From positions 1,798,001 through 1,862,000 of the forward strand of contig NZ_CP064653.1 of NCBI RefSeq assembly GCF_015711015.1: a DNA stretch of 64,000 nt, in the 5' to 3' direction. The notes beneath the pieces are model-generated. The model made no database searches and was not told where the DNA came from. It saw nothing but the letters and a program-made list of their open reading frames with translations. Each line of letters opens with the position of its first letter. Position 1 is the first letter of the stretch. The position numbers were made by a program, and so were the translations under genes. Shown in pieces: positions 1 through 64,000 of the stretch. The stretch comes from Methylomonas sp. LL1 (GTDB lineage Bacteria; Pseudomonadota; Gammaproteobacteria; Methylococcales; Methylomonadaceae).

Positions 1-467
1 TGCGCACCGGTAAACGCATGCCGAACAAGCGCACCGAGATTGTCGTCAATTTTAAAAATCTGCCGCATAACATCTTCAAGGACAGCTTTCATGAACTGCC
101 GGCCAACAAACTGGTCATTCATCTGCAGCCCAATGAAGGCGTGGATGTCATGATGCTGAATAAAGTGCCGGGCATAGACGGCAACATCAAATTGCAACAA
201 ACTAAACTGGATTTGAGTTTTTCCGAAACCTTCAAAAAAAACCGTATCTTCGGCGGCTATGAAAAACTGATACTGGAAGCCTTGCGCGGCAATCCAACCC
301 TGTTTTTGAGCCGTGAAGAAATCGAACAAGCCTGGACTTGGGTGGACTCGATCCAGGATGCCTGGCAGCATAACCATACCCCGCCCAAGCCCTACCCGGC
401 CGGCAGCTGGGGACCGGTGGCCTCGGTCGCATTACTGGCACGCGATGGGCGTGCCTGGGAAGAATAA
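1..467 (+). CDS. zwf: Glucose-6-phosphate 1-dehydrogenase, C-terminal part
   Basis: The gene enters from outside the window, and its frame is open from base 3. It oxidises glucose-6-phosphate to 6-phosphogluconolactone with NAD(P)+, the entry step to the Entner-Doudoroff and oxidative pentose-phosphate routes. The visible part begins with RTGKRMPNKRTEIV, a well conserved stretch of G6PDH. It ends with the family's typical tail, including GSWGP followed near the stop by GRAWEE. The next gene, pgl, starts about 30 bases downstream and encodes the following enzyme, which supports the call. About two thirds of the protein, including the nucleotide-binding domain, is missing only because of the window edge. 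Confidence 0.95.
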   Translation, partial: RTGKRMPNKRTEIVVNFKNLPHNIFKDSFHELPANKLVIHLQPNEGVDVMMLNKVPGIDGNIKLQQTKLDLSFSETFKKNRIFGGYEKLILEALRGNPTLFLSREEIEQAWTWVDSIQDAWQHNHTPPKPYPAGSWGPVASVALLARDGRAWEE

Positions 468-498
468 CAACTACTATCTTATTGAGAGAATAACGATC

Positions 499-1209
499 AT
501 GGTTAAAGAATTCTTTTTTGAACAGCGTCATCATTTATTTACCGCCTTGGTTGCCGAGTGTCAGGACGTGTTATCGGAAGCTATCAGCAAGCACGGCGCG
601 GCCACTCTATTGGTTTCCGGCGGTGGCACCCCCGCGCCTTTGTACGAGGCTTTATCCAAAACCGAACTGAACTGGAAAAAAATCAAAATCGCGCTGGTCG
701 ACGAACGCTGGGTGGATCAGGACCACGCCGCCAGCAACGAAGCGCTGATCAGACGTACATTGCTAATTAATAACGCCAAGACGGCCGAGTTTACCGGCAT
801 GAAAACCGCCGCCAAAACGGCAACCGCCGGCCAAGGCGAAACCGAAGCCCTCTATCGCAAGCTACCGCAACCCTTCAGTCTGGCGATTGTCGGCATGGGT
901 CCGGATGGCCACACCGCATCGCTGTTCCCGCATGCCAAGGGCTTGGCGGGAGCCTTGAACACCGATAATGACAATCTGACGGCGGCCATCAGCGCCAACC
1001 AGACCGAAGTCACCGGCCCCAACACCGAACGGCTGACCCTGACCTTGCCGGCCTTGCTGAAAACCGACCGCGTGATTATTTTGTTCACCGGCGAGGACAA
1101 ACTGGCTGTTTTCAGCGCCGCCCAACAACCCGGACCGATCGAAGACATGCCGATCCGCGCCCTGCTGCACCAGGAACAAGTGCCGGTCGAACTGTACTGG
1201 GCGCCTTGA
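499..1209 (+). CDS. pgl: 6-phosphogluconolactonase
   Basis: The 236-residue enzyme hydrolyses 6-phosphogluconolactone to 6-phosphogluconate in the cytoplasm. Family motifs are clear: LLVSGGGTPAPLYEALS near residue 35, the ALVDERWVD block, and IVGMGPDGHTASLFP, which contributes the phosphate site and catalytic His. The reading frame is open further upstream inside zwf. The ATG at 499 is preferred because it lies just after the zwf stop, follows a GAGAG ribosome-binding sequence, and gives the usual family length. It is the second gene of a zwf-pgl-(opgC)-edd-eda cluster, so its product feeds Edd and Gnd, both encoded nearby. Confidence 0.95.
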   Translation: MVKEFFFEQRHHLFTALVAECQDVLSEAISKHGAATLLVSGGGTPAPLYEALSKTELNWKKIKIALVDERWVDQDHAASNEALIRRTLLINNAKTAEFTGMKTAAKTATAGQGETEALYRKLPQPFSLAIVGMGPDGHTASLFPHAKGLAGALNTDNDNLTAAISANQTEVTGPNTERLTLTLPALLKTDRVIILFTGEDKLAVFSAAQQPGPIEDMPIRALLHQEQVPVELYWAP

Positions 1210-1221
1210 CCGATCGAAAGG

Positions 1222-1358
1222 GTTTGGTTGGTAATAATTTCCCTGAATTCATTGTAGGGGCGATTTTAAGCGCCCAAGGCGAATAACTCGTAAAAGCGCG
1301 TAGCGAATGCGCCCCTACAGGACATTCAAATATCGGGAGCTTATTTTTCACCGAATCC
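1222..1358. repeat. MITE-like repeat, copy 1 (core contains the IS110 target)
   Basis: This fills most of the gap between pgl and opgC. The left end reads GGTTTGGTTGGTAATAATTTCCC and the right end is its imperfect inverse, ending at TTATTTTTCACCGAATCC. Between them lie palindromic segments built on TGTAGGGGCGA and CGCCCCTACA. Copies with similar ends occur near 6697/8179, 9871 and 25798. Bases 1252-1263 are identical to the 12-base site into which the IS110 element at 6767 is inserted. Confidence 0.7.
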
Positions 1359-1463
1359 AAGGGTATGCCGGGGCGGCGCAAACCAACCCATTGACGGGAA
1401 CATAGCCTTTTTAAGCTGCAAACTTCGTCTTGTCCACATTGACCACCCCTAACGGGGCACCTT

Positions 1464-2816
1464 ATGAAATTTGAGATACGCGCCGCGCCACCTCGTAATT
1501 TGCAGCTGGATTTCTTTCGCGGCCTGGCCTTGATGATCATTTTCATCAATCACATGCCAGGCAACCCTTGGTTTGCTTACACGCCCTCGCGCCTCGGCCC
1601 TAGCGACGCCGCCGAAACCTTCGTATTTTTATCCGGTTTTGCCGCCGCCATCGCTTACGGCCGCAGCTTTAATCAGGCAGGCATCGGCCTGGGTTCGGTA
1701 CGGGTGTTGTTCCGTTGCGGTCAGATTTATGTCGCTCATTTGGCCTTATTCATATTGATGACCAGCTTATTCCTGTGGATGAACAGTCAGGGCATCATCG
1801 GCGCTCACTGGCAGCTCGATAATCTGCATTACTTTTTCGACCAAACCCAGGAAGCGGTGCTGGCACTGGTCAGCCTGAAGTACGTTCCCAATTTCATCGA
1901 CATTCTGCCGATGTATTTGGTGATCATGCTCTGGCTGCCGATGGCGTGGGTCTTGTCGCGCATCCATGTCTGGCTGCCGCTGGGGTTTTCCTTGCTACTC
2001 TATCTGGCGGCGCATCGTTTAGGTTGGGAACTCAGCGCCGACCCCACCAGCAGCCGCAGCTGGTATTTCAATCCTTTTTGCTGGCAACTGGTGTTTTTCA
2101 CCGGCTTTGCCTTCAGCAGCGGCTGGCTGCCGATTCCGCGCTTTCACCAAGGCCTGTTATGGCTATGCTTACTGTTTGTGGCGTTTTGTTATCCGCTGGA
2201 AAACCCTTTCGGCTACCAGCGCCTGCCCTGGTTTGCCGCCTTGCGCGAAAGCTGGGCCGGGCTGCTGGATAAAAGCCATCTCGGCTTCATCCGCTACCTG
2301 CATTTTTTGGCCATGACCTATTTGGTCAGCCACTTCATGCATCGCCATCCGCACTGGTTACAAACCGGTCCAGCCCGCGAAATCATTGCGATGGGCCGTC
2401 AATCGCTGCCTATCTTCATGCTCGGCACCTGCCTATCGTTTGCCGGCGGCATGCTGCTGGACGGCACCCATCCCGATCTGGTCGAAAGCGCCTTGATCAA
2501 TCTGGCCGGACTGGGACTGATGCTGTTATGCGCCCAGTTGCTGAACTGGCTGGATCAAAAACCCTGGAAAACCCTCGGCGAAACCCCCGCCGATAACATG
2601 GCAAACAATTGGCCGGCTCAATCGGTATTGGCATTAGGTTTGTTGTTGCTGACCGCCGCACCGATGCTGTTCCTGCAATCCCAACAACCACCGGCCGCCG
2701 CCATGGCCGAAGCCGAACCCGATCTGGTCGTTTCGCCCGAGAATCCAACCCAGATCACCGAAGAAGTGGTTTATCAACCCAACGACGAAGCGATCGAAAT
2801 GCCCGATACGCTGTAA
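1464..2816 (+). CDS. OpgC-type membrane acyltransferase
   Basis: A 450-residue polytopic membrane protein. The N-terminal [20 protein letters not shown] is the signature start of the OpgC_C family, followed by [16 protein letters not shown] and about ten hydrophobic segments. OpgC of enterobacteria adds succinyl groups to periplasmic glucans; most family members outside enterics have untested substrates, so only the family is claimed. The last 50 residues form a polar, acidic and Pro-rich tail after the final membrane segment. It lies between pgl and edd on the same strand, an unusual place for an envelope gene, and may be co-transcribed with them. The ribosome-binding site is weak. Confidence 0.85.
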
Positions 2817-2851
2817 AATCGTCAACACTCATCATCCGGAGACATCCATTA

Positions 2852-4672
<1,821 letters not shown>

Positions 4673-4696
4673 TTACAATAAAAATAACTGTCGGGC

Positions 4697-4773
4697 TTGT
4701 CCTTGCGGACAAAATGTTTTGCTTTACCCGATAAACACCATCAGCGTTGGGTTATCCCCTGGGCTAACCCAAC
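4697..4773 (+). promoter_or_regulatory. Two hairpins in the edd-eda gap
   Basis: TTGTCC (4697-4702) pairs with GGACAA (4707-4712) around a 4-base loop, followed by a short T-rich run. A second perfect 9-bp stem is formed by GTTGGGTTA (4746-4754) and TAACCCAAC (4765-4773), ending 19 bases before the eda start. They could attenuate transcription or protect the mRNA; neither has a strong U tract, so a true terminator is not claimed. Confidence 0.4.
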
Positions 4774-4792
4774 CCATTAACTGGAAAACAAT

Positions 4793-5422
4793 ATGACCGT
4801 ATCAATCAAAGAAGTAATGACCACCTCGCCCGTCATGCCGGTGATGGTCATCAACCACATCGAACACGCCGTTCCCCTGGCGCGCGCCCTGGCCGACGGC
4901 GGTTTGAAAGTATTGGAAATTACCCTGCGCACCCCGGTGGCGCTGGAATGCATTCGCCGAATCAAGGCCGAAGTACCCGATGCGATCGTCGGCGCCGGCA
5001 CCATCATCAATACTCAAACCTTGCATCAAGCTATCGATGCCGGCGCGCAATTCATCGTCAGCCCCGGCCTCACGCCTAGCCTGCTCGACGCGGGATTAAG
5101 CTGCGGCGTTCCCCTCCTGCCCGGAGTCATCACCCCCAGCGAAGTCATGCGTTTACTGGAAAAAGGCATTACGGCGATGAAATTCTTCCCGGCCGAAGCG
5201 GCGGGCGGCATTCCGATGCTGAAATCCATCGGCGGCCCGCTGCCGCAAGTCACCTTTTGTCCCACCGGTGGTGTCAATCCCAAAAACGCCCCCGAATATC
5301 TGGCACTCGCTAATGTGGCCTGCGTAGGTGGTTCATGGATGGCGCCGGTCGATCTGGTCGATGCCGGCAATTGGACCGAAATCACCCGGCGCGCGGCTGA
5401 AGCGACGGCCTTGAAAAAATAA
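4793..5422 (+). CDS. eda: KDPG aldolase (2-dehydro-3-deoxy-phosphogluconate aldolase)
   Basis: A 209-residue class I aldolase that splits KDPG into pyruvate and glyceraldehyde-3-phosphate, the last Entner-Doudoroff step. The Schiff-base lysine is Lys130 in ITAMKFFPAE. The general base is probably Glu42 in LEITLRT. The family block CPTGGVNPKN, which binds phosphate, follows. The length is typical of the family. It lies directly downstream of edd on the same strand. A 12-bp palindrome follows the stop. Confidence 0.97.
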   Translation: MTVSIKEVMTTSPVMPVMVINHIEHAVPLARALADGGLKVLEITLRTPVALECIRRIKAEVPDAIVGAGTIINTQTLHQAIDAGAQFIVSPGLTPSLLDAGLSCGVPLLPGVITPSEVMRLLEKGITAMKFFPAEAAGGIPMLKSIGGPLPQVTFCPTGGVNPKNAPEYLALANVACVGGSWMAPVDLVDAGNWTEITRRAAEATALKK

Positions 5423-5435
5423 GCGCAGCTCTTTT

Positions 5436-5460
5436 GTAGGGTACGCATTGCGTACCCTAC
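5436..5460. repeat. Short perfect palindrome after eda
   Basis: GTAGGGTACGCA is followed after one base by its exact inverse complement TGCGTACCCTAC. It lies between eda and the MreB-like gene. No U tract follows, so it looks like a REP-type palindrome and not a terminator. Confidence 0.5.
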
Positions 5461-5488
5461 CAAGAAATTTATACTTCGAGAGGGATTA

Positions 5489-5989
5489 ATGGGCATGTTT
5501 AAGCTTTTTCGAAACACCCTCTACATTCGTATTGAACCCGAGAATATCGCCTTACTGCATGTCGAATCCGGCTCTCAATTTGCCGATATTCCGATGTTGG
5601 CCATTGAAACCAGAAAAGGAAAATCAACCATCATTGCAACTGGACGCGACGCCCTCATGCTCTCCGGCAGAGACAATATCACCATCAGCAACGGCTTCCG
5701 GCATCCACGTACATTGCTGGCCGATTTTGCGATTGCGGAACAGACGTTAAAGCATTTTGTCAGGAAAACCCTGCCAAAATCGTTATTTGTCACGTCACCG
5801 GTTATGATTATCCAACCACTGGCCTTATTGGAAGGCGGATTGACTCAAATCGAAATTCGCGCCTTTGCCGAACTCGGCGCCTTGGCGGGCGCCCGCCAAG
5901 TTTATCTATGGGTAGGTCCGGAATTGACCCGCGATGAATTGAGCAAGTTGAACTTCGCGCGCGCCGGCGGCCAATTGCTTTTTCCATAA
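5489..5989 (+). CDS. MreB-like protein, N-terminal half only
   Basis: A 166-residue protein that aligns by eye with the first half of MreB. LYIRIEPENIALLHVE replaces the phosphate-1 region, IATGRDALML matches the MreB AVGxxA segment, HPRTLLADFAIAEQTLKHF matches the DGVIADF helix, and GGLTQIEIRAFAELGALAGAR matches the MreB ERRAIRESALGAGAR region. The protein stops shortly after this, so the second half of the actin fold with the phosphate-2 and adenosine loops is absent. The canonical DxGTANT loop is also not conserved. A GAGAGGG ribosome-binding site precedes the ATG, which argues for a real gene and not debris. Function is unknown; ATP binding is doubtful. Confidence 0.65.
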   Translation: MGMFKLFRNTLYIRIEPENIALLHVESGSQFADIPMLAIETRKGKSTIIATGRDALMLSGRDNITISNGFRHPRTLLADFAIAEQTLKHFVRKTLPKSLFVTSPVMIIQPLALLEGGLTQIEIRAFAELGALAGARQVYLWVGPELTRDELSKLNFARAGGQLLFP

Positions 5990-6030
5990 GCACAACTAAG
6001 CTTAGGAACAGATGAGAAACATGTCGGCAA

Positions 6031-6066
6031 CTGTAGGTGCGAATTTATTCGCACTGTGCGGATAAA
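6031..6066. repeat. REP-like palindromes upstream of the cytochrome gene
   Basis: GTGCGAAT (6037-6044) and ATTCGCAC (6047-6054) form an 8-bp stem, followed by a second small palindrome GCGGATAAATCCG. The sequence resembles the GGGCGAATAAATTCGCCC core of the MITE-like copy at 25798, but without that family's ends. Confidence 0.45.
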
Positions 6067-6127
6067 TCCGTACCCAAAACCCGCCGCCCTCCCAAATTCA
6101 ACGGTCGGTATCAACGGAGAATCAGAT

Positions 6128-6697
6128 ATGCAAACAAACTCAACCGAACCCTACAATCCCTTGACCATCGCCCTGCATTGGCTGATGTTTGTGTTGATGG
6201 TCGGCAGTTATACTTTTATCGAGTTGCGCGAATTGTTCCCCAAGGGCAGCGACCCGCGCGAGGCCATGAAAGCCTTGCATTTCATGGTGGGCTTGACCCT
6301 ATTGCTGTTGGTTTTGCCGCGCATCCTGGTTCGCCTGTCGAGTTCGACACCCAAGATCATTCCGGAGCCGCCGGCCTGGCAACACTCGGCGGCAAAAATG
6401 GCTCATTTGGCGCTTTACCTGTTCATGATTGTGATGCCGATACTCGGCTGGCTGATGTTAAGCGCCGCCGGTAAACCTATCCCCTTTTACGGCCTCGAAC
6501 TGCCGGCGCTGATCGGCGAAGATAAAGAGCTGGCCAAATTCATCAAGGAAATCCATGAAACCATCGGTGAAATCGGTTATTACCTGATCGGACTGCATGT
6601 GCTGGCCGCGCTGTTTCATCACTATTTCCAACGCGACAACACTTTGCTCAACATGCTCCCGGCATCATTGGCGCATCGTTTGAGAATTGATCAATAA
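6128..6697 (+). CDS. Cytochrome b561-family membrane protein
   Basis: A 189-residue protein of the bacterial cytochrome b561 type, a dihaem membrane electron carrier. The start NPLTIALHWLMFVLMV holds the first haem-ligand His. Further conserved His residues lie in ALHFMVGLTLLLL, in ALYLFMIVMPILGWLM (no His) and near the C-terminus in YYLIGLHVLAALFHHYF. Four membrane segments are apparent. The ATG at 6128 follows CGGAGA; an upstream in-frame start at 6056 would add residues unlike the family. Its redox partner is not shown by the context. Confidence 0.88.
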   Translation: MQTNSTEPYNPLTIALHWLMFVLMVGSYTFIELRELFPKGSDPREAMKALHFMVGLTLLLLVLPRILVRLSSSTPKIIPEPPAWQHSAAKMAHLALYLFMIVMPILGWLMLSAAGKPIPFYGLELPALIGEDKELAKFIKEIHETIGEIGYYLIGLHVLAALFHHYFQRDNTLLNMLPASLAHRLRIDQ

Positions 6698-6766
6698 GGA
6701 TATCGCCAAAAACAACTTCCCTGAATAAGGATTTGGTTGAAAAAAATTTCCCTGATTTCCTTGTAG
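6697..6766. repeat. MITE-like repeat copy 2, left half (two stacked left ends)
   Basis: AAGGATATCGCCAAAAACAACTTCCCTGA is followed at once by a second left end, TAAGGATTTGGTTGAAAAAAATTTCCCTGA, and then by TTCCTTGTAG, where the IS110 element begins. The matching right half lies at 8092-8179. The doubled left end suggests a nested or tandem copy. Confidence 0.65.
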
Positions 6767-6803
6767 ATACTCTGTTCCAAGTCAACAAAATTCCATCACT
6801 TTT

Positions 6804-7841
6804 TCACTCAGCGATGATGGGTGTCGGAATGACATAAAACCGTGTGTTATCGAACGGCTGGTCGTGCTTTAGCATGCCATGGATCGCATGCAGTAATTTA
6901 CGCATCACTGCGCAGACGGCCTGTAAAGGTTTCTTGCCGTTGTCGACCAAGTGCTGGAAATAAGCGCTGACATGGGGATCATGCTGTTTGGCGCTCAAGG
7001 CCGGCATATACAATGCCGAGCGAATATGCCGGTTACCCGCCTTGGACAGCCGCATTTTCTTATGTACGCTTTTGCCGGATTCAAAGGCTTTGGGATCGAG
7101 CCCGGCAAACTTGACCCATTCGCGATGCGACAGGTTGGGTGGCAATAACAGCAGTTCGCCCATCAAAGCAATGGCGCTGGTTTGGGCAATGCCTTTGATG
7201 CCGGTCAGCAACTCAAAAACACGCTTGAGTTCCGGGTGCTGGTTGATCAAGGTCATCGCTTCGGCGGCCAAGGTATCGATGCGTTTTTCCAATTGACTGA
7301 TCGCCAGCTTGGCATCGCGCAGCAACGCCTTTGGAGTTTCCTGAGTCGCACTCAGTGCATGCAGATGGTTTTTCGCGGCAGCTTTCTGACCGGTCAGCGC
7401 ATCAATGCGGCGGGCAAACCCGCGCAAAGCCAGGGTCTGATTCGATGGCCGGGTCCAGGCGACAAAGTCCATGCGCTCGACGTATTCGGCCAGGGTATTG
7501 GCATCAACGGCATCGGTTTTGCTGTTTCTCATCAACACCTTGGCGAAGTTATGCGAGGCCTTGGGATTGACGACCATCACGGGAATACCGGCGTCATGCA
7601 ACGCAATTGCCAGGTCGAAATGGTAAATGCCGGTGGCTTCCAGGCAGACTTTGATGCCCGGCAGCTTGATCAGCTTGTTGACCAAGCGGGCACGGTCAGA
7701 GCGGGTATTGGCATATTTTTGTGGATCGAACGACTTGCCGTTCTTGCGGATCACCAGCACCAATTCATCGGCTCCGACATCCACGCCGGCAAACAGGCGG
7801 TGGATAGATTCAGCGATGGCATTGATTGGGAGGTTCGTCAT
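6804..7841 (-). CDS. IS110-family transposase (DEDD recombinase)
   Basis: A 345-residue bridge-RNA-guided recombinase. The N-terminal RuvC-like domain shows the DEDD residues in FAGVDVGADE, CLEATGIYHFD and SKTDAVDANTLAEY. The C-terminal Transposase_20 domain starts at LLTGIKGIAQTSAIALMGEL and includes FAGLDPKAFESGKSVHKK, whose Ser residues include the expected catalytic nucleophile. The ORF is full length for the family with no frameshift, so the element may be active. It lies antisense to the flanking metabolic genes, inside a repeat, and disrupts no gene. Confidence 0.95.
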   Translation of the reverse strand: MTNLPINAIAESIHRLFAGVDVGADELVLVIRKNGKSFDPQKYANTRSDRARLVNKLIKLPGIKVCLEATGIYHFDLAIALHDAGIPVMVVNPKASHNFAKVLMRNSKTDAVDANTLAEYVERMDFVAWTRPSNQTLALRGFARRIDALTGQKAAAKNHLHALSATQETPKALLRDAKLAISQLEKRIDTLAAEAMTLINQHPELKRVFELLTGIKGIAQTSAIALMGELLLLPPNLSHREWVKFAGLDPKAFESGKSVHKKMRLSKAGNRHIRSALYMPALSAKQHDPHVSAYFQHLVDNGKKPLQAVCAVMRKLLHAIHGMLKHDQPFDNTRFYVIPTPIIAE

Positions 7842-7904
7842 AATCGTTTTTTAATTCAGTTAAAGGTTAAGTACACTATTCACCGGTTCCCGACCCTGCG
7901 CATG

Positions 7905-8030
7905 CACCTACCTTCCTTGTGTATGCAGGCTCTAAGCCTCGGATACTCCACGGTATGGGTGAATAGGGCGGGGGCCAATCTACAGCACAGGCTCTGGTAT
8001 TTACCAGTCCTCAGGGGCGAACGGCCTCCC
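7905..8030 (-). ncRNA. Candidate IS110 bridge RNA (target-binding and donor-binding loops)
   Basis: Read on the minus strand, two bulged hairpins follow each other. Target loop: the base stem is 8023-8030 with 7970-7976 and the apical stem is 7994-7999 with 8002-8007. The 5' internal strand holds TCGCCCCT (8013-8020), identical to the left target plus CT core, and the 3' internal strand holds TGTAG (7980-7984), complementary to CTACA of the right target. Donor loop: the base stem is 7952-7961 with 7905-7912 and the apical stem is 7927-7931 with 7935-7939. GAGTATC (7942-7948) equals the left donor end, and ACAAG (7916-7920) is complementary to CTTGT of the right donor end. This matches the published layout of IS621 bridge RNA. 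Exact RNA ends are unknown. Confidence 0.8.
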
Positions 8031-8091
8031 AATGAACGATGACAGCTTAATCGGTTCTTCTAGGCTATCGGTTGTTAAAATTCATCATACA

Positions 8092-8179
8092 AGGGGCGAT
8101 TTTAATCGCCCAAGGCGAATGAATTCGCCTCTACAGGACATTCGAATATCGGGAACTTATTTTTGACGGAATCCTAAGT
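8092..8179. repeat. MITE-like repeat copy 2, right half
   Basis: The repeat resumes after the IS110 element with GGGGCGATTTTAATCGCCC, then AAGGCGAATGAATTCGCCTC, and ends ATCGGGAACTTATTTTTGACGGAATCCTAA. The terminal stretch is the inverse of the left end at 6727-6757, with a shared pattern TAGGATT-GT-AAAAATAA-TTCCC. Its organisation follows copy 1 at 1222-1358 closely. Confidence 0.7.
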
Positions 8180-8214
8180 TAAATTTTCCGCGAGCGCTTT
8201 TGAAATATTGATAG

Positions 8215-8260
8215 GGGTCGAATTTACTTGTGCCCTTGAGGACACAAGTAAATTCGACCC
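8215..8260. repeat. Long perfect hairpin upstream of gnd
   Basis: GGGTCGAATTTACTTGTG (8215-8232) is the exact inverse complement of CACAAGTAAATTCGACCC (8243-8260), an 18-bp stem around a 10-base loop. It ends 81 bases before gnd. No T tract follows. It could be a mobile palindrome or an mRNA leader structure. Confidence 0.6.
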
Positions 8261-8341
8261 TACACTGTTTCGACACAGTAAGAGCATGTCATCCTCAACG
8301 TGTTACTATCCGAATACAATCAACGATTACGGTAGGCGAAC

Positions 8342-9787
8342 ATGAAAGCAAATATCGGTTTAATCGGCCTGGCGGTCATGGGCCAAAATCTGGTTCTGAA
8401 CATGAACGATCACGGTTTCAAGGTGGCGGTCTATAACCGCACCACCAGCAAGGTCGATGATTTTCTGGATGGGCCGGCCAAGGACACACAAGTTGTCGGC
8501 GCGCATTCCTTGCAAGAACTGGTCAACAGTCTGGAATCGCCGCGTAAAGTCATGCTGATGGTGAAAGCCGGCAGCGTGGTGGATCAATACATCGAGGACT
8601 TGCTGCCTTTATTATCGGCGGGCGACATCATCATAGACGGCGGCAATTCGCTGTTTACCGATACGGATCGCCGCACCAAATATCTGCAAGAAAAAGGCCT
8701 GCTGTATATCGGCAGCGGGGTTTCCGGCGGCGAGGAAGGCGCCCGCCACGGCCCGTCCATCATGCCCGGCGGCAATCAAGTGGCCTGGCCGGCGGTCAAG
8801 CCGATCTTCCAGGCCATCAGCGCCCATGTCGATGGAGCCCCCTGCTGCGAATGGGTCGGCGATAACGGCGCCGGCCACTACGTCAAAATGGTGCATAACG
8901 GCATCGAATACGGCGACATGCAATTGATTTGCGAGGCTTACCAACTGCTGTCTGAAGGCCTGGGACTCAGTACCGACGAGATGCAGGCCATTTTCGCCGA
9001 ATGGAATGGAGGAGAACTCAGCTCCTATCTGATTGAAATCACCGCCAATATCCTGGCTTACAAGGACGACGACGGCCAGCCATTGCTTAACAATATACTG
9101 GATACCGCCGGCCAGAAAGGCACCGGCAAATGGACCGGCATCAACGCGCTGGATTTGGGCATTCCATTGACGCTGATCGGCGAATCGGTGTTTGCCCGCT
9201 GCCTGTCCGCCCAAAAAGACGAGCGTGTCAAGGCAGCGAAGGCATTGCCGAAACAAACCACGACCTTTAAGGGCGACAAGCAAGCCATGATCCTGGCCAT
9301 CCGCCAGGCCTTGTATGCCTCCAAAATCATTTCCTATGCGCAGGGTTTTCGTTTGATGCGGGAAGCGGCCAAGGAATACCGGCTGAGCTTGAATTACGGC
9401 GATATCGCCTTGATGTGGCGCGGCGGCTGCATCATCCGCAGCCAGTTTTTGAACGACATCAAACAGGCTTACCAACAAAACCCGGACCTGGAAAATTTGT
9501 TGTTAGCCAATTTCTTCGTCAATGCGATGAAGCAAGCCGAAGCCGGCTGGCGCCAAGCGGTAATTCTGGGCATACAACTCGGCATCCCGACGCCGGCCTT
9601 CTCGTCCGCCCTGGCCTATTTCGACGGCTACCGGACCGAAAGACTACCGGCCAATCTGCTGCAAGCGCAACGGGATTATTTCGGCGCCCATTCCTACGAA
9701 CGCACCGACAAACCCAGGGGAGAATTTTTCCATACCGACTGGACCGGCCACGGCGGTAAAACCGCATCCAGCACTTATACGGTTTAA
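8342..9787 (+). CDS. gnd: 6-phosphogluconate dehydrogenase, decarboxylating
   Basis: A 481-residue enzyme of the long, E. coli-like type. It oxidises and decarboxylates 6-phosphogluconate to ribulose-5-phosphate, which RuMP methylotrophs use to accept formaldehyde. The N-terminal dinucleotide fold shows [16 protein letters not shown], followed by YNRTTSK; the Arg-Thr after the second strand fits NADP+ preference. The signature [19 protein letters not shown] and the catalytic-lysine segment [16 protein letters not shown] are intact. The C-terminal tail ends in [14 protein letters not shown], as usual. It is separated from the zwf-edd-eda cluster by the IS110 insertion and repeats, so it probably has its own promoter. 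Confidence 0.97.
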
Positions 9788-9870
9788 GTTTTCGAATTGC
9801 CAATTTATCAGGATTGGGGCGAGAATATCGATAGCAGGAATGCTGCCGTCAAGCTCCAAAAGCTACGCTA

Positions 9871-10016
9871 ATGATTCGGTAAAAAACAACTTCCCGGCTG
9901 GACTCTAGTAGGAGGGGCTTTAGCCGCGACCGAAGGCTTGACAAGTCGCGGCTAAAGCCCCTCCCACACCTGCGATATACAAGCGTCGGAATCGGGAAGT
10001 TATTCTCTCTGGATCT
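9871..10016. repeat. MITE-like repeat, copy 3, with a different hairpin core
   Basis: The left end ATGATTCGGTAAAAAACAACTTCCCGG and the right end ATCGGGAAGTTATTCTCTCTGGATC are inverse repeats of the family type. The core differs from other copies: GGAGGGGCTTTAGCCGCGAC (9911-9930) pairs perfectly over 20 bp with 9945-9964 around a 14-base loop. It lies between gnd and the Dabb lipoprotein gene. Confidence 0.7.
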
Positions 10017-10041
10017 GGACAAAATTGCCCCAGCCCTTTTA

Positions 10042-10449
10042 TCAGTCGATAAAATCGTAAACTGTGTATCGATCCACCAACGGCCGCAACACGTCTTTAG
10101 CAATCCGGCCATACTCCGGATTTTTCAAAAAGGCTTCGAAGGCTTGCTGGCTTTCAAACACACTGGCAATCGCTACATCGTAAGACTGGTCCAGAGCAGA
10201 GCTGGCATGGCTGCGTTTGACGGCGGCCGGCGTACCGACATCGTAAGCCAGCACGCCGGGCAATTGCGACAGCGGCTTGCTTTCCGCTATGTATTGTTGC
10301 CTGAGTTTTTCGTCGCCGGGCTGCTTCAACCAGATAACCACCAGATGATGCAAACGGTGCCGAGATTCGGCCCGTTGCATCGTCGCGCAACCGGCCAGCA
10401 ATCCGGCCAAAATCACGACAGCCAGCCGGCTGCGCCAAGACATCCGCAT
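10042..10449 (-). CDS. Dabb (A/B-barrel) domain lipoprotein
   Basis: A 135-residue protein starting with a lipoprotein signal: RLAVVILAGLLAGC places the modified Cys at 21. The rest matches the stress-responsive A/B-barrel (Dabb) fold, with HHLVVIWLKQPGD, SYDVAIASVFESQQAFEAF and HP-like spacing toward the C-terminal VDRYTVYDF. The function of such lipoproteins is not established. The start at 10449 is chosen because it overlaps the stop of the upstream redoxin gene (TGATG) and follows AAGGTGG; a start 15 bases further upstream is possible. Translational coupling suggests the two proteins are made together. Confidence 0.82.
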   Translation of the reverse strand: MRMSWRSRLAVVILAGLLAGCATMQRAESRHRLHHLVVIWLKQPGDEKLRQQYIAESKPLSQLPGVLAYDVGTPAAVKRSHASSALDQSYDVAIASVFESQQAFEAFLKNPEYGRIAKDVLRPLVDRYTVYDFID

Positions 10450-11012
10450 CAACCCACCTTCCACTTGATATTACAACCTATGCTGGGAATTTGGTTGGCC
10501 GAAATTGGTTGCCTGGCCAGCAAACTATCCAAGGCATTGCGTAAATCCTCGCCGGTCACCGGCAGATCATTTTTCGGCGTCGAGCCGTCCAGCCGTCCGC
10601 GGTAGACACAGGTCAGATCGGCGTCGAACAGATAAATATCCGGCGTGCAGGCGGCTCGATAGGCCTTGGCCACCTCCTGGCTTTCATCGAACAAATAGGC
10701 GGCGAACGGATTACCCCACTCCGCCATTAATTGCCGCATCTTGTCCGGCGCATCCTCGGGATAGAGTTCGACATCGTTGGAGCTTATCGCAATGGTGGCA
10801 ATGCCCAAGGCGGCATATTGCTGGGCGATCGCAATCAACTGCTGTTTGACATGCAACACGTAAGGGCAATGATTACAGATGAACATCACGATGCTGCCCT
10901 GCTCGCCCTGTAAATCCCGCAAACTGAAATGCTTACCGCTCACGGTATCGGGTAATGTGAAATCCGGGGCTATCGTGCCTAACGGCAACATATTGGAAGA
11001 GGTGGCGGCCAT
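10449..11012 (-). CDS. Thioredoxin-family (AhpC/TSA-like) redoxin
   Basis: A 187-residue thioredoxin-fold protein. It begins LPLGTIAPDFTLPDTVSGK, as in peroxiredoxin-like proteins, and has the redox motif in MFICNHCPYVLHVK (Cys-Asn-His-Cys followed by Pro). The later CTPDIYLFDADLTCVYRG supplies the cis-Pro-like segment. Members of this family are annotated as thioredoxin-family or redoxin proteins of unproven substrate. The ATG at 11012 is preferred to a longer ORF because GAGGAGAA lies just upstream. No signal peptide is visible, so it is probably cytoplasmic. It is divergent from the large kinase gene. Confidence 0.88.
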   Translation of the reverse strand: MAATSSNMLPLGTIAPDFTLPDTVSGKHFSLRDLQGEQGSIVMFICNHCPYVLHVKQQLIAIAQQYAALGIATIAISSNDVELYPEDAPDKMRQLMAEWGNPFAAYLFDESQEVAKAYRAACTPDIYLFDADLTCVYRGRLDGSTPKNDLPVTGEDLRNALDSLLARQPISANQIPSIGCNIKWKVG

Positions 11013-11132
11013 GATTTCTCCTCGGGTAAGGTCAACAAAGTCCGGATTATAAATCAGTGTTAACGCTGGTTTTGCCGGAAAATTCGCTTTACTATGCCAG
11101 ACATAGTCGGCATCCCAAGGCGTTTTTTTCAG

Positions 11133-14100
11133 ATGATTGATATAACAACAAAAAATTTGCAATTGCTGGACGCGCCCCGCCTAGACAGCTACGTCTTAAC
11201 CGAAAAGCTGGGGGAAAGCTTGCAAGCCCAGGTGTATAAGGGTTTCCATAATCATGTCCCCGATTACCCGTTGGTGATCAAATGCCTGAAATTGCTCTCC
11301 AGCTGGGAAGATCAATCCCGCCACCTGCGCCAAAAAATCGAACGCTTGAAAGTATTACATGATCCGCGGGTCTGCACCCCACTGGCTCTGGAAAGCAGCG
11401 AAGACCATCATTTCATCGTCCAACCCTGGTTTGCCGGCCATACCCTCAATCACTGGGCTGGCCAACAACAAACCATCAAATTCGGCGATTTCTTCACCCT
11501 GGCCTGCACGCTGGCCGACACCTTGCAGGCCGTGCATGATGCCGGCATCACCCATGGCGGCATCAAGCCGCATAATATTCTGGTACAAGCGGACAGTTTG
11601 AATTTACGCCTGACCGACTTCATCACCCCGCTGGATATCCGCGATGTCAGCCATTTCATTTACGACCCGGAATTTGTCCGCAACACCCTGGCCTATACCT
11701 CGCCGGAACAGACCGGCCGCATCAACTATCGGGTGGATTTTTCCACCGATTTATATTCGCTGGGCATTGTGTTTTACGAACTGTTGACCGGCCGTTTGCC
11801 GTTTTTTTCGACCGACCCGTTGGAATTGATCCATTCGCATCTGGCCGAGGAAGCCCGCAAGGCCGACAACATCAACCCGGACATACCGCATACTCTGGCT
11901 GAAATCATCGCTAAACTGACCCTGAAACAACCTGAAAAACGCTACCAAAGCGCGTCCGGACTGTTGGCGGATTTACTGCGTTGCCAGACTGAATACGCCA
12001 AAACCGGTGGTATATCCAATTTCAGTATTTGCCAACACGATAGAACCCGGCGGGTGATCTTTATCTCCAAAATGGTGGGCCGGCAAACCGAAAGCGAATT
12101 GATCCATCAGCAATACCAGCAGGTCATGCAGGGCCGTTTCCGGTCGATTTTCATATCGGGTCTGTCCGGCATCGGTAAAACCCGCTTGATTCAGGAGCTG
12201 CAAAAACCGCTGGTCAAAAACCGCGGCTATTTCACCTCCGGCAAATTCGATCAATATCAAAAAAACATCCCATATAGCTCATTGCTTCAAGCCCTGCGCA
12301 ACCTGATCCGCACCTTTCTGACCGAGAGCGACGACCAGGTAGCGCAATGGCGCGGCAAGATCCTGGAAGCGGTGGAAAATAACGGCGGCGTAATTTGCGA
12401 CGTGGTGCCGGAACTGGAATTCATTATCGGCCCGCAACCGGAACCGATGCACTTGCCGCCGGTAGAGGCCCGCAACCGTTTCAACAATTTGTTCGGCCGC
12501 TTTCTGGCTTGCCTGGCCAGCGAAAACAATCCGCTGGTCCTGTTTATCGACGATTTGCAATGGTGCGATACCGCCACCTTCGATTTCCTGCAAAACCTGT
12601 TTACCAACCATCATGAACACCCCTATCTGTTTTTCATGGGCGCGTATCGGCACAACGAAGTCGATAGCGCCCACCCGTTAACCAAACTGATTCGATCTGT
12701 ACGGGAAAACGAGGGGCCACTGGCCGAAATCCGTCTGGAAGCACTCAGCGACAGTGATTGCCATGAAATGGTGGCCTATATTCTGGACTCGGAATTGAAC
12801 ACCACCGCCCATCTGGCCAACTTCATTGCCCACCTGACCGAAGGCAACCCGCTGTTCGTCAGCGAAAGTCTGGCTTGGCTGTATAACGAAGGTCTGCTCA
12901 GTACCGATGCCGAGCTACATTGGACCTGGGACATGAACCGCATCCGCGACACCCAGATGCCGGCCAGCGTGGTTGAGTTATTCAGCACCAAAGTGCGTAA
13001 ATTGCCGTTCAAAACCTTGCATATCCTGAACCACTGCGCCTGCATGGGTAACCGCTTCACGATAGACGATGTGGCCTTGGTGATGGACAGACGCATCGAA
13101 CAGCTATTCGAAGACCTGAAGCCGGTGCTCAGTCTAAGCCTGTTGCTGGAGAACAAATCCGATCTGCAATTCGTCCATGACCGGGTCCAAGAAGCCGTTT
13201 TGCGTCAAATTGATCCTAAAACCCGGCCTAAAATTCACTGGCGCATCGGCAATCGCTTGCTACAGCCGGTGCCTACCGGCACCAACCTGGAAAGCCTGGA
13301 TAATTTATTCACCATCACCGCCCACCTGAATCAAGGTTGTCCGAACAAATTGGACGCCGAAACCGTTTACTGGTTGGTCGACATCAACTTTCATGCCGGC
13401 AACAAGGCGCTGGATGCGCTGGCCGGCGAAGCCGCCAACGAATTTTTTCTGAAGGCGCACGATTACCTGCCGGCCGATTGCTGGGAGCAGGATTACGATC
13501 TCAGTTTCAGGATTTATCAACGCCTGGCGAAAACCAATCTGATGTGCGGACGCTACGAACATTCGGAACAGTTGTTGAACCACTTGATCGAGCACGCCAT
13601 CAGCGACCTGGATAAAGCCGAAGCCTTGGCCGAGCAAACCACCTCGCTATCTTCCTTCGGCAATTTCAACCAGGCCATCCTGACCGCCAACCGGGGCCTG
13701 GCTTATTTCGACAAATCCATTCCGGACGATCCGGAACTAGCCGAGCAACGCATGCAACATCTGATGGCTCAAATCAGCCAACAAGGCGACGTCTGGAGCA
13801 AAATCCTGCAAATGCCGTTCACCGAGGAACGTAAAAGCAAAATCGAGTTGGCCTTTTACAGCGAACTGATTCCGGATTTATATATGTGCGGCCTGGTGCC
13901 GCAACTGTATTTGTCGGCCGCGCAATCGACCCTGCACTGCCTGACCGGCGGCATGGACGAATCGGTGATTTATTCATTTTCGATCATGGGCCTGAACCTG
14001 GGCGAACAAGGCCAATTCGAGCAGGCCTTTCGTTATCAGGATCTGGCGCACGACCTATGCGCCAAATATCCCAACACCTTCGGCGCCACCCGAGGCATGA

Positions 14101-16265
14101 ACGGCATCGTCTGGTGCAATATGCACTCGCGCAGCCACCCGGCGGAAATCGTCGATTACGCCCATAAATCGATACAATGCGGCAAAAATTGCGGCGATTT
14201 GTATAACGCCGGTTTGTCCTACGGACCGTTGATGTGGAATCTGCAAGTACAGGGCAAAAACTTGCGCTGGATTGAAGAAGCCGCCGAGGAATGCCTGCAG
14301 TTTTCCCGCAAGAATCAATTGTCGTTTTCGGTCGGTCTGGCCGAAGCGGTACTGGCCGGCTGGGTGCAACCGATGAAACCCGATTACCAGCCAGTTGACA
14401 TGGACGAAACCTTAAGGAGTTGGGCCGACGACAATTACGTTTCAGCCTCCGGCAGCTATTTTGCGTTGCTCGGCTTTGCCCAATACTATCGCGGCGAATA
14501 CACCGAGGCCGCGCACTCGCTGCAAGCGGTCGAGCAGTATTTGCATGGACTGACCGATAACGTGCTGAAACGCATGTGGTATGTATTCAGGGTGCTGAAT
14601 CGCTTACGCCTGCCGGAAAAAATGACTTGGCCGGAAATCGAGGCCGAAATCAGCCCGCTAGTGGATAAACTGGAAACCTGGGCGGCGCTAGGCCCGTTGC
14701 TGAAACCCTATCTGGCCTTGATCCGGGCCGAAATCGCCTTGTGCCGCGCCGATTACCGCGAAGCGCGCAATCTGTATCTGGACGCTATCGCGCTAGCCGT
14801 TGCCCAAAACTACGGCCTGCTGACCGGCCACTTATATCAGATTCTGGCGGAATTATTAACCGCGCAACAATTGGGCGACGCGGAACTGTATTACGGCGAA
14901 GCCCGCCGCATCTACCGCCTGTGCCGCGCCGATGCCAAAAACAACCTACTGCAAGCCCACCATCAATATGTCAGCCCGGAAACCGGCGCTCGCGGCAATC
15001 GGCACGATATTTCGCATGCCACCCTGCCGAGTCTGGATATCAACTATCTGATGAAATCGGCTCTGGCTCTGTCCGCCGAAATCGACCTGCCCCGCTTGAT
15101 GCAAAAAATCATGGCGGTGGTTTTGGAAAGCTCGGCGGCCCAACACGGCTACTTACTAATCAAGCAAGGCGACGAATTGCTGATCGCCGCCGAGCAACAT
15201 GTCGGTAAAAAGCACTCAACCGCCAAACAATACTACCCGCTGGACAAGGTGCGCGGCATTTGCCGGGCGATAGTCAATTATGTGCAACGTACCCATGAAA
15301 AAGTGGTGCTGCACGATGCCTCGCGGGAAGGCGAGTTCCAGAACGCGCCGGAAGTACAATCCCTGATGTTACGCTCCGTGCTGTGTTTGCCCGTCATCAA
15401 GCAATCGGAGTTGATCGGTCTGCTGTATCTGGAAAACCGCCTGTCGGAAGGCGTATTCACCAGCGAGAAAATCAGCATGACCGAGTTATTGACCGCGCAA
15501 GCCGCGATTTCGCTGGAAAATGCCAAACTGCTGGAACAAACCCGTCTGGCCTATCTGCAATTGCAGGAAAACCAGGAACACATGCTGCAAATGGAAAAAC
15601 TGTCGGCCATCGGCACCTTGGTCGGCGGCGTGGCGCATGAAATCAACAACCCCTTGATGGGGGTGATGAATTTTGTCGAATTCGTGGCCGACCGCAGTGA
15701 AGACCCCAAAGCCAAGGAAATTCTGAATCAGGCCTTGCAGCAGATCCAGCGCATTAAAAAAATCGTATCCAATATGCTGGTATTCATGCGCACCAAATCC
15801 ACGCCGACCGGCAATTGTTCGTTGGAACTGGTACTGGAGCAAACCCTGCTGTTACTGGAAGGCGAACTGCGCAAGTCCGCCATCAGCGTGCATACCGATC
15901 TACCGGAAAACCTGCCCGCCATCGTCTGCTCGGCCGAAAGCCTGCAGCAAATTCTGGTCAATCTGTTGATCAACGCGCGGGATGCCTTGGCGGGCATCGA
16001 ACAACCGCAAATCAATATTATCGGTCATACTATAGACAAAACGTTAGAGCTCTGGATCATGGATAACGGCCCCGGCATCAGCGAGGAAATCCAAAGCCGC
16101 ATGTTCGATCCGTTTTTCACCACCAAGGCGCCGGGCAAGGGTACCGGCCTGGGATTATCGGTAACCCGCCGGCTGATCCAGGACAGCGGCGGCTCGATCA
16201 CCGTGGAAAGCAAGCCGGGAGAAGGTTGCCGGATTCGGATGAATTTCCATATTTTAGATAGCTAA
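11133..16265 (+). CDS. Giant hybrid: pseudokinase + STAND ATPase + GAF + histidine kinase
   Basis: A 1710-residue signalling protein. Residues ~15-280 resemble a Ser/Thr kinase: Lys50 in VIKCLK and Asp162 in LTDF are kept. The catalytic loop reads HGGIKPHNIL, so the essential Asp of HRD is Gly143, and the Gly-rich loop is degenerate. Residues ~310-700 form an AAA_16 ATPase with Walker A GLSGIGKT (341-350) and Walker B LVLFIDDLQWCD. A TPR-like helical region follows, then GAF (~1315-1465). The histidine kinase has His1502 in GVAHEINNP and the ATPase boxes DNGPGIS and GTGLGLSVTRR. The ATG at 11133 has AAGG upstream; 11094 is an alternative. No membrane segment is seen. The downstream response regulator is its likely partner. 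Confidence 0.9.
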   Translation: MIDITTKNLQLLDAPRLDSYVLTEKLGESLQAQVYKGFHNHVPDYPLVIKCLKLLSSWEDQSRHLRQKIERLKVLHDPRVCTPLALESSEDHHFIVQPWFAGHTLNHWAGQQQTIKFGDFFTLACTLADTLQAVHDAGITHGGIKPHNILVQADSLNLRLTDFITPLDIRDVSHFIYDPEFVRNTLAYTSPEQTGRINYRVDFSTDLYSLGIVFYELLTGRLPFFSTDPLELIHSHLAEEARKADNINPDIPHTLAEIIAKLTLKQPEKRYQSASGLLADLLRCQTEYAKTGGISNFSICQHDRTRRVIFISKMVGRQTESELIHQQYQQVMQGRFRSIFISGLSGIGKTRLIQELQKPLVKNRGYFTSGKFDQYQKNIPYSSLLQALRNLIRTFLTESDDQVAQWRGKILEAVENNGGVICDVVPELEFIIGPQPEPMHLPPVEARNRFNNLFGRFLACLASENNPLVLFIDDLQWCDTATFDFLQNLFTNHHEHPYLFFMGAYRHNEVDSAHPLTKLIRSVRENEGPLAEIRLEALSDSDCHEMVAYILDSELNTTAHLANFIAHLTEGNPLFVSESLAWLYNEGLLSTDAELHWTWDMNRIRDTQMPASVVELFSTKVRKLPFKTLHILNHCACMGNRFTIDDVALVMDRRIEQLFEDLKPVLSLSLLLENKSDLQFVHDRVQEAVLRQIDPKTRPKIHWRIGNRLLQPVPTGTNLESLDNLFTITAHLNQGCPNKLDAETVYWLVDINFHAGNKALDALAGEAANEFFLKAHDYLPADCWEQDYDLSFRIYQRLAKTNLMCGRYEHSEQLLNHLIEHAISDLDKAEALAEQTTSLSSFGNFNQAILTANRGLAYFDKSIPDDPELAEQRMQHLMAQISQQGDVWSKILQMPFTEERKSKIELAFYSELIPDLYMCGLVPQLYLSAAQSTLHCLTGGMDESVIYSFSIMGLNLGEQGQFEQAFRYQDLAHDLCAKYPNTFGATRGMNGIVWCNMHSRSHPAEIVDYAHKSIQCGKNCGDLYNAGLSYGPLMWNLQVQGKNLRWIEEAAEECLQFSRKNQLSFSVGLAEAVLAGWVQPMKPDYQPVDMDETLRSWADDNYVSASGSYFALLGFAQYYRGEYTEAAHSLQAVEQYLHGLTDNVLKRMWYVFRVLNRLRLPEKMTWPEIEAEISPLVDKLETWAALGPLLKPYLALIRAEIALCRADYREARNLYLDAIALAVAQNYGLLTGHLYQILAELLTAQQLGDAELYYGEARRIYRLCRADAKNNLLQAHHQYVSPETGARGNRHDISHATLPSLDINYLMKSALALSAEIDLPRLMQKIMAVVLESSAAQHGYLLIKQGDELLIAAEQHVGKKHSTAKQYYPLDKVRGICRAIVNYVQRTHEKVVLHDASREGEFQNAPEVQSLMLRSVLCLPVIKQSELIGLLYLENRLSEGVFTSEKISMTELLTAQAAISLENAKLLEQTRLAYLQLQENQEHMLQMEKLSAIGTLVGGVAHEINNPLMGVMNFVEFVADRSEDPKAKEILNQALQQIQRIKKIVSNMLVFMRTKSTPTGNCSLELVLEQTLLLLEGELRKSAISVHTDLPENLPAIVCSAESLQQILVNLLINARDALAGIEQPQINIIGHTIDKTLELWIMDNGPGISEEIQSRMFDPFFTTKAPGKGTGLGLSVTRRLIQDSGGSITVESKPGEGCRIRMNFHILDS

Positions 16266-16330
16266 TTTCCACGGTTCTCAGCATAATTGTTAGACCTTTC
16301 CATTCTTCAAACAAAAGTTAGAGACAAAGC

Positions 16331-17032
16331 ATGCTAAATAATATTTTGGTGATAGATGACGATCCCGCTGTTCGGGGCGCATTCAAGCTTATTTTGGAAG
16401 AAGACGGTTACGTTGTTCGCGAAGCCGAGAACGGCGAGCAGGGCATTGAAATGATTCAGGACATGCGTCCCGATTTGATATTTCTGGATCTGCGCATGCC
16501 CGGCATTGACGGCGTGGAAACCCTGCGACGCCTGAAGGCGCTGGACGAGAGCCTGAATGTCTATATCGTTACCGCGTTTGCCTCCGAGTTTATGGATCAA
16601 CTGAAAGGCGCCCATGACGAGGGCCTGCAGTTCGAACTGGCCAGCAAACCGCTATCGGCCTCGCAAATCCGCAACATCGCCCAGATCGTACATGTGTCCA
16701 AGGTCAATGAATCGCGCCGGGCCTCGCACCACAAACTGGTGCTAACCCTGTACGTGGTTTCGTTAAGCCCGGAAACCCGCCGTCTGGTCGAACAAATCAG
16801 CGCGGTATTGGCCGGCATTTACGAGCCCGGCCACTGGGTATTCGACGTGGTGGAAGTGCTAGGCATGCCGGAAAAAGCCCTGGAAAAGGAAATTTTCGCC
16901 ACGCCGATGCTGGTGCGCGACATTCCCGAACCGGTGTTGAAATTACTGGGCGATTTATCGCGGATGTCATCGGTAATGGCGGCGATTACCACCCAAACCT
17001 CCGGCACCGGCGTGCAAACCATCATTATCTAA
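16331..17032 (+). CDS. Response regulator with REC domain fused to a KaiB domain
   Basis: A 233-residue two-domain protein. Residues 1-120 are a receiver domain with the acidic pair in VIDDDP, phospho-acceptor Asp53 in FLDLRMPG, Thr81 and Lys106. Residues ~135-215 match KaiB, the fold-switching thioredoxin-like clock protein: LTLYVVSLSPETRRLVEQI, VVEVLGMPEKA, IFATPMLVRDIPEPV and LLGDLSRMSSVMAAI align with the KaiB blocks LYVAGxTPxS, VIDVLxxP, ATPTLxxxxPxPV and GDLS. It lies 65 bases after the hybrid kinase and 17 bases before the GGDEF-EAL gene, so the three probably form one operon. A phosphorylation-controlled KaiB module is inferred; no kaiC or kaiA is in the window. Confidence 0.9.
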   Translation: MLNNILVIDDDPAVRGAFKLILEEDGYVVREAENGEQGIEMIQDMRPDLIFLDLRMPGIDGVETLRRLKALDESLNVYIVTAFASEFMDQLKGAHDEGLQFELASKPLSASQIRNIAQIVHVSKVNESRRASHHKLVLTLYVVSLSPETRRLVEQISAVLAGIYEPGHWVFDVVEVLGMPEKALEKEIFATPMLVRDIPEPVLKLLGDLSRMSSVMAAITTQTSGTGVQTIII

Positions 17033-17049
17033 ATCCTAGCCAGTAACCG

Positions 17050-19464
17050 ATGTCCGATTCCCTGGAAAAACTCAACCTGATACTGGACACCATCACCGAC
17101 GGCATCCTGGTTGTGGACCTACTGGGCACGGTGCTCTACGCCAATCAAGCCGCCATCCAATTACTGGAGCGGGAAGCTATCGTCGGCCAATCCCTGGCGA
17201 TTCCGATCAACCCCAGCCCAGGCAAACCGCAGGACATTAATCTGATTCGCCACAGCGGCTTTGCCTGGGCCGAGATGCGTTCAGCCTCTTTCGAATGGGA
17301 AGGCGCGCCGGCTTATGTGATCGGCCTACACGACATCACGGCCCGGAAACAGGCCGAACTCGCGTTGCAACAAAGCGAGGCCTTGTTTCAAACCTTGGCC
17401 AGACTGGCTCCGGTCGGCATCTTCAAGACCGACCCGGCCGGCAACTGCGAATACGTCAATCAACGCTGGTCGGACATCAGCGGCATGGAAGCCGAAGCCG
17501 CCCACGGCGACGGCTGGATAGAGGCCATTCTTGTCGACGACCGGCAACGGGTATCCCAGGAATGGCAAAGCGCCATCCAAAACCAAACCGCGTTTAGCAG
17601 CCAATACCGCTTTCAACATCGCAACGGTCCGTTTCATTGGGTGATAGGCAGCGCCACGCCCGAATACGATAGCAACCGGCAATTGCTGGGATACGTCGGC
17701 ACCGTCACCGATATTACCGACATCAAACGTAACGAGGCCCATCTGCGTCAGGCCGCCGCCGTATTCGAATCCACCCGTGAAGGCGTGATGATTACCGATG
17801 CCCAGCTATGCATCCAAATGGTGAACCGGGCTTTCAGCGAAATCACCGGTTACAGCCAATTCGAGTCGTTGGGTAAAACCGCCGCGCTGCTACGCTCCGG
17901 CCGCCATCCCCAGGATTTTTACACCAGCATGTGGTCGGAGATCGCCAATACCGGCCATTGGCAGGGTGAAATCTGGAACCGGCGTAAAAACGGCGAAATA
18001 TATCCGCAATTGTTGAGTATCAGCACGGTTAAAAACCAGGCCGGCGAAGTCTGCAATTACGTCGGGGTATTCGCCGACATCACTAAACTGAAAGCCTCGG
18101 AAAAGGAGCTGGAATTTCTGGCCCATCACGATCCCTTGACTAACCTGCCCAACCGCATGCTGTTCATGTCGCGCTTGCAACACAGCATCGACCAAGCCAG
18201 CCGGCAAGTCGCCAAACTGGCGGTTTTGATGCTGGATCTGGACCGTTTCAAGGATGTTAACGACAGCTTCGGCCACTTGGCCGGCGACGACCTGCTGCAG
18301 ATGGTTGCCGAGCGTCTAACCTCGCGCTTGCGGGCATCGGATACCATTTGCCGCCAGGGAGGCGATGAGTTTGTAATCTTACTGGAAGACATGAATCAAC
18401 CGGAATCCGCCGCCCGGATTGCCAGCGAAATCATTGCCGCGCTGAACGAACCCTGGCTGCTGGCCACCGGCAACGAAGTCCGCATCGGGGTCAGTATCGG
18501 CATTGCTCTGTTTCCCGATCATGGCGCCGCCGCCGTGGAACTGATTCAACACGCCGACTCCGCCTTGTATCAAGCCAAAAACGAGGGCCGCAATTGTTTT
18601 AAATACTTCTCCGAGGAATTGACCATCGCCGCTCGCGAGCGGATCGAAATCGAGTTCCGCCTGCGCCAAGCGCTGGAAAAAGCCGAATTACGCGTATTCT
18701 TTCAACCGCAGCTGAAAATGGACAACAGCCGGATCGTTGGGGCGGAGGCTCTGATACGCTGGCAAACCGCCGGCGGCGAAATAATTCCCCCCAACCGTTT
18801 TATTCCGATAGCCGAAGAAACCGGCCTGATTAGCATCATCGGCAACTGGGTACTAAAAGAGACCTGCCGCCAAGGCAAACAATGGCTGGATGCCGGCCTG
18901 CCGCCGCTACGCTTGGCGGTCAACCTGTCACCGCAACAATTTCTGCACTGCGACATCTGCGACGTGGTCGCCAACACCTTGGCGGAAACCGGCTTTCCGG
19001 CTCATCTGCTGGAATTGGAATTGACCGAAAGCGCTTTGATGAAACGGGAAAAGGAAGCGATCGGCATTTTGAACCGCTTGAATGCACTAGGCGTTCATCT
19101 GGCTATCGACGATTTCGGCACCGGCTATTCCTCGCTGGCCTATCTGAAAGCCTTTCCGCTGGATGTATTAAAAATCGACAGGAGTTTTATCGAAGACATC
19201 CCCAAGCACCGCGACGACATGGAAATCACCGCCACCATCATTGCGATGGCCAAAACGCTCCGCATGCGAGTCATTGCCGAAGGGGTGGAAACCGCCGAAC
19301 AAATGGCCTTTCTGCAAAAACGCGGCTGCGACTTCTACCAAGGCTTTTATATCAGCCCTCCCCTAGCACCCGCCGAGTTTGAAAGTTTCCTAAACCACTA
19401 TATTCCGCCTCAAACCGAACTCAAACATTTGCCGGTCTCGTTGCTGGCCAACACGGGGTTTTAG
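17050..19464 (+). CDS. PAS-PAS-PAS-GGDEF-EAL c-di-GMP cyclase/phosphodiesterase
   Basis: An 804-residue cytoplasmic protein with no membrane segment. Three PAS domains occupy roughly residues 1-115, 115-240 and 240-365. The cyclase domain carries an intact GGDEF at 437-441, preceded by the RxxD inhibitory site in RASD. The EAL domain has EAL at 566-568 plus [31 protein letters not shown] and [11 protein letters not shown], all needed for phosphodiesterase activity. Both activities may therefore exist, with balance set by PAS input. It follows the REC-KaiB gene after 17 bases, making c-di-GMP the probable output of this locus. Confidence 0.95.
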
Positions 19465-19489
19465 CGTAACGCCGGAAAAAAAGTATAAT
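19461..19489 (+). promoter_or_regulatory. Probable promoter of rpe
   Basis: A perfect TATAAT (19484-19489) lies 17 bases after a weak -35-like TTAGCG (19461-19466), overlapping the stop of the GGDEF-EAL gene. A GAGGA ribosome site precedes the rpe ATG at 19520. The -35 is poor, so strength is uncertain. Confidence 0.5.
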
Positions 19490-19519
19490 GCTCTGTTTTT
19501 AACCAACGAGGACCAGAAA

Positions 19520-20185
19520 ATGGCTGACTTAATTGCACCTTCCATTCTCTCCGCTGATTTCGCGCGCTTGGGCGAGGAAGTGGTGAATGTTTTAAATGCC
19601 GGCGCGGATATCGTGCATTTCGATGTAATGGACAACCATTTTGTACCTAACCTGACAATTGGTCCCCTGGTCTGCGAAGCTCTGCGCAAACACGGCATTA
19701 CCGCGCCGATCGACGTACATTTGATGATAGATCCGGTCGACCGCATCATTCCGGATTTCGCCAAGGCCGGTGCCACTTACATCACCTTCCACCCCGAAGC
19801 ATCCCGTCATATCGATCGCTCCTTGCAAATGATCAAGGATCTGGGCTGCAAGACCGGCCTGGTCTTCAACCCGGCCACACCGCTGCATCACCTGGACCAT
19901 GTAATGGACAAGCTGGACATGATTTTGTTGATGTCGGTTAACCCCGGTTTCGGCGGCCAATCCTTCCTGCCGTCGGCCCTGCCAAAACTGCGCGAAGTCA
20001 GAAGACGCATCGACGAAAGCGGTTTCGACATTCGCCTGGAAATCGACGGCGGCGTAAACACCGCCAATATCCGCGAAATCAAAGCCGCCGGTGCCGATAC
20101 CTTTGTTGCCGGTTCCGCTATCTTCGGCAAACCCGACTACAAAGCGGTGATAGCCGAAATGCGCGCGGAAATAGCTAAAGCCTAA
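19520..20185 (+). CDS. rpe: Ribulose-phosphate 3-epimerase
   Basis: A 221-residue TIM-barrel enzyme interconverting ribulose-5-phosphate and xylulose-5-phosphate, needed to regenerate acceptor in the RuMP and pentose-phosphate cycles. It begins [16 protein letters not shown]. Metal-binding and catalytic residues appear in [20 protein letters not shown] and LEIDGGVN, and the phosphate site in [11 protein letters not shown]. Start codon, length and ribosome site are all typical. A strong terminator follows. Confidence 0.98.
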
Positions 20186-20194
20186 TTAGCGCTA

Positions 20195-20231
20195 TACCGC
20201 TTCGGCTATACCCGCCGAAGCGGCTTTTCTT
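20195..20231 (+). terminator. Rho-independent terminator of rpe
   Basis: CCGCTTCGGC (20195-20204) pairs perfectly with GCCGAAGCGG (20212-20221) around 7 bases, followed by CTTTTCTTCC. The position 10 bases after the rpe stop fits a terminator. Confidence 0.8.
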
Positions 20232-20255
20232 CCCGCCTGACTAGCCGCAACATCC

Positions 20256-23200
20256 ATGGACTGGCAAAGTTTTATAAACCGCTGTTGCAGTCTGGATCTG
20301 GAAACCAACGAAAACGGCGACATCTTCGCTATCGCCGCCCAGTTTAGCAACCAGACCTTTCAACGCCGGGCGCCTTTCGACATCCACCAAACTCTGAGAG
20401 AACTGGATGCCTTCGCCGCCGACGCCGATTTTCTGCTCGGACACAATCTCCTGCTGCACGACCTGCCTGTCTGCCGGGCGCTGAAACCCGATCTGGCATG
20501 CCTGAATAAAATGGTAGTCGATACCTTATTCCTGTCACCCTTGGCCTTCCCGGAAAATCCTTATCACCGTCTAGTGAAAAACTATAGATTGGTTCGCGAC
20601 GGTCTAAGCGACCCATTACTCGACGCCAAACTGGCGGAATCACTGTTTCAGGATCAATGGATAGCATTGCAAGACCAACAACAGCATTGCGACATCCTGT
20701 CGTTTTATCACTACGCGTTTTCCGGTGACGCACAATATTCCGGCCTGCAACAGACATTTATCGATCTGGGCGCCGGCGCCATCAACGCTTCGCGGGCCTT
20801 CGATTTATTTAAGCAACTCAGCCGCGACCAGGTCTGCGAAACCGCCTTTAACAAAGTCATCCTGACCTATCTGCCCGATCCGCATAAACGCCCTGCTTTA
20901 GCTTATAGCCTGGCATGGCTGCGGGTGGCGGGTGGTAATTCGGTATTGCCACCCTGGGTACGCCAAACCTTTCAGGATGTCGCCCCGGCCTTGAGCCAGT
21001 TGCGCGACATCCCCTGTGGCAAGCCCGCTTGCAACTATTGCCGGCAAATCCACGATCCGGTGACTCAATTGACTCGCTATTTCGGTTTTCCAGCCTTTCG
21101 CAACGAACCGCCCGCGAGCGACGGCGGCAGTTTGCAACAACAAATCGTGCAAGCCGCCATGGCTGACACACCATTATTCGCGGTATTGCCCACCGGCGGC
21201 GGCAAATCCTTGTGCTTTCAATTACCGGCCCTGGTGCGTTATCAACGCCGCGGAGTGCTGACCATCGTGATTTCGCCGTTGCAGGCCTTGATGAAAGATC
21301 AGGTCGACAACTTGCGCAATAAGACCGGCGCCCCCAGCGCCGCCGCGTTGTACGGCATGCTGACGCCACCGGAGCGCGGCGAGGTATTGAAAGCCATTCA
21401 AATGGGCGACATCGCCATTTTGTATGTTTCGCCGGAACAACTGCGCAATGCCGGCTTCCGCAAAGCCATCGCCCAGCGTGAAATCGGTTGCTGGGTGTTC
21501 GACGAGGCCCATTGTTTATCCAAATGGGGTCACGATTTTCGGCCGGATTATCTGTACGCCGCGCGCTTCATTCAGGAGTTCGCCGCCAAACAAAATGCCA
21601 TGCTGCCGCCGGTGCAATGCTTCACTGCCACCGCCAAACAAGACGTCCGGGATGAAATCATCGACTACTTCCGCGCCCATCTGGCCCAGGAGTTAGCGTT
21701 ATTCGAAGGTGGTGTCGAGCGCAACAATCTGCAATTCGAGGTGCAAACCGTCGGCGGCAACGAAAAATACGCCCGCATTCAGCAACTGCTCGACGAACGG
21801 CTGACAAACAGCGAAGGCAGCGCCATTGTCTACTGCTCTACAAAAAAACATACCGAGGAAGTGGCCGAGTTCCTTCAGCATCAGAACTGGTCCGCGGCGG
21901 CTTTTCATGCCGGCAAGGACGCGGCGGAAAAACGCCATGTACAGGAAAGCTTCGTCGACGGCAGTATCCGCGTCATTGCCGCCACCAACGCCTTCGGCAT
22001 GGGCATAGACAAGGAAAACGTTCGACTGGTGATACACGCCGACATCCCCGGCTCGCTGGAAAACTATCTGCAAGAAGCCGGCCGGGCCGGCCGCGACCGG
22101 GAAGCCGCCGAATGCGTATTGCTGTTCGACGAGCACGACATCGAAACCCAATTCAAACTGTCCGCGCTATCGCAAGTCGACCAGCGCGACATCGCTCAGA
22201 TTCTGCGCGGTTTACGCCGCAGCAAAAAAGACCGGGACGGCAATGTCGTCATCACCAGCGGCGAGATCCTACAGGACGATAACGTCCAAACCTCCTTCGA
22301 CAGCGACGACCGCAACGCCGCCACCAAGATCATCACGGCGGTATCCTGGCTGGAGCGGGCCGGCTTTATCGAACGCAACGAAAACCGCACCCAGGTGTTT
22401 CAAGGCCGGCCTCTAGTGAAAAACCTGGAACAGGCCAAAGCCAAAATCGCCAAACTGGATTTATCCGAACGCCAGCAAAAACGCTGGTTGGCGATACTGG
22501 AAGAATTGTTCAACGCCGACAGCGACGAAGGCTTCAGCGCCGACGACTTGGCTTTGCTGGGCGAATTCGCCACTACCGAGCAGGATAAGCTCGGTGAAAC
22601 CGCCAGTCAGCGGGTAATTCGCACCCTGTACGATATGACCTCCCAAGGCCTGATCCAGCAAAATCTGCTGCTCACCGCCTTCGTGCGCTACAAAATCGCC
22701 GATTCATCATTGATCCGGCTGGAAAAAATCTGTCCGCTGGAACTAGCCATGATTGAGGCGATGCGTGAGCAGGCCCCGGATGCCGCCGACGACGCTTGGC
22801 AAACCCTGTCGTTGCGGCACATCAATCAACATTTATTGGACAACGGCTACAGCCTCAGCAATCCGGAAGTGCTGAGACTGCTGTTGAACAGTCTGGCTCG
22901 CGACGGTCTCGGCTTGGCCGGCAACAAAGGCAGCCTGACTCTGCGCCATCGCGGCCTGGATCAATACGCCGTCAAACTGAATCGCGGCTGGAAGGCCTTG
23001 ATCGGCACCGCCGAGAAACGTCAAGCCATCGCCAAGATCGCCTTGGACCGTATCCTGGCTAATATCCCACCGGATACCAAAGCCGGCGCCGACCTGCTGG
23101 TGGAATTTTCCGCCGAACAATTGATGGCGGAGCTGCGGCAGGATTTGGTTGCAGCGGCCGAGGTCAAAGATCACCTGGCCGCGGTGGAGCGGGCGCTGAA

Positions 23201-25433
23201 TTTCCTGCACGAGCAAAAAGTCATTACCTTGCAACAAGGCTTGGCGGTATTTCGGCAGGCGATGACGATACGGGTGCTACCGGAAGCCAAATCCCGCCGC
23301 TACGGCAAGGGCGACTACCAACCACTGTCACAGCATTACGGCGAGCGGGTATTTCAAATCCATGTGATGAACGAATATGCCCGCCGTGGGCTGGAAAAAA
23401 TCGGCCAGGCCCTGGCCTTTGTGGTGGCCTACTTTGCAATGGATAAGACCGAATTCGTCAAACGCTATTTCGCCGACCGCCGCGAAGTGCTGGAGCGCGC
23501 CACCAGCCAGCAATCGTTTCAACGCATCGTCTCGGATTTGCAAAATCCGGAACAAATCGCCTTGGTGGCGGGACCGGAAGACAAAAACATGCTGATTTTG
23601 GCCGGCCCCGGCTCCGGCAAGACAAGGGTAGTGGTGCATCGCTGTGCTTATCTGTTGCGGGTCAAACGAGTGCCGGCCCGCAGTATTTTGGTGTTATGTT
23701 TCAACCGCAACGCCGCCACCGAACTGCGCCGCCGGCTAAGCGATTTAGCGGGCGACGACAGCAAAGGCGTCACCATTCAAACCTATCACGGCCTGGCCTT
23801 GCGGTTAACCGGCCACACCTTGAACAATAACGGCGAGCCAATCGAGCTGGCCTTCTCCGGCATTATCGAAGAAGCCATCAAACTATTACAAGGCGACCAA
23901 TCGCTATTAGGTTTGGAGGCCGACGAAAGCCGCGACCGGCTACTGGCCGGCTACCGCCATATCCTGGTCGACGAATACCAGGACATCAACGATCAGCAAT
24001 ACCGGCTGGTTTCCGCCATCGCGGGCCGCACCTCGGACGACGACGCCAAACTGACCATCCTGGCCGTGGGTGATGACGACCAGAACATCTACGAATTTAA
24101 CGGCACCAATGTCGGCTTTATCAAAAAGTTCCAAAGCGATTACCAGGCCGACCTGCATTTTCTGTTGGAAAACTACCGCTCCAGCGCCCACATTATCGCC
24201 GCCGCCAACGCCCTGATCGCCCACAACCACGGCAGGATGAAACAACAGCAACCCATCCGTATCAACCGCCAGCGTAAAAATCTGGAGGCCGGTGGCCGAT
24301 GGCGGCATCTGGATACCTTGGCGCGCGGCCGGGTCCAGCAAATCCAGGTAGCCAACGAAGCCAGCCAGGCAATGACGCTGGTGCTGGAACTGCGGCGCAT
24401 GAGACAACTCGATACTCGGCTAGACTGGTCGCAATGCGCGGTGCTGGCCCGTGAATGGCGACTGTTGGATCCGGTGAGAGCCGAATTGGAGCGGCACGAT
24501 ATTCCGCTCAGCATCCTGCTGCCCGGCGAGTTGAAACTCAACCCATTCCGCATCCGCGAGAATGCGGATGTATTGCAGGCGCTAAAACAGGCCGGCAACA
24601 GTTTGAATTCGGCCTCGTTCTGGCTGGACTATCTGGCTGATCAATATCCGGCCAGCCTCGAAAACACCTGGATCAAGCAACTTCAAACAGTATTGCTGGA
24701 CTGGCAACGAGAAACCGCCGACAGCGAAGTCAGTAATCGGCAAACCCTGGATTACGTCTGCGAAATTCTGGCCGAACAACGCCGAGAACGGCGGCTAGGC
24801 AGCGGCGTACTGCTCAGCACCATGCATGCGGTAAAAGGCATGGAGTTTTCTCATGTATTGATTGCGGATGGCGGCTGGACCAAACAAAACCTGGAGGAAC
24901 AACGCCGGCTATTTTATGTGGCGATGACGCGTGCAAAGGAAACCTTATGCCTCATACAACGCCTAGATCAACAAAATCCGTTTCTGAAGGAAATACAGGG
25001 CGAGCAATTACTAATCAGGCCGGCGCCGGAACTAGCAGCACAAGAGAATGCCGGTAACCGGATTTACCAAATTCTGGGTTTGCAGGACGTGGACCTAAGT
25101 TATGCCGGCAGCTTTGCTTCGCCGATCCCTATCCATCAACAGTTGGCGACGTTGATGCCTGGTAGTGTACTGGGCATGGTCGACCAGCAAGGCCAGCTAA
25201 GTTTGCAAACGAACGGCATCACAGTGGCACGCTTGTCGCGGGCAGCCCATGCCGTCTGGCGGGACAGACTACACTCGATCGAACGCATCACGGTTATCGC
25301 CATGCTCAAACGCTTTCGCGAGGATGGCAGCGCCGAATATCACAGCCGCTGTAAAGTAAACGAATGGCTAGTGCCCGTGGTGGAAGTTGTTTATCAAGAT
25401 ACGCCAAGCATACTGGCTAGCTCCAAGGCATAG
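20256..25433 (+). CDS. Exonuclease-RecQ-UvrD triple fusion DNA repair protein
   Basis: A 1725-residue protein joining three parts normally found apart. Residues ~1-200 look like a DEDD 3'-5' exonuclease: CSLDLETNENGDIF, FLLGHNLLLHDLP and LLDAKLAE. Residues ~290-800 are a RecQ-type SF2 helicase with Walker A LPTGGGKSLCF (Lys317), DEAH at 416-419 (FDEAHCLSKWGHDFRPDY), and the motif VI segment LQEAGRAGRDREAAECVLL. Residues ~1100-1640 are an SF1A UvrD/PcrA helicase with Walker A AGPGSGKTR (Lys1122), LVDEYQDIN (Asp1239), VGDDDQNIYEF, LLENYRSS and RLFYVAMTRAKE. A zinc-type cluster, CGKPACNYC, lies near residue 250. It stands alone after the rpe terminator. Role in repair or anti-phage defence is not shown. 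Confidence 0.9.
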   Translation: MDWQSFINRCCSLDLETNENGDIFAIAAQFSNQTFQRRAPFDIHQTLRELDAFAADADFLLGHNLLLHDLPVCRALKPDLACLNKMVVDTLFLSPLAFPENPYHRLVKNYRLVRDGLSDPLLDAKLAESLFQDQWIALQDQQQHCDILSFYHYAFSGDAQYSGLQQTFIDLGAGAINASRAFDLFKQLSRDQVCETAFNKVILTYLPDPHKRPALAYSLAWLRVAGGNSVLPPWVRQTFQDVAPALSQLRDIPCGKPACNYCRQIHDPVTQLTRYFGFPAFRNEPPASDGGSLQQQIVQAAMADTPLFAVLPTGGGKSLCFQLPALVRYQRRGVLTIVISPLQALMKDQVDNLRNKTGAPSAAALYGMLTPPERGEVLKAIQMGDIAILYVSPEQLRNAGFRKAIAQREIGCWVFDEAHCLSKWGHDFRPDYLYAARFIQEFAAKQNAMLPPVQCFTATAKQDVRDEIIDYFRAHLAQELALFEGGVERNNLQFEVQTVGGNEKYARIQQLLDERLTNSEGSAIVYCSTKKHTEEVAEFLQHQNWSAAAFHAGKDAAEKRHVQESFVDGSIRVIAATNAFGMGIDKENVRLVIHADIPGSLENYLQEAGRAGRDREAAECVLLFDEHDIETQFKLSALSQVDQRDIAQILRGLRRSKKDRDGNVVITSGEILQDDNVQTSFDSDDRNAATKIITAVSWLERAGFIERNENRTQVFQGRPLVKNLEQAKAKIAKLDLSERQQKRWLAILEELFNADSDEGFSADDLALLGEFATTEQDKLGETASQRVIRTLYDMTSQGLIQQNLLLTAFVRYKIADSSLIRLEKICPLELAMIEAMREQAPDAADDAWQTLSLRHINQHLLDNGYSLSNPEVLRLLLNSLARDGLGLAGNKGSLTLRHRGLDQYAVKLNRGWKALIGTAEKRQAIAKIALDRILANIPPDTKAGADLLVEFSAEQLMAELRQDLVAAAEVKDHLAAVERALNFLHEQKVITLQQGLAVFRQAMTIRVLPEAKSRRYGKGDYQPLSQHYGERVFQIHVMNEYARRGLEKIGQALAFVVAYFAMDKTEFVKRYFADRREVLERATSQQSFQRIVSDLQNPEQIALVAGPEDKNMLILAGPGSGKTRVVVHRCAYLLRVKRVPARSILVLCFNRNAATELRRRLSDLAGDDSKGVTIQTYHGLALRLTGHTLNNNGEPIELAFSGIIEEAIKLLQGDQSLLGLEADESRDRLLAGYRHILVDEYQDINDQQYRLVSAIAGRTSDDDAKLTILAVGDDDQNIYEFNGTNVGFIKKFQSDYQADLHFLLENYRSSAHIIAAANALIAHNHGRMKQQQPIRINRQRKNLEAGGRWRHLDTLARGRVQQIQVANEASQAMTLVLELRRMRQLDTRLDWSQCAVLAREWRLLDPVRAELERHDIPLSILLPGELKLNPFRIRENADVLQALKQAGNSLNSASFWLDYLADQYPASLENTWIKQLQTVLLDWQRETADSEVSNRQTLDYVCEILAEQRRERRLGSGVLLSTMHAVKGMEFSHVLIADGGWTKQNLEEQRRLFYVAMTRAKETLCLIQRLDQQNPFLKEIQGEQLLIRPAPELAAQENAGNRIYQILGLQDVDLSYAGSFASPIPIHQQLATLMPGSVLGMVDQQGQLSLQTNGITVARLSRAAHAVWRDRLHSIERITVIAMLKRFREDGSAEYHSRCKVNEWLVPVVEVVYQDTPSILASSKA

Positions 25434-25542
25434 TTCCCGCATTTCGTATTTGACTCTGCCTTATTGCCGGCTATAGTTGATGCAAACCCAATTTAACTAA
25501 TATTTTTCGACCAAAATCTTTAACTTTCCAAAGCAAGATGGA

Positions 25543-25655
25543 ACTTAGGCGATTTATGGCAATAAATGTACCCAATCCAAGCAATTTGCCGTTGACTGAG
25601 CGAACGGCACATATTTGACCTTGGCAATGGGTACAAACTTTCTCAAAAATCACCT
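25543..25655. repeat. ~110-bp interspersed repeat, copy A
   Basis: The stretch from TTAGGCGATTTATGGCAATAAATG to TTGGCAATGGGTACAAACTTTCTC recurs at 52846-52993, continuing at 54241 after an IS3 element. Copy A has the compact centre GCCGTTGACTGAGCGAACGGC, a palindrome; copy B has about 55 extra bases there. Ends carry the inverse pair TGTACCCAAT and ATGGGTACA. It is non-coding as far as can be seen. Confidence 0.65.
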
Positions 25656-25797
25656 TAGTCTGCAAAGGTTTCAGTTTGATTCTTCAACCTAACGCTCATG
25701 AAGGCCCGACATCATCCCGGCAAATGAAAGTGAGTTGGCGGACATACCCATGACTTTCACAGTAATTTATTTGTCATAGTCAATGTTCCTAATGGCG
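25656..25797. other. Non-coding stretch between repeats
   Basis: Between the ~110-bp repeat and the MITE-like copy 4 no gene, hairpin or convincing promoter was recognised. Together with the two repeats this fills the 532-base gap between the helicase fusion and glgX. Confidence 0.4.
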
Positions 25798-25920
25798 ACT
25801 AAGAATTTCGTCAAAAATAACTTCCGGAAATTTTGCAGAGCACTATGGGCGAATAAATTCGCCCCTACAACAGGCTCTGATGACAACGGTAAGCGGGAAG
25901 TTAATTATTGCCGAATTCAA
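25798..25920. repeat. MITE-like repeat, copy 4, with an intact IS110 target
   Basis: The left end AGAATTTCGTCAAAAATAACTTCCGG and the right end GCGGGAAGTTAATTATTGCCGAATTC are inverse repeats of the family type. The core is GGGCGAATAAATTCGCCC followed by CTACAA. Bases 25859-25870 are the exact inverse complement of the 12-base sequence occupied by the IS110 element at 6767. Confidence 0.7.
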
Positions 25921-25965
25921 GTTGTTTTGATTGCTCCGCCATCTTTTTGAGGAATATTTGTAGCC

Positions 25966-28029
25966 ATGAACCACAAGATAGCTTCCGGAAGTTCCTATCC
26001 CTTGGGCTCAACCTTGCGTCCAGGCGGCGCCAATTTCAGCGTTTACGCTAAAAACGCCACCACGGTCGAACTGCTGTTGTTCGACAGCGTGGACGCCGAT
26101 GCACCTAGTCGAATCATTCCTCTTGACCCACTACGCAATCGCACCTTTCATTATTGGCATATATTCGCCCCCGACATCCAGGCCGGCCAACTCTATGCTT
26201 ATCGCGTCAACGGGCCTTACAGCCCGGAACACGGCTTACGCTTCGACCCCGACAAGATGCTGCTCGACCCCTATGCGCGCGGCATTGCCGTCGGCCCTAA
26301 TTACGACCGGAAGGCCGCATCCTTGCCAGGACCCAATCTGGCTTCATCCATGAAAAGCGTGGTTGTGGATTATCGCGGCTACAATTGGGAAGGCGATGCG
26401 CCGTTAAGAAAACCGTTTCGCGGCACGGTGATTTACGAAATGCATGTGCGCGGCTTTACTCGCCATCCGCAATCCGGCGTCGCCGCCTATAAACGAGGCA
26501 CCTATGCCGGGTTGATCGAAAAAATTCCCTATCTGAAAGATCTCGGCGTGACGGCCGTGGAATTGCTGCCGGTGTTTCAATTCGACCCGCAGGATGCCCC
26601 ACAAGGCCTAAGCAATTACTGGGGTTATTCGCCGGTGTCGTTCTTCGCGCCGCACAGCGGTTATAGTTCCGATCCATCCCCGCTTGGAACCATCGCCGAG
26701 TTCCGGGACATGGTGAAAGCCCTGCACCGCGCCGGTATCGAAATCATCCTTGATGTCGTGTTCAACCATACCGCGGAAGGCGATCATCGCGGGCCGATGC
26801 TCTGTTTCAAGGGCTTGGCCAACGATGCCTATTACATCCTCGATCCCCGCAATGGCGAATATACCAATTATGCGGGCACCGGCAACACCCTCAAGGCCAA
26901 TCATTCGGTGGTACGGCGCTTGATATTGGATAGCTTGCGTTATTGGGTCACCGAAATGCATGTGGACGGATTCCGCTTCGATTTGGCATCCATTTTGTCG
27001 CGCGACGAAGACGGCCGGCCCTTTCCCAATCCGCCGATTCTTTGGGACATCGAAACCGATCCGGTACTTTCCGGCAGCAAGCTGATCGCCGAAGCCTGGG
27101 ATGCAGCCGGGCTTTATCAGGTAGGCAGTTTCATCGGCGACTTCTGGAAAGAATGGAACGGCCAGTTCCGCGACGACATTCGCGCGTTTGTCCGCGCCGA
27201 TCCGGGCAGCGTCACGAAATTGCCCAACCGATTGTTCGCCAGTCCCGATATTTTCGCCGACGAAAGGCGCGAGCCGGAAACCAGCGTCAACTTCATCACC
27301 TGCCACGACGGCTTTACGCTTTACGACCTGGTGTCCTATAACGGCAAGCACAATGAAGCCAACCGAGAAAATAACCGCGACGGCTGCGATAACAACTACA
27401 GTTGGAATTGCGGCGCCGAGGGGCCGAGCGACGATGACCGGATCAACACATTGCGGCAACGCCAAATCAAGAACTTCCTGACCTTGACCCTATTCGCCGC
27501 CGGCACGCCGATGCTGACCATGGGCGACGAGGCCTGCCGTACCCAACGCGGCAACAACAACGCCTATTGCCAGGATAACGAACTCAGTTGGTTCGACTGG
27601 TCGCTGCTGGACCAACATGCCGACATCCACCGCTTCGTTAAGCTGCTGATACACCTGCGCGGCTTGCTGTATACCTGGCGGGAATCCTCGGCCACGCTTA
27701 ACCTGTTTTTTCAACAGTTGCATATCGAATACCACGGCATCCAGCTGAATCAACCAGACTGGGGGGCAGACTCGCACTGCCTGGCGATCCTAATCGCCAA
27801 GCTGCAGCGTCCCTATGTGATTTATTTCATTTTTAATAGTTATTGGGAGCCGCTGGAATTCGAACTTCCCGATCGGTTTCAGAAATCCCGTTTGAGTTGG
27901 GCGCGCGTTATCGACACAGCCTTACCGTCACCCAACGATTGCGTCGAAGTAGATTGCGCCGTCAGAATGGAAGAACATAAATATTACGCTCAGTCCAGAT
28001 CCATTGTGATGTTACTTGCCGAGCTTTAG
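25966..28029 (+). CDS. glgX: Glycogen debranching enzyme
   Basis: A 687-residue isoamylase-type GH13 enzyme that removes alpha-1,6 branches from phosphorylase-limit glycogen. An N-terminal CBM48-like domain opens with YPLGSTLRPGGANFSVYAKNA. The catalytic barrel shows VVFNHTAEG, then nucleophile Asp339 in GFRFDLASI, acid/base Glu376 in LIAEAWDAAG and Asp448 in TCHDGFTLYD. AAGTPMLTMGDEACRTQ near the end of the barrel is also typical. The GAGGAAT ribosome site fits the start. No other glycogen gene adjoins it. Confidence 0.95.
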   Translation: MNHKIASGSSYPLGSTLRPGGANFSVYAKNATTVELLLFDSVDADAPSRIIPLDPLRNRTFHYWHIFAPDIQAGQLYAYRVNGPYSPEHGLRFDPDKMLLDPYARGIAVGPNYDRKAASLPGPNLASSMKSVVVDYRGYNWEGDAPLRKPFRGTVIYEMHVRGFTRHPQSGVAAYKRGTYAGLIEKIPYLKDLGVTAVELLPVFQFDPQDAPQGLSNYWGYSPVSFFAPHSGYSSDPSPLGTIAEFRDMVKALHRAGIEIILDVVFNHTAEGDHRGPMLCFKGLANDAYYILDPRNGEYTNYAGTGNTLKANHSVVRRLILDSLRYWVTEMHVDGFRFDLASILSRDEDGRPFPNPPILWDIETDPVLSGSKLIAEAWDAAGLYQVGSFIGDFWKEWNGQFRDDIRAFVRADPGSVTKLPNRLFASPDIFADERREPETSVNFITCHDGFTLYDLVSYNGKHNEANRENNRDGCDNNYSWNCGAEGPSDDDRINTLRQRQIKNFLTLTLFAAGTPMLTMGDEACRTQRGNNNAYCQDNELSWFDWSLLDQHADIHRFVKLLIHLRGLLYTWRESSATLNLFFQQLHIEYHGIQLNQPDWGADSHCLAILIAKLQRPYVIYFIFNSYWEPLEFELPDRFQKSRLSWARVIDTALPSPNDCVEVDCAVRMEEHKYYAQSRSIVMLLAEL

Positions 28030-28184
28030 CTAGCTTAGTCTTATCGGTACTCCCTCCTAATTGAGAGCCGAGAATGATGTTACAACAGAGATCGAGATTG
28101 CCGGGGAAGAAGTAGCTTCAGTCGCGACTTATAAGCCTTTAATTGCTAGCCTGGTCAGGACGCAGCCTCGACACAGAAAGTACT

Positions 28185-31079
28185 TCAAAAGCCAGCTGTC
28201 CAAGCGGGTACGTTCTTGCCGTCGAGCAGGGCCTTAGCTTCCAGTAAATCCGGGGTGTCAAAGCCTTCAGTGAACCAGCCATAAATCCCGTTCAACAAGT
28301 TCTTCGCATCGTCTAATCGACCTTGGCTCCGCCACAGTCGAGCAAGACTGGTTGCAGCCCGCAGTTCCAGTGCCTTGGCTTGCTGACGGCGGGCAACAGC
28401 CAGGGCTTGGTGGAAGCACTTTTCCGACTCTTCTTGATCGGCACTACCGGCTTCCAACAACAACTCGCCACGCAGACGGTGAACTTCGGCTTCGTAGTAG
28501 TGTTCTCCGGGGTTCTCGACAGCCACCAAGGCCTGGCTTAATGAAGCAATACCCAATTCTGGTTCGCCATTTTTAGCCAGGGCTTCGGCGAGTTGCGACA
28601 AATAGCGCGATTCGTAGGCTCGAGAGCCGGTTGCGCGCCAGGACGTCAAGCCGTGCTGGATCAGGGAAACCCCTTCTTCGCTCTGCCCCAACAGCGCGAG
28701 CGCCCAACCGCGCATGATGGTTGTCATGGCTTGCCACAACAGGAAGCCATGTTCCGTACACAGCTGTTCCAGCATTTCGCAGTATTCAACGACTCGAGTC
28801 GGTTCCCGGCGGTCGACGTACTGCATGATGGAGGCGCCAAGGGCGACGGCCTGGGTGTATGGATGACGGATGACCTCGGCCAATCCAAGGGCCTTGTCGT
28901 AACCTGTTTTGGCTTGTTCCGCAAAGCCCATCAGCCATAGAGTCTGTGCTTCGCAAAACCAGGCGCAAACTCCTGGGTCTTGAGTATAGGTATAAAACAG
29001 TGTGTTGTGGATAGCCGAATCGTAAAGCGCAATGGCACGCCGCGCATGAGTCAAACTCGATTCCAGCTTGCCGCAGGTCAGTAATGTTGCTCCCAGCGCG
29101 ACATGCGCACCAATGAGTCCCACCGTATCTCCGGCTTGTTCCGCGGTGGCCTGCATTTGGCCGGCACAATCGAGGGCGTTGCCAAGATCGATCTGCACAT
29201 AATGGAATGACCACAAGCCCCACAATACTCGTAGCAGGCGCGGCGATTCTCCGCTTTGCCGTGCCAGCTCAAGCGCTCTCTCGAAAACCTTCTCGAGATC
29301 GGGCGCTCCGTAACCCTGGGTAGCCTGCAAGACCATTGCGAACAGGGGGTACATGTCTCTGCCGTAGCGGGCGTAATGCGGTAGCATCGGCTGTTGATCC
29401 TCCAACAATCTCAACCCACGCCGCAACAGTTGCGCGGTTTCATGCAGAGCATGGCGGGCGAGAGCATTCGCTGCGGCCAATTGCAGATATTTGATTCCCT
29501 TTTCCCACTCTCGTCCCCGCTCGAAATGGAGAGCGAGTTCCGCCGCCAGTTCCTCTGGACGGATGCGGGTCGACTCCAACCATTCGCCGATCTTGAGATG
29601 CAGGCGGGCGCTTTGCAGTGGCGGTAAGCGGTTATAGGCGAATTCGCGATAAAAGGCGTGGCGGAAACGATAGCGGCCAATCGACTCCGACCCTGTAATG
29701 AATAACCGCGGGCGGGCGAGAGCTTCACAGTGCTCCTCGATCTGTCTATTGCCGAGGGATAGAGCGGCTGCCAGCGTTTCCGCCGAGAACGTCATGCCGA
29801 CTACGCTGGCGGCTTCCAGCGCATGCCGGCAATCGTCCGACAATCGCTCGAACTGCCGCGTCAACAGTTGTTGTACGCCATTGGGCAGCGCCGAAGTCTG
29901 CATCGCCACATCACAGTCAGTGGCTTGTTCGTTCTGCACGGTTTCGACCAGCTGCACCAGGAAAAATGGTAAGCCGCCAGTGCGGTTGTGGACGGCTCGC
30001 GCCCAATTGGAAGCCTGGTCGCGATCGGTAAGACGTTGTGCCAGGTATTCGGCGATGGCGGCTTCCGACAGCAGTTCCAACGGCAGCTCGGAGCACAGCC
30101 CTTGTATCTGTAATTCTCTCAGCACGAGCATCAAGCCATGGTCGGTGAACATCACGTCCTCGGGGCGAAAGCTGCCCAGGATCAGCCAGCGAGCCGGTTG
30201 CTTGCGCCGCGCCAGATAAGCCAGCAGGTCCAGCGTGGCGTGGTCGCTCCAGTGCAGGTCTTCAAGGACAAGGATAAGCGGTTGCTCCGCGGTGCATCGA
30301 CCCAGAAATTCGCCGAATTCCCTGAGCATGCGCATCTGAGTGGTGCCAGCCAGAACCTGCTGCATCAGCGGTTGATCAGCATCGTTCAGATACCAAGGCA
30401 GTTGCGCCAGCCAGGTGGGGGCGACCTGACGTAACAGCGCGGACAGACGGGCTTCGTCATGGCGAATCAGATCATTGAGCGCCTCCAGCACCGGTAAATA
30501 AGGCTCGCCCTGGCCATATTGCTCGACACACTGGCCGCGTCCCGTCAGTACACTATGGGCGGACGACTGCAGGAAGGCCTCGATCAGCGCGGTCTTGCCT
30601 ATGCCCGGCTCGCCGGTGACGAAGGCCAATTGAGGTTTTCCCAGTACGGCTTTTTCCAATAGCCGGCCAAGTTCCGCCAATGGGCCGGCCCGGTCGACCA
30701 GATCAGGAAAACTTTGTAATGCCGCCGGATGTGACGTCATGGCCGGTGTTTGCACGGCGGAGGCGGCCGTCACCTCGGCGATAAAACGATAGCCCAGGCG
30801 GTGCACGGTCTCGATGTAGAGAGGATTTTTCGGATCGTCGTCCAGCGCCTGCCTGAGCGTGGTGATGGTGTTTTTCAAGACGCCCTGGCTGACGAAGCGA
30901 TGGCCCCAGACGGCGTCCAGCAGTTCGTCCTTGCCGACCAAGTTGCCGCGATGCTCGATTAGGTAAATCAGCGCCGCCAGCGCCTTGGGAGGTAGCGGCA
31001 CGGTGTTCTCACCCTTCAACAGCCGGGCGCCGGCCGGTTTGAGACTGTAGGCGCCGAAGTGGAACAGCTCAATATTCAT
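28185..31079 (-). CDS. Winged-helix / STAND ATPase / TPR regulator, paralogue 1
   Basis: A 964-residue transcriptional regulator. Residues ~5-105 are an OmpR/PhoB-type winged helix (LPPKALAALIYLIEH, TLRQALDDDP, YIETVHRLGYRFIAEV). Residues ~130-400 form an AAA_16/STAND ATPase with Walker A VTGEPGIGKTALIEAF and Walker B LILVLEDLHWSD. The C-terminal ~500 residues are helical TPR-like repeats that probably sense a ligand or partner. No receiver or membrane domain is present. It is a close paralogue of the protein encoded at 32286-35210; the ATPase part is almost identical, for example GQCVEQYGQGEPYLPVLEAL in both. A conserved palindrome lies 43-70 bases upstream of both genes, suggesting shared control. 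Confidence 0.9.
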   Translation of the reverse strand: MNIELFHFGAYSLKPAGARLLKGENTVPLPPKALAALIYLIEHRGNLVGKDELLDAVWGHRFVSQGVLKNTITTLRQALDDDPKNPLYIETVHRLGYRFIAEVTAASAVQTPAMTSHPAALQSFPDLVDRAGPLAELGRLLEKAVLGKPQLAFVTGEPGIGKTALIEAFLQSSAHSVLTGRGQCVEQYGQGEPYLPVLEALNDLIRHDEARLSALLRQVAPTWLAQLPWYLNDADQPLMQQVLAGTTQMRMLREFGEFLGRCTAEQPLILVLEDLHWSDHATLDLLAYLARRKQPARWLILGSFRPEDVMFTDHGLMLVLRELQIQGLCSELPLELLSEAAIAEYLAQRLTDRDQASNWARAVHNRTGGLPFFLVQLVETVQNEQATDCDVAMQTSALPNGVQQLLTRQFERLSDDCRHALEAASVVGMTFSAETLAAALSLGNRQIEEHCEALARPRLFITGSESIGRYRFRHAFYREFAYNRLPPLQSARLHLKIGEWLESTRIRPEELAAELALHFERGREWEKGIKYLQLAAANALARHALHETAQLLRRGLRLLEDQQPMLPHYARYGRDMYPLFAMVLQATQGYGAPDLEKVFERALELARQSGESPRLLRVLWGLWSFHYVQIDLGNALDCAGQMQATAEQAGDTVGLIGAHVALGATLLTCGKLESSLTHARRAIALYDSAIHNTLFYTYTQDPGVCAWFCEAQTLWLMGFAEQAKTGYDKALGLAEVIRHPYTQAVALGASIMQYVDRREPTRVVEYCEMLEQLCTEHGFLLWQAMTTIMRGWALALLGQSEEGVSLIQHGLTSWRATGSRAYESRYLSQLAEALAKNGEPELGIASLSQALVAVENPGEHYYEAEVHRLRGELLLEAGSADQEESEKCFHQALAVARRQQAKALELRAATSLARLWRSQGRLDDAKNLLNGIYGWFTEGFDTPDLLEAKALLDGKNVPAWTAGF

Positions 31080-31121
31080 AGACCAATGCCCCGATTAAGC
31101 CGGATTCACAAAATCGACAAA

Positions 31122-31149
31122 CGTGACCGAAACCTAACGGTTTCGTGAC
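31122..31149 (-). promoter_or_regulatory. Candidate operator of paralogue 1
   Basis: Two CGTGAC direct repeats (31122-31127 and 31144-31149) are 22 bases apart and enclose the palindrome GAAACC-TAAC-GGTTTC (31129-31144). The same arrangement lies at an identical distance (43 bases) from the start of the second paralogue. Two-turn direct repeats suit OmpR-type winged-helix binding. Confidence 0.55.
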
Positions 31150-31572
31150 GACTTGTTTCAGCTGATTTTCTATTCTGAGCCCCGTTCTCGTTGCTGTAGG
31201 TATCGAACTTGACGACGAGAAAACCGAATCGCACGGCATAATAGCAGGGGAGTAAAAAATCATTGAGAGCAGTGGTTTTTTAACGGCAACGATAAGACAA
31301 GGAATACGGGAATTTTTTATTTACGCACATTCCCGGCCGTTGGCGCAACTTTAGCCGCCGCTGCCCCGAAAAATCAGAGCAGGAAAGTCGGTGAGCGATC
31401 ATGGTATGAAACAGGACTGATCCATTCCTGTCCATGGTCAGCGCGTCCGTGATAGGGGGCTGAGTTTGCTGTTCTATCAAGGAATTATGGCTCTGTGTGA
31501 AATCAGGTGGGTGGCTTTCGAAGACAGGCCGAAGACTCACTGAGCTCGAAATTTAATCTATTTGAGGGGGTT
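31150..31572. other. Intergenic region without a recognisable gene
   Basis: About 420 bases separate the operator-like site from the papain-like gene. Small ORFs on both strands have no family resemblance and no good ribosome site. No terminator or repeat was recognised. Promoter activity for the plus-strand gene presumably resides here, but no clear -35/-10 pair was seen. Confidence 0.4.
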
Positions 31573-32109
31573 ATGAACACAATTTCAGAAAACATCGCTT
31601 TTGCCAAGGCAGCGATAGACTACGTCAATATCAAAATGGATATTGGCGCTTCTAATAAGGTTTGGCCAATTTCCGAATGGTGGGGCAAAGGGGCGAAGAT
31701 TGCCTGCGCCGGTTCCTATCTCAACGAAGGCGAGATGCGTGTTCAAGTCAGAAAAACCTTGAAAAGCGTCAAGCAGGCTTCCGGCAAATACACTAATGAA
31801 GACGTCTTGAATTCTCAGGCGGAATGGGCAAGCCTGTATGGATGTGGAAACTGTGGGGAGCAAAGTTCAATCGCGTTTGTCTTTTTGCGCAACAAAGGTG
31901 TCCGCTCCCTTGACTGGATGCATTTTATCGATCGCGATCATGCATTTGTCATAATCAATCGGCAAGCAGCAAGCGATGAGAAAGATTATAAATCCTGGGG
32001 TGCCGACGCGGTGTTATGCGACCCATGGAAAAGCGAGGCATGCTTGGTCAGTAAATCCAGCCTCTTTTCCCCTATATTAAAAACCGAATCCTTATTTAGA
32101 TTGGATTGA
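31573..32109 (+). CDS. Predicted papain/transglutaminase-like cysteine enzyme, effector-like
   Basis: A 178-residue protein with no firm family assignment. It has a papain-like set of motifs in the expected order: Cys94 in GCGNCGEQSSIAF, His123 in IDRDHAFVIIN and Asp150 in VLCDPWKSE. Short proteins with GNCxE, DHxFxxI and CDPW occur among secreted effectors, toxins and deamidases, so an enzyme that cleaves or deamidates proteins is inferred. No signal peptide is visible. GAGGGGG lies before the ATG at 31573, which decides the start over a longer ORF. It lies between the two paralogous regulators, on the opposite strand to both. Immunity or secretion genes were not seen. Confidence 0.6.
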   Translation: MNTISENIAFAKAAIDYVNIKMDIGASNKVWPISEWWGKGAKIACAGSYLNEGEMRVQVRKTLKSVKQASGKYTNEDVLNSQAEWASLYGCGNCGEQSSIAFVFLRNKGVRSLDWMHFIDRDHAFVIINRQAASDEKDYKSWGADAVLCDPWKSEACLVSKSSLFSPILKTESLFRLD

Positions 32110-32285
32110 CTAGCTCTTTTCATCCTATCGACCTTCTAATAAGGGCACCGAGCTGTTAGCGATTCCGGAGTAGGCACCGAATGAAGTTAATGGCTTCATT
32201 CGCCGAAGTAGCCGCCCTCCCCATATCATATTCGCTCACATGCCAGCCGGGGCTTCAGGAGTCAGGTATTTAGCCATCGGCAAGG

Positions 32286-35210
32286 TCAGGCGGCCGTCGT
32301 GTGCCGCTCGAAGTGCTCAGCGGAACAGCCGTGCACTTCGAGCAACGTCTTGGCTTCCAGCAAGTCGGGTGTGGTCCAGCCTTCCGTGAACCAGGCGTAG
32401 ACGTCCCCCAGCAGCTTGCTTGCATCGTCTTCCAGGTCTAGGTCCCGCGACAGCCTAGTCAAGCCAACCGCCGCCCTTAACTCCAGAGACTTGGCACCTT
32501 GGCCACGAGCGACGGTCAGGGCTTGTTGGAAACATGACTCCGCTTCTTCAAGGGATTCATTGCCGGTCTGCAGCAACAACTCGCCCCGCAGGAGATAGAC
32601 TTCGGCTTCGTAGCGACGTTCTCCGTATAGCTCGGTTTTGGCGAAGGCTTCATCCAAGGTTTTTAATCCCTCGTCGAACCGTCCGCCCATCGCATAAGCT
32701 TCGGCGAGGAGGGTCAGATAGCGAGGTTCAATCCACCGCGAGCCGGTAGCTCGCCAGGTCGCAAGCCCCTGTTCGATCAGGACGATACCGGCTTCGGCCT
32801 GGCCCAGCATCGCGATCGCCCATCCGCGCATGATGGTGGCCATGGCTTGCCACATCAGAAAGCTATGTTCCTCGGCCAATCGCTCCAAGGCTTCGCAGCG
32901 TTCCAAGACGCGCGCCGGTTCCCGGCGGTCTACGTGCTGCCAGGTCACTGCGCTGAGGGCAATGGCCAGGCTGAATGGGTGGCCGAGGTCCTCGGCCAAT
33001 GCCAGCGCATCATCAAAGACGGCCATTGCTTGTTCGGGAAAGCCCTTCAGCCAAACAACCAGGCCTAGGCAATACCGCGCACAGACCCCTGGATCCTGTG
33101 TATATAGTAAAAATAAGGTGCGGTGGCTATCAGGATCGTATAACGCCAAGCATTGCTGGGCGTGGCCTAGGGCAAGATCGAGTTCGCCACGGTTCAGGTA
33201 GGTCGTGCCCAGTGCAAAATGCGCGCCTATCAATCCCGCGGTATCTTCCGCTTGTTCGGCTTCGGCCTGCATTTGGCGTGCGTAATCCAAGCTAAGTTCG
33301 AGGTTGGACCGAACGTAGTGGAAGGCCCACAGTCCCCACAGTACGCGTAGCAGGCGCTGTGTTTCCCCAAGCTGATTTACCAAGCTGAGCGCCCGAGCAT
33401 AGATGGTTTCAAGACAGTCCACGCCGTAACCCTGGATGGCCTGCAGGATCATGGCGTACAGGGTGTTGAGGTCGGTGCCGTAGCGGGCGTATTCAGGCGA
33501 GCCAGTCAGTTTGTCCTCCAGCAAGGCCAGTCCGCGCCGCAATAGTTGTGCTGCCTCGTGCAGCGCATGGCGGCCCACGGCATTGCCCGCGGCCAGTTGC
33601 AGGTATTTGACGGCCTTTTCCCAGTCGCGTCCCCGTTCGAAGTGCAGCGCCAGCTCCGCAGCCAGCTCCTCGGGGCGCTTACGGGCCGATTCCAGCCACT
33701 CGCCGACATTGAGATGCAGGCGGGCGCATTGCAGAAGCGGCAGGCGGTCATAAGCGAACTTCTGATAGAAGGCGTGCCTAAAACTGTAGCGGCCCACTAA
33801 TCCCGAATTTGTGGCTGGATGGATGAAGTGCCTGAGGTTTGCCAAGTTTTCGCAGTATTCCTCGGCGTCGGTATTATCGATAGCCAGTGCCGCTGCCACG
33901 GCTTCGGCCGAGAAGGTCGAGCCAGCCACGCAGGCGGCTTCCAGCACACGCCGGTAATCTTCCGACAGGCGCTCGAACTGCCGGGCCAACAGCTGTTGCA
34001 CGCCCTCGGGCAGCGCCGAAGCCTGTATCGCCACGTCGCGGTCAAGGCCTTGCTCGCCCTGTAGGGTTTCGATCAACTGCACCAGGAAAAACGGCAAGCC
34101 GCCGGTTCGGCTGTGGATGGCTCGCGCCCAATTACTGGTCTGGTCGCGATCCGTAAAACGTTGTGAGAGGTATTCGCCTATGGCGGCTTCCGACAGCGGT
34201 TCCAGCGGTAAATCCGTGCAAAGCCCCTGTATTTGCAATTCCCTGAGCACGTGCTTCAAGTCATGGCCGGTGAGCATCACGTCCTCGGGTCGATAGCTGC
34301 CCAGGATCAGCCAGCGCGCCGGTTGCTTGCGCCGCGCCAGATAAGCCAAGAGGTCCAGCGTGGCGTGGTCGCTCCAGTGCAGGTCTTCCAGGACAAGGAT
34401 AAGCGGTTGCTCCGCGGTGCATCGACCCAGAAATTCGCCGAACTCCCTGAGCATGCGCATCTGAGTAGTGCCGGCCATCACCTGTTGCATCAATGTTTGA
34501 TCGGTTTCGTTTAGATACCAGGGCAGTTGCGCCAGCCAGGTGGGGGCGACCTGGCGTAGCAGCGCGGACAGACGGGCTTCATCATGGCGAATCAGATCAT
34601 TGAGCGCCTCCAGCACCGGTAGATAAGGCTCGCCTTGGCCGTATTGCTCGACACACTGGCCGTGGCCCGTCACCACTCGATGGCTGGCCGACTGCGAAAA
34701 GGCGTCGATCAGTGCTGTCTTGCCTATGCCCGGCTCGCCGGTGACAAATGTCAATTGAGGCTCGCCCAGGATGGATTTTTCCAAAAGCCGGCCAAGTTTC
34801 GCCAATGGGCCGGCTCGGCCGACCAGAAGAGGCGGGCTATCCAAATCGGGCGCGATCGTCGCCATGGCCGGCGTTTGCATGGCGGAGGCGTGGGCGGCCC
34901 TCACCTCGGCGATGAAGCGATAGCCCAGGCGATGCACTGTCTCGATGTAGCGCGGCGTTTTCGGATCGTCGTCGAGCGCTTGTCTCAGAATCGTAACGGT
35001 GTTTTTTAATACGCCCTGGCTGACGAAACGGTGCCCCCAGACGGCGTCCAGCAATTCTTCCTTGCTGATCAAGCGGCCGTGTTGCTGTACCAGATAAATC
35101 AGAGCGGCCAGGGCCTTGGGGGGCAGGGCTACGGTGCTTTCGTTCTTCAGCAGGCGAGCACCCGCCAGATCGAGGCAGTAGGCGTCGAAGTGAAACATCT
35201 CAATATCCAT
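32286..35210 (-). CDS. Winged-helix / STAND ATPase / TPR regulator, paralogue 2
   Basis: A 974-residue protein with the same plan as the 964-residue product of 28185-31079: an N-terminal OmpR-like winged helix (VSQGVLKNTVTILRQALDDD, YIETVHRLGYRFIAEV), an ATPase with VTGEPGIGKTALIDAF and LILVLEDLHWSDHATLDLLA, and a long TPR-like C-terminus. Similarity is highest in the ATPase and lower in the TPR part, as expected if both copies keep the same mechanism but sense different signals. The DNA of the ATPase segment is also nearly identical over hundreds of bases, indicating recent duplication or gene conversion. It is divergent from the PEP-CTERM/CBM2 genes. Confidence 0.9.
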   Translation of the reverse strand: MDIEMFHFDAYCLDLAGARLLKNESTVALPPKALAALIYLVQQHGRLISKEELLDAVWGHRFVSQGVLKNTVTILRQALDDDPKTPRYIETVHRLGYRFIAEVRAAHASAMQTPAMATIAPDLDSPPLLVGRAGPLAKLGRLLEKSILGEPQLTFVTGEPGIGKTALIDAFSQSASHRVVTGHGQCVEQYGQGEPYLPVLEALNDLIRHDEARLSALLRQVAPTWLAQLPWYLNETDQTLMQQVMAGTTQMRMLREFGEFLGRCTAEQPLILVLEDLHWSDHATLDLLAYLARRKQPARWLILGSYRPEDVMLTGHDLKHVLRELQIQGLCTDLPLEPLSEAAIGEYLSQRFTDRDQTSNWARAIHSRTGGLPFFLVQLIETLQGEQGLDRDVAIQASALPEGVQQLLARQFERLSEDYRRVLEAACVAGSTFSAEAVAAALAIDNTDAEEYCENLANLRHFIHPATNSGLVGRYSFRHAFYQKFAYDRLPLLQCARLHLNVGEWLESARKRPEELAAELALHFERGRDWEKAVKYLQLAAGNAVGRHALHEAAQLLRRGLALLEDKLTGSPEYARYGTDLNTLYAMILQAIQGYGVDCLETIYARALSLVNQLGETQRLLRVLWGLWAFHYVRSNLELSLDYARQMQAEAEQAEDTAGLIGAHFALGTTYLNRGELDLALGHAQQCLALYDPDSHRTLFLLYTQDPGVCARYCLGLVVWLKGFPEQAMAVFDDALALAEDLGHPFSLAIALSAVTWQHVDRREPARVLERCEALERLAEEHSFLMWQAMATIMRGWAIAMLGQAEAGIVLIEQGLATWRATGSRWIEPRYLTLLAEAYAMGGRFDEGLKTLDEAFAKTELYGERRYEAEVYLLRGELLLQTGNESLEEAESCFQQALTVARGQGAKSLELRAAVGLTRLSRDLDLEDDASKLLGDVYAWFTEGWTTPDLLEAKTLLEVHGCSAEHFERHTTAA

Positions 35211-35252
35211 AGACAGATGCTTCGATTAAGCCAGGCTCACAAAAACCAAAAA

Positions 35253-35280
35253 CGTGACTAAAACCTGACGGTTTCGTGAC
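35253..35280 (-). promoter_or_regulatory. Candidate operator of paralogue 2
   Basis: CGTGAC at 35253-35258 and again at 35275-35280, 22 bases apart, enclose AAACC-TGAC-GGTTT (35261-35274). Spacing to the start codon is 43 bases, the same as for paralogue 1. It may also act on the divergent plus-strand genes from 35384 on. Confidence 0.55.
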
Positions 35281-35383
35281 GACTTGTACCTGCATTTTTC
35301 CTAACCTGTGCATCGTTCCCAGCCCCGTGTCGCGATCCAAAATAAACATTCAAGCTACCTGCCTCTTAAGGAGAATAACAAAA

Positions 35384-35569
35384 ATGAAACCTGGTATGCA
35401 CGCTCTTTCCGGGCTGCCGGCAGGATTGATGCAACGACCTTACACGATTCATTTGGCATTGAGCGGCCTGAACGCTAGGGGAGATTCGTCAACCGAGAAA
35501 CGAACGACTGGGCGACAAATCAGCCTCGAATCGAGTGGCTACGAATTTCTATCATCGTTATTAATTTAA
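35384..35569 (+). CDS. Possible small protein of unknown function
   Basis: A 61-residue ORF starting MKPGMHALSGLPAGLMQRPY with AAGGAG at 35368-35373, ten bases before the ATG. It shows no recognisable domain, signal peptide or membrane segment and may be a leader peptide or chance ORF. It ends 19 bases before the PEP-CTERM gene start, so co-transcription is possible. Confidence 0.35.
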   Translation: MKPGMHALSGLPAGLMQRPYTIHLALSGLNARGDSSTEKRTTGRQISLESSGYEFLSSLLI

Positions 35570-35588
35570 TAAACCTAAGGAAAATGCA

Positions 35589-36323
35589 ATGAAAACATCC
35601 CATCTCGCAGCCATGATTCTTGCCGCGCAAGCCATGAATACTACGGCTTCGGCGTCGGTGGTATTACCTGGTGGAACACTTGCAGATCTTGCGATTGCCG
35701 GTACGACGAGCATTTATCATGTGTTTGGTCACGCTGGCAATCCCGGTGGTGATTCCGGTTCGGATACACCAGCCATCCGGATTGACTTTAACGCGGGAGC
35801 AAATAATGTCTTTTCAATTTCCGCCACTGGATTAGTCGGTTGTTGTTCGGACAGCCCAAATATCACACCTGATGGTGGAAACTCATCGGCACACATCAGT
35901 GGCACAAACGGTTTGTCCGGAATTTTAGGTAACGCCCAAATCGCATTGGTGGGTGTTTTTACATCGGAAATTGATCCATTCGGTTCGGTTGCTCCTGTAT
36001 CTCTCAGCTTCGATGCCGCCAACCCCATATCGCTCTCACCATTGCTCGCTCAGGTGTTTTATATCGGCGATGGAAAATCAGGCAAGAATAATCCCAGCGG
36101 AACTGCGTTGACATTTACCGCGCCAACCAATGCAAGCCGGCTATATCTGGGGCTTACGGATGGATGGGCGTTCAATGGCCTGCCAGGTTATTACGGCGAC
36201 AATCGCGGTGCATTTACGGCGAATGTCAGTCTGGCGCCCGTACCATTACCAGCCGCTCTTCCTTTAATGCTGACAGGTTTAGGGGCGCTAGGTTTAGCCT
36301 CCCGCCGCAAGCAAGAGGCGTAA
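35589..36323 (+). CDS. PEP-CTERM-type exported protein
   Basis: A 244-residue exported protein. The N-terminus is a signal peptide (HLAAMILAAQAMNTTASAS). The C-terminus has the sorting tripartite signal: VPLPAALPLML (a VPLP variant), a hydrophobic stretch TGLGALGLA and a basic RRK end. Such proteins are processed by exosortase and held in or passed through the envelope, usually alongside exopolysaccharide. The middle is rich in Ser, Thr and Gly, has no catalytic motif, and contains a CCSDS pair near residue 77. AAGGAAAA precedes the ATG. No exosortase gene is in the window. Confidence 0.82.
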   Translation: MKTSHLAAMILAAQAMNTTASASVVLPGGTLADLAIAGTTSIYHVFGHAGNPGGDSGSDTPAIRIDFNAGANNVFSISATGLVGCCSDSPNITPDGGNSSAHISGTNGLSGILGNAQIALVGVFTSEIDPFGSVAPVSLSFDAANPISLSPLLAQVFYIGDGKSGKNNPSGTALTFTAPTNASRLYLGLTDGWAFNGLPGYYGDNRGAFTANVSLAPVPLPAALPLMLTGLGALGLASRRKQEA

Positions 36324-36562
36324 GTAATCGAGAGCCGGCTCATTCCCGTGAGTTGAAAAGCCATGGGTACGGCGCGATTCGGTTAGCGTGCGGCGCAGTG
36401 CCGCGCCAGTTGCTATCTGGTTGTGCCGACCGTGCTAAGCAGATGCCGGGCCGAAGTGCCAACCAATATCATGGCATGACCGAAATTTCAGGGACTCTTC
36501 GCCTTTTTTTCCGCCCCCCTGCGTTACATCGTCGACCATATAATTATTATTAAGAGAATAAG

Positions 36563-38662
36563 ATGATCGTATTTTCCAAAACAGCGCATGCCGGCTTGCT
36601 GGCCTGCGGCTTATTACTACTCGCGCCGACGGTATCGGCATTGCCGATGGCCGGTAATACACCCCCGGTATTGGCCATGGGCGTCGGCAACAGCCCTGTC
36701 GGAGAGGCCGGCCGCCACGCCGACATGCCGGTCGGCTACCGCTTTCAATATTTCACCGGCGGCCTCGGGGCCGACGACTGGCGGAATTGGCTGTCGCCGG
36801 ACGGCAGCTTCGCCGATAAATGGCTGCAGGAGAGCCATCAAGCCGGATTGACGCCGGTCATCACTTATTACGAAATCGTCCATGCCGCGCCTTACCGCTT
36901 CGAGGAGCCGCCTACTCGAAACCTACAAACGCCGGCGACGATGAAGGCTTATTTCGAGAACTGGATCTTCCTGTTGCAACGCATCGCCGCGTTCGGTCAT
37001 CCGGTGGTGGTGCAAGTCGAACCCGACCTGTGGGGCTATGTGGAATGGAGCAGCAGCGACCCGGCGCAGACCGAGATCGCGGTGGCTGCGTCGGGCCTGG
37101 CAGAGGCAGCAGGTTACGAAAACAATGCCAGCGGCTTTGCCAAGCTGATGAAAGCACTGCGTGACCTGTATGCGCCTAATGTGATTCTAGGTTGGCATGT
37201 CTCGGGCTGGGCCACACGCACCGACCTGATCGTCAATCAGGGCGATCCGGACAAGTTGGCCGTGGAGACCGCCAATTTCTACCGCTCCCTGGATACCGAG
37301 TTCGACGTGATGTTCACCGAAACCTCAGACCGCGATTCGGGGTTTTACCAGTTGCAGGGCGGGCCGGACCGTTGGTGGAAACCGGAAGACTTCGACCGTT
37401 TCCGCCAGTTCGTGTCCCGCTTGCATAGCGAGTTGAACCAGGATGTCATCATGTGGCAGATTCCGGTCGGCAATACTCTGTATCGCAAATGCAACAATAC
37501 CCCTAACCATTATCAGGACAACCGCCCCGAGTATTTCCTAAAACCGGTGGTGGACAGCGGCGATACCACGCGCTTGCGGCAGTTCCGCGATGCCGGGGTG
37601 GTGGCGCTGATGTTCGGTGCCGGCCAGGACGATCAGACCCGCTATTTCGATTATGTCAAAGATGCGGTCGAGGACCCGGCGCCGATAGACAATCGCGCGC
37701 GCAATCACACCGACCATCTGAACGATTTGCCGGCCTTGAATAGCGACGACGACGGCGGTTTCCTGAGATTGGCCATTCAACGCTATTACGCCAACGGCGC
37801 ATTGCCGCTGCCCGAGCGCGCTCCTTCGCAATGCGGCGACGGCATCGATAACGACCATGACGGCTTGATCGATTTTCCAAGCGACCCGAATTGCCAGTCT
37901 CCTACCGACAACAGCGAAGCGGAGCCTTTGCCTGCGTGTTCGGACGGCGCGGACAACGATACCGACGGCTGGATCGATTTTCCCGACGATCCGGGTTGCA
38001 GCGCCGCCGACGACGGCGACGAATCCAACGGGCCGGTGTTGACTACATTGCCATCCAACGTGGCGATCAGCAGCGATTGGAGAACCGGTTATTGCGCCGA
38101 TGTGACCGTCAACAATAACACGCAGGCCACGGTGCTTTGGCAAACCGGCTTCGAAACGGCGGGCAGCATCACCAATATGTGGAACGCCGATTACAGCCAA
38201 AACGGCAATCAGGTGACGGCTAGCGGGGCGGAGTGGAATAACGAACTGTCGCCGGGCGAATCGGCCAGCTTCGGCTTCTGCGCCGACCGATCGGCTGCGC
38301 TTCCGGTCTGTAGCGACCAAATCGACAACGACGGCGACGGCTTGGCCGATTATCCGGCCGATCCCGGTTGCGCTTCAGCCGACGACGGCGACGAAACCGA
38401 CGCCGATCCGGGGCAAATCCAGCATAGCTTGCATGTCGACTCCGATTGGGGATCAGGCTACTGCGCGACCGTTGCCGTCAGCAATCTTGGGACTAGCAGC
38501 CAGCAATGGTCTGTCGATCTGAACATTGAGGGCCGGATCGACAATTTGTGGAACGGCGTTTATAGCCAATCCGGCATAGGTTTGCATGTCCAGGGCGAGG
38601 CCTGGAATGGCAATCTGGCCGGCGGCGCGTCGACCAGTTTCGGCTTCTGCGCCAGCCGCTAG
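36563..38662 (+). CDS. Secreted glycosidase-like protein with two CBM2 modules
   Basis: A 699-residue exported protein. A signal peptide (GLLACGLLLLAPTVSA) precedes a ~380-residue barrel-like domain; VVVQVEPDLWGYVEW and DVMFTETSDRD hold candidate catalytic acids, but no glycoside hydrolase family is assigned. After it come three Cys/Asp repeats of the form C-x-DxxDND-DG-xDxPxDPxC near residues 423, 458 and 582, which resemble calcium-binding loops. Two CBM2 cellulose/chitin-binding modules alternate with them (~498-575 and ~622-699), recognisable by W-GYC, NMWNADYSQ, EWNNELSPG and FGFCA. It is flanked by two PEP-CTERM genes, so an exopolysaccharide role is possible. Confidence 0.8.
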   Translation: MIVFSKTAHAGLLACGLLLLAPTVSALPMAGNTPPVLAMGVGNSPVGEAGRHADMPVGYRFQYFTGGLGADDWRNWLSPDGSFADKWLQESHQAGLTPVITYYEIVHAAPYRFEEPPTRNLQTPATMKAYFENWIFLLQRIAAFGHPVVVQVEPDLWGYVEWSSSDPAQTEIAVAASGLAEAAGYENNASGFAKLMKALRDLYAPNVILGWHVSGWATRTDLIVNQGDPDKLAVETANFYRSLDTEFDVMFTETSDRDSGFYQLQGGPDRWWKPEDFDRFRQFVSRLHSELNQDVIMWQIPVGNTLYRKCNNTPNHYQDNRPEYFLKPVVDSGDTTRLRQFRDAGVVALMFGAGQDDQTRYFDYVKDAVEDPAPIDNRARNHTDHLNDLPALNSDDDGGFLRLAIQRYYANGALPLPERAPSQCGDGIDNDHDGLIDFPSDPNCQSPTDNSEAEPLPACSDGADNDTDGWIDFPDDPGCSAADDGDESNGPVLTTLPSNVAISSDWRTGYCADVTVNNNTQATVLWQTGFETAGSITNMWNADYSQNGNQVTASGAEWNNELSPGESASFGFCADRSAALPVCSDQIDNDGDGLADYPADPGCASADDGDETDADPGQIQHSLHVDSDWGSGYCATVAVSNLGTSSQQWSVDLNIEGRIDNLWNGVYSQSGIGLHVQGEAWNGNLAGGASTSFGFCASR

Positions 38663-38866
38663 AGAAGGAGCGCGGCGCAGGGAAGTGCGCCGAAATCTTT
38701 TGGCCGGTCCCATACAAGGATGTTCCACTCTGGGGAAGCCGGCCACCTTAGTCTATACGTCTTGTTTATGCGGTCTTGAGGTTGGTTTTTTTAAAAAAGA
38801 TTTTCAAGATCAGGTCCTTTTTTATGGTTTTTCAAGAAGTTCATATTTAATCTTTTGGGGGGAGAA

Positions 38867-39976
38867 ATGTTAAAACACCCGGCGGCCGTTCTTGGCCTGA
38901 TAATGATTCCACTGAGCCATGCCCACGCTTCGGCCCAAATTTCGGGGTGGGAGTCCCACGGAAACACAACGACACATTTTTCTCACTCGGATGAAAATGT
39001 TCCGGTGAAGCATAACTACACCACCCCCGGCGAGTATTCGCCAATTATCTATCCAGAAGGGGCTCCCACCGGTAACCACACCGTGGGATATGCGGATGCG
39101 GCCAGCCAAACCTTGCGGGCCTCGGCATATTCATGGGCACGCCCCGGGCAAAACGAAACACCTTCTAACAGCGCACAGTCAGTCATCGCTGCAAGTTTCG
39201 ATAAAACCCTCACCGTCAATGCCGGAAGCTCCGGTCTTTCGGTTGGCGATCCAGTTACCCTTCGGCTTGCCATTAATTTCGATGGGATTTACTCGACTCA
39301 TCAGGGGTGCACGACGATACCCTGCGTGATCACCTATGGCTACGATGTCAGTGATGGTGGCTGGGTTGATGTCAACGCCGGCTACCGCATTACCAACCCG
39401 AATCACTTGGTCGGGTCGGGAAACCGCCCCGAGGTAGTGGCCGACTTCAGTTTTCACGCAAAAGAAGATAGCTCCTCGAGGAGCTGGGGCTATATTGACC
39501 GCGTGTATGGCACCAACTACCCTTGGTGGATAGACAAATATGATCCCGATCACGATGGCATGAGTGACATGAGCGAGGATTGGTGGTGGAGTGCTAGCAG
39601 CAATAGTATCGAAACGGCAGCCGATAGTGGGCACAACACCTATAACGGCCCATTCGGGAGGGTGTTTTCAGGCACGGCGCCCAACATCGTACAGACTATC
39701 GATTTCCAAACCTATATCGGGGCTCAGCTTGCCATTTCCGCCGGCATGGATATCAGCACCTATGTGTATTATCACGGCGACGCTGGAGAAAAGACCGTCT
39801 ATGGCAATTTCATGAACACCTTCAGCTCTGGCATCACATCGCTTAATGCGCCAGGAATTGAGTTATCTTACATAGTAGCTGCTCCTGTTCCATTGCCTGG
39901 GGCTGCCTGGCTGTTTTTGTCTGGTTTGATGGGTTTCTTGGCATTGAGGCGGGGCAAAACGGCAATCAGCGATTAA
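38867..39976 (+). CDS. PEP-CTERM-type exported protein
   Basis: A 369-residue exported protein. LKHPAAVLGLIMIPLSHAHA forms the signal peptide. The C-terminal sorting signal is PVPLPGAAWLFLSGLMGFLA followed by LRRGK, the VPLP variant of PEP-CTERM. A possible acidic calcium-type loop DPDHDGMSDMSEDWW lies near residue 230. The ATG at 38867 is chosen over one 12 bases upstream because GGGGGGAG lies just before it. It has no catalytic motif and probably an envelope or matrix role. Confidence 0.82.
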   Translation: MLKHPAAVLGLIMIPLSHAHASAQISGWESHGNTTTHFSHSDENVPVKHNYTTPGEYSPIIYPEGAPTGNHTVGYADAASQTLRASAYSWARPGQNETPSNSAQSVIAASFDKTLTVNAGSSGLSVGDPVTLRLAINFDGIYSTHQGCTTIPCVITYGYDVSDGGWVDVNAGYRITNPNHLVGSGNRPEVVADFSFHAKEDSSSRSWGYIDRVYGTNYPWWIDKYDPDHDGMSDMSEDWWWSASSNSIETAADSGHNTYNGPFGRVFSGTAPNIVQTIDFQTYIGAQLAISAGMDISTYVYYHGDAGEKTVYGNFMNTFSSGITSLNAPGIELSYIVAAPVPLPGAAWLFLSGLMGFLALRRGKTAISD

Positions 39977-40319
39977 ATGGTAGTGGAACTGCCTTTCGGG
40001 GCGAATTGTTGTAGTTGCGATATGCAGGCCGGAAACTTCGGCAGCCGTAGAGCAGTTGAAAGCCAGGCAAGGCTGGGTCCGGAGCTCGTGTCGGGTGCGG
40101 CGAAATATCGGCGTGAGCCGGTTTACATGTGATATGTAGTCATGACATTTATATGGCCAGTCCGTGACTACTTTTCAGTAGGTTCTCGCGGATAATGAAC
40201 AATTGTCTGGATAGTCGTGATATTGCCGTGCTTGCCTTGGTTATATCGATTAAGACTATTCGGAACACAGCGACTTATCCACCAAAGCTCAATTTGGCTT
40301 TAAACATTCAATATGGCGT
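39977..40319. other. Intergenic region, nothing recognised
   Basis: These 343 bases between the PEP-CTERM gene and the NAT gene hold only short chance ORFs. No terminator hairpin with a T tract, repeat or known RNA was found. Confidence 0.4.
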
Positions 40320-41123
40320 ATGAAATTCGAATTAGATAGATACCTGAGCAGAATAAAGATTAGTAAACCCAAACCTAGCGTCGAAGGATTGGCGCAAATA
40401 CAGGGGGCGCAGCTCAATGCGATTGCTTTCGAAAATGTCGATGCTTTCTTGAGCTCAATCCCCGACTTGGAGCCGTCGGCGTTAATCGAAAAAATCCTCG
40501 ATAAGGGCCGTGGCGGATACTGTTTTGAATTGAATGGTTTGTTGGGGCTTGCGTTACAGGCGTTGGGTTTTGATTTCGAACCCATTTTGGCGCGGGTGAG
40601 GATGGGGCGTAGCGAAGGTGGTCCTCGCCATCATTTGGCATATCTCGTCAAAGCCGGCGGCGAGTCATGGCTGGTGGATGCCGGATTCGGCGGCCCCGCC
40701 CCCTTGCAACCGCTACGCTTGGTCAATGATCAGGAGCAGCAACAGGAGCATGAAACCTTCCGTATCCGGCATGAGTCGGACAGCGGCGATAGGGTGGTCG
40801 AAAAACGCCTGAATGGCGACTGGTTTAGCTTATATAGCTTCGACAGAGCGGCTGTGCGGCGCTGCGATCTGGATGCCGCGAATAGGCTGTGCGCCACCTG
40901 GAGTGAATCGTTGCTAGCCCAGAACCTGTTGCTTTGCCGCTATACCGACTTTGGCCGTATTCAGCTGTTCAATAATAGTTTTTCCGAATTTCGCGCCGAT
41001 GATCAAATCAGCCGTTTAATCGAAACTATCGACGAGTTAAGTGCATTGATTCGAGACAATTTTGGCATCACCGTTTCGGATAGCGAACTATCCGGCATCG
41101 CCAATCGCTTGGGATTGGCTTAA
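40320..41123 (+). CDS. Arylamine N-acetyltransferase
   Basis: A 267-residue NAT-family enzyme that moves acetyl groups from acetyl-CoA to arylamines or hydrazines. The catalytic triad is visible: Cys68 in GRGGYCFELNGL, His105 in RHHLAYLV and Asp120 in WLVDAGFGGPAP. The N-terminal LDRYLSRI and IAFENVDAFL also match the family. The length is typical. No clear ribosome site is seen. The natural substrate in environmental bacteria is usually unknown. Confidence 0.93.
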   Translation: MKFELDRYLSRIKISKPKPSVEGLAQIQGAQLNAIAFENVDAFLSSIPDLEPSALIEKILDKGRGGYCFELNGLLGLALQALGFDFEPILARVRMGRSEGGPRHHLAYLVKAGGESWLVDAGFGGPAPLQPLRLVNDQEQQQEHETFRIRHESDSGDRVVEKRLNGDWFSLYSFDRAAVRRCDLDAANRLCATWSESLLAQNLLLCRYTDFGRIQLFNNSFSEFRADDQISRLIETIDELSALIRDNFGITVSDSELSGIANRLGLA

Positions 41124-41288
41124 GCATCAGGCTCATCCCCTGGCGGGGAACGCGGCGATTATCCTAGTATCCCGCAAGCCGGCAAGGCCCAGATTGGCAT
41201 CATGGCGCGGCGCACCTGAGGACGGCGCACTGCGACGAATGCAATGTGGCTGTCTCGCATTGAGTTCGCCGATCTTGTCCATATAGGT

Positions 41289-41774
41289 TTAACGCATCAT
41301 CGAACAAGGAATGCTCCACAACAATGTAGCGTTAGGTGAAGCGGAAAAATCGGCATCCAACCTGGTCAGCGAAGCTTTTTTAACGACGATGCTGTCGCCG
41401 GCAGTATTCAGCAGTTGGCCTATCGTTTCGGAAAAATCCGGCTCGTGTCCCACCAGCCAGACATCATCCAAGCCTCGGTCGGCCAGCTTGCCGAGTTCGG
41501 CGATGATCGTCCGCGGCGAGGTGGCCGTGCTTAGCCAGTCCACGATTTCCGGCGCCGGACATTCGGATAATTGTTCATGCAAAATCCTGGCGGTCTGCCG
41601 CGCGCGTAATAAGGGGCTGGAATAAATCGCCCCGGGAAACAATTGGTTGGCTTGGCAAAAAACCGCCAAGCGCTTGACTTGTTTTTCGCCTTTTTCGATC
41701 AAGGCCCGCTCGGCATCGGAGCCGGCAAGGCTTCTGTCTTCGGCGGTGGCGTGTCTCAGGAAAGTGATGTGCAT
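41289..41774 (-). CDS. sixA: SixA-type phosphohistidine phosphatase
   Basis: A 161-residue histidine phosphatase of the SixA branch, which removes phosphate from histidine in phosphorelay proteins or PTS components. The N-terminal MHITFLRHATAED supplies the catalytic His8 of the RH motif, and VWLVGHEPDF supplies the second active-site His. The branch is recognised by its small size and YSSPLLRARQTA. The start at 41774 follows CCGGAGGCC, rejecting a longer ORF. The target relay is not shown by neighbours. Confidence 0.88.
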   Translation of the reverse strand: MHITFLRHATAEDRSLAGSDAERALIEKGEKQVKRLAVFCQANQLFPGAIYSSPLLRARQTARILHEQLSECPAPEIVDWLSTATSPRTIIAELGKLADRGLDDVWLVGHEPDFSETIGQLLNTAGDSIVVKKASLTRLDADFSASPNATLLWSIPCSMMR

Positions 41775-41967
41775 GGCGGGCCTCCGGTTATAATGTGAGC
41801 GCGGTTTTTTATGGCGCACGACAAAGTAGAATTAGAAAAATGCTGGTTAGATCGGAAGTCATTTGGCCAATGTACTGTTCAACATTTCTACCAACTTACC
41901 GGCGTTGCTTGGAATCGGATTTGGTCAGGTTAGGATTATCCAGTAATCGTTATATAGGGTCTTTCCC

Positions 41968-43012
41968 ATGTCGGCTAGTTTAGTGTTTGAACGCTTATTC
42001 AAACGCCTGTTTATTCTATGTGCCTGCATGGCCGGCATCCTGCATTTTTATAAAGACGATTGGCCTGAACCCGCTTATTACGACCTCGACCAACTCGAAG
42101 AACCGCTGCAAACGCCAACCGATAGAGAACCTTTTTCGATCGAGGCCAACGGCCTCGGCTATACCATCCATCCGAAATTCGACTACGACTTGCAAGGCGT
42201 TGTGGTCAGTTACAGCAATGCCGATGGTTTTACCAATATCTGGCATCACAAACGCTGGCAGGATTTTATCAACGTCCGTGACTTATGCGTGATTTGGGGA
42301 AACAACGTCGAAACCGGCGTATATAAAAACATGAAATTCAAGTCGGCGAGTGTCGGCTTCCGGCGGGAAAGATTGCTAGCCATCCCTGGCTAGCAATCGC
42401 GCCTACACCGCCACGTGATTGCCTGCGGCGGCCCTGGCCGTCCGCGTCACCTCGCCTTTGACCCAACAAGGGGATCAAAGCCTTGGCTCTCGCATGACTC
42501 GACGCCGTTTCGCGATGCCTTGCAGTTTTTCTAGTCGAAAAACCGCCCGGCGCTACGGCTTCCAGGGACTACTCAACCTTCACTCGCTAACGCTTCGTTT
42601 CCAAGGTTTCGCAGCGAGCGATAGCTGGACCTGTTGGGCCTATTGGCCCAATCGGGAAACCGCCGAAGTCTTTACCATGAACACGCTGTCCAACAATCAT
42701 ATTGTTACCGATAACGATACCATTAAACAGGCGTTAATGCGGGCGGAGCCCGGCGACCATATCCGCTTCAAGGGCAGTCTGGCCGAATATGTCAACCACG
42801 CCGCCGGATATACCCGTGGCACCAGCACTACCCGCCAGGATACCGGACAAGGCGCTTGCGAAACGGTGTATATCGACGACTTTGAAATCGTCAAAAAGGC
42901 CAATCCGGGTCTGCGTAAACTGGCAAAGTTGTTTAACTGGCTCACGCTGCTGACTTTGATAGGCTTTTGCGCGTTGTTTCTGATCGCGCCGGCAAGACCG
43001 CGCTATAAATGA
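41968..43012 (+). pseudogene. Conserved hypothetical membrane-linked gene broken by a 263-bp insertion
   Basis: The first part (41968-42350) encodes an N-terminal membrane segment (LFKRLFILCACMAGILHFY) and a domain with LQGVVVSYSNADGFTNIWHH and RDLCVIWG. It then runs into unrelated DNA and a stop at 42393. The second part resumes in another frame at 42614 with DSWTCWAYWPNRETAE, continues through EPGDHIRFKGSLAEYVNHA, and ends with a membrane segment before 43012. Removing 42351-42613 plus one copy of GCGAG rejoins both parts in one frame (KSASDSWTCW). The joined protein of about 260 residues has no known function. As it stands, only a truncated N-terminal product can be made. Confidence 0.75.
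42351..42618. mobile_element. Small non-coding insertion with 5-bp target duplication
   Basis: About 263 bases flanked by GCGAG at 42346-42350 and 42614-42618 interrupt a gene and shift its frame. Inside, GATTGCTAGCCA (42371-42382) pairs perfectly over 12 bp with 42387-42398, and CCTCGCCTTTGACCC is followed by a loose inverse. No transposase and no clear terminal inverted repeat are visible, so it is a non-autonomous element or a remnant. No second copy was noticed in the window. Confidence 0.65.
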
Positions 43013-43045
43013 AGCGCCACAAAATTTCAATGAATGGAGATCGAC

Positions 43046-43297
43046 ATGGCTGAATGTTCAATATCTTGCGACCAGCACGATTACCTTGAAATAGCCTGCA
43101 TGCATGGCTATCAGGTCAAACTCACCCTCAAGGATCACCAAACTCTCGAAGGCAAGGCTATCGACACTCTGACTACCGCCGAGAAGCGCGAATATCTGAT
43201 TATCGACAATGGGCAAAGACAGCAGGTCGAGCTGAATCGGTTGAAAAAATTACAAGTGATGACATCCAACGCCCAGTTTAAAGAAGTTGTTTTCTAA
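43046..43297 (+). CDS. rof: Rho-binding antiterminator (Rof family)
   Basis: An 83-residue protein matching Rof, which binds Rho and inhibits termination. The family signature is clear: SCDQHDYLEIACMHGYQVKL, then LTLKDHQTLEGKAIDT, EKREYLIIDN and VELNRLKKLQV. The ATG at 43046 is chosen because GGAGA lies six bases upstream; an ATG at 43034 is possible. The small Sm-like barrel acts in the cytoplasm. Confidence 0.88.
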   Translation: MAECSISCDQHDYLEIACMHGYQVKLTLKDHQTLEGKAIDTLTTAEKREYLIIDNGQRQQVELNRLKKLQVMTSNAQFKEVVF

Positions 43298-43440
43298 CCA
43301 GCATATTCAAGCAACGTGTGCCGGTATGTTCGACGGTGAATTACAACAAGGCCTACTCGATGAATTCAATGATTGATAGCTTTGACATAGTCGATTGAGA
43401 TCGATAATGTAGTCATACCAATCAACACAGGGAAATAACA

Positions 43441-43920
43441 ATGGCATTTGAAGAGTGGATTATCGTTAATCACCCCTTATGGAAAAAACCAGCGGCGCTG
43501 GTTGGGCTTCGAGATACCCATTTCGTGGGCTATATCCCGCTGATGGACCCGCGAGATGCCAACGGCGATGGCCAAGTCTCGACCGGAGAGTGGCTCGCAT
43601 CAAAGCTGCCGATCTTGGGTAACCTCAGCATTGAGGCCGAGAAGGGTTCGCTCATGATGGCCATCGCCACTGATAGTCGAGTACTGGATGTGCAACTAGA
43701 CGCCCAAGGCAAGAAAGCCATCCTGAACGCCACCCTGGTTGCGGTCGAGCAAGCAATCTCCATGATTTATATCAAGCAAATTGCCGGCCCCGCGGCCGCA
43801 CTGGCCCTAACCGGAACCTCATTGACTGGTGCTTCTTACTTTATCGCCAAAAAAGGGCTTGAACAGGTATTCAAGGCGATGATCGATAAAGCCATTGCAC
43901 CGTTTGGTCAGACGTTATAA
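43441..43920 (+). CDS. Hypothetical protein with an EF-hand-like loop
   Basis: A 159-residue protein not recognised as a whole. DPRDANGDGQVSTGEW (residues ~37-52) fits a canonical EF-hand calcium loop (D-x-N-x-D-G-x-V-x-x-x-E). The C-terminal half is hydrophobic (IAGPAAALALTGTSLTGASYFI), suggesting membrane association. ACAGGGAA precedes the ATG. Neighbours give no functional hint. Confidence 0.7.
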   Translation: MAFEEWIIVNHPLWKKPAALVGLRDTHFVGYIPLMDPRDANGDGQVSTGEWLASKLPILGNLSIEAEKGSLMMAIATDSRVLDVQLDAQGKKAILNATLVAVEQAISMIYIKQIAGPAAALALTGTSLTGASYFIAKKGLEQVFKAMIDKAIAPFGQTL

Positions 43921-44008
43921 AGGGGTTATCGCGATCAAGTTTTATCGGACTGACGAAAACCACCGGGTGGCATAAGTTAGAAGTGGCGGCCAACAACCTG
44001 GCTTGGAA

Positions 44009-44419
44009 TCACTTCCACGGCCAGCCGCCATCGATTTCACCGTGTTCGAAGAAAGTCCGGCAGCGCCGGCAAAGATAAAGCACGGGCGCCCCCATGTGTG
44101 GAGTATTGAGCGAACGCGATTTGCCGCCACATTGGGGACAAACATGAATGCGCCCATGCGTCCAATAGATAAGGCCCGCAAAACCCAGCCCAATCCAGAG
44201 AAAGTATTCGTTTAAACCGAAATACGCCAACAACGGTATGCCGGGAAACGTGAATAGCAGGGCAATGGCCAGCCAGATATTAAAGCGTTTGTTTGCCAGT
44301 GTCGTGAACGGTATTTCCCGGTATTCCACACCGGAGGCTTTCAAGCGGCTACCGTCCTCGGAAAAGACCACCCCGGAGTAACGATAACCTTTTCTACGCT
44401 CTGTCCATTGAGTGTCCAT
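44009..44419 (-). CDS. Hypothetical membrane protein with zinc ribbon
   Basis: A 136-residue protein with two adjacent hydrophobic segments (IWLAIALLFTFPGIPLLAYF and YFLWIGLGFAGLIYW). A C-terminal zinc-ribbon-like tail follows, with VCPQCGG and LCRRCRTF providing four Cys. No family name was recognised. The start at 44419 (MDTQWTERRKG) is preferred over one 36 bases upstream on length only; the ribosome site is weak. Confidence 0.6.
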   Translation of the reverse strand: MDTQWTERRKGYRYSGVVFSEDGSRLKASGVEYREIPFTTLANKRFNIWLAIALLFTFPGIPLLAYFGLNEYFLWIGLGFAGLIYWTHGRIHVCPQCGGKSRSLNTPHMGAPVLYLCRRCRTFFEHGEIDGGWPWK

Positions 44420-44558
44420 AATGCCATTACTCGATATCAACCAAGAAAAAACCAACCATCAATGCTTATGGCCGGAATCGTTTGTTAGCCGATCGGCTTG
44501 GAGAAAAGACCGACTTGGGTAGGGAGTTTTCCGCATCTTCGGCATTGCATGACCCTGA

Positions 44559-45185
44559 TCAATTTTCAAACACATCGACATTTTTAGGCGGCTGGAAATT
44601 GAACATGGCATCGTTCAAGGCCGGATTGAGCTTGATGTTGGAAAAATAAATCCGGGTCAATTGGCCAAAATTATCGCTCAGTTCCATGCCGCCCAGCTGG
44701 CCGTGATTCAAACCGATCAGGATATATTTAAAACCGCTCTCTTCGTTCCTTGGCGACAGCTTGATCCAGTTTAAATCTTCGTCACTGCCCTGCTCTTCCA
44801 GGATAAATTTTTCATCGATATCGACTTGTCCGGTCAGCAACAACGCCGGGGTAGAGCCCAGCGAATCATCCAATTGCTTGACGGTGACCTGCTCCAGATC
44901 GGCATCGTAGAACCAAACTTTTCCGGAATTGGACACGATTTCCTGGGCAAACGGTTTTTGGTAATTCCAGCGGAATTTACCGGGCCGGCTCAGATAAAAC
45001 TGTCCAAAACTACTTTGGGCGGCCTGCCCGGCCTTGTTGTAGCTGACTTGTTTGAAGTCGGCCGATAACGATGCGCTAGCCTTTAGAAACGCCTTCAACT
45101 GATTGATCGGCGTTTCTTCGGCCGAGACCATGGCGCCGTGCATGCCGGCCAGGAAAATCAATGTACTTAGGATTTTTTTCATCAT
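44559..45185 (-). CDS. lolA: Outer-membrane lipoprotein carrier protein
   Basis: A 208-residue periplasmic chaperone that ferries lipoproteins from LolCDE to LolB. A signal peptide (ILSTLIFLAGMHGAMVSA) is followed by INQLKAFLKASASLSADFKQ, SRPGKFRWNYQKPF and WFYDADLEQVTVKQL, all LolA landmarks. The frame is open to a TTG overlapping the mrcB stop. The ATG at 45185 lies just past that stop, so mrcB and lolA look translationally coupled, linking two envelope-assembly functions. Confidence 0.92.
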   Translation of the reverse strand: MMKKILSTLIFLAGMHGAMVSAEETPINQLKAFLKASASLSADFKQVSYNKAGQAAQSSFGQFYLSRPGKFRWNYQKPFAQEIVSNSGKVWFYDADLEQVTVKQLDDSLGSTPALLLTGQVDIDEKFILEEQGSDEDLNWIKLSPRNEESGFKYILIGLNHGQLGGMELSDNFGQLTRIYFSNIKLNPALNDAMFNFQPPKNVDVFEN

Positions 45186-45187
45186 AT

Positions 45188-47527
45188 TCAAAAAGGATTC
45201 AAGTGATTAAGCCAGGAACCGGCGGCATCCGTTGCCGAGCCGCACTCCGAATATTCGCTGGGACCCGAACCATCGGCAAAGGGAAACAACCGGGCACCGC
45301 CGCAGCCTTCGCCGGTTAACCAACCCGTGGCCGCATCTATCCATTTCATTTCCACATTATCCGGCGGCACCAGCGTGACCGGCTGATGGCTGATTTGACG
45401 CATCAGCTCGGACCAGATTTGCAACGCGCCGCTACCCCCGGTCAAACCCGTGGGCTTATTGTCGTCACGCCCCACCCAAACCACCGACAGATAATCGCCA
45501 CTAAAGCCGGCAAACCAGCTATCGCGTAACTCGTTGGTGGTGCCGGTTTTGCCGACCAGATTCATCTCGCCGGGCAGGTAATTGTAGGCCGAGCGGCCGG
45601 TACCGACGCGCATCACCTCTTGCAAGATGGTATTGGTGATAAAAGTGGCCGCAGGGTCAACCGCCTGACGCACGGTAAACGGATAACTCTGCAGAGCCTT
45701 GCCATCCGCCGCGTTGACAGCCCGGATCGAACGCAACGGAGTGGCGAAACCGTCACCGGCCAGGGTTTGGTAAATTTGGGTCACTTCCAGCGGCGATAAG
45801 GGCGAAGCGCCCAACAGCAAGGATGGATACAAGTCCACCGGCCTACTGACGCCCATGTTTTTCAGGTTATTGGCGATCCGGCTCAAACCCACGTCCATGC
45901 CTATCCTGACCGTGGCCATGTTGTAGGAATTGGTCAAGGCCGTATGCAACGGGACGACGCCATGTTCGCGATTATCATAGTTGTCCGGCGACCAGGTTTT
46001 GCCTCTTTCGGCCGGAATTTCCAACCGGCTATCGCTGACCGGGGTGGTAATCGTGTAACGATCCGGATATTCCAAGGCCGTCAGATAGACCACGGGCTTG
46101 ATCAATGACCCTATCGGCCTCACCGCATCCAATGCACGGTTAAAGCCGATGTCGCTGGCCTCGCGCGCGCCGGCCAAGGCGACGATTTCACCGCTATCGC
46201 GTCGGGTAACGATGGCCGCGCTTTGCAGATCATTGCTCTTGGGACTTTTTTCCAGTTGTTTCAATTTCGCGGCAATCGACTGCTCCAGCGCTTCCTGCAC
46301 CCGTGTATCCAGCGTCGTGACAATGCGCAAACCTTCGGAGGTCAGATCTTCCTCCTTGTATTCCTGCTTCAACTGACGCTTGACCAAGTCGATAAAACCG
46401 GGATAGCGGTTGGCGGAACGATGCGTCACCGAGGCTACGGCCAACGGCTGTTTCTTGGCTTCGCTCGCCTGTTGGGCATCGATATAACCTTGCTCCAACA
46501 TCGAATCCAATACCAGATTGCGCCGTTCCATCGCCCGTTCCTGATTGCGGCGCGGGTCGTAATAAGACGGGCCGCGTACTAATGCTACCAGTGTCGATAC
46601 CTGCGATAAATTCAAGGTTTTCAGCGACTGACCAAAATAAAACTCGCTGGCCAGGCCGAAACCATGCACGGCATTGCCGCCGTCCTGGCCCAGAAAAATC
46701 TCGTTCAGATAGGCCTCGAGAATTTCATCCTTGCTATAGCGATATTCCAAAATCAAGGACATCAAGGCCTCGTTGACTTTGCGCGTCAGGCTGCGCTCGG
46801 AAGTCAGGAAAAAGTTTTTTACCAGCTGCTGGGTGATGGTACTCCCGCCCTGAACCATGCCGCCGGCCTTCACATTGGCCCACATCGCCCTCAGAATGCC
46901 TTTGGGCGAGACGCCGAAATGGTGGTAAAAATCTCGATCTTCGGTGGAAAATAAGCCTTGCAGCAAGGTTTGAGGCGCTTCGTCCAGTTTGATCAGAATC
47001 CGGTCTTCCTTGCGAGTCGGATAGAAACTGCCGATCTGAATGGGATCCATCCGCACAATCGCCAGCTCCGCACCGTTACCAACATCGGTAATACTGGCAA
47101 CGGCGCCACCGACGAAGCGGATATTGATCTTGCGGCTTTCCTGCAACTTATCGCCAAAATTAAAGGCACGGGTTCTGACGCTGGCTTGGCCGCCCTTAAT
47201 CAAGTACGAGCCCTCGCCCGCCAATTGGTTATCCTGCCGGTAATGTAATTGCAGCAGCAAATCCTCAAAACTTTTGCTGCTATATTCCAGACCGGCATAA
47301 AGCTCTACCGGACTGGCATACACGCGCGCCGGGATAGACCAGCGTTTGCCCTCGAACTGTTCGCGAACGGTATAATCTAGGTAGCCGACATAGGAAGACA
47401 ACAGGAATCCGGCCAGCAACAGCAGCGGAATCAGCGCTTTTATCAGCCACGAAGAATTTGACTTCGTTTTTCTGCGTCGGACGGAGGATGAACTGGATCG
47501 AGTTCGGGGTCTGGGTCGTCTTGCCAT
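45188..47527 (-). CDS. mrcB: Penicillin-binding protein 1B
   Basis: A 779-residue bifunctional peptidoglycan synthase. A basic cytoplasmic tail is followed by one membrane segment (~28-50) and a UB2H-like domain (~65-150). The glycosyltransferase has catalytic Glu196 in STEDRDFYHHFG and QGGSTITQQLVKNFFL. The transpeptidase has Ser474 and Lys477 in PIGSLIKP, SxN at 534-536 and KTG at 660-662. These define the PBP1B class. The gene runs directly into lolA. It probably needs an LpoB-like activator, not seen here. Confidence 0.96.
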   Translation of the reverse strand: MARRPRPRTRSSSSSVRRRKTKSNSSWLIKALIPLLLLAGFLLSSYVGYLDYTVREQFEGKRWSIPARVYASPVELYAGLEYSSKSFEDLLLQLHYRQDNQLAGEGSYLIKGGQASVRTRAFNFGDKLQESRKINIRFVGGAVASITDVGNGAELAIVRMDPIQIGSFYPTRKEDRILIKLDEAPQTLLQGLFSTEDRDFYHHFGVSPKGILRAMWANVKAGGMVQGGSTITQQLVKNFFLTSERSLTRKVNEALMSLILEYRYSKDEILEAYLNEIFLGQDGGNAVHGFGLASEFYFGQSLKTLNLSQVSTLVALVRGPSYYDPRRNQERAMERRNLVLDSMLEQGYIDAQQASEAKKQPLAVASVTHRSANRYPGFIDLVKRQLKQEYKEEDLTSEGLRIVTTLDTRVQEALEQSIAAKLKQLEKSPKSNDLQSAAIVTRRDSGEIVALAGAREASDIGFNRALDAVRPIGSLIKPVVYLTALEYPDRYTITTPVSDSRLEIPAERGKTWSPDNYDNREHGVVPLHTALTNSYNMATVRIGMDVGLSRIANNLKNMGVSRPVDLYPSLLLGASPLSPLEVTQIYQTLAGDGFATPLRSIRAVNAADGKALQSYPFTVRQAVDPAATFITNTILQEVMRVGTGRSAYNYLPGEMNLVGKTGTTNELRDSWFAGFSGDYLSVVWVGRDDNKPTGLTGGSGALQIWSELMRQISHQPVTLVPPDNVEMKWIDAATGWLTGEGCGGARLFPFADGSGPSEYSECGSATDAAGSWLNHLNPF

Positions 47528-47772
47528 TCAAGTAAGATGAGTTTGCTATATGAGGCCGCGGGTAAAGATACAAAACCACGGGGTCTAGCCGTGGCCGATT
47601 ATCTTGATTTCGGCGCTTCAACCGCGAAGAACGGAGTCGTGCGCGTCGTGCCGAAATAATTTATCTGGGTTTATTAAGGCTGCCATTATCCATCAATTCA
47701 TAATTTATCGCGATGCATGATGCGATTGAATCGAAAAGACCATGCCAAATGCATAGCAAAACCGGGACCGGT

Positions 47773-47802
47773 TTGACACGGCTGGTTTTTTCATACTATA
47801 CA
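47773..47802 (+). promoter_or_regulatory. Strong sigma-70-type promoter before the PilZ gene
   Basis: A perfect TTGACA (47773-47778) and TATACA (47797-47802) are separated by 18 bases. Transcription would start near 47810, only about ten bases before the first in-frame ATG at 47819, which bears on the start choice for the PilZ gene. Confidence 0.65.
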
Positions 47803-47818
47803 ATGCTAAGTTATTAGC

Positions 47819-48190
47819 ATGCCGCCATTTCCAGGTTTAAGGATGGCGTTCTACAATCGTAAAATCAAGGCATTCATAGCTTATGGTTGCCGTCTTAATT
47901 TAATCTTAACTCTAGTGAATGATGTGAACGAAAGTGATCAACGCCGGCACCCGCGACTCAAGCATCGCGCCAAGATACGGGTCGTGCTGCCCATCCCATC
48001 CGGACTATTTTTTGCCGACATGCGGGATTTTTCGGAAAGCGGGCTTTTTTTGATCTATAAAAACGACGACATGCCGAAAGTAGGAGATGTTCTGGAGGTA
48101 CAAACCACGGAATTCGAAGACGCCCCGATCAGGTCCACTAAAGTGGTACGGATCGAACCAGGCGTCGGTTTTGGAGTCGAGTTTATCTAA
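47819..48190 (+). CDS. PilZ-domain c-di-GMP-binding protein
   Basis: A small PilZ protein of up to 123 residues. The c-di-GMP motif is present: RRHPR (RxxxR form) followed by DFSESGLFL (D/NxSxxG form), plus the closing VGFGVEFI strand. The protein is little more than the bare domain. The start is uncertain: the first ATG at 47819 sits almost on the predicted transcription start, and the residues before NESDQRRHPR are not typical. GTG codons at 47915 or 47924 are realistic alternatives. It could read c-di-GMP made by enzymes such as the GGDEF-EAL protein at 17050. Confidence 0.8.
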   Translation: MPPFPGLRMAFYNRKIKAFIAYGCRLNLILTLVNDVNESDQRRHPRLKHRAKIRVVLPIPSGLFFADMRDFSESGLFLIYKNDDMPKVGDVLEVQTTEFEDAPIRSTKVVRIEPGVGFGVEFI

Positions 48191-48191
48191 C

Positions 48192-48704
48192 TCACGCCCT
48201 GACATCCAACTGGAAACCGCTTCGATTGGCTTCCTGCTGCCCGCGCAACAATTCGATGCCGGCCTTATTGGCCATTGCCGCCGCCTTGCTGGCCACGCTG
48301 AAATCCTGAGCGGAAGGTTGTGCGGGCGCCATCGCCGCTCTGCGAATGGTTTCCGCTTTACGCATTGTGGCTTCAGGATCGCCGGGAACAGCCGAGATAT
48401 CGATACCGACTTCTCCGCCGGTAGCGTAGCGTTGTCCATCAGGGCCGGTAACAAATTGAAAATTCGCGCCACTAACGGCAATACCGCCGGCCGCGCTCAG
48501 ATGCGCCTGTTCGTGGCTACGCACTTCGCGGTCGCGATCTTTTAAGGCTTGGATTTCCCGCTGTTGCTGCTGAGCATCGGTCTTGTCGGTTTGATTTTGG
48601 CCGGACGCATTGGTCGTTGGCGAAATCTCGGACACAGCTTTGGCCTGATCCTGATAGCGCAGGATAAAGGCTGAGTGACTAAGTGAAGAACTGGTTATCT
48701 GCAT
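48192..48704 (-). CDS. Putative metalloprotease, SprA-related family
   Basis: A 170-residue protein. It has the family core [21 protein letters not shown] with the zinc-type HExxH (His64, Glu65, His68), then [19 protein letters not shown]. This belongs to the SprA-related putative metalloproteases; no substrate is known. A low-complexity Gln/Ser/Thr linker precedes the core. No signal peptide is obvious. It is divergent from uvrB and convergent with the PilZ gene, ending one base from it. Confidence 0.82.
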
Positions 48705-48803
48705 GGCGGGCCCGGTTCTATGTTGCAAAAACCTGTTTGCGAATATAACGCTATTTCAGACATTTGTACAAATTGTTTGTTCATTTTCCGGAGAGATAAA
48801 ACC

Positions 48804-50900
<2,097 letters not shown>

Positions 50901-50935
50901 TCCACCGCATACACTCATTACAGGAGATATAGATC

Positions 50936-51154
50936 ATGTCTACAGCCTGGGCCGGCGGCGCCGATGCCATCGCCGAACGCATGGAAAAAATGACCGAATT
51001 GTTCGTGGCTGAAACCCGCAAGGCGATCTATACGGGCAAGTCGGCGACGCATTGCGAGGAATGCGGAGAACCGATACCCGAAGCGCGAAGAAAGGCAATC
51101 GCCTGTCAATATTGCTTGCCTTGCCAAACCCAACTGGAACAAGGAAAAAAATAA
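50936..51154 (+). CDS. DksA/TraR-family C4 zinc-finger protein
   Basis: A 72-residue protein with CEECGEPIPEARR followed by CQYCLPCQ, the C4 zinc finger of DksA/TraR proteins. The long coiled coil of DksA is absent, as in YbiI/TraR-type members. These bind in the RNA polymerase secondary channel or are of unknown role. AGGAGAT precedes the start. It follows uvrB by 35 bases on the same strand and may be co-transcribed. Confidence 0.88.
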   Translation: MSTAWAGGADAIAERMEKMTELFVAETRKAIYTGKSATHCEECGEPIPEARRKAIACQYCLPCQTQLEQGKK

Positions 51155-51384
51155 ATCCGGCCGCAGTAACAACTGTTACTCCTTGTTAGCGCGAGCTCCA
51201 ATCCCTCTTATCGGTCACGCGGCATATACCGCGCTATTCCACTTAAACCATTGGGATATGACATAGTTTTTTCATGCCACTTGCGCGCAAACACAATAAA
51301 TAACTGATTAAAGTCTGCTTTTTATTTACGGCCCAATGTTTGCTTGGTCACACGACTTTACCTTGTGATTCAGGAGTTTTGGCC

Positions 51385-51903
51385 TTGTCATCTGCCTCCA
51401 TCGATCGCCTGCAAGTATCGCGGCTGTTTCTTACTCATCGAGATGAGATCGTTAATTTCCTGATGCTGAAAGTTCGCTGCCCGGACGCGGCACAGGATTT
51501 GAGCCAGGAAACCTATCTGCGCCTGCTGCGCAAGGACACGCTGCAACACACCGACAACTTGACTGGTTATTTATTCCGCACCGCAGAACGTCTGGCAATC
51601 GATTTCCTCCGTTATGACCAACGCGTTACCAGTAAACACGATGAACTGAACGAAGAATTGGTTTGCCCGAATATCCAGCCGGAAGCCTTGCTGATATTGC
51701 GCCAACAATGCGAGTTATTGCTGGATGCCATCGCTTCCTTGCCGGCCCAATGCCGCCATGTTCTGCTGTTAAGAAAAATCGACGAAATGAGTTATGCGGC
51801 CATTGCGATGAAATTGGGGATTTCCGAAAAAACCGTGCAACGCCATCTGGTCAAGGCGATGCTGCATTGTCACCGTCGCTTGGCTGCGCCGGTCCCCGCA
51901 TGA
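51385..51903 (+). CDS. ECF RNA polymerase sigma factor, FecI-like
   Basis: A 172-residue extracytoplasmic-function sigma factor. Region 2 is seen in DAAQDLSQETYLRLLRK and LTGYLFRTAERLAIDFLR, and region 4 in LPAQCRHVLLLRKIDEMSY and KLGISEKTVQRHLVKAM. The start is probably the TTG at 51385, which has AGGAG eight bases upstream; no ATG fits. Its stop overlaps the FecR-like start (ATGA), and a TonB receptor with an N-terminal signalling domain lies beyond an IS insertion. This is the standard FecI/FecR/FecA surface-signalling layout, usually for iron chelates. Confidence 0.9.
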   Translation: MSSASIDRLQVSRLFLTHRDEIVNFLMLKVRCPDAAQDLSQETYLRLLRKDTLQHTDNLTGYLFRTAERLAIDFLRYDQRVTSKHDELNEELVCPNIQPEALLILRQQCELLLDAIASLPAQCRHVLLLRKIDEMSYAAIAMKLGISEKTVQRHLVKAMLHCHRRLAAPVPA

Positions 51904-52847
51904 GTTTCAGTCAGCGCGCGCTTGAACAAGCCATAACCTGGTTCGTCGCGCTACAAGACGAAGCCTGCGAACAAACCACCCGCGAACGTTTTCAACAATG
52001 GTTGTCCCAACATGAATCGCATGTCGCCGCTTATGCGCGGGCCGAACACTTATGGGGAAACCTGGATCAACTCGTTACCGATGATATTCCGGGCTTAAAA
52101 GCCGCCCGAGCCGCGCAACCCCGCCAATGGCGCTCGACTATCAGTGCCGGCGCGGGATTACTGTGTATCGCCATTGCGCCAGGTTGGTGGCTGGATTACC
52201 GAGTGGAAGCGATCGAACTGGCCACCGGTATTGGCGAGCGGCGCAACCTAACATTGGCCGACGGCTCCCAAATCCAGCTCAATGCCGCGACGCGCTTGAG
52301 CGCAAAGGTTTCCTGGTGCCGCCGCCAAGTGGTTTTACAGCAAGGAGAAGCGATGTTCGACGTCGCCCATCGGACCTTTCCAAGCTTTACTGTCCAAGTC
52401 GGCAACATGCGGATTCTAGACATAGGCACCCGCTTCGATGTGCATATGCGGTCCGACGATAGCCAAGTTTCGGTATTGGAGGGCGAAGTGGAGCTGAAAC
52501 GGGACGGCGCCTGGCTGGGCGATAGCCTGAAGGCCGGTTTCAGCCGCCGCTTCGATAAAAGCGGCCGGTTACAAGCCGTTCAAGTTGCCAATGCCGATCA
52601 AGCCGGCGCCTGGCTCAACGGCCGCTTGCTGTTCGACCGCGCTCCGCTGTCGGAAGTAGCCAATGAACTGGAGCGCCAGCATGATCTGAGTTTCGTATTT
52701 GCCGATTCATCCCTGGCAAATGAAACCCTCAGCGGCAGTTTCGATGCCGCCGACTTGAAACCCTTCCTCAACGCCGTGGAAAAAATTCTGCCGATTCGTG
52801 TGCAACACCAGCATAAAAAAGTCATTTTGTCCCGCCGGCGGCCTTAG
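51900..52847 (+). CDS. FecR-like anti-sigma / sigma regulator
   Basis: A 315-residue inner-membrane regulator. An N-terminal cytoplasmic domain (WFVALQDEACEQTTRERFQQW, DUF4880) is followed by a membrane segment (~80-97) and a periplasmic FecR domain with GERRNLTLADGSQIQLNAAT, GEAMFDV and ILDIGTRFDVH. The C-terminal PLSEVANELERQHDLSFVFA resembles an STN-like/DUF4974 end that meets the receptor. It overlaps the sigma gene by four bases. The last codons and stop run into a repeated sequence shared with 25543, so the repeat supplies the TAG stop. Confidence 0.9.
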   Translation: MSFSQRALEQAITWFVALQDEACEQTTRERFQQWLSQHESHVAAYARAEHLWGNLDQLVTDDIPGLKAARAAQPRQWRSTISAGAGLLCIAIAPGWWLDYRVEAIELATGIGERRNLTLADGSQIQLNAATRLSAKVSWCRRQVVLQQGEAMFDVAHRTFPSFTVQVGNMRILDIGTRFDVHMRSDDSQVSVLEGEVELKRDGAWLGDSLKAGFSRRFDKSGRLQAVQVANADQAGAWLNGRLLFDRAPLSEVANELERQHDLSFVFADSSLANETLSGSFDAADLKPFLNAVEKILPIRVQHQHKKVILSRRRP

Positions 52848-52993
52848 GCGATTTATGGCAATAAATGTAGCACCCAATCCAAGCAATTTGCCGTTGACTG
52901 AGCGAAGTCGAAATCAACCGTTCGCTTCAGCTACTTCGGCACAAGTCCGCTCAGCGAACGACACATATTTGACATTGGCAATAGGTACAAACT
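52846..52993. repeat. ~110-bp interspersed repeat, copy B, split by the IS3 element
   Basis: It begins TAGGCGATTTATGGCAATAAATG at the fecR-like stop and ends GGCAATAGGTACAAACT, matching copy A at 25543. About 55 extra bases with GAGCGAA/TTCGCTC palindromes are present in the centre. The sequence continues after the IS3 element at 54241 with TTCTCAAAAGTCAC, as in copy A. Confidence 0.65.
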
Positions 52994-53054
52994 GATGTGG
53001 CTACACTAAACCGGACACACTTTTTAAAATAATCTAAAAAAGCGTGAATCCAAA

Positions 53055-53351
53055 ATGAGCCAAGAAAAACCCAATACCTATACAGCCGAATTCAGAGCCT
53101 CAGCCGTCAAGTTGGCGAATGAATCCGATAAACCGATCAGCCAGGTAGCCCAGGATCTTGGCATTAACGTCAATACCTTGCATACCTGGATAGGAAAATA
53201 CAGTCGCCCCAAAGACAGCAATAAAGCGGTCCGTACCGATGAACATCTGTACGATGAACTCAAGCGCCTTAAGAAGGAAGTGGCCCGATTGACCGAGGAG
53301 CGCGATTTACTAAAAAAGGCAGCGGCGTACTTCGCCAAGGAACAAAGATGA
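53055..53351 (+). CDS. IS3-family transposase OrfA
   Basis: A 98-residue helix-turn-helix protein. [18 protein letters not shown] and [20 protein letters not shown] form the DNA-binding helices, and the C-terminal [19 protein letters not shown] forms a leucine-zipper-like coiled coil. Its last codons overlap orfB by four bases (ATGA). A slippery sequence near its end allows an OrfAB fusion transposase. Confidence 0.93.
53312..53318 (+). other. Programmed -1 frameshift site A AAA AAG
   Basis: The heptamer lies in the orfA frame as A AAA AAG. The -1 frame from here is open through to orfB, so slippage yields the OrfAB transposase. This is the usual IS3-family control. Confidence 0.8.
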
Positions 53352-54211
53352 AGTACGCCTGGATCAAGCAGCATGCAGAGGACTTTGCGGTAGATACCCT
53401 GTGCCGGTTCATGAGGGTATCCCGAAGCGCCTACTACGACTGGCTGAAGCAAGGCCCCTCTGCGGGCGAACAAGACGATGCCGCCCTATCCGAGATGATC
53501 CAAAGCACCTTTGGCAAAAGCCGGGCAACCTACGGTACGCGCCGTCTCAAAGCCGCCTTATCCGCTCAGAACCGAACCGTCAGCCGCCGCCGTATCGGTC
53601 GTTTGATGCGAGAAGCGGGGTTGGCCTGTAAAACCAAGCGCAAATTCAAAGCCACGACGAATTCGAAGCATCATCAACCGGTTGCGTCCAATCACCTGGA
53701 TCGGCAATTTGCCGTGGAAAAGCCCAATCAAGTCTATGCCGGCGACACCACCTATATCCATACGCAGGAGGGCTGGCTGTATCTGGCCGTGGTGATTGAT
53801 CTCTATTCCCGGCAAGTCGTGGGCTGGTCTATGGCCGAACATATGCGGACCAAACTGGTGAACGATGCGCTACTGATGGCGGTTTGGAAGCGCAAGCCCG
53901 AGAAAGGCTTGCTATGGCATACCGATCGCGGCAGCCAATATGCATCGGACAGCCATCGAGCCTTATTAACGCAACACGGCATCCGGCAAAGCATGAGTCG
54001 TAAGGGAAACTGCTGGGATAATGCCGTCTCGGAAAGTTTCTTTCATACCCTGAAAACCGAGTTGATACATCACCAGACCTATCGAACCCGATCCGAGGCC
54101 AGGCAGGCCGTATTCGAATATATCGAAGTGTTTTATAACCGCGAGCGACTTCATTCCGCCAATGGCTACCTGTCGCCCGTTGACTACGAATTGCAGCTTA
54201 AAGCTGCTTAG
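53348..54211 (+). CDS. IS3-family transposase OrfB (DDE integrase core)
   Basis: A 287-residue catalytic part. An HTH_21-like segment ([29 protein letters not shown] region) precedes the integrase core. The DDE residues are in [31 protein letters not shown] and [15 protein letters not shown]. It is full length and unbroken, so the element could be mobile. It is expressed either alone or as OrfAB by frameshifting. Confidence 0.95.
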
Positions 54212-54404
54212 CTGTGTGTCCGGAAAAGTGTTGACACATCAAACTTTCTCAAAAGTCACTTTAACAAACCTGGCATGACAGGCATTCCAGGCCGCTGTAT
54301 CAGCCAATACCAAAAATAATTGTCCAGTTTCCCTAGCCGTCTTCGTTATTAAAGACATGGCAAGGACAAAGCCTCGCCAATACCAGGAAACCATGGAGAT
54401 GATT

Positions 54405-56756
54405 ATGAATGCTATCGTCAAGACTAGCCGTCGCGACACCAAGACCCGCCGCCTGGCGCTTTGCGCATTGCTATTGGGGGCATCGCTGGAATTGTCCGCG
54501 GCGGATACCGCTAAATTCGATTTCGATTTACCGGCCCAGCCATTGGCAAACACGCTGGACAGCCTTGGCAAAAGCGCCGGCACTAAATTGATTTACGCCG
54601 ATTCGGTTGTCAACGGCCTGCGGGCCGACAGCTTGCGGGGACGCTATACGGTGGCCGAGGCGTTGCAACATCTGCTACGCAAAAGCGGCCTGCAATACGA
54701 AGCCGTCGGTGACGGCATGATAGCCATCAAATCAGCTCCGCCCAAACCACAATCCAGCGGCGACAATTCGATTTTCGAGTTGGGCGAGGTTACGGTCAGC
54801 GATCAGCCCGAGGGCGGCAAGCTCACCAGCCGCGACATTGCCACTTCAGTGGATGTGATGTATGCCGACAAAATTGCCGATCAAAACGTATTAACCGCCT
54901 ATGACTTGTTCCACCGCATGCCCGGCGTGCAAATCACTCAGTTCGGCCAAGGCACGACGACGGGTAAGCTATCCTTCCGCGCCTTCAACGGCGAAGGTCG
55001 GGTCAACGCGGTAAAACTGTTGATCGACGGCATCCCCAGCAACACCAACGACGGCAACATGCCGTTCATCGATGCCTTGTTTCCGTTGGATATCGAGTCC
55101 ATCGAAGTCGTGCGCGGCACTAACGACCCCCGTTACGGCTTGCACAACATCGCCGGTAACGCCAATATCAACACCACGGCCGGCGGCAATTATGTCAAGG
55201 GCCGGCTCAGCTACGGCAGTTTCAACAGCCACGACATACAAACCGGCCTCGGTTACGAAAAAGACGGCTTCAGCCAGAACTATCAAATTTCCTACCGGGC
55301 CAGCGACGGCTACCGCGACCACTCGGATTCGGATAAGGATAGCTTTTCCGGCAAATGGTTCTATACGGCGGAAGACAATAAATACAAGGTGGGCCTAATT
55401 GCCCGCTGGAGCGACGGCAACGCCGAGGAACCGGGCTATTTGACCTATCAGGAACAATTGGCCGATCCCGAACAATCGATGCCGCGCAACGCCACCGATT
55501 ACAGTAAACGCTCAATAGGCCAAGTCAGCGCCCATCTGGATGTCAATCTGACCGACGAATTGTTTTGGTCCAACAAAGCTTACGGCAATGTGTTCGACGA
55601 TCAGCGCCTGGTCAAATTCGAACCGGTCTTCGCCCAAGTCAAACGCGATCGCGACGAAGTCCAATATGGCGCGATCACCTCGCTGACCTACCACCCTACC
55701 ATTGACTGGTTGGAAGACTTCTCGATCGAATCGGGATTTGACTTCCAGCAACAAGAAAACAAATACCGCCAATATAGAACCGACAATGGAATACCGCGCA
55801 CCCCCGCCAACAGCGCAAACATCAGGAATGACGAGCAATGGAACCTCCTGGTTTATGGCGGCTACGTCCAAGCCGTGATCAAACCCACCAAATGGCTGAA
55901 AATCACCCCTGGCTATCGGGCCGACCAAGTGGACGGCAACCTAACCAACTACCGGCCCGGCAGCATCGGAGAATACCCGGTCAACGATTACGGCACCATT
56001 TCGCAACCGAAAATCGGCGCGGTGATTACCCCGCTGGAAGGATACAGCCTCTATGGCAACTGGGGCCGAACCTTTCAGATTGGCGTCGGCAGCGCCACCT
56101 TCAAAAACCCGCAAGCCGCCAACATAGCTCCGTCTATCAACGAAGGCTGGGAAGTCGGCTTAAAAGTCAATCCCGTGGACTGGGCCGAGGGCCGGGTGGC
56201 TTATTGGGTGCAAGATGCCACTAACGAAATGAGCCGTAATCTGGCCAGCAGCGCCTCGACGGCCATTGGTTCCACCAAGCGGCAAGGCGTCGATATCGAA
56301 GCCAAAATTACGCCGATCGAACCGGTCACTATCTGGGCCGCCTATTCCTTGCAAGAGGCCGTCGTAAAACAAGCCCCTCCCTATGTTCAATATTCCAGCG
56401 AATACGTAGCGGGCAATCAAGTCGTCAACACGCCCAATTATCTGTTTTCCGCCGGTATCGATTATCAAATCACCACCGCTCTGCGTTCGTCGTTGTGGAC
56501 CAGCGGGCAAGGCAATTATTTTGTCGACCAATCCAATACTCGCGGTAAACACGGCGAATACGCCTTGCTAAACCTGGACTTGGGCTATCAGGTTAGCAAG
56601 GAAGTCGAATTGCAGTTCCAGGCTAAAAACCTGGCCGATACTCAACGTGATTATCTGTGGTTCGACGAAACCTACGGCACCGCCGCCCAGTTGTTGTATT
56701 CCCCCGCGGAAGGCCGCGCCTTTTACGGTGCGGTCAACGTCAAATTCAACTTATGA
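54405..56756 (+). CDS. TonB-dependent siderophore-type receptor with STN signalling domain
   Basis: A 783-residue outer-membrane receptor. A signal peptide (LALCALLLGASLELSAAD) precedes an STN domain (~35-105; FDLPAQPLANTLDSLGKSAG, YTVAEALQHLLRKSGLQYE). The plug follows (NVLTAYDLFHRMPGVQI, VKLLIDGIPSN, IESIEVVRGTNDPRYGLHN), then a 22-strand-type barrel ending in GAVNVKFNL with a terminal aromatic-Asn-Leu pattern. The STN domain is the part that talks to FecR-type proteins, consistent with the sigma/FecR pair upstream. GGAG before the ATG at 54405 sets the start. The ligand is unknown. The IS3 insertion now separates it from its regulators. Confidence 0.93.
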   Translation: MNAIVKTSRRDTKTRRLALCALLLGASLELSAADTAKFDFDLPAQPLANTLDSLGKSAGTKLIYADSVVNGLRADSLRGRYTVAEALQHLLRKSGLQYEAVGDGMIAIKSAPPKPQSSGDNSIFELGEVTVSDQPEGGKLTSRDIATSVDVMYADKIADQNVLTAYDLFHRMPGVQITQFGQGTTTGKLSFRAFNGEGRVNAVKLLIDGIPSNTNDGNMPFIDALFPLDIESIEVVRGTNDPRYGLHNIAGNANINTTAGGNYVKGRLSYGSFNSHDIQTGLGYEKDGFSQNYQISYRASDGYRDHSDSDKDSFSGKWFYTAEDNKYKVGLIARWSDGNAEEPGYLTYQEQLADPEQSMPRNATDYSKRSIGQVSAHLDVNLTDELFWSNKAYGNVFDDQRLVKFEPVFAQVKRDRDEVQYGAITSLTYHPTIDWLEDFSIESGFDFQQQENKYRQYRTDNGIPRTPANSANIRNDEQWNLLVYGGYVQAVIKPTKWLKITPGYRADQVDGNLTNYRPGSIGEYPVNDYGTISQPKIGAVITPLEGYSLYGNWGRTFQIGVGSATFKNPQAANIAPSINEGWEVGLKVNPVDWAEGRVAYWVQDATNEMSRNLASSASTAIGSTKRQGVDIEAKITPIEPVTIWAAYSLQEAVVKQAPPYVQYSSEYVAGNQVVNTPNYLFSAGIDYQITTALRSSLWTSGQGNYFVDQSNTRGKHGEYALLNLDLGYQVSKEVELQFQAKNLADTQRDYLWFDETYGTAAQLLYSPAEGRAFYGAVNVKFNL

Positions 56757-57940
56757 GTTCGATGCCGAGACAGCGTTCATCCGCCGGCAAAGCCGCGATC
56801 CGCCGGTTTTGGCTTGCGATGCATTTGTACCTGGGCCTGACACTGGGAGCAATCATCGCCGTCACCGGCCTAAGCGGCAGTCTGCTGGTATTTTATAACG
56901 AGCTGGATACCTGGCTGAACCCGGCGCTGAGCGTCGACCGAACAACCTCACATCGCCTTGATTACGAAGCGGTATTTCAGGCCCTGCGCCGCGCGGAACC
57001 TAACCGGCCGCACGGCTGGCGCCTGGAAATACCCGACGCTCCAAACCAGGCCATCACCGCGCGCTACTATCGGCCGGCCGAAACCGCCGCGCGGGGATTC
57101 GCGCCGCTACTGGTTTCGGTCGATCCCTACAGTGGCGACATCGTGGCCAACCGCTTCTGGGGTGAATTCGCGATGACCTGGCTCTATGACCTGCACTATA
57201 GCTTGCTGCTGGGAAAATCCGGCAAAATCGCGATGGCGGTAGTCGGCGGTTTGTTGCTGATTTCGCTGGCTAGCGGAGTGTATTTGTGGTGGCCGCCCCG
57301 GCATAAATTAATCAATGCCTTGACCTTAAAAGCCCACGGCAGTCCTGCCCGCCTCAATTACGACTTGCATAAACTGGCCGGCATTTATGGCCTGATCGTG
57401 CTGCTGGTGTTGACGCTGACCGGAATCGCGCTGGAAATACCGGACTATGTCAATCCGCTGATTAACACCTTATCGCCGCCGCGCGCAGCGCCCAACCCTT
57501 ATTCCGATACGACCCGGCGGGCAAGCGGCCGCATCAGCCTGGATCAGGCTCTAGCCGTGGCCGGGCAACGATACCCCGATGCCCGGCCTTGCTGGATCGA
57601 AACCCCGCGCGATGCGGACGGCAGCTATCGCATCAACTTCCGCCAGCCATGGGAGCCGAGCCGGCGCTTCCCCAAAACCAACGTCTGGATCGACCAATAT
57701 TCGGGCGCCATCTTGGCAATCGACGATCCTTCGACATTTGCCGCCGGCGACACCCTATTGACCTGGTTGCATCCGTTGCACAGCGGCGAAGCCTTGGGCC
57801 TATCCGGCCGTTTGCTGGTACTGATTTCCGGCCTGGCCTGCCCGCTATTGTTTGTCACCGGCATGCTACACTGGCAGCGCAAACGCCGAGTTCAAGCCAT
57901 TAACCGGTCCGCGAAAACGGCAAAACCATTCCCGCGATAA
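56753..57940 (+). CDS. PepSY-associated membrane protein (iron-uptake reductase type)
   Basis: A 395-residue inner-membrane protein with four or five hydrophobic segments: LYLGLTLGAIIAVTGLSGSL, VVGGLLLISLASGVYLWW, LIVLLVLTLTGIALEI and LLVLISGLACPLLFVTGM. PepSY-type domains lie between them (VSVDPYSGDIVANRFWGE, TNVWIDQYSGAILAIDDP). Such proteins adjoin TonB receptors and are thought to reduce or release iron from siderophores. Its start overlaps the receptor stop (ATGA), so the two are coupled. Confidence 0.9.
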   Translation: MSSMPRQRSSAGKAAIRRFWLAMHLYLGLTLGAIIAVTGLSGSLLVFYNELDTWLNPALSVDRTTSHRLDYEAVFQALRRAEPNRPHGWRLEIPDAPNQAITARYYRPAETAARGFAPLLVSVDPYSGDIVANRFWGEFAMTWLYDLHYSLLLGKSGKIAMAVVGGLLLISLASGVYLWWPPRHKLINALTLKAHGSPARLNYDLHKLAGIYGLIVLLVLTLTGIALEIPDYVNPLINTLSPPRAAPNPYSDTTRRASGRISLDQALAVAGQRYPDARPCWIETPRDADGSYRINFRQPWEPSRRFPKTNVWIDQYSGAILAIDDPSTFAAGDTLLTWLHPLHSGEALGLSGRLLVLISGLACPLLFVTGMLHWQRKRRVQAINRSAKTAKPFPR

Positions 57941-58087
57941 TCAGCCAAGGATAGGCTTATCGGAATAGATTTCGCTGTAGGCTTCCCACTTAAACTGCCG
58001 AATTTGAGTCCTTGTCAATAACCGTTTTGACCTGCCGTACGTTATATTTTCAGTTAATTTCCACGCGAAAGCGGCATAATATCGTCC

Positions 58088-58942
58088 ATGAAAACGCCAA
58101 AAAGACTTGAACCCTTAATCGACAGCGGCCTCGTCGACGACGTACTACGCTCGCTGAAAAGCGGCAAGGAAGCAGCTGTCTATGTAGTACGTTGCGGAAC
58201 TGAAATCTGTTGCGCCAAGGTTTATAAGGAGGCCGATCAGCGCGGCTTTCGCCAAAACGTGCTCTATCAGGAAGGCCGCAAGGTACGCAACAGCCGCCGC
58301 GCCCGCGCCATGGAGAAAGGCAGCCGTTACGGCCGCCAGGAACAGGAATCAGCCTGGCAAAACGCCGAAGTGACCGCCCTGTACCGCCTCGCCAATGCCG
58401 GTATCAGAGTGCCTAAACCCTACAATTTCATCGACGGCGTGTTGTTGATGGAGCTAATCACCGATGCTGACGGCAATCCGGCGCCCAGACTCAACGATCT
58501 GGAAATGACAGCGGAACAAGCCCGCGCCTATCACGGCTTTCTGATTGGCCAAATCGTCCGCATGCTGTGCGATGGCCTGGTTCACGGCGATTTGTCCGAG
58601 TATAACGTGCTGGTCGATTGCGAAGGCCCGGTCATTATCGATCTGCCGCAAGCGGTGGATGCCGCCGGCAACAACAATGCCCGAATGATGCTGGAGCGAG
58701 ACGTCGCCAACATGGCCGCCTATTTCGGCCGTTTCGCCCCCGAGTTGTTGCGCACCGACTACGGCCGCGAGATGTGGAAGTTGTATCAAAGCGGCGAATT
58801 GCACCCGGAAACCAAGCTGACCGGCCATTTCAAGGACAGCTCAAAACCCGCCGACGTGCGTAGCGTGATGCGAGAAATCGACGCCGCCCGCGAAGAAAAC
58901 CAGGAAAGACAGCGCTACGCACAGTCCACGGCCATACCCTAA
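58088..58942 (+). CDS. RIO-type serine/threonine kinase
   Basis: A 284-residue atypical kinase of the RIO1 group. The nucleotide loop region is SGKEAAVYVVRCGTEICCAKVYK. The catalytic loop VHGDLSEYNVLVD has the essential Asp and Asn, and the metal-binding IIDLPQAVDAAGN follows. Bacterial RIO proteins are found in several Gammaproteobacteria with unproven substrates. The motifs are intact, unlike the pseudokinase at 11133. It stands alone between the iron-uptake unit and rhlE. Confidence 0.92.
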   Translation: MKTPKRLEPLIDSGLVDDVLRSLKSGKEAAVYVVRCGTEICCAKVYKEADQRGFRQNVLYQEGRKVRNSRRARAMEKGSRYGRQEQESAWQNAEVTALYRLANAGIRVPKPYNFIDGVLLMELITDADGNPAPRLNDLEMTAEQARAYHGFLIGQIVRMLCDGLVHGDLSEYNVLVDCEGPVIIDLPQAVDAAGNNNARMMLERDVANMAAYFGRFAPELLRTDYGREMWKLYQSGELHPETKLTGHFKDSSKPADVRSVMREIDAAREENQERQRYAQSTAIP

Positions 58943-59139
58943 ACCGCCGCCCGCCAATAACGAATTAAGATCTTAAGGCCAAGTATTCGCGGAATTTATC
59001 ACGTCATAACCGGATACCATGATAGACTGGCATCTGAATATCCATGATCAGTAAAACTAATCCCTAACCTCTCGGATGCAAGCCGCGATCACACGAATGA
59101 TCCGAGCTCCGCTCCACCATTCCCCCATCGAGACCCTTA

Positions 59140-60279
59140 ATGCCATTTTCCAATCTCGGTTTATCCGAGGCTTTATTAAAAGCTATTGCCGATTCCGGCT
59201 ACACTACGCCCACCCCTATTCAAGCTAAAGCCATACCCGCCGTTTTAACCGGACGCGACTTATTGGCCGCTGCCCAAACCGGCACCGGCAAAACCGCCGG
59301 CTTTACCCTGCCGATTTTGCAGCGCCTGGCGCAAACCAGCCATGACCGCAACCGCCCAGTACGCGCGTTGATTCTGACCCCGACCCGCGAACTCGCCGCC
59401 CAAGTCGGCGAATCCGTGCTGAAATACGGCGCGCACCAAAATCCACGTTTAAAATCCGAAGTGGTCTTCGGCGGCGTGAAAATCAATCCGCAAATGATGC
59501 GCTTGCGCGGCGGCGTCGATATTTTAACCGCCACACCCGGACGCTTATTGGATTTGGTCAGCCAAAATGCCGTCAAGCTAGATAAGGTTGAAATGCTGGT
59601 GTTGGACGAAGCAGACCGCATGCTGGACATGGGGTTTATCAAAGACATCCGCAAAATCCTGGCGCTGTTACCCAAGAAACGGCAAAACCTGTTGTTTTCC
59701 GCCACCTTTTCCGCCGACATCCGCAAACTGACCGGCGATCTGCTGGTTAATCCGGTAAAAGTTGAAGTCGCGGTCGAAAATGCCACCGCCGACACGATAG
59801 ACCAGATCGTCTACACGGTGAATAAGACCGCCAAAACAGCCTTGTTGACCCATCTGGTTAAAAGCAAAAACTGGCAACAAGTGCTGGTATTTACCAGCAC
59901 CAAGCATGGCGCCAATAAACTCACCGAAAAACTCAACACCGCCGAGATCAAGGCGGCGGCGATACACGGCAATAAAAGCCAAGGCGCCAGAACTAGTGCC
60001 TTGGCCGGTTTCAAGGCCGGCGAGATTCGAGTGCTGGTGGCGACCGATGTCGCGGCGCGAGGCATCGATATAGCCTTGTTGCCGCATGTGGTAAATTTCG
60101 AGCTGCCGCGCTCTTCCAGCGATTATGTCCATAGAATCGGCAGAACCGGCCGCGCGGGCCAAAACGGCCAAGCGGTTTCCCTGGTATCCCAAGACGAATA
60201 CCAAGCCTTGAAACTGGTTGAAAAACTGATAGGCGCTCAAATACCGCGCGAACAGATAGACGGATTCGCGGCCGCCTAA
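59140..60279 (+). CDS. rhlE: ATP-dependent RNA helicase, DEAD-box, RhlE type
   Basis: A 379-residue DEAD-box helicase. It has the Q motif ([26 protein letters not shown]), Walker [22 protein letters not shown] from Asp156 in [17 protein letters not shown], and [11 protein letters not shown]. The closest family is RhlE, which remodels RNA in ribosome assembly and decay. The C-terminal basic tail typical of RhlE is very short here. A large inverted repeat follows 20 bases after the stop. Confidence 0.92.
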
Positions 60280-60300
60280 CTGCCCATGCCGCCGTTCGCC

Positions 60301-60363
60301 GGAGGTTGTCGTAAAAGCCCCCTCTCCTCGCGGGTTTCTGTTTAGACTTTTACGTTAACCTCC
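60301..60363 (+). repeat. Long inverted repeat after rhlE
   Basis: GGAGGTTGTCGTAAAAG (60301-60317) and CTTTTACGTTAACCTCC (60347-60363) are inverse complements at 15 of 17 positions around 29 bases. There is no T tract, so termination is uncertain. The rest of the 270-base gap before the MSHA genes shows no recognised element. Confidence 0.5.
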
Positions 60364-60549
60364 GCAGAGCGGAGTCGAAGCGCATTTACCGGAGCAACTC
60401 GTTGAAATGCGCACGGTCTAGTCGTTTTCAGGCTCGCCACCTCGGCGAAGCCTGCCGCGCTGCTCAAAGTCGAGTCACAAAGTTCCCTGTAAAATTTCCG
60501 GTTTTGGTATAGACTTCAAAAATTTCCTTGTCGCCAATCTGCGAATCAC

Positions 60550-61515
60550 GTGCGTTTATTGCAAAAGCTATTTCATAAGCATTCCACAACGCCCCAGGGA
60601 GTCGTTGCTATCAGTTTTCTTGGCACCGGCTTTATAGTTGCAATCAGCCAATATCATGCAAACAATCGGCCCCGGCTGTTGTTTTGCGATGTTATCGAAG
60701 CTCCTCAACAGCAATGGCTTTCTAAACTACAAGCACTGGCCGAAACCTACCGGCTTGGCAACTATAGCTGTCATATATTATTGAGCCAGGAACAGTATCG
60801 GGTCTTCGATACCGAAGTCCCGCAAGTCGATGAACAGGAAATGAAACAGGCGGTACGCTGGCGCATCGCCGAGATGCTGGATTACCCGGCCGATCAAGCA
60901 ATCATCGATTACTTTCCGCTACCCAAATCCAATCGCGCCAACAGCACACCGTTATTGGAGGTGGTTAGCTGCAATCAGGCCATCATTGCCCCCTTGCTGC
61001 AAACCTGTCATCAAGCCGGTTTGAAGGTTACGGTGGTCGAAATCCAAGAGATGGCTTTGCGCAATCTGGCCTTCCTGCTCCCGGAAAATACTCGGGGTAT
61101 TGCGGTGCTGAACCTGCAGCCCAACAATGGACATATCATCATCCAGCAAGCCGGAGCCCTTTATCTTTCCCGAAAATTCAACATCGGCTATAACCAACTG
61201 GCCGACAGCGCTTTGAGCGCCGAATTGCAGATGACGACCGAGCACGATAATTTGGCGCTCGAAATCCAACGATCCCTGGATTATGTGGAAAATTACTTCG
61301 CCATCCCACCGATTTCCAGCGTAGCCTTGCTTCTGGCGCCCAACCGCACCGAAGCCATCGTCAACAATCTGATGATACATCACGGCATCACGGCCCGCGC
61401 CATGGATCTGTCGGCCATTATCGACGGCGACGTTATCCTGACCGATGCGCTGCAAAACAGCTGCGCGGCGGCGATAGGCACCAGCTTGCGCCCTTATGTC
61501 GAGGGCATGCGATGA
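60550..61515 (+). CDS. mshI: MSHA biogenesis protein MshI (PilM-like)
   Basis: A 321-residue actin-like protein of the PilM/MshI family, part of the inner-membrane assembly platform of the MSHA type IV pilus. VVAISFLGTGFIVAISQ opens the fold, QVDEQEMKQAVRWRIAEMLDYP is the typical PilM block, and LDYVENYFAIPPISSVALLL lies in the C-terminal part. The start codon is GTG. It overlaps the next gene by four bases. In some Vibrio and Shewanella, MshI is described with PilM- and PilN-like parts; here they are separate genes. Confidence 0.88.
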   Translation: MRLLQKLFHKHSTTPQGVVAISFLGTGFIVAISQYHANNRPRLLFCDVIEAPQQQWLSKLQALAETYRLGNYSCHILLSQEQYRVFDTEVPQVDEQEMKQAVRWRIAEMLDYPADQAIIDYFPLPKSNRANSTPLLEVVSCNQAIIAPLLQTCHQAGLKVTVVEIQEMALRNLAFLLPENTRGIAVLNLQPNNGHIIIQQAGALYLSRKFNIGYNQLADSALSAELQMTTEHDNLALEIQRSLDYVENYFAIPPISSVALLLAPNRTEAIVNNLMIHHGITARAMDLSAIIDGDVILTDALQNSCAAAIGTSLRPYVEGMR

Positions 61516-62132
61516 TCCAGCAGGTCAATCTTTTACCGGAGAAACTGGGTAGGCACACTCGAATCGGTTTCAACCCCTACTTACTATCGATCGCCTTGAG
61601 CTGTATCGCGATGATCGGCGTCAGCGGTTACAACGGCTATCGACTAAACAGTCTGGAAACCCAAAGCCTACAACTTCAGCAACAATTGCAACGCCTCACT
61701 GCCCAAGTCTCAAGCCTGCAAGCCCCCAACCCGCAAAACGATGCCTTGTTCAATCAAGAGTTGCAACAGTCTCAAGCCTTGTATCAAAGTTTGGCCCAAG
61801 TCGTGGAATTACTGGCCGACAAACAGACTGACCAAACCCAGGGCTTTTCCCGTTACTTGGCGGCCTTGGCCGGCCAATCCGATCCTAGCGTCTGGCTAAA
61901 CAGGATCACTATCGACGCCGTTGGCAATGACATCGAACTACAGGGCAGCAGTTTTAAACCCGAGCAGATTCCGTATTTGCTGCAACGCTTGCAAACCACC
62001 AGCGCATTCAAGGGCCGCCATTTTGCCCGCCTCGGCATGCGGCAGTCGGAAAAGGCAGAGGAACAAATCGATTTTACCGTCAGTTCGAATCTCAACCCCG
62101 TCGCGGAGGCAACCAATGCAAAGCAGCCTTGA
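61512..62132 (+). CDS. PilN-like MSHA biogenesis protein
   Basis: A 206-residue PilN-type protein. It starts IQQVNLLPEKLG, the PilN motif that docks into PilM, followed by one membrane segment (LLSIALSCIAMIGVSGYNGY) and a coiled coil rich in Gln and Leu (~50-80). It overlaps mshI (ATGA) and mshJ by 17 bases. It lies between the MshI and MshJ genes and probably fulfils the PilN role in the MSHA platform. Confidence 0.85.
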   Translation: MIQQVNLLPEKLGRHTRIGFNPYLLSIALSCIAMIGVSGYNGYRLNSLETQSLQLQQQLQRLTAQVSSLQAPNPQNDALFNQELQQSQALYQSLAQVVELLADKQTDQTQGFSRYLAALAGQSDPSVWLNRITIDAVGNDIELQGSSFKPEQIPYLLQRLQTTSAFKGRHFARLGMRQSEKAEEQIDFTVSSNLNPVAEATNAKQP

Positions 62133-62754
62133 GCAATTGCAATTCCGCTATAACACGCTGAGTCAGCGCGAGAAACTGATGACGAGCGCCGCCGCCATCG
62201 CCTTGCTATGGGCCGGCTGGGACAGCTTGATCAATCAGGCCATGCAACAAGAACAACAGCGCCTACATTCCGAAATTCTGGCTTTGCAAACCGAGCTGTT
62301 GACCCAACAGCAACTGGTGCAACAAGCCGATTTGTCTGGAATTTCCCAAAAAAACCAGCAACAGCAACTGACGCAAATCCGGCAATCGGTTGAAAACCTG
62401 AAACGGCAACTCGGTACCGGCGACAAAAAATTCGTGCCGCCGGAACTAATGGCCAATGCCTTGCGCGACATCCTGAAACAACAAGGCCACCTAAAACTGG
62501 TGAAGCTGGAAACCTTGCCTGCCGCCCCCTTCGCCGGCCAAGACAATCAGCCGGCCTGGGTATACCGGCACGCCCTGAAATTGACCCTGCAAGGCGATTT
62601 TTTTAGCACCCTAGACTATCTAAAAGCCCTGGAAACCTTACCGTGGCGTATTCATTGGGACAGCATCGACTATCAAGTCGACGCCTATCCACGGGCCGAA
62701 ACCCGCATCCAGGTTTATACCCTAAGTTTCGAACAGGACTGGCTGGGTGCGTAA
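62116..62754 (+). CDS. mshJ: MSHA biogenesis protein MshJ (PilO-like)
   Basis: A 212-residue PilO-like protein. LQFRYNTLSQREKLMTSAAAI, a short membrane segment near residue 20-35, a long Gln-rich coiled coil (~38-100) and a C-terminal ferredoxin-like part (LKLTLQGDFFSTLDYLKALE, RIHWDSIDYQVDAYP) match MshJ. GGAGG six bases before the ATG at 62116 decides the start over a longer ORF. It is coupled to the PilN-like gene upstream and mshK downstream. Confidence 0.87.
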   Translation: MQSSLEQLQFRYNTLSQREKLMTSAAAIALLWAGWDSLINQAMQQEQQRLHSEILALQTELLTQQQLVQQADLSGISQKNQQQQLTQIRQSVENLKRQLGTGDKKFVPPELMANALRDILKQQGHLKLVKLETLPAAPFAGQDNQPAWVYRHALKLTLQGDFFSTLDYLKALETLPWRIHWDSIDYQVDAYPRAETRIQVYTLSFEQDWLGA

Positions 62755-63076
62755 GTTTATTCCGCTCTTCGTTGCCACCCAGCTGATAAGCTTTACCAGC
62801 CTGGCCCAATACCGCGACCCAACCCAACCCGGCAATCTACCGGCCGGCCCGGCTCAATCGGTCACGCCCGCAAACAGCGAAGCCGAATTGGTCCTGAGCG
62901 CCATCCTGATTTCAGACAGCTCCCGGCGCGCCATCATCAATGGCGTCTCACTCAAGGCCGGCGAGAAACTGGACGACGACACCCGCCTAGTGAGAATACA
63001 TCCCGGCCATGTACTGGTTAGACAACACGGCATCACTAAAAAACTTTATCTGGTACCCTCCGTAAAAGACCGCTGA
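62747..63076 (+). CDS. mshK: MSHA biogenesis protein MshK (PilP-like)
   Basis: A 109-residue exported protein starting at GTG and overlapping mshJ by eight bases. A signal peptide (FIPLFVATQLISFTSLA) is followed by DPTQPGNLP, the hallmark DPTxP start of MshK/PilP-like proteins, and a small domain (VLSAILISDSSRRAIINGV, HPGHVLVRQHG). It probably links the platform to the secretin MshL encoded next. Confidence 0.85.
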   Translation: MRKFIPLFVATQLISFTSLAQYRDPTQPGNLPAGPAQSVTPANSEAELVLSAILISDSSRRAIINGVSLKAGEKLDDDTRLVRIHPGHVLVRQHGITKKLYLVPSVKDR

Positions 63077-63077
63077 C

Positions 63078-64000
63078 ATGAAACCAATCCCCCATTTTTT
63101 TTGCTCACTCAGCGCCGCCCTGATTTTTTTACTCGCGGCCTGCGAAACGTTGCCGCCCGGCTCGCCTTTGGTAGGCAAAACCTTCCCACCGGCTGCTCCT
63201 GTTTCATCCGCCGCAATTGATTCCACGCCCCCCGCCGCAGTCACCGAGGCGCTGATACCCGGCTTCAACCCTGGGTTGTTGAGTGAACCCCTGCCTAGTG
63301 GACCCTCTACTTTCAACATTTCGGTCCACGAAGTCGAAGCCCGCGAGTTTTTCATGAGCCTGGTGGTCGACAGCCAGGAAAACATGGTGGTCCATCCCGA
63401 TGTCACGGGCCGTATTTCGCTGGAGCTGAAAAACGTCAGCATCCCGCAGGTATTGAGCGCGGTACAAAAAGTTTACGGCTACGATTACAACAAAACCGAC
63501 ATCGGCTACATCATCTACCCGGCTACGTTGCAAACCAAAATATTCAAGATCGATCACATCGATTTACTGCGCGAAGGCAGCTCCAACACCCGCGTATCTT
63601 CCGGACAAATCAGCACCGGCGGCAGAATTTCAAACCGATCCGGGCAAGATCAAAGCCTCAATAATACCGACAGCAACGGCAGCAACCGCGCCAGCACCTC
63701 CACTTCCGGCAGTTGGATTACCACCTCGTCCAAGACTGATTTTTGGGACGAACTGCAGCAATCGTTGTCGGCGGTGGTCGATGTCAGTCCGATGGCGGCC
63801 AACAGCGATGAATTGAGTAATCCACAGACCGGCAGCAAAGTTGTGATCAACAAACAAACCGGTATCGTGGTGGTGCGCGCCAATCCCAGCCAAATGCGCG
63901 AAGTGGAAAAACTGATCGCAAGCACTCAAGGCCAAATCGGCCGCCAGGTAGTGATCGAGGCCAAAATCCTGGAAATCATCCTCGACGACCAGCATCAGGA
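63078..64000 (+). CDS. mshL: MSHA pilus secretin MshL, N-terminal part
   Basis: The first 307 residues of the outer-membrane secretin; the gene runs off the window. FFCSLSAALIFLLAACETLPPG is a lipoprotein signal with Cys after LLAA. Residues ~75-160 form a secretin N-terminal domain (FNISVHEVEAREFFMSLVVD, VTGRISLELKNVSIPQVL). A Ser/Asn/Thr-rich linker (~180-215) precedes the N1-type region (SGSWITTSSKTDFWDELQ, IVVVRANPSQMREVEKLI, IGRQVVIEAKILEI), a typical MshL arrangement. It starts one base after the mshK stop. Confidence 0.92.
   Translation, partial: MKPIPHFFCSLSAALIFLLAACETLPPGSPLVGKTFPPAAPVSSAAIDSTPPAAVTEALIPGFNPGLLSEPLPSGPSTFNISVHEVEAREFFMSLVVDSQENMVVHPDVTGRISLELKNVSIPQVLSAVQKVYGYDYNKTDIGYIIYPATLQTKIFKIDHIDLLREGSSNTRVSSGQISTGGRISNRSGQDQSLNNTDSNGSNRASTSTSGSWITTSSKTDFWDELQQSLSAVVDVSPMAANSDELSNPQTGSKVVINKQTGIVVVRANPSQMREVEKLIASTQGQIGRQVVIEAKILEIILDDQHQ

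What the first reader, a model, noticed from the sequence alone, without database searches (positions are those of the whole stretch)
7905..8030. Complete bridge RNA decoded in an IS110-family element
On the element strand two adjacent bulged hairpins carry four guide segments. TCGCCCCT equals the left target plus core (8 nt), TGTAG complements CTACA of the right target, GAGTATC equals the left donor end (7 nt), and ACAAG complements CTTGT of the right donor end. All four include the CT/AG core. Both hairpins also have base and apical stems, so fourfold agreement by chance is very unlikely. This reproduces the IS621 mechanism in a new element with a different target.
Basis: partly seen in the sequence, partly recalled or inferred. 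Interest (0 to 1): 0.85.

Follow-up and report, generated by a model that had tools for sequence, protein, structure and literature searches.

The report
RNA-guided jumping gene in Methylomonas
A small mobile element in a methane-eating bacterium carries a predicted RNA whose loops match both its own ends and the repeated DNA where it inserts, so it is a clean new example of the recently discovered bridge-RNA elements rather than a new kind of system.

Summary
The window carries an IS110-group element (minus strand, 8093..6767 plus core CT). Its 345-aa recombinase aligns with ISCro4 (2e-43) and IS621 (1e-42), with IS621's five catalytic residues kept. The four claimed guides lie in order in the long left end; 0 of 4000 shuffles reach the score. 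Nine copies exist in the genome: 8 of 9 left flanks match 8 nt of the left target guide, and 8 of 9 right flanks read CTAC. Over 19 left-guide classes and 59 sites, guides change with targets (101.1 of 133 positions match; shuffled mean 66.0; 0 of 20,000). The scaffold stays nearly constant, with compensatory stem changes. Further IS621-like features: a sigma70-like promoter formed when the ends join, a 9-on-7 right donor guide, handshake bases. The target is a dispersed REP-like palindrome, as for IS621. RNA production and recombination are inferred. The right target guide covaries only weakly and donor guides do not vary in this clade. Verdict: a well-supported new member of a known kind, of modest novelty.

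The parts
6765..8093 (-). IS110-group element, 1327 bp (8093..6767) plus core CT at 6766..6765
   Evidence: Boundaries from nine copies sharing the same ends, in nine places of the genome
6804..7841 (-). DEDD/Tnp recombinase (transposase), 345 aa; D21, E68, D110, D113, S255 align with IS621 D11, E60, D102, D105, S241
   Evidence: Pfam PF01548 and PF02371; PDB matches ISCro4 2e-43 and IS621 1e-42 with alignments; IS621 residue numbers from PMC11208158 passages
7886..8031 (-). Predicted bridge RNA, target-binding plus donor-binding loops (covariance model span); full RNA likely from about 8078, 3' end not fixed
   Evidence: 25-sequence alignment, stems with compensatory changes; 24 matches to the model in 8 of 37 genus genomes
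8013..8021 (-). Left target guide TTCGCCCCT (9 nt; 8 or 9 match in 8 of the 9 own copies)
7980..7984 (-). Right target guide TGTAG, followed by handshake bases AT (7979..7978)
   Evidence: handshake position by comparison with PMC11208158
7942..7949 (-). Left donor guide GGAGTATC (7 of 8 match the donor: GAGTATC)
7916..7924 (-). Right donor guide ATACACAAG: 9 nt that can pair with the 7 donor bases CTTGTAT, two bases flipped out; then handshake bases GA (7915..7914)
   Evidence: sequence; a 9-on-7 discontiguous pattern is described for IS621
8087..8093 (-). Right donor CTTGTAT (element left end)
6765..6772 (-). Left donor GAGTAT plus core CT (element right end)
6780..6785 (-). -35 half TTGACT of the junction promoter
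   Evidence: TTGACT-17-TATGAT appears when the two ends are joined
8084..8089 (-). -10 half TATGAT of the junction promoter
8094..8100 (-). Left target ATCGCCC (end of a palindromic repeat)
6761..6766 (-). Core CT plus right target ACAA

Best explanation
This is an active or recently active IS110-group insertion sequence of a Methylomonas genome. It encodes a DEDD/Tnp recombinase and, upstream of it, a bridge RNA. Inferred steps, by analogy with IS621: the element excises as a circle, joining its ends and rebuilding a sigma70-like promoter (TTGACT-17-TATGAT) that transcribes the RNA. The RNA's first loop pairs with the target (TTCGCCCCT with the left side, TGTAG with the right side). Its second loop pairs with the circle junction (GGAGTATC and ATACACAAG). 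The recombinase then exchanges strands at the shared CT. The target is one foot of a dispersed REP-like palindrome (...TTCGCCC|CTACA). Shown here: the anatomy, nine copies at matching sites, left-guide covariation with targets across relatives, compensatory changes in the RNA stems, and the aligned catalytic residues. Inferred: RNA production, circle formation and recombination.
For: Nine copies, seven of them without mismatch over 1322 bp, the others with 1 and 6. 8 of 9 left flanks match guide positions 2-9 exactly; 8 of 9 right flanks are CTAC, 6 of 9 CTACA. Chance test 0 of 4000 shuffles. LTG-LT permutation: 101.06 of 133 versus 65.98 +/- 4.65, 0 of 20,000; positions 2, 4, 5 and 6 each p below 0.001, position 3 p 0.045. 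RTG extension t12 p 0.03, t13 p 0.04. Stems: 96.3% of 629 cells paired, 27 cells changed on both sides versus 7.6 in shuffles, and more than in any slid version; basal TBL stem G-C to A-U in 7 of 25 and C-G to U-A in 2 of 25. Recombinase matches IS621 and ISCro4, with D, E, D, D, S aligned to IS621. Own genome holds 44 TCGCCCCTAC sites versus 7 for the pattern read backwards, and uninterrupted copies of the repeat across the insertion point. The guide layout read from an E. coli IS621 copy is the same: ATCGGGCCT, GTAG+AT, ACAGTATC, ATTTGCAAG.
Against: The single sequence folds no better than shuffles (z 0.13). Two of the five whole-structure measures are not raised: pairs with a double change 7 versus 5.0 (44 of 500 shuffles reach it) and further pair types 14 versus 15.9 (481 of 500). 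LTG position 1 does not track the target (p 0.28); t14 and t15 of the right target do not covary (p 0.23 and 0.91). Own guide is sole best for only 22 of 59 sites, joint best for 24 more, not best for 13. Poor matches: L055, L074, L083, L115, L140, and two of four remnants held out of the test match at only 4 of 7. L068 has CTGGTAT at its left end while its RDG is unchanged. Donor guides hardly vary, so the donor half is unproven by covariation. One of the nine own copies (L013) has an extra C before the core. No expression data.
Confidence: 0.95

Rival explanations
1. The recombinase itself recognises the target; the matching segments in the left end are relics of the target sequence or chance.
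For: Readable targets of the clade share the left-target C before the core CT and nearly all share CTAC, which a protein could read.
Against: Recombinases 92-93% identical use different left targets (TCGCCC in the window genome, CCCACC in G001 and G026) and their left guides differ accordingly while most of the RNA does not. Permutation 0 of 20,000. Four ordered matches 0 of 4000.
Confidence: 0.02
2. The conserved left-end structure is a cis-acting DNA element or an mRNA leader that regulates the recombinase, not a guide RNA.
For: It lies directly upstream of the gene; RNA stems alone do not prove a trans-acting guide.
Against: The variable parts are largely the loops that equal the flanks, besides an apical loop. 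The junction promoter would start a transcript just before the RNA. The IS621 relative was shown in print to bind its RNA (PMC11208160, passages).
Confidence: 0.02
3. It is a bridge-RNA element, but it no longer moves; the copies spread by duplication of the host repeat.
For: Several copies lie in similar repeats, and bridge RNAs without an intact recombinase beside them were found in 4 of 37 genus genomes.
Against: Seven copies show no mismatch over 1322 bp yet sit beside different repeat members, and one (L016) has an unrelated right flank. The recombinase frame is open in all nine.
Confidence: 0.06

Closest known systems
IS621 (IS110 group, E. coli) and its bridge RNA
   Same: Bridge RNA in the left end, order LTG-RTG-LDG-RDG, 9-nt LTG, GUAG plus AU handshake bases, discontiguous 9-on-7 RDG, CT core, junction sigma70-like promoter, nearly the same donor (GTATCTTGTAT), catalytic residues, and REP palindromes as targets
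   Different: Recombinase 35.5% identical to a plasmid-borne IS621 copy; different target (TCGCCC versus ATCAGGC); RNA scaffold too different for a blastn match in the E. coli collection
ISCro4 (IS110 group)
   Same: Best solved-structure match of the recombinase (2e-43)
   Different: Its RNA and target were not compared here
seekRNA of IS1111 and IS110 elements (PMC11187229)
   Same: Same phenomenon under another name; in IS110 types the long non-coding region lies mainly upstream of tnp and the order of the target matches is reversed relative to IS1111 (passages)
   Different: IS1111 elements have subterminal inverted repeats and a downstream non-coding region; this element has neither
Relatives in Methylomonas sp. 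LW13 and Methylotuvimicrobium/Methylomicrobium (L048-L051, L062, L063, L065, L066)
   Same: Same element family, same donor ends and nearly the same RNA scaffold
   Different: Different left target guides with matching different targets

Membership tests
IS110 family (IS110 group, IS621-like) | DEDD_Tnp_IS110 plus Transposase_20 domains | tested here: met
   PF01548 82.9 bits (cut-off 29), PF02371 66.7 bits (cut-off 21.3)
IS110 family (IS110 group, IS621-like) | Catalytic D-E-D-D and S residues | tested here: met
   D21, E68, D110, D113, S255 aligned to IS621 (IS621 residue numbers, chain offset of 2 counted by me)
IS110 family (IS110 group, IS621-like) | Long left non-coding end upstream of tnp, short right end, no long subterminal inverted repeats | tested here: met
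   Left end 252 bp, right end 37 bp from stop codon to core; no inverted repeat of 7 or more between the outer 60 bases, none of 11-13 with up to 2 mismatches between the outer 40
IS110 family (IS110 group, IS621-like) | Insertion at a CT core shared by donor and target without further target duplication | tested here: met
   All nine copies have CT at both junctions; an uninterrupted repeat copy at G000:C2:133413-133473 spans the point with TCGCCCCTAC, one CT
Bridge RNA (IS621 type) | Two internal loops whose sides match left and right target and left and right donor | tested here: met
   Four ordered matches, 0 of 4000 shuffles
Bridge RNA (IS621 type) | Target guides covary with targets across relatives | tested here: met
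   LTG 0 of 20,000 permutations; RTG only weak, t12 p 0.03 and t13 p 0.04, t14 and t15 not
Bridge RNA (IS621 type) | Donor guides covary with donor ends across relatives | tested here: inconclusive
   Donor ends and donor guides nearly invariant in this clade; L068 departs by one base with its guide unchanged
Bridge RNA (IS621 type) | Conserved RNA secondary structure | tested here: met
   96.3% of cells paired and 27 doubly changed cells versus 7.6, both 0 of 500 shuffles; but doubly changed pairs 44 of 500 and further pair types 481 of 500; single-sequence fold z 0.13 gives no support
Bridge RNA (IS621 type) | Promoter reconstituted at the circle junction | tested here: met
   TTGACT-17-TATGAT in the window element; 14 of 23 distinct junctions matched the expression used. 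A consensus match only; activity not tested
Bridge RNA (IS621 type) | RNA is transcribed and binds the recombinase | not testable with these tools
   No expression or binding data
IS1111 group | Subterminal inverted repeats (7-17 bp) and a bridge RNA in the right end | tested here: not met
   RNA lies upstream of tnp, right end only 37 bp; no such inverted repeat

The most novel reading that the evidence does not exclude
In this methanotroph-centred clade the target guides have been repeatedly re-tuned, on an almost frozen scaffold and with a frozen donor side, to different families of REP-like palindromes in their hosts. The clade would then be a natural series of reprogrammed bridge RNAs that home on a host's own repeat repertoire, at the 3' foot of the hairpin before CTAC.
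Probability: 0.5. Interest if true: 0.42.

Novelty: new member of a known kind. Interest (0 to 1): 0.3.

Why it matters
It adds an independent recombinase with a guide-target pair read entirely from sequence, and a family of relatives with nearly identical scaffolds but different guides and targets: ready-made natural reprogramming experiments. It also extends the IS621 habit of inserting into REP palindromes to methane-oxidising bacteria. It does not change the understanding of the mechanism.

Tried and rejected
Rfam: no family reached the gathering score in the window. A distant blastn search of the left end in E. coli genomes found nothing at E 1e-5, so IS621 was compared through a plasmid-borne copy found by protein search. 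Single-sequence folding was uninformative. RNAalifold on alignment A1 gave a target-loop stem that I do not accept, because MAFFT placed the gap of the shorter right target guides wrongly; the basal stem was therefore counted from the ungapped arms in a script. The first regular expressions for the RNA missed sequences and were widened. L057 was not used in alignment A1 or the counts (masked bases upstream), nor were partial loci in which no left-end motif and RNA pattern were found.

Recombinase-less copies were followed as possible bridge-RNA-only mobile elements: 4 of the 24 model matches in 37 genomes (L166, L168, L171, L173). Within the stretches fetched (about 1.5 kb beyond the RNA; for L171 only 138 bases, to the contig end) they diverge from the element at different points and no right end was seen. 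One GAGTATCT in L168 lies about 1.3 kb downstream, beyond the point of divergence. They look like truncated remnants.

Literature: searches were seen as listings apart from the three papers named; one search for IS110 with Methylomonas gave 2 papers, seen only as a listing. PMC11208160: outline, passages and section 12 read. PMC11208158 and PMC11187229: passages only. Words beginning Methylo or methanotroph do not occur in the main text of PMC11208160, nor Methyl in that of PMC11187229. Supplements and ISfinder were not available, so this element may already be catalogued under an IS name.

Full report
1. What is there. The window lies at G000:C2:1798001-1862000 of a 4.92-Mb genome. A same-genus genome, G026, has a contig of the same length (5,233,523) as Methylomonas sp. 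LW13, so the host is placed in Methylomonas by inference. On the minus strand there is an open frame of 345 aa, 7841..6804, with the two IS110 domains PF01548 and PF02371. It lies between a cytochrome b561 gene and a 6-phosphogluconate dehydrogenase gene (Pfam).

2. Boundaries. The element occurs nine times in the genome: seven copies without mismatch over 1322 bases, one with 1 and one with 6. All nine begin CTTGTATGATG and end GGAACAGAGTAT followed by CT. The element is therefore 8093..6767 with a CT core at both junctions. Of the nine left flanks, eight read TCGCCC directly before the core and one (L013) has an extra C. Of the nine right flanks, eight read CTAC and one CTAT; six read CTACA.

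3. Chance. I scored the longest ordered, core-anchored matches of left target, right target, left donor and right donor at loop-like spacing. The left end scores 25 (8+5+7+5). Of 4000 dinucleotide shuffles 79 gave any arrangement, the best 22, none 25. Of 1064 pieces of the window on both strands only this one scored above 19. The scoring was written after seeing the claim, so the comparative test below weighs more.

4. Relatives were collected by protein search: 45 loci from genome contigs and whole-genome searches of 37 genus, 237 family and 201 order genomes (the sets overlap). The core was located by donor motifs at the element ends, independently of the target guides. After removing rows with repeated guides and flanks, 61 rows remained, 59 of them with a readable left target, in 19 left-guide classes (L079 and L081 lack a readable left end). 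Over positions 1-7, 101.06 of 133 class-weighted positions match, against 65.98 +/- 4.65 when guides are dealt out anew among classes; 0 of 20,000 shuffles reach it. Positions 2, 4, 5 and 6 carry most of the signal (p below 0.001 each, 3000 shuffles), position 3 is marginal (0.045), position 1 shows none (p 0.28), and positions 7-9 of the guides do not vary among the 19 classes. For the right guide (21 classes, 54 sites), the CT core and A are constant; the extension shows weak covariation at t12 (p 0.03) and t13 (p 0.04) and none at t14 or t15. The own left guide was best or joint best for 46 of 59 sites, 24 of these being ties; for 13 it was not best. Misses include L055, L074, L083, L115 and L140. 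Four further remnants found only by the RNA model and not in the test gave 6, 6, 4 and 4 of 7.

5. Scaffold. Twenty-five distinct RNAs align with 76% mean column identity. The window and L020 (G026, the genome matching LW13; recombinase 93% identical) differ in 3 of 9 left-guide columns, 2 of 4 right-guide extension columns, 4 of 12 apical-loop columns and 1 of 146 others. For four stems written by hand, 96.3% of 629 cells pair; 27 cells are changed on both sides against 7.6 +/- 2.3 in shuffles, and sliding the partner by 1 to 3 columns drops pairing to 20-50%. The number of pairs with a double change (7 versus 5.0, 44 of 500) and of further pair types (14 versus 15.9, 481 of 500) are not raised. 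The basal stem of the target loop, counted separately, shows G-C to A-U in 7 of 25 and C-G to U-A in 2 of 25, one broken pair (L081), and a bulge of one or two A in all 25. Folding the window sequence alone gives z 0.13.

6. Match to IS621 in detail. From passages of PMC11208160 and PMC11208158 and section 12 of the former: IS621 has a 9-nt left target guide, a 4-nt right target guide followed by handshake bases A81/U82, an 8-nt left donor guide ending in C, a right donor guide of nine bases pairing discontiguously with seven donor bases, and a sigma70-like promoter rebuilt by excision. The window element has TTCGCCCCT; TGTAG then AT; GGAGTATC (7 of 8 matching); ATACACAAG against CTTGTAT with two bases to flip out; and TTGACT-17-TATGAT across the joined ends. 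Among 23 distinct joined ends, 14 matched my promoter expression; by eye, 8 of the other 9 have TTGTGT or TTGCGT with TATATT at the same spacing, and L083 lacks the -35. An IS621 copy from an E. coli plasmid shows the same layout with ATCGGGCCT, GTAG+AT, ACAGTATC and ATTTGCAAG, and donor ends ACAGTATCT and CTTGTATT. The recombinase matches ISCro4 (2e-43) and IS621 (1e-42) in the PDB set, with D21, E68, D110, D113 and S255 opposite IS621 D11, E60, D102, D105 and S241 (IS621 numbering; the PDB chain carries an offset of 2 by my count).

7. The target. TCGCCCCTAC occurs 44 times in the genome, 7 times when the pattern is read backwards, often as oppositely oriented pairs 35 bases apart. A query made of the joined flanks finds uninterrupted copies across the insertion point, the best 92% over 61 bases. 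Over the clade, 37 of 58 sites lie at the 3' foot of an inverted repeat (arm of 6 or more, p 0.05 or less against a shuffled left flank; one of the 59 sites dropped for a short flank): for example GGCGAATTCATTCGCCC, GTGGGC..GCCCACC, GTTGGG..CCCAAC, GTCGGG..CCCGAC. It holds for 8 of 8 distinct sites of the window's class and 9 of 10 of the TCCCACCCT class, but only 2 of 12 of the CTTGAGCCT class. Insertion of IS621 into REP palindromes is already known (PMC11208160). The homing of this clade on several REP-like families with guides to suit is the most interesting extension, but selection for it was not tested against simple hitch-hiking on common repeats.

8. Mechanism and limits. The best-supported reading is an IS110-group element using a bridge RNA as IS621 does. 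Shown: anatomy, copies, covariation of the left target guide, compensatory stem changes. Weak: right target guide extension. Not shown: covariation of donor guides (nearly invariant here; L068 departs by one base), RNA production, circles, recombination. Filed as a new member of a known kind. The published survey predicted bridge RNAs in 85.7% of IS110s (PMC11208160 section 12), so finding one is expected. Supplements and ISfinder could not be checked.

Noticed in passing
window 6033-6074 (minus strand): A second REP-like repeat containing TTCGCACCTACA; it equals the target of a sister element in another genus (L145, left guide TTCGCACCT), so a repeat type is shared between genera and hit by a differently guided relative.
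   Followed up: partly
window 8215-8261: A hairpin (GGGTCGAATTTACTTGTG...CACAAGTAAATTCGACCC) upstream of the 6-phosphogluconate dehydrogenase gene at 8342; another repeat type or a terminator.
   Followed up: no
L166, L168, L171, L173: Bridge RNAs without an intact recombinase beside them in four Methylomonas genomes; RNA and left end kept. Remnants most likely, but they could act in trans if transcribed.
   Followed up: partly
L058 (5' end of the element): The left end carries five close-set copies of CTTGTATGATTA, as if the right donor had been duplicated repeatedly by insertion or slippage; L077 has two copies of its own version.
   Followed up: no
G000:C2:580159-580953: Another IS110-family recombinase (34% identical) in the same genome; its RNA and target were not examined.
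   Followed up: no
L059, L060, L067, L068: Relatives (68-80% protein identity) on contigs of MAGs labelled Sulfuriferula, Sulfurimicrobium and Gallionella point to transfer beyond methanotrophs, or to binning errors.
   Followed up: no
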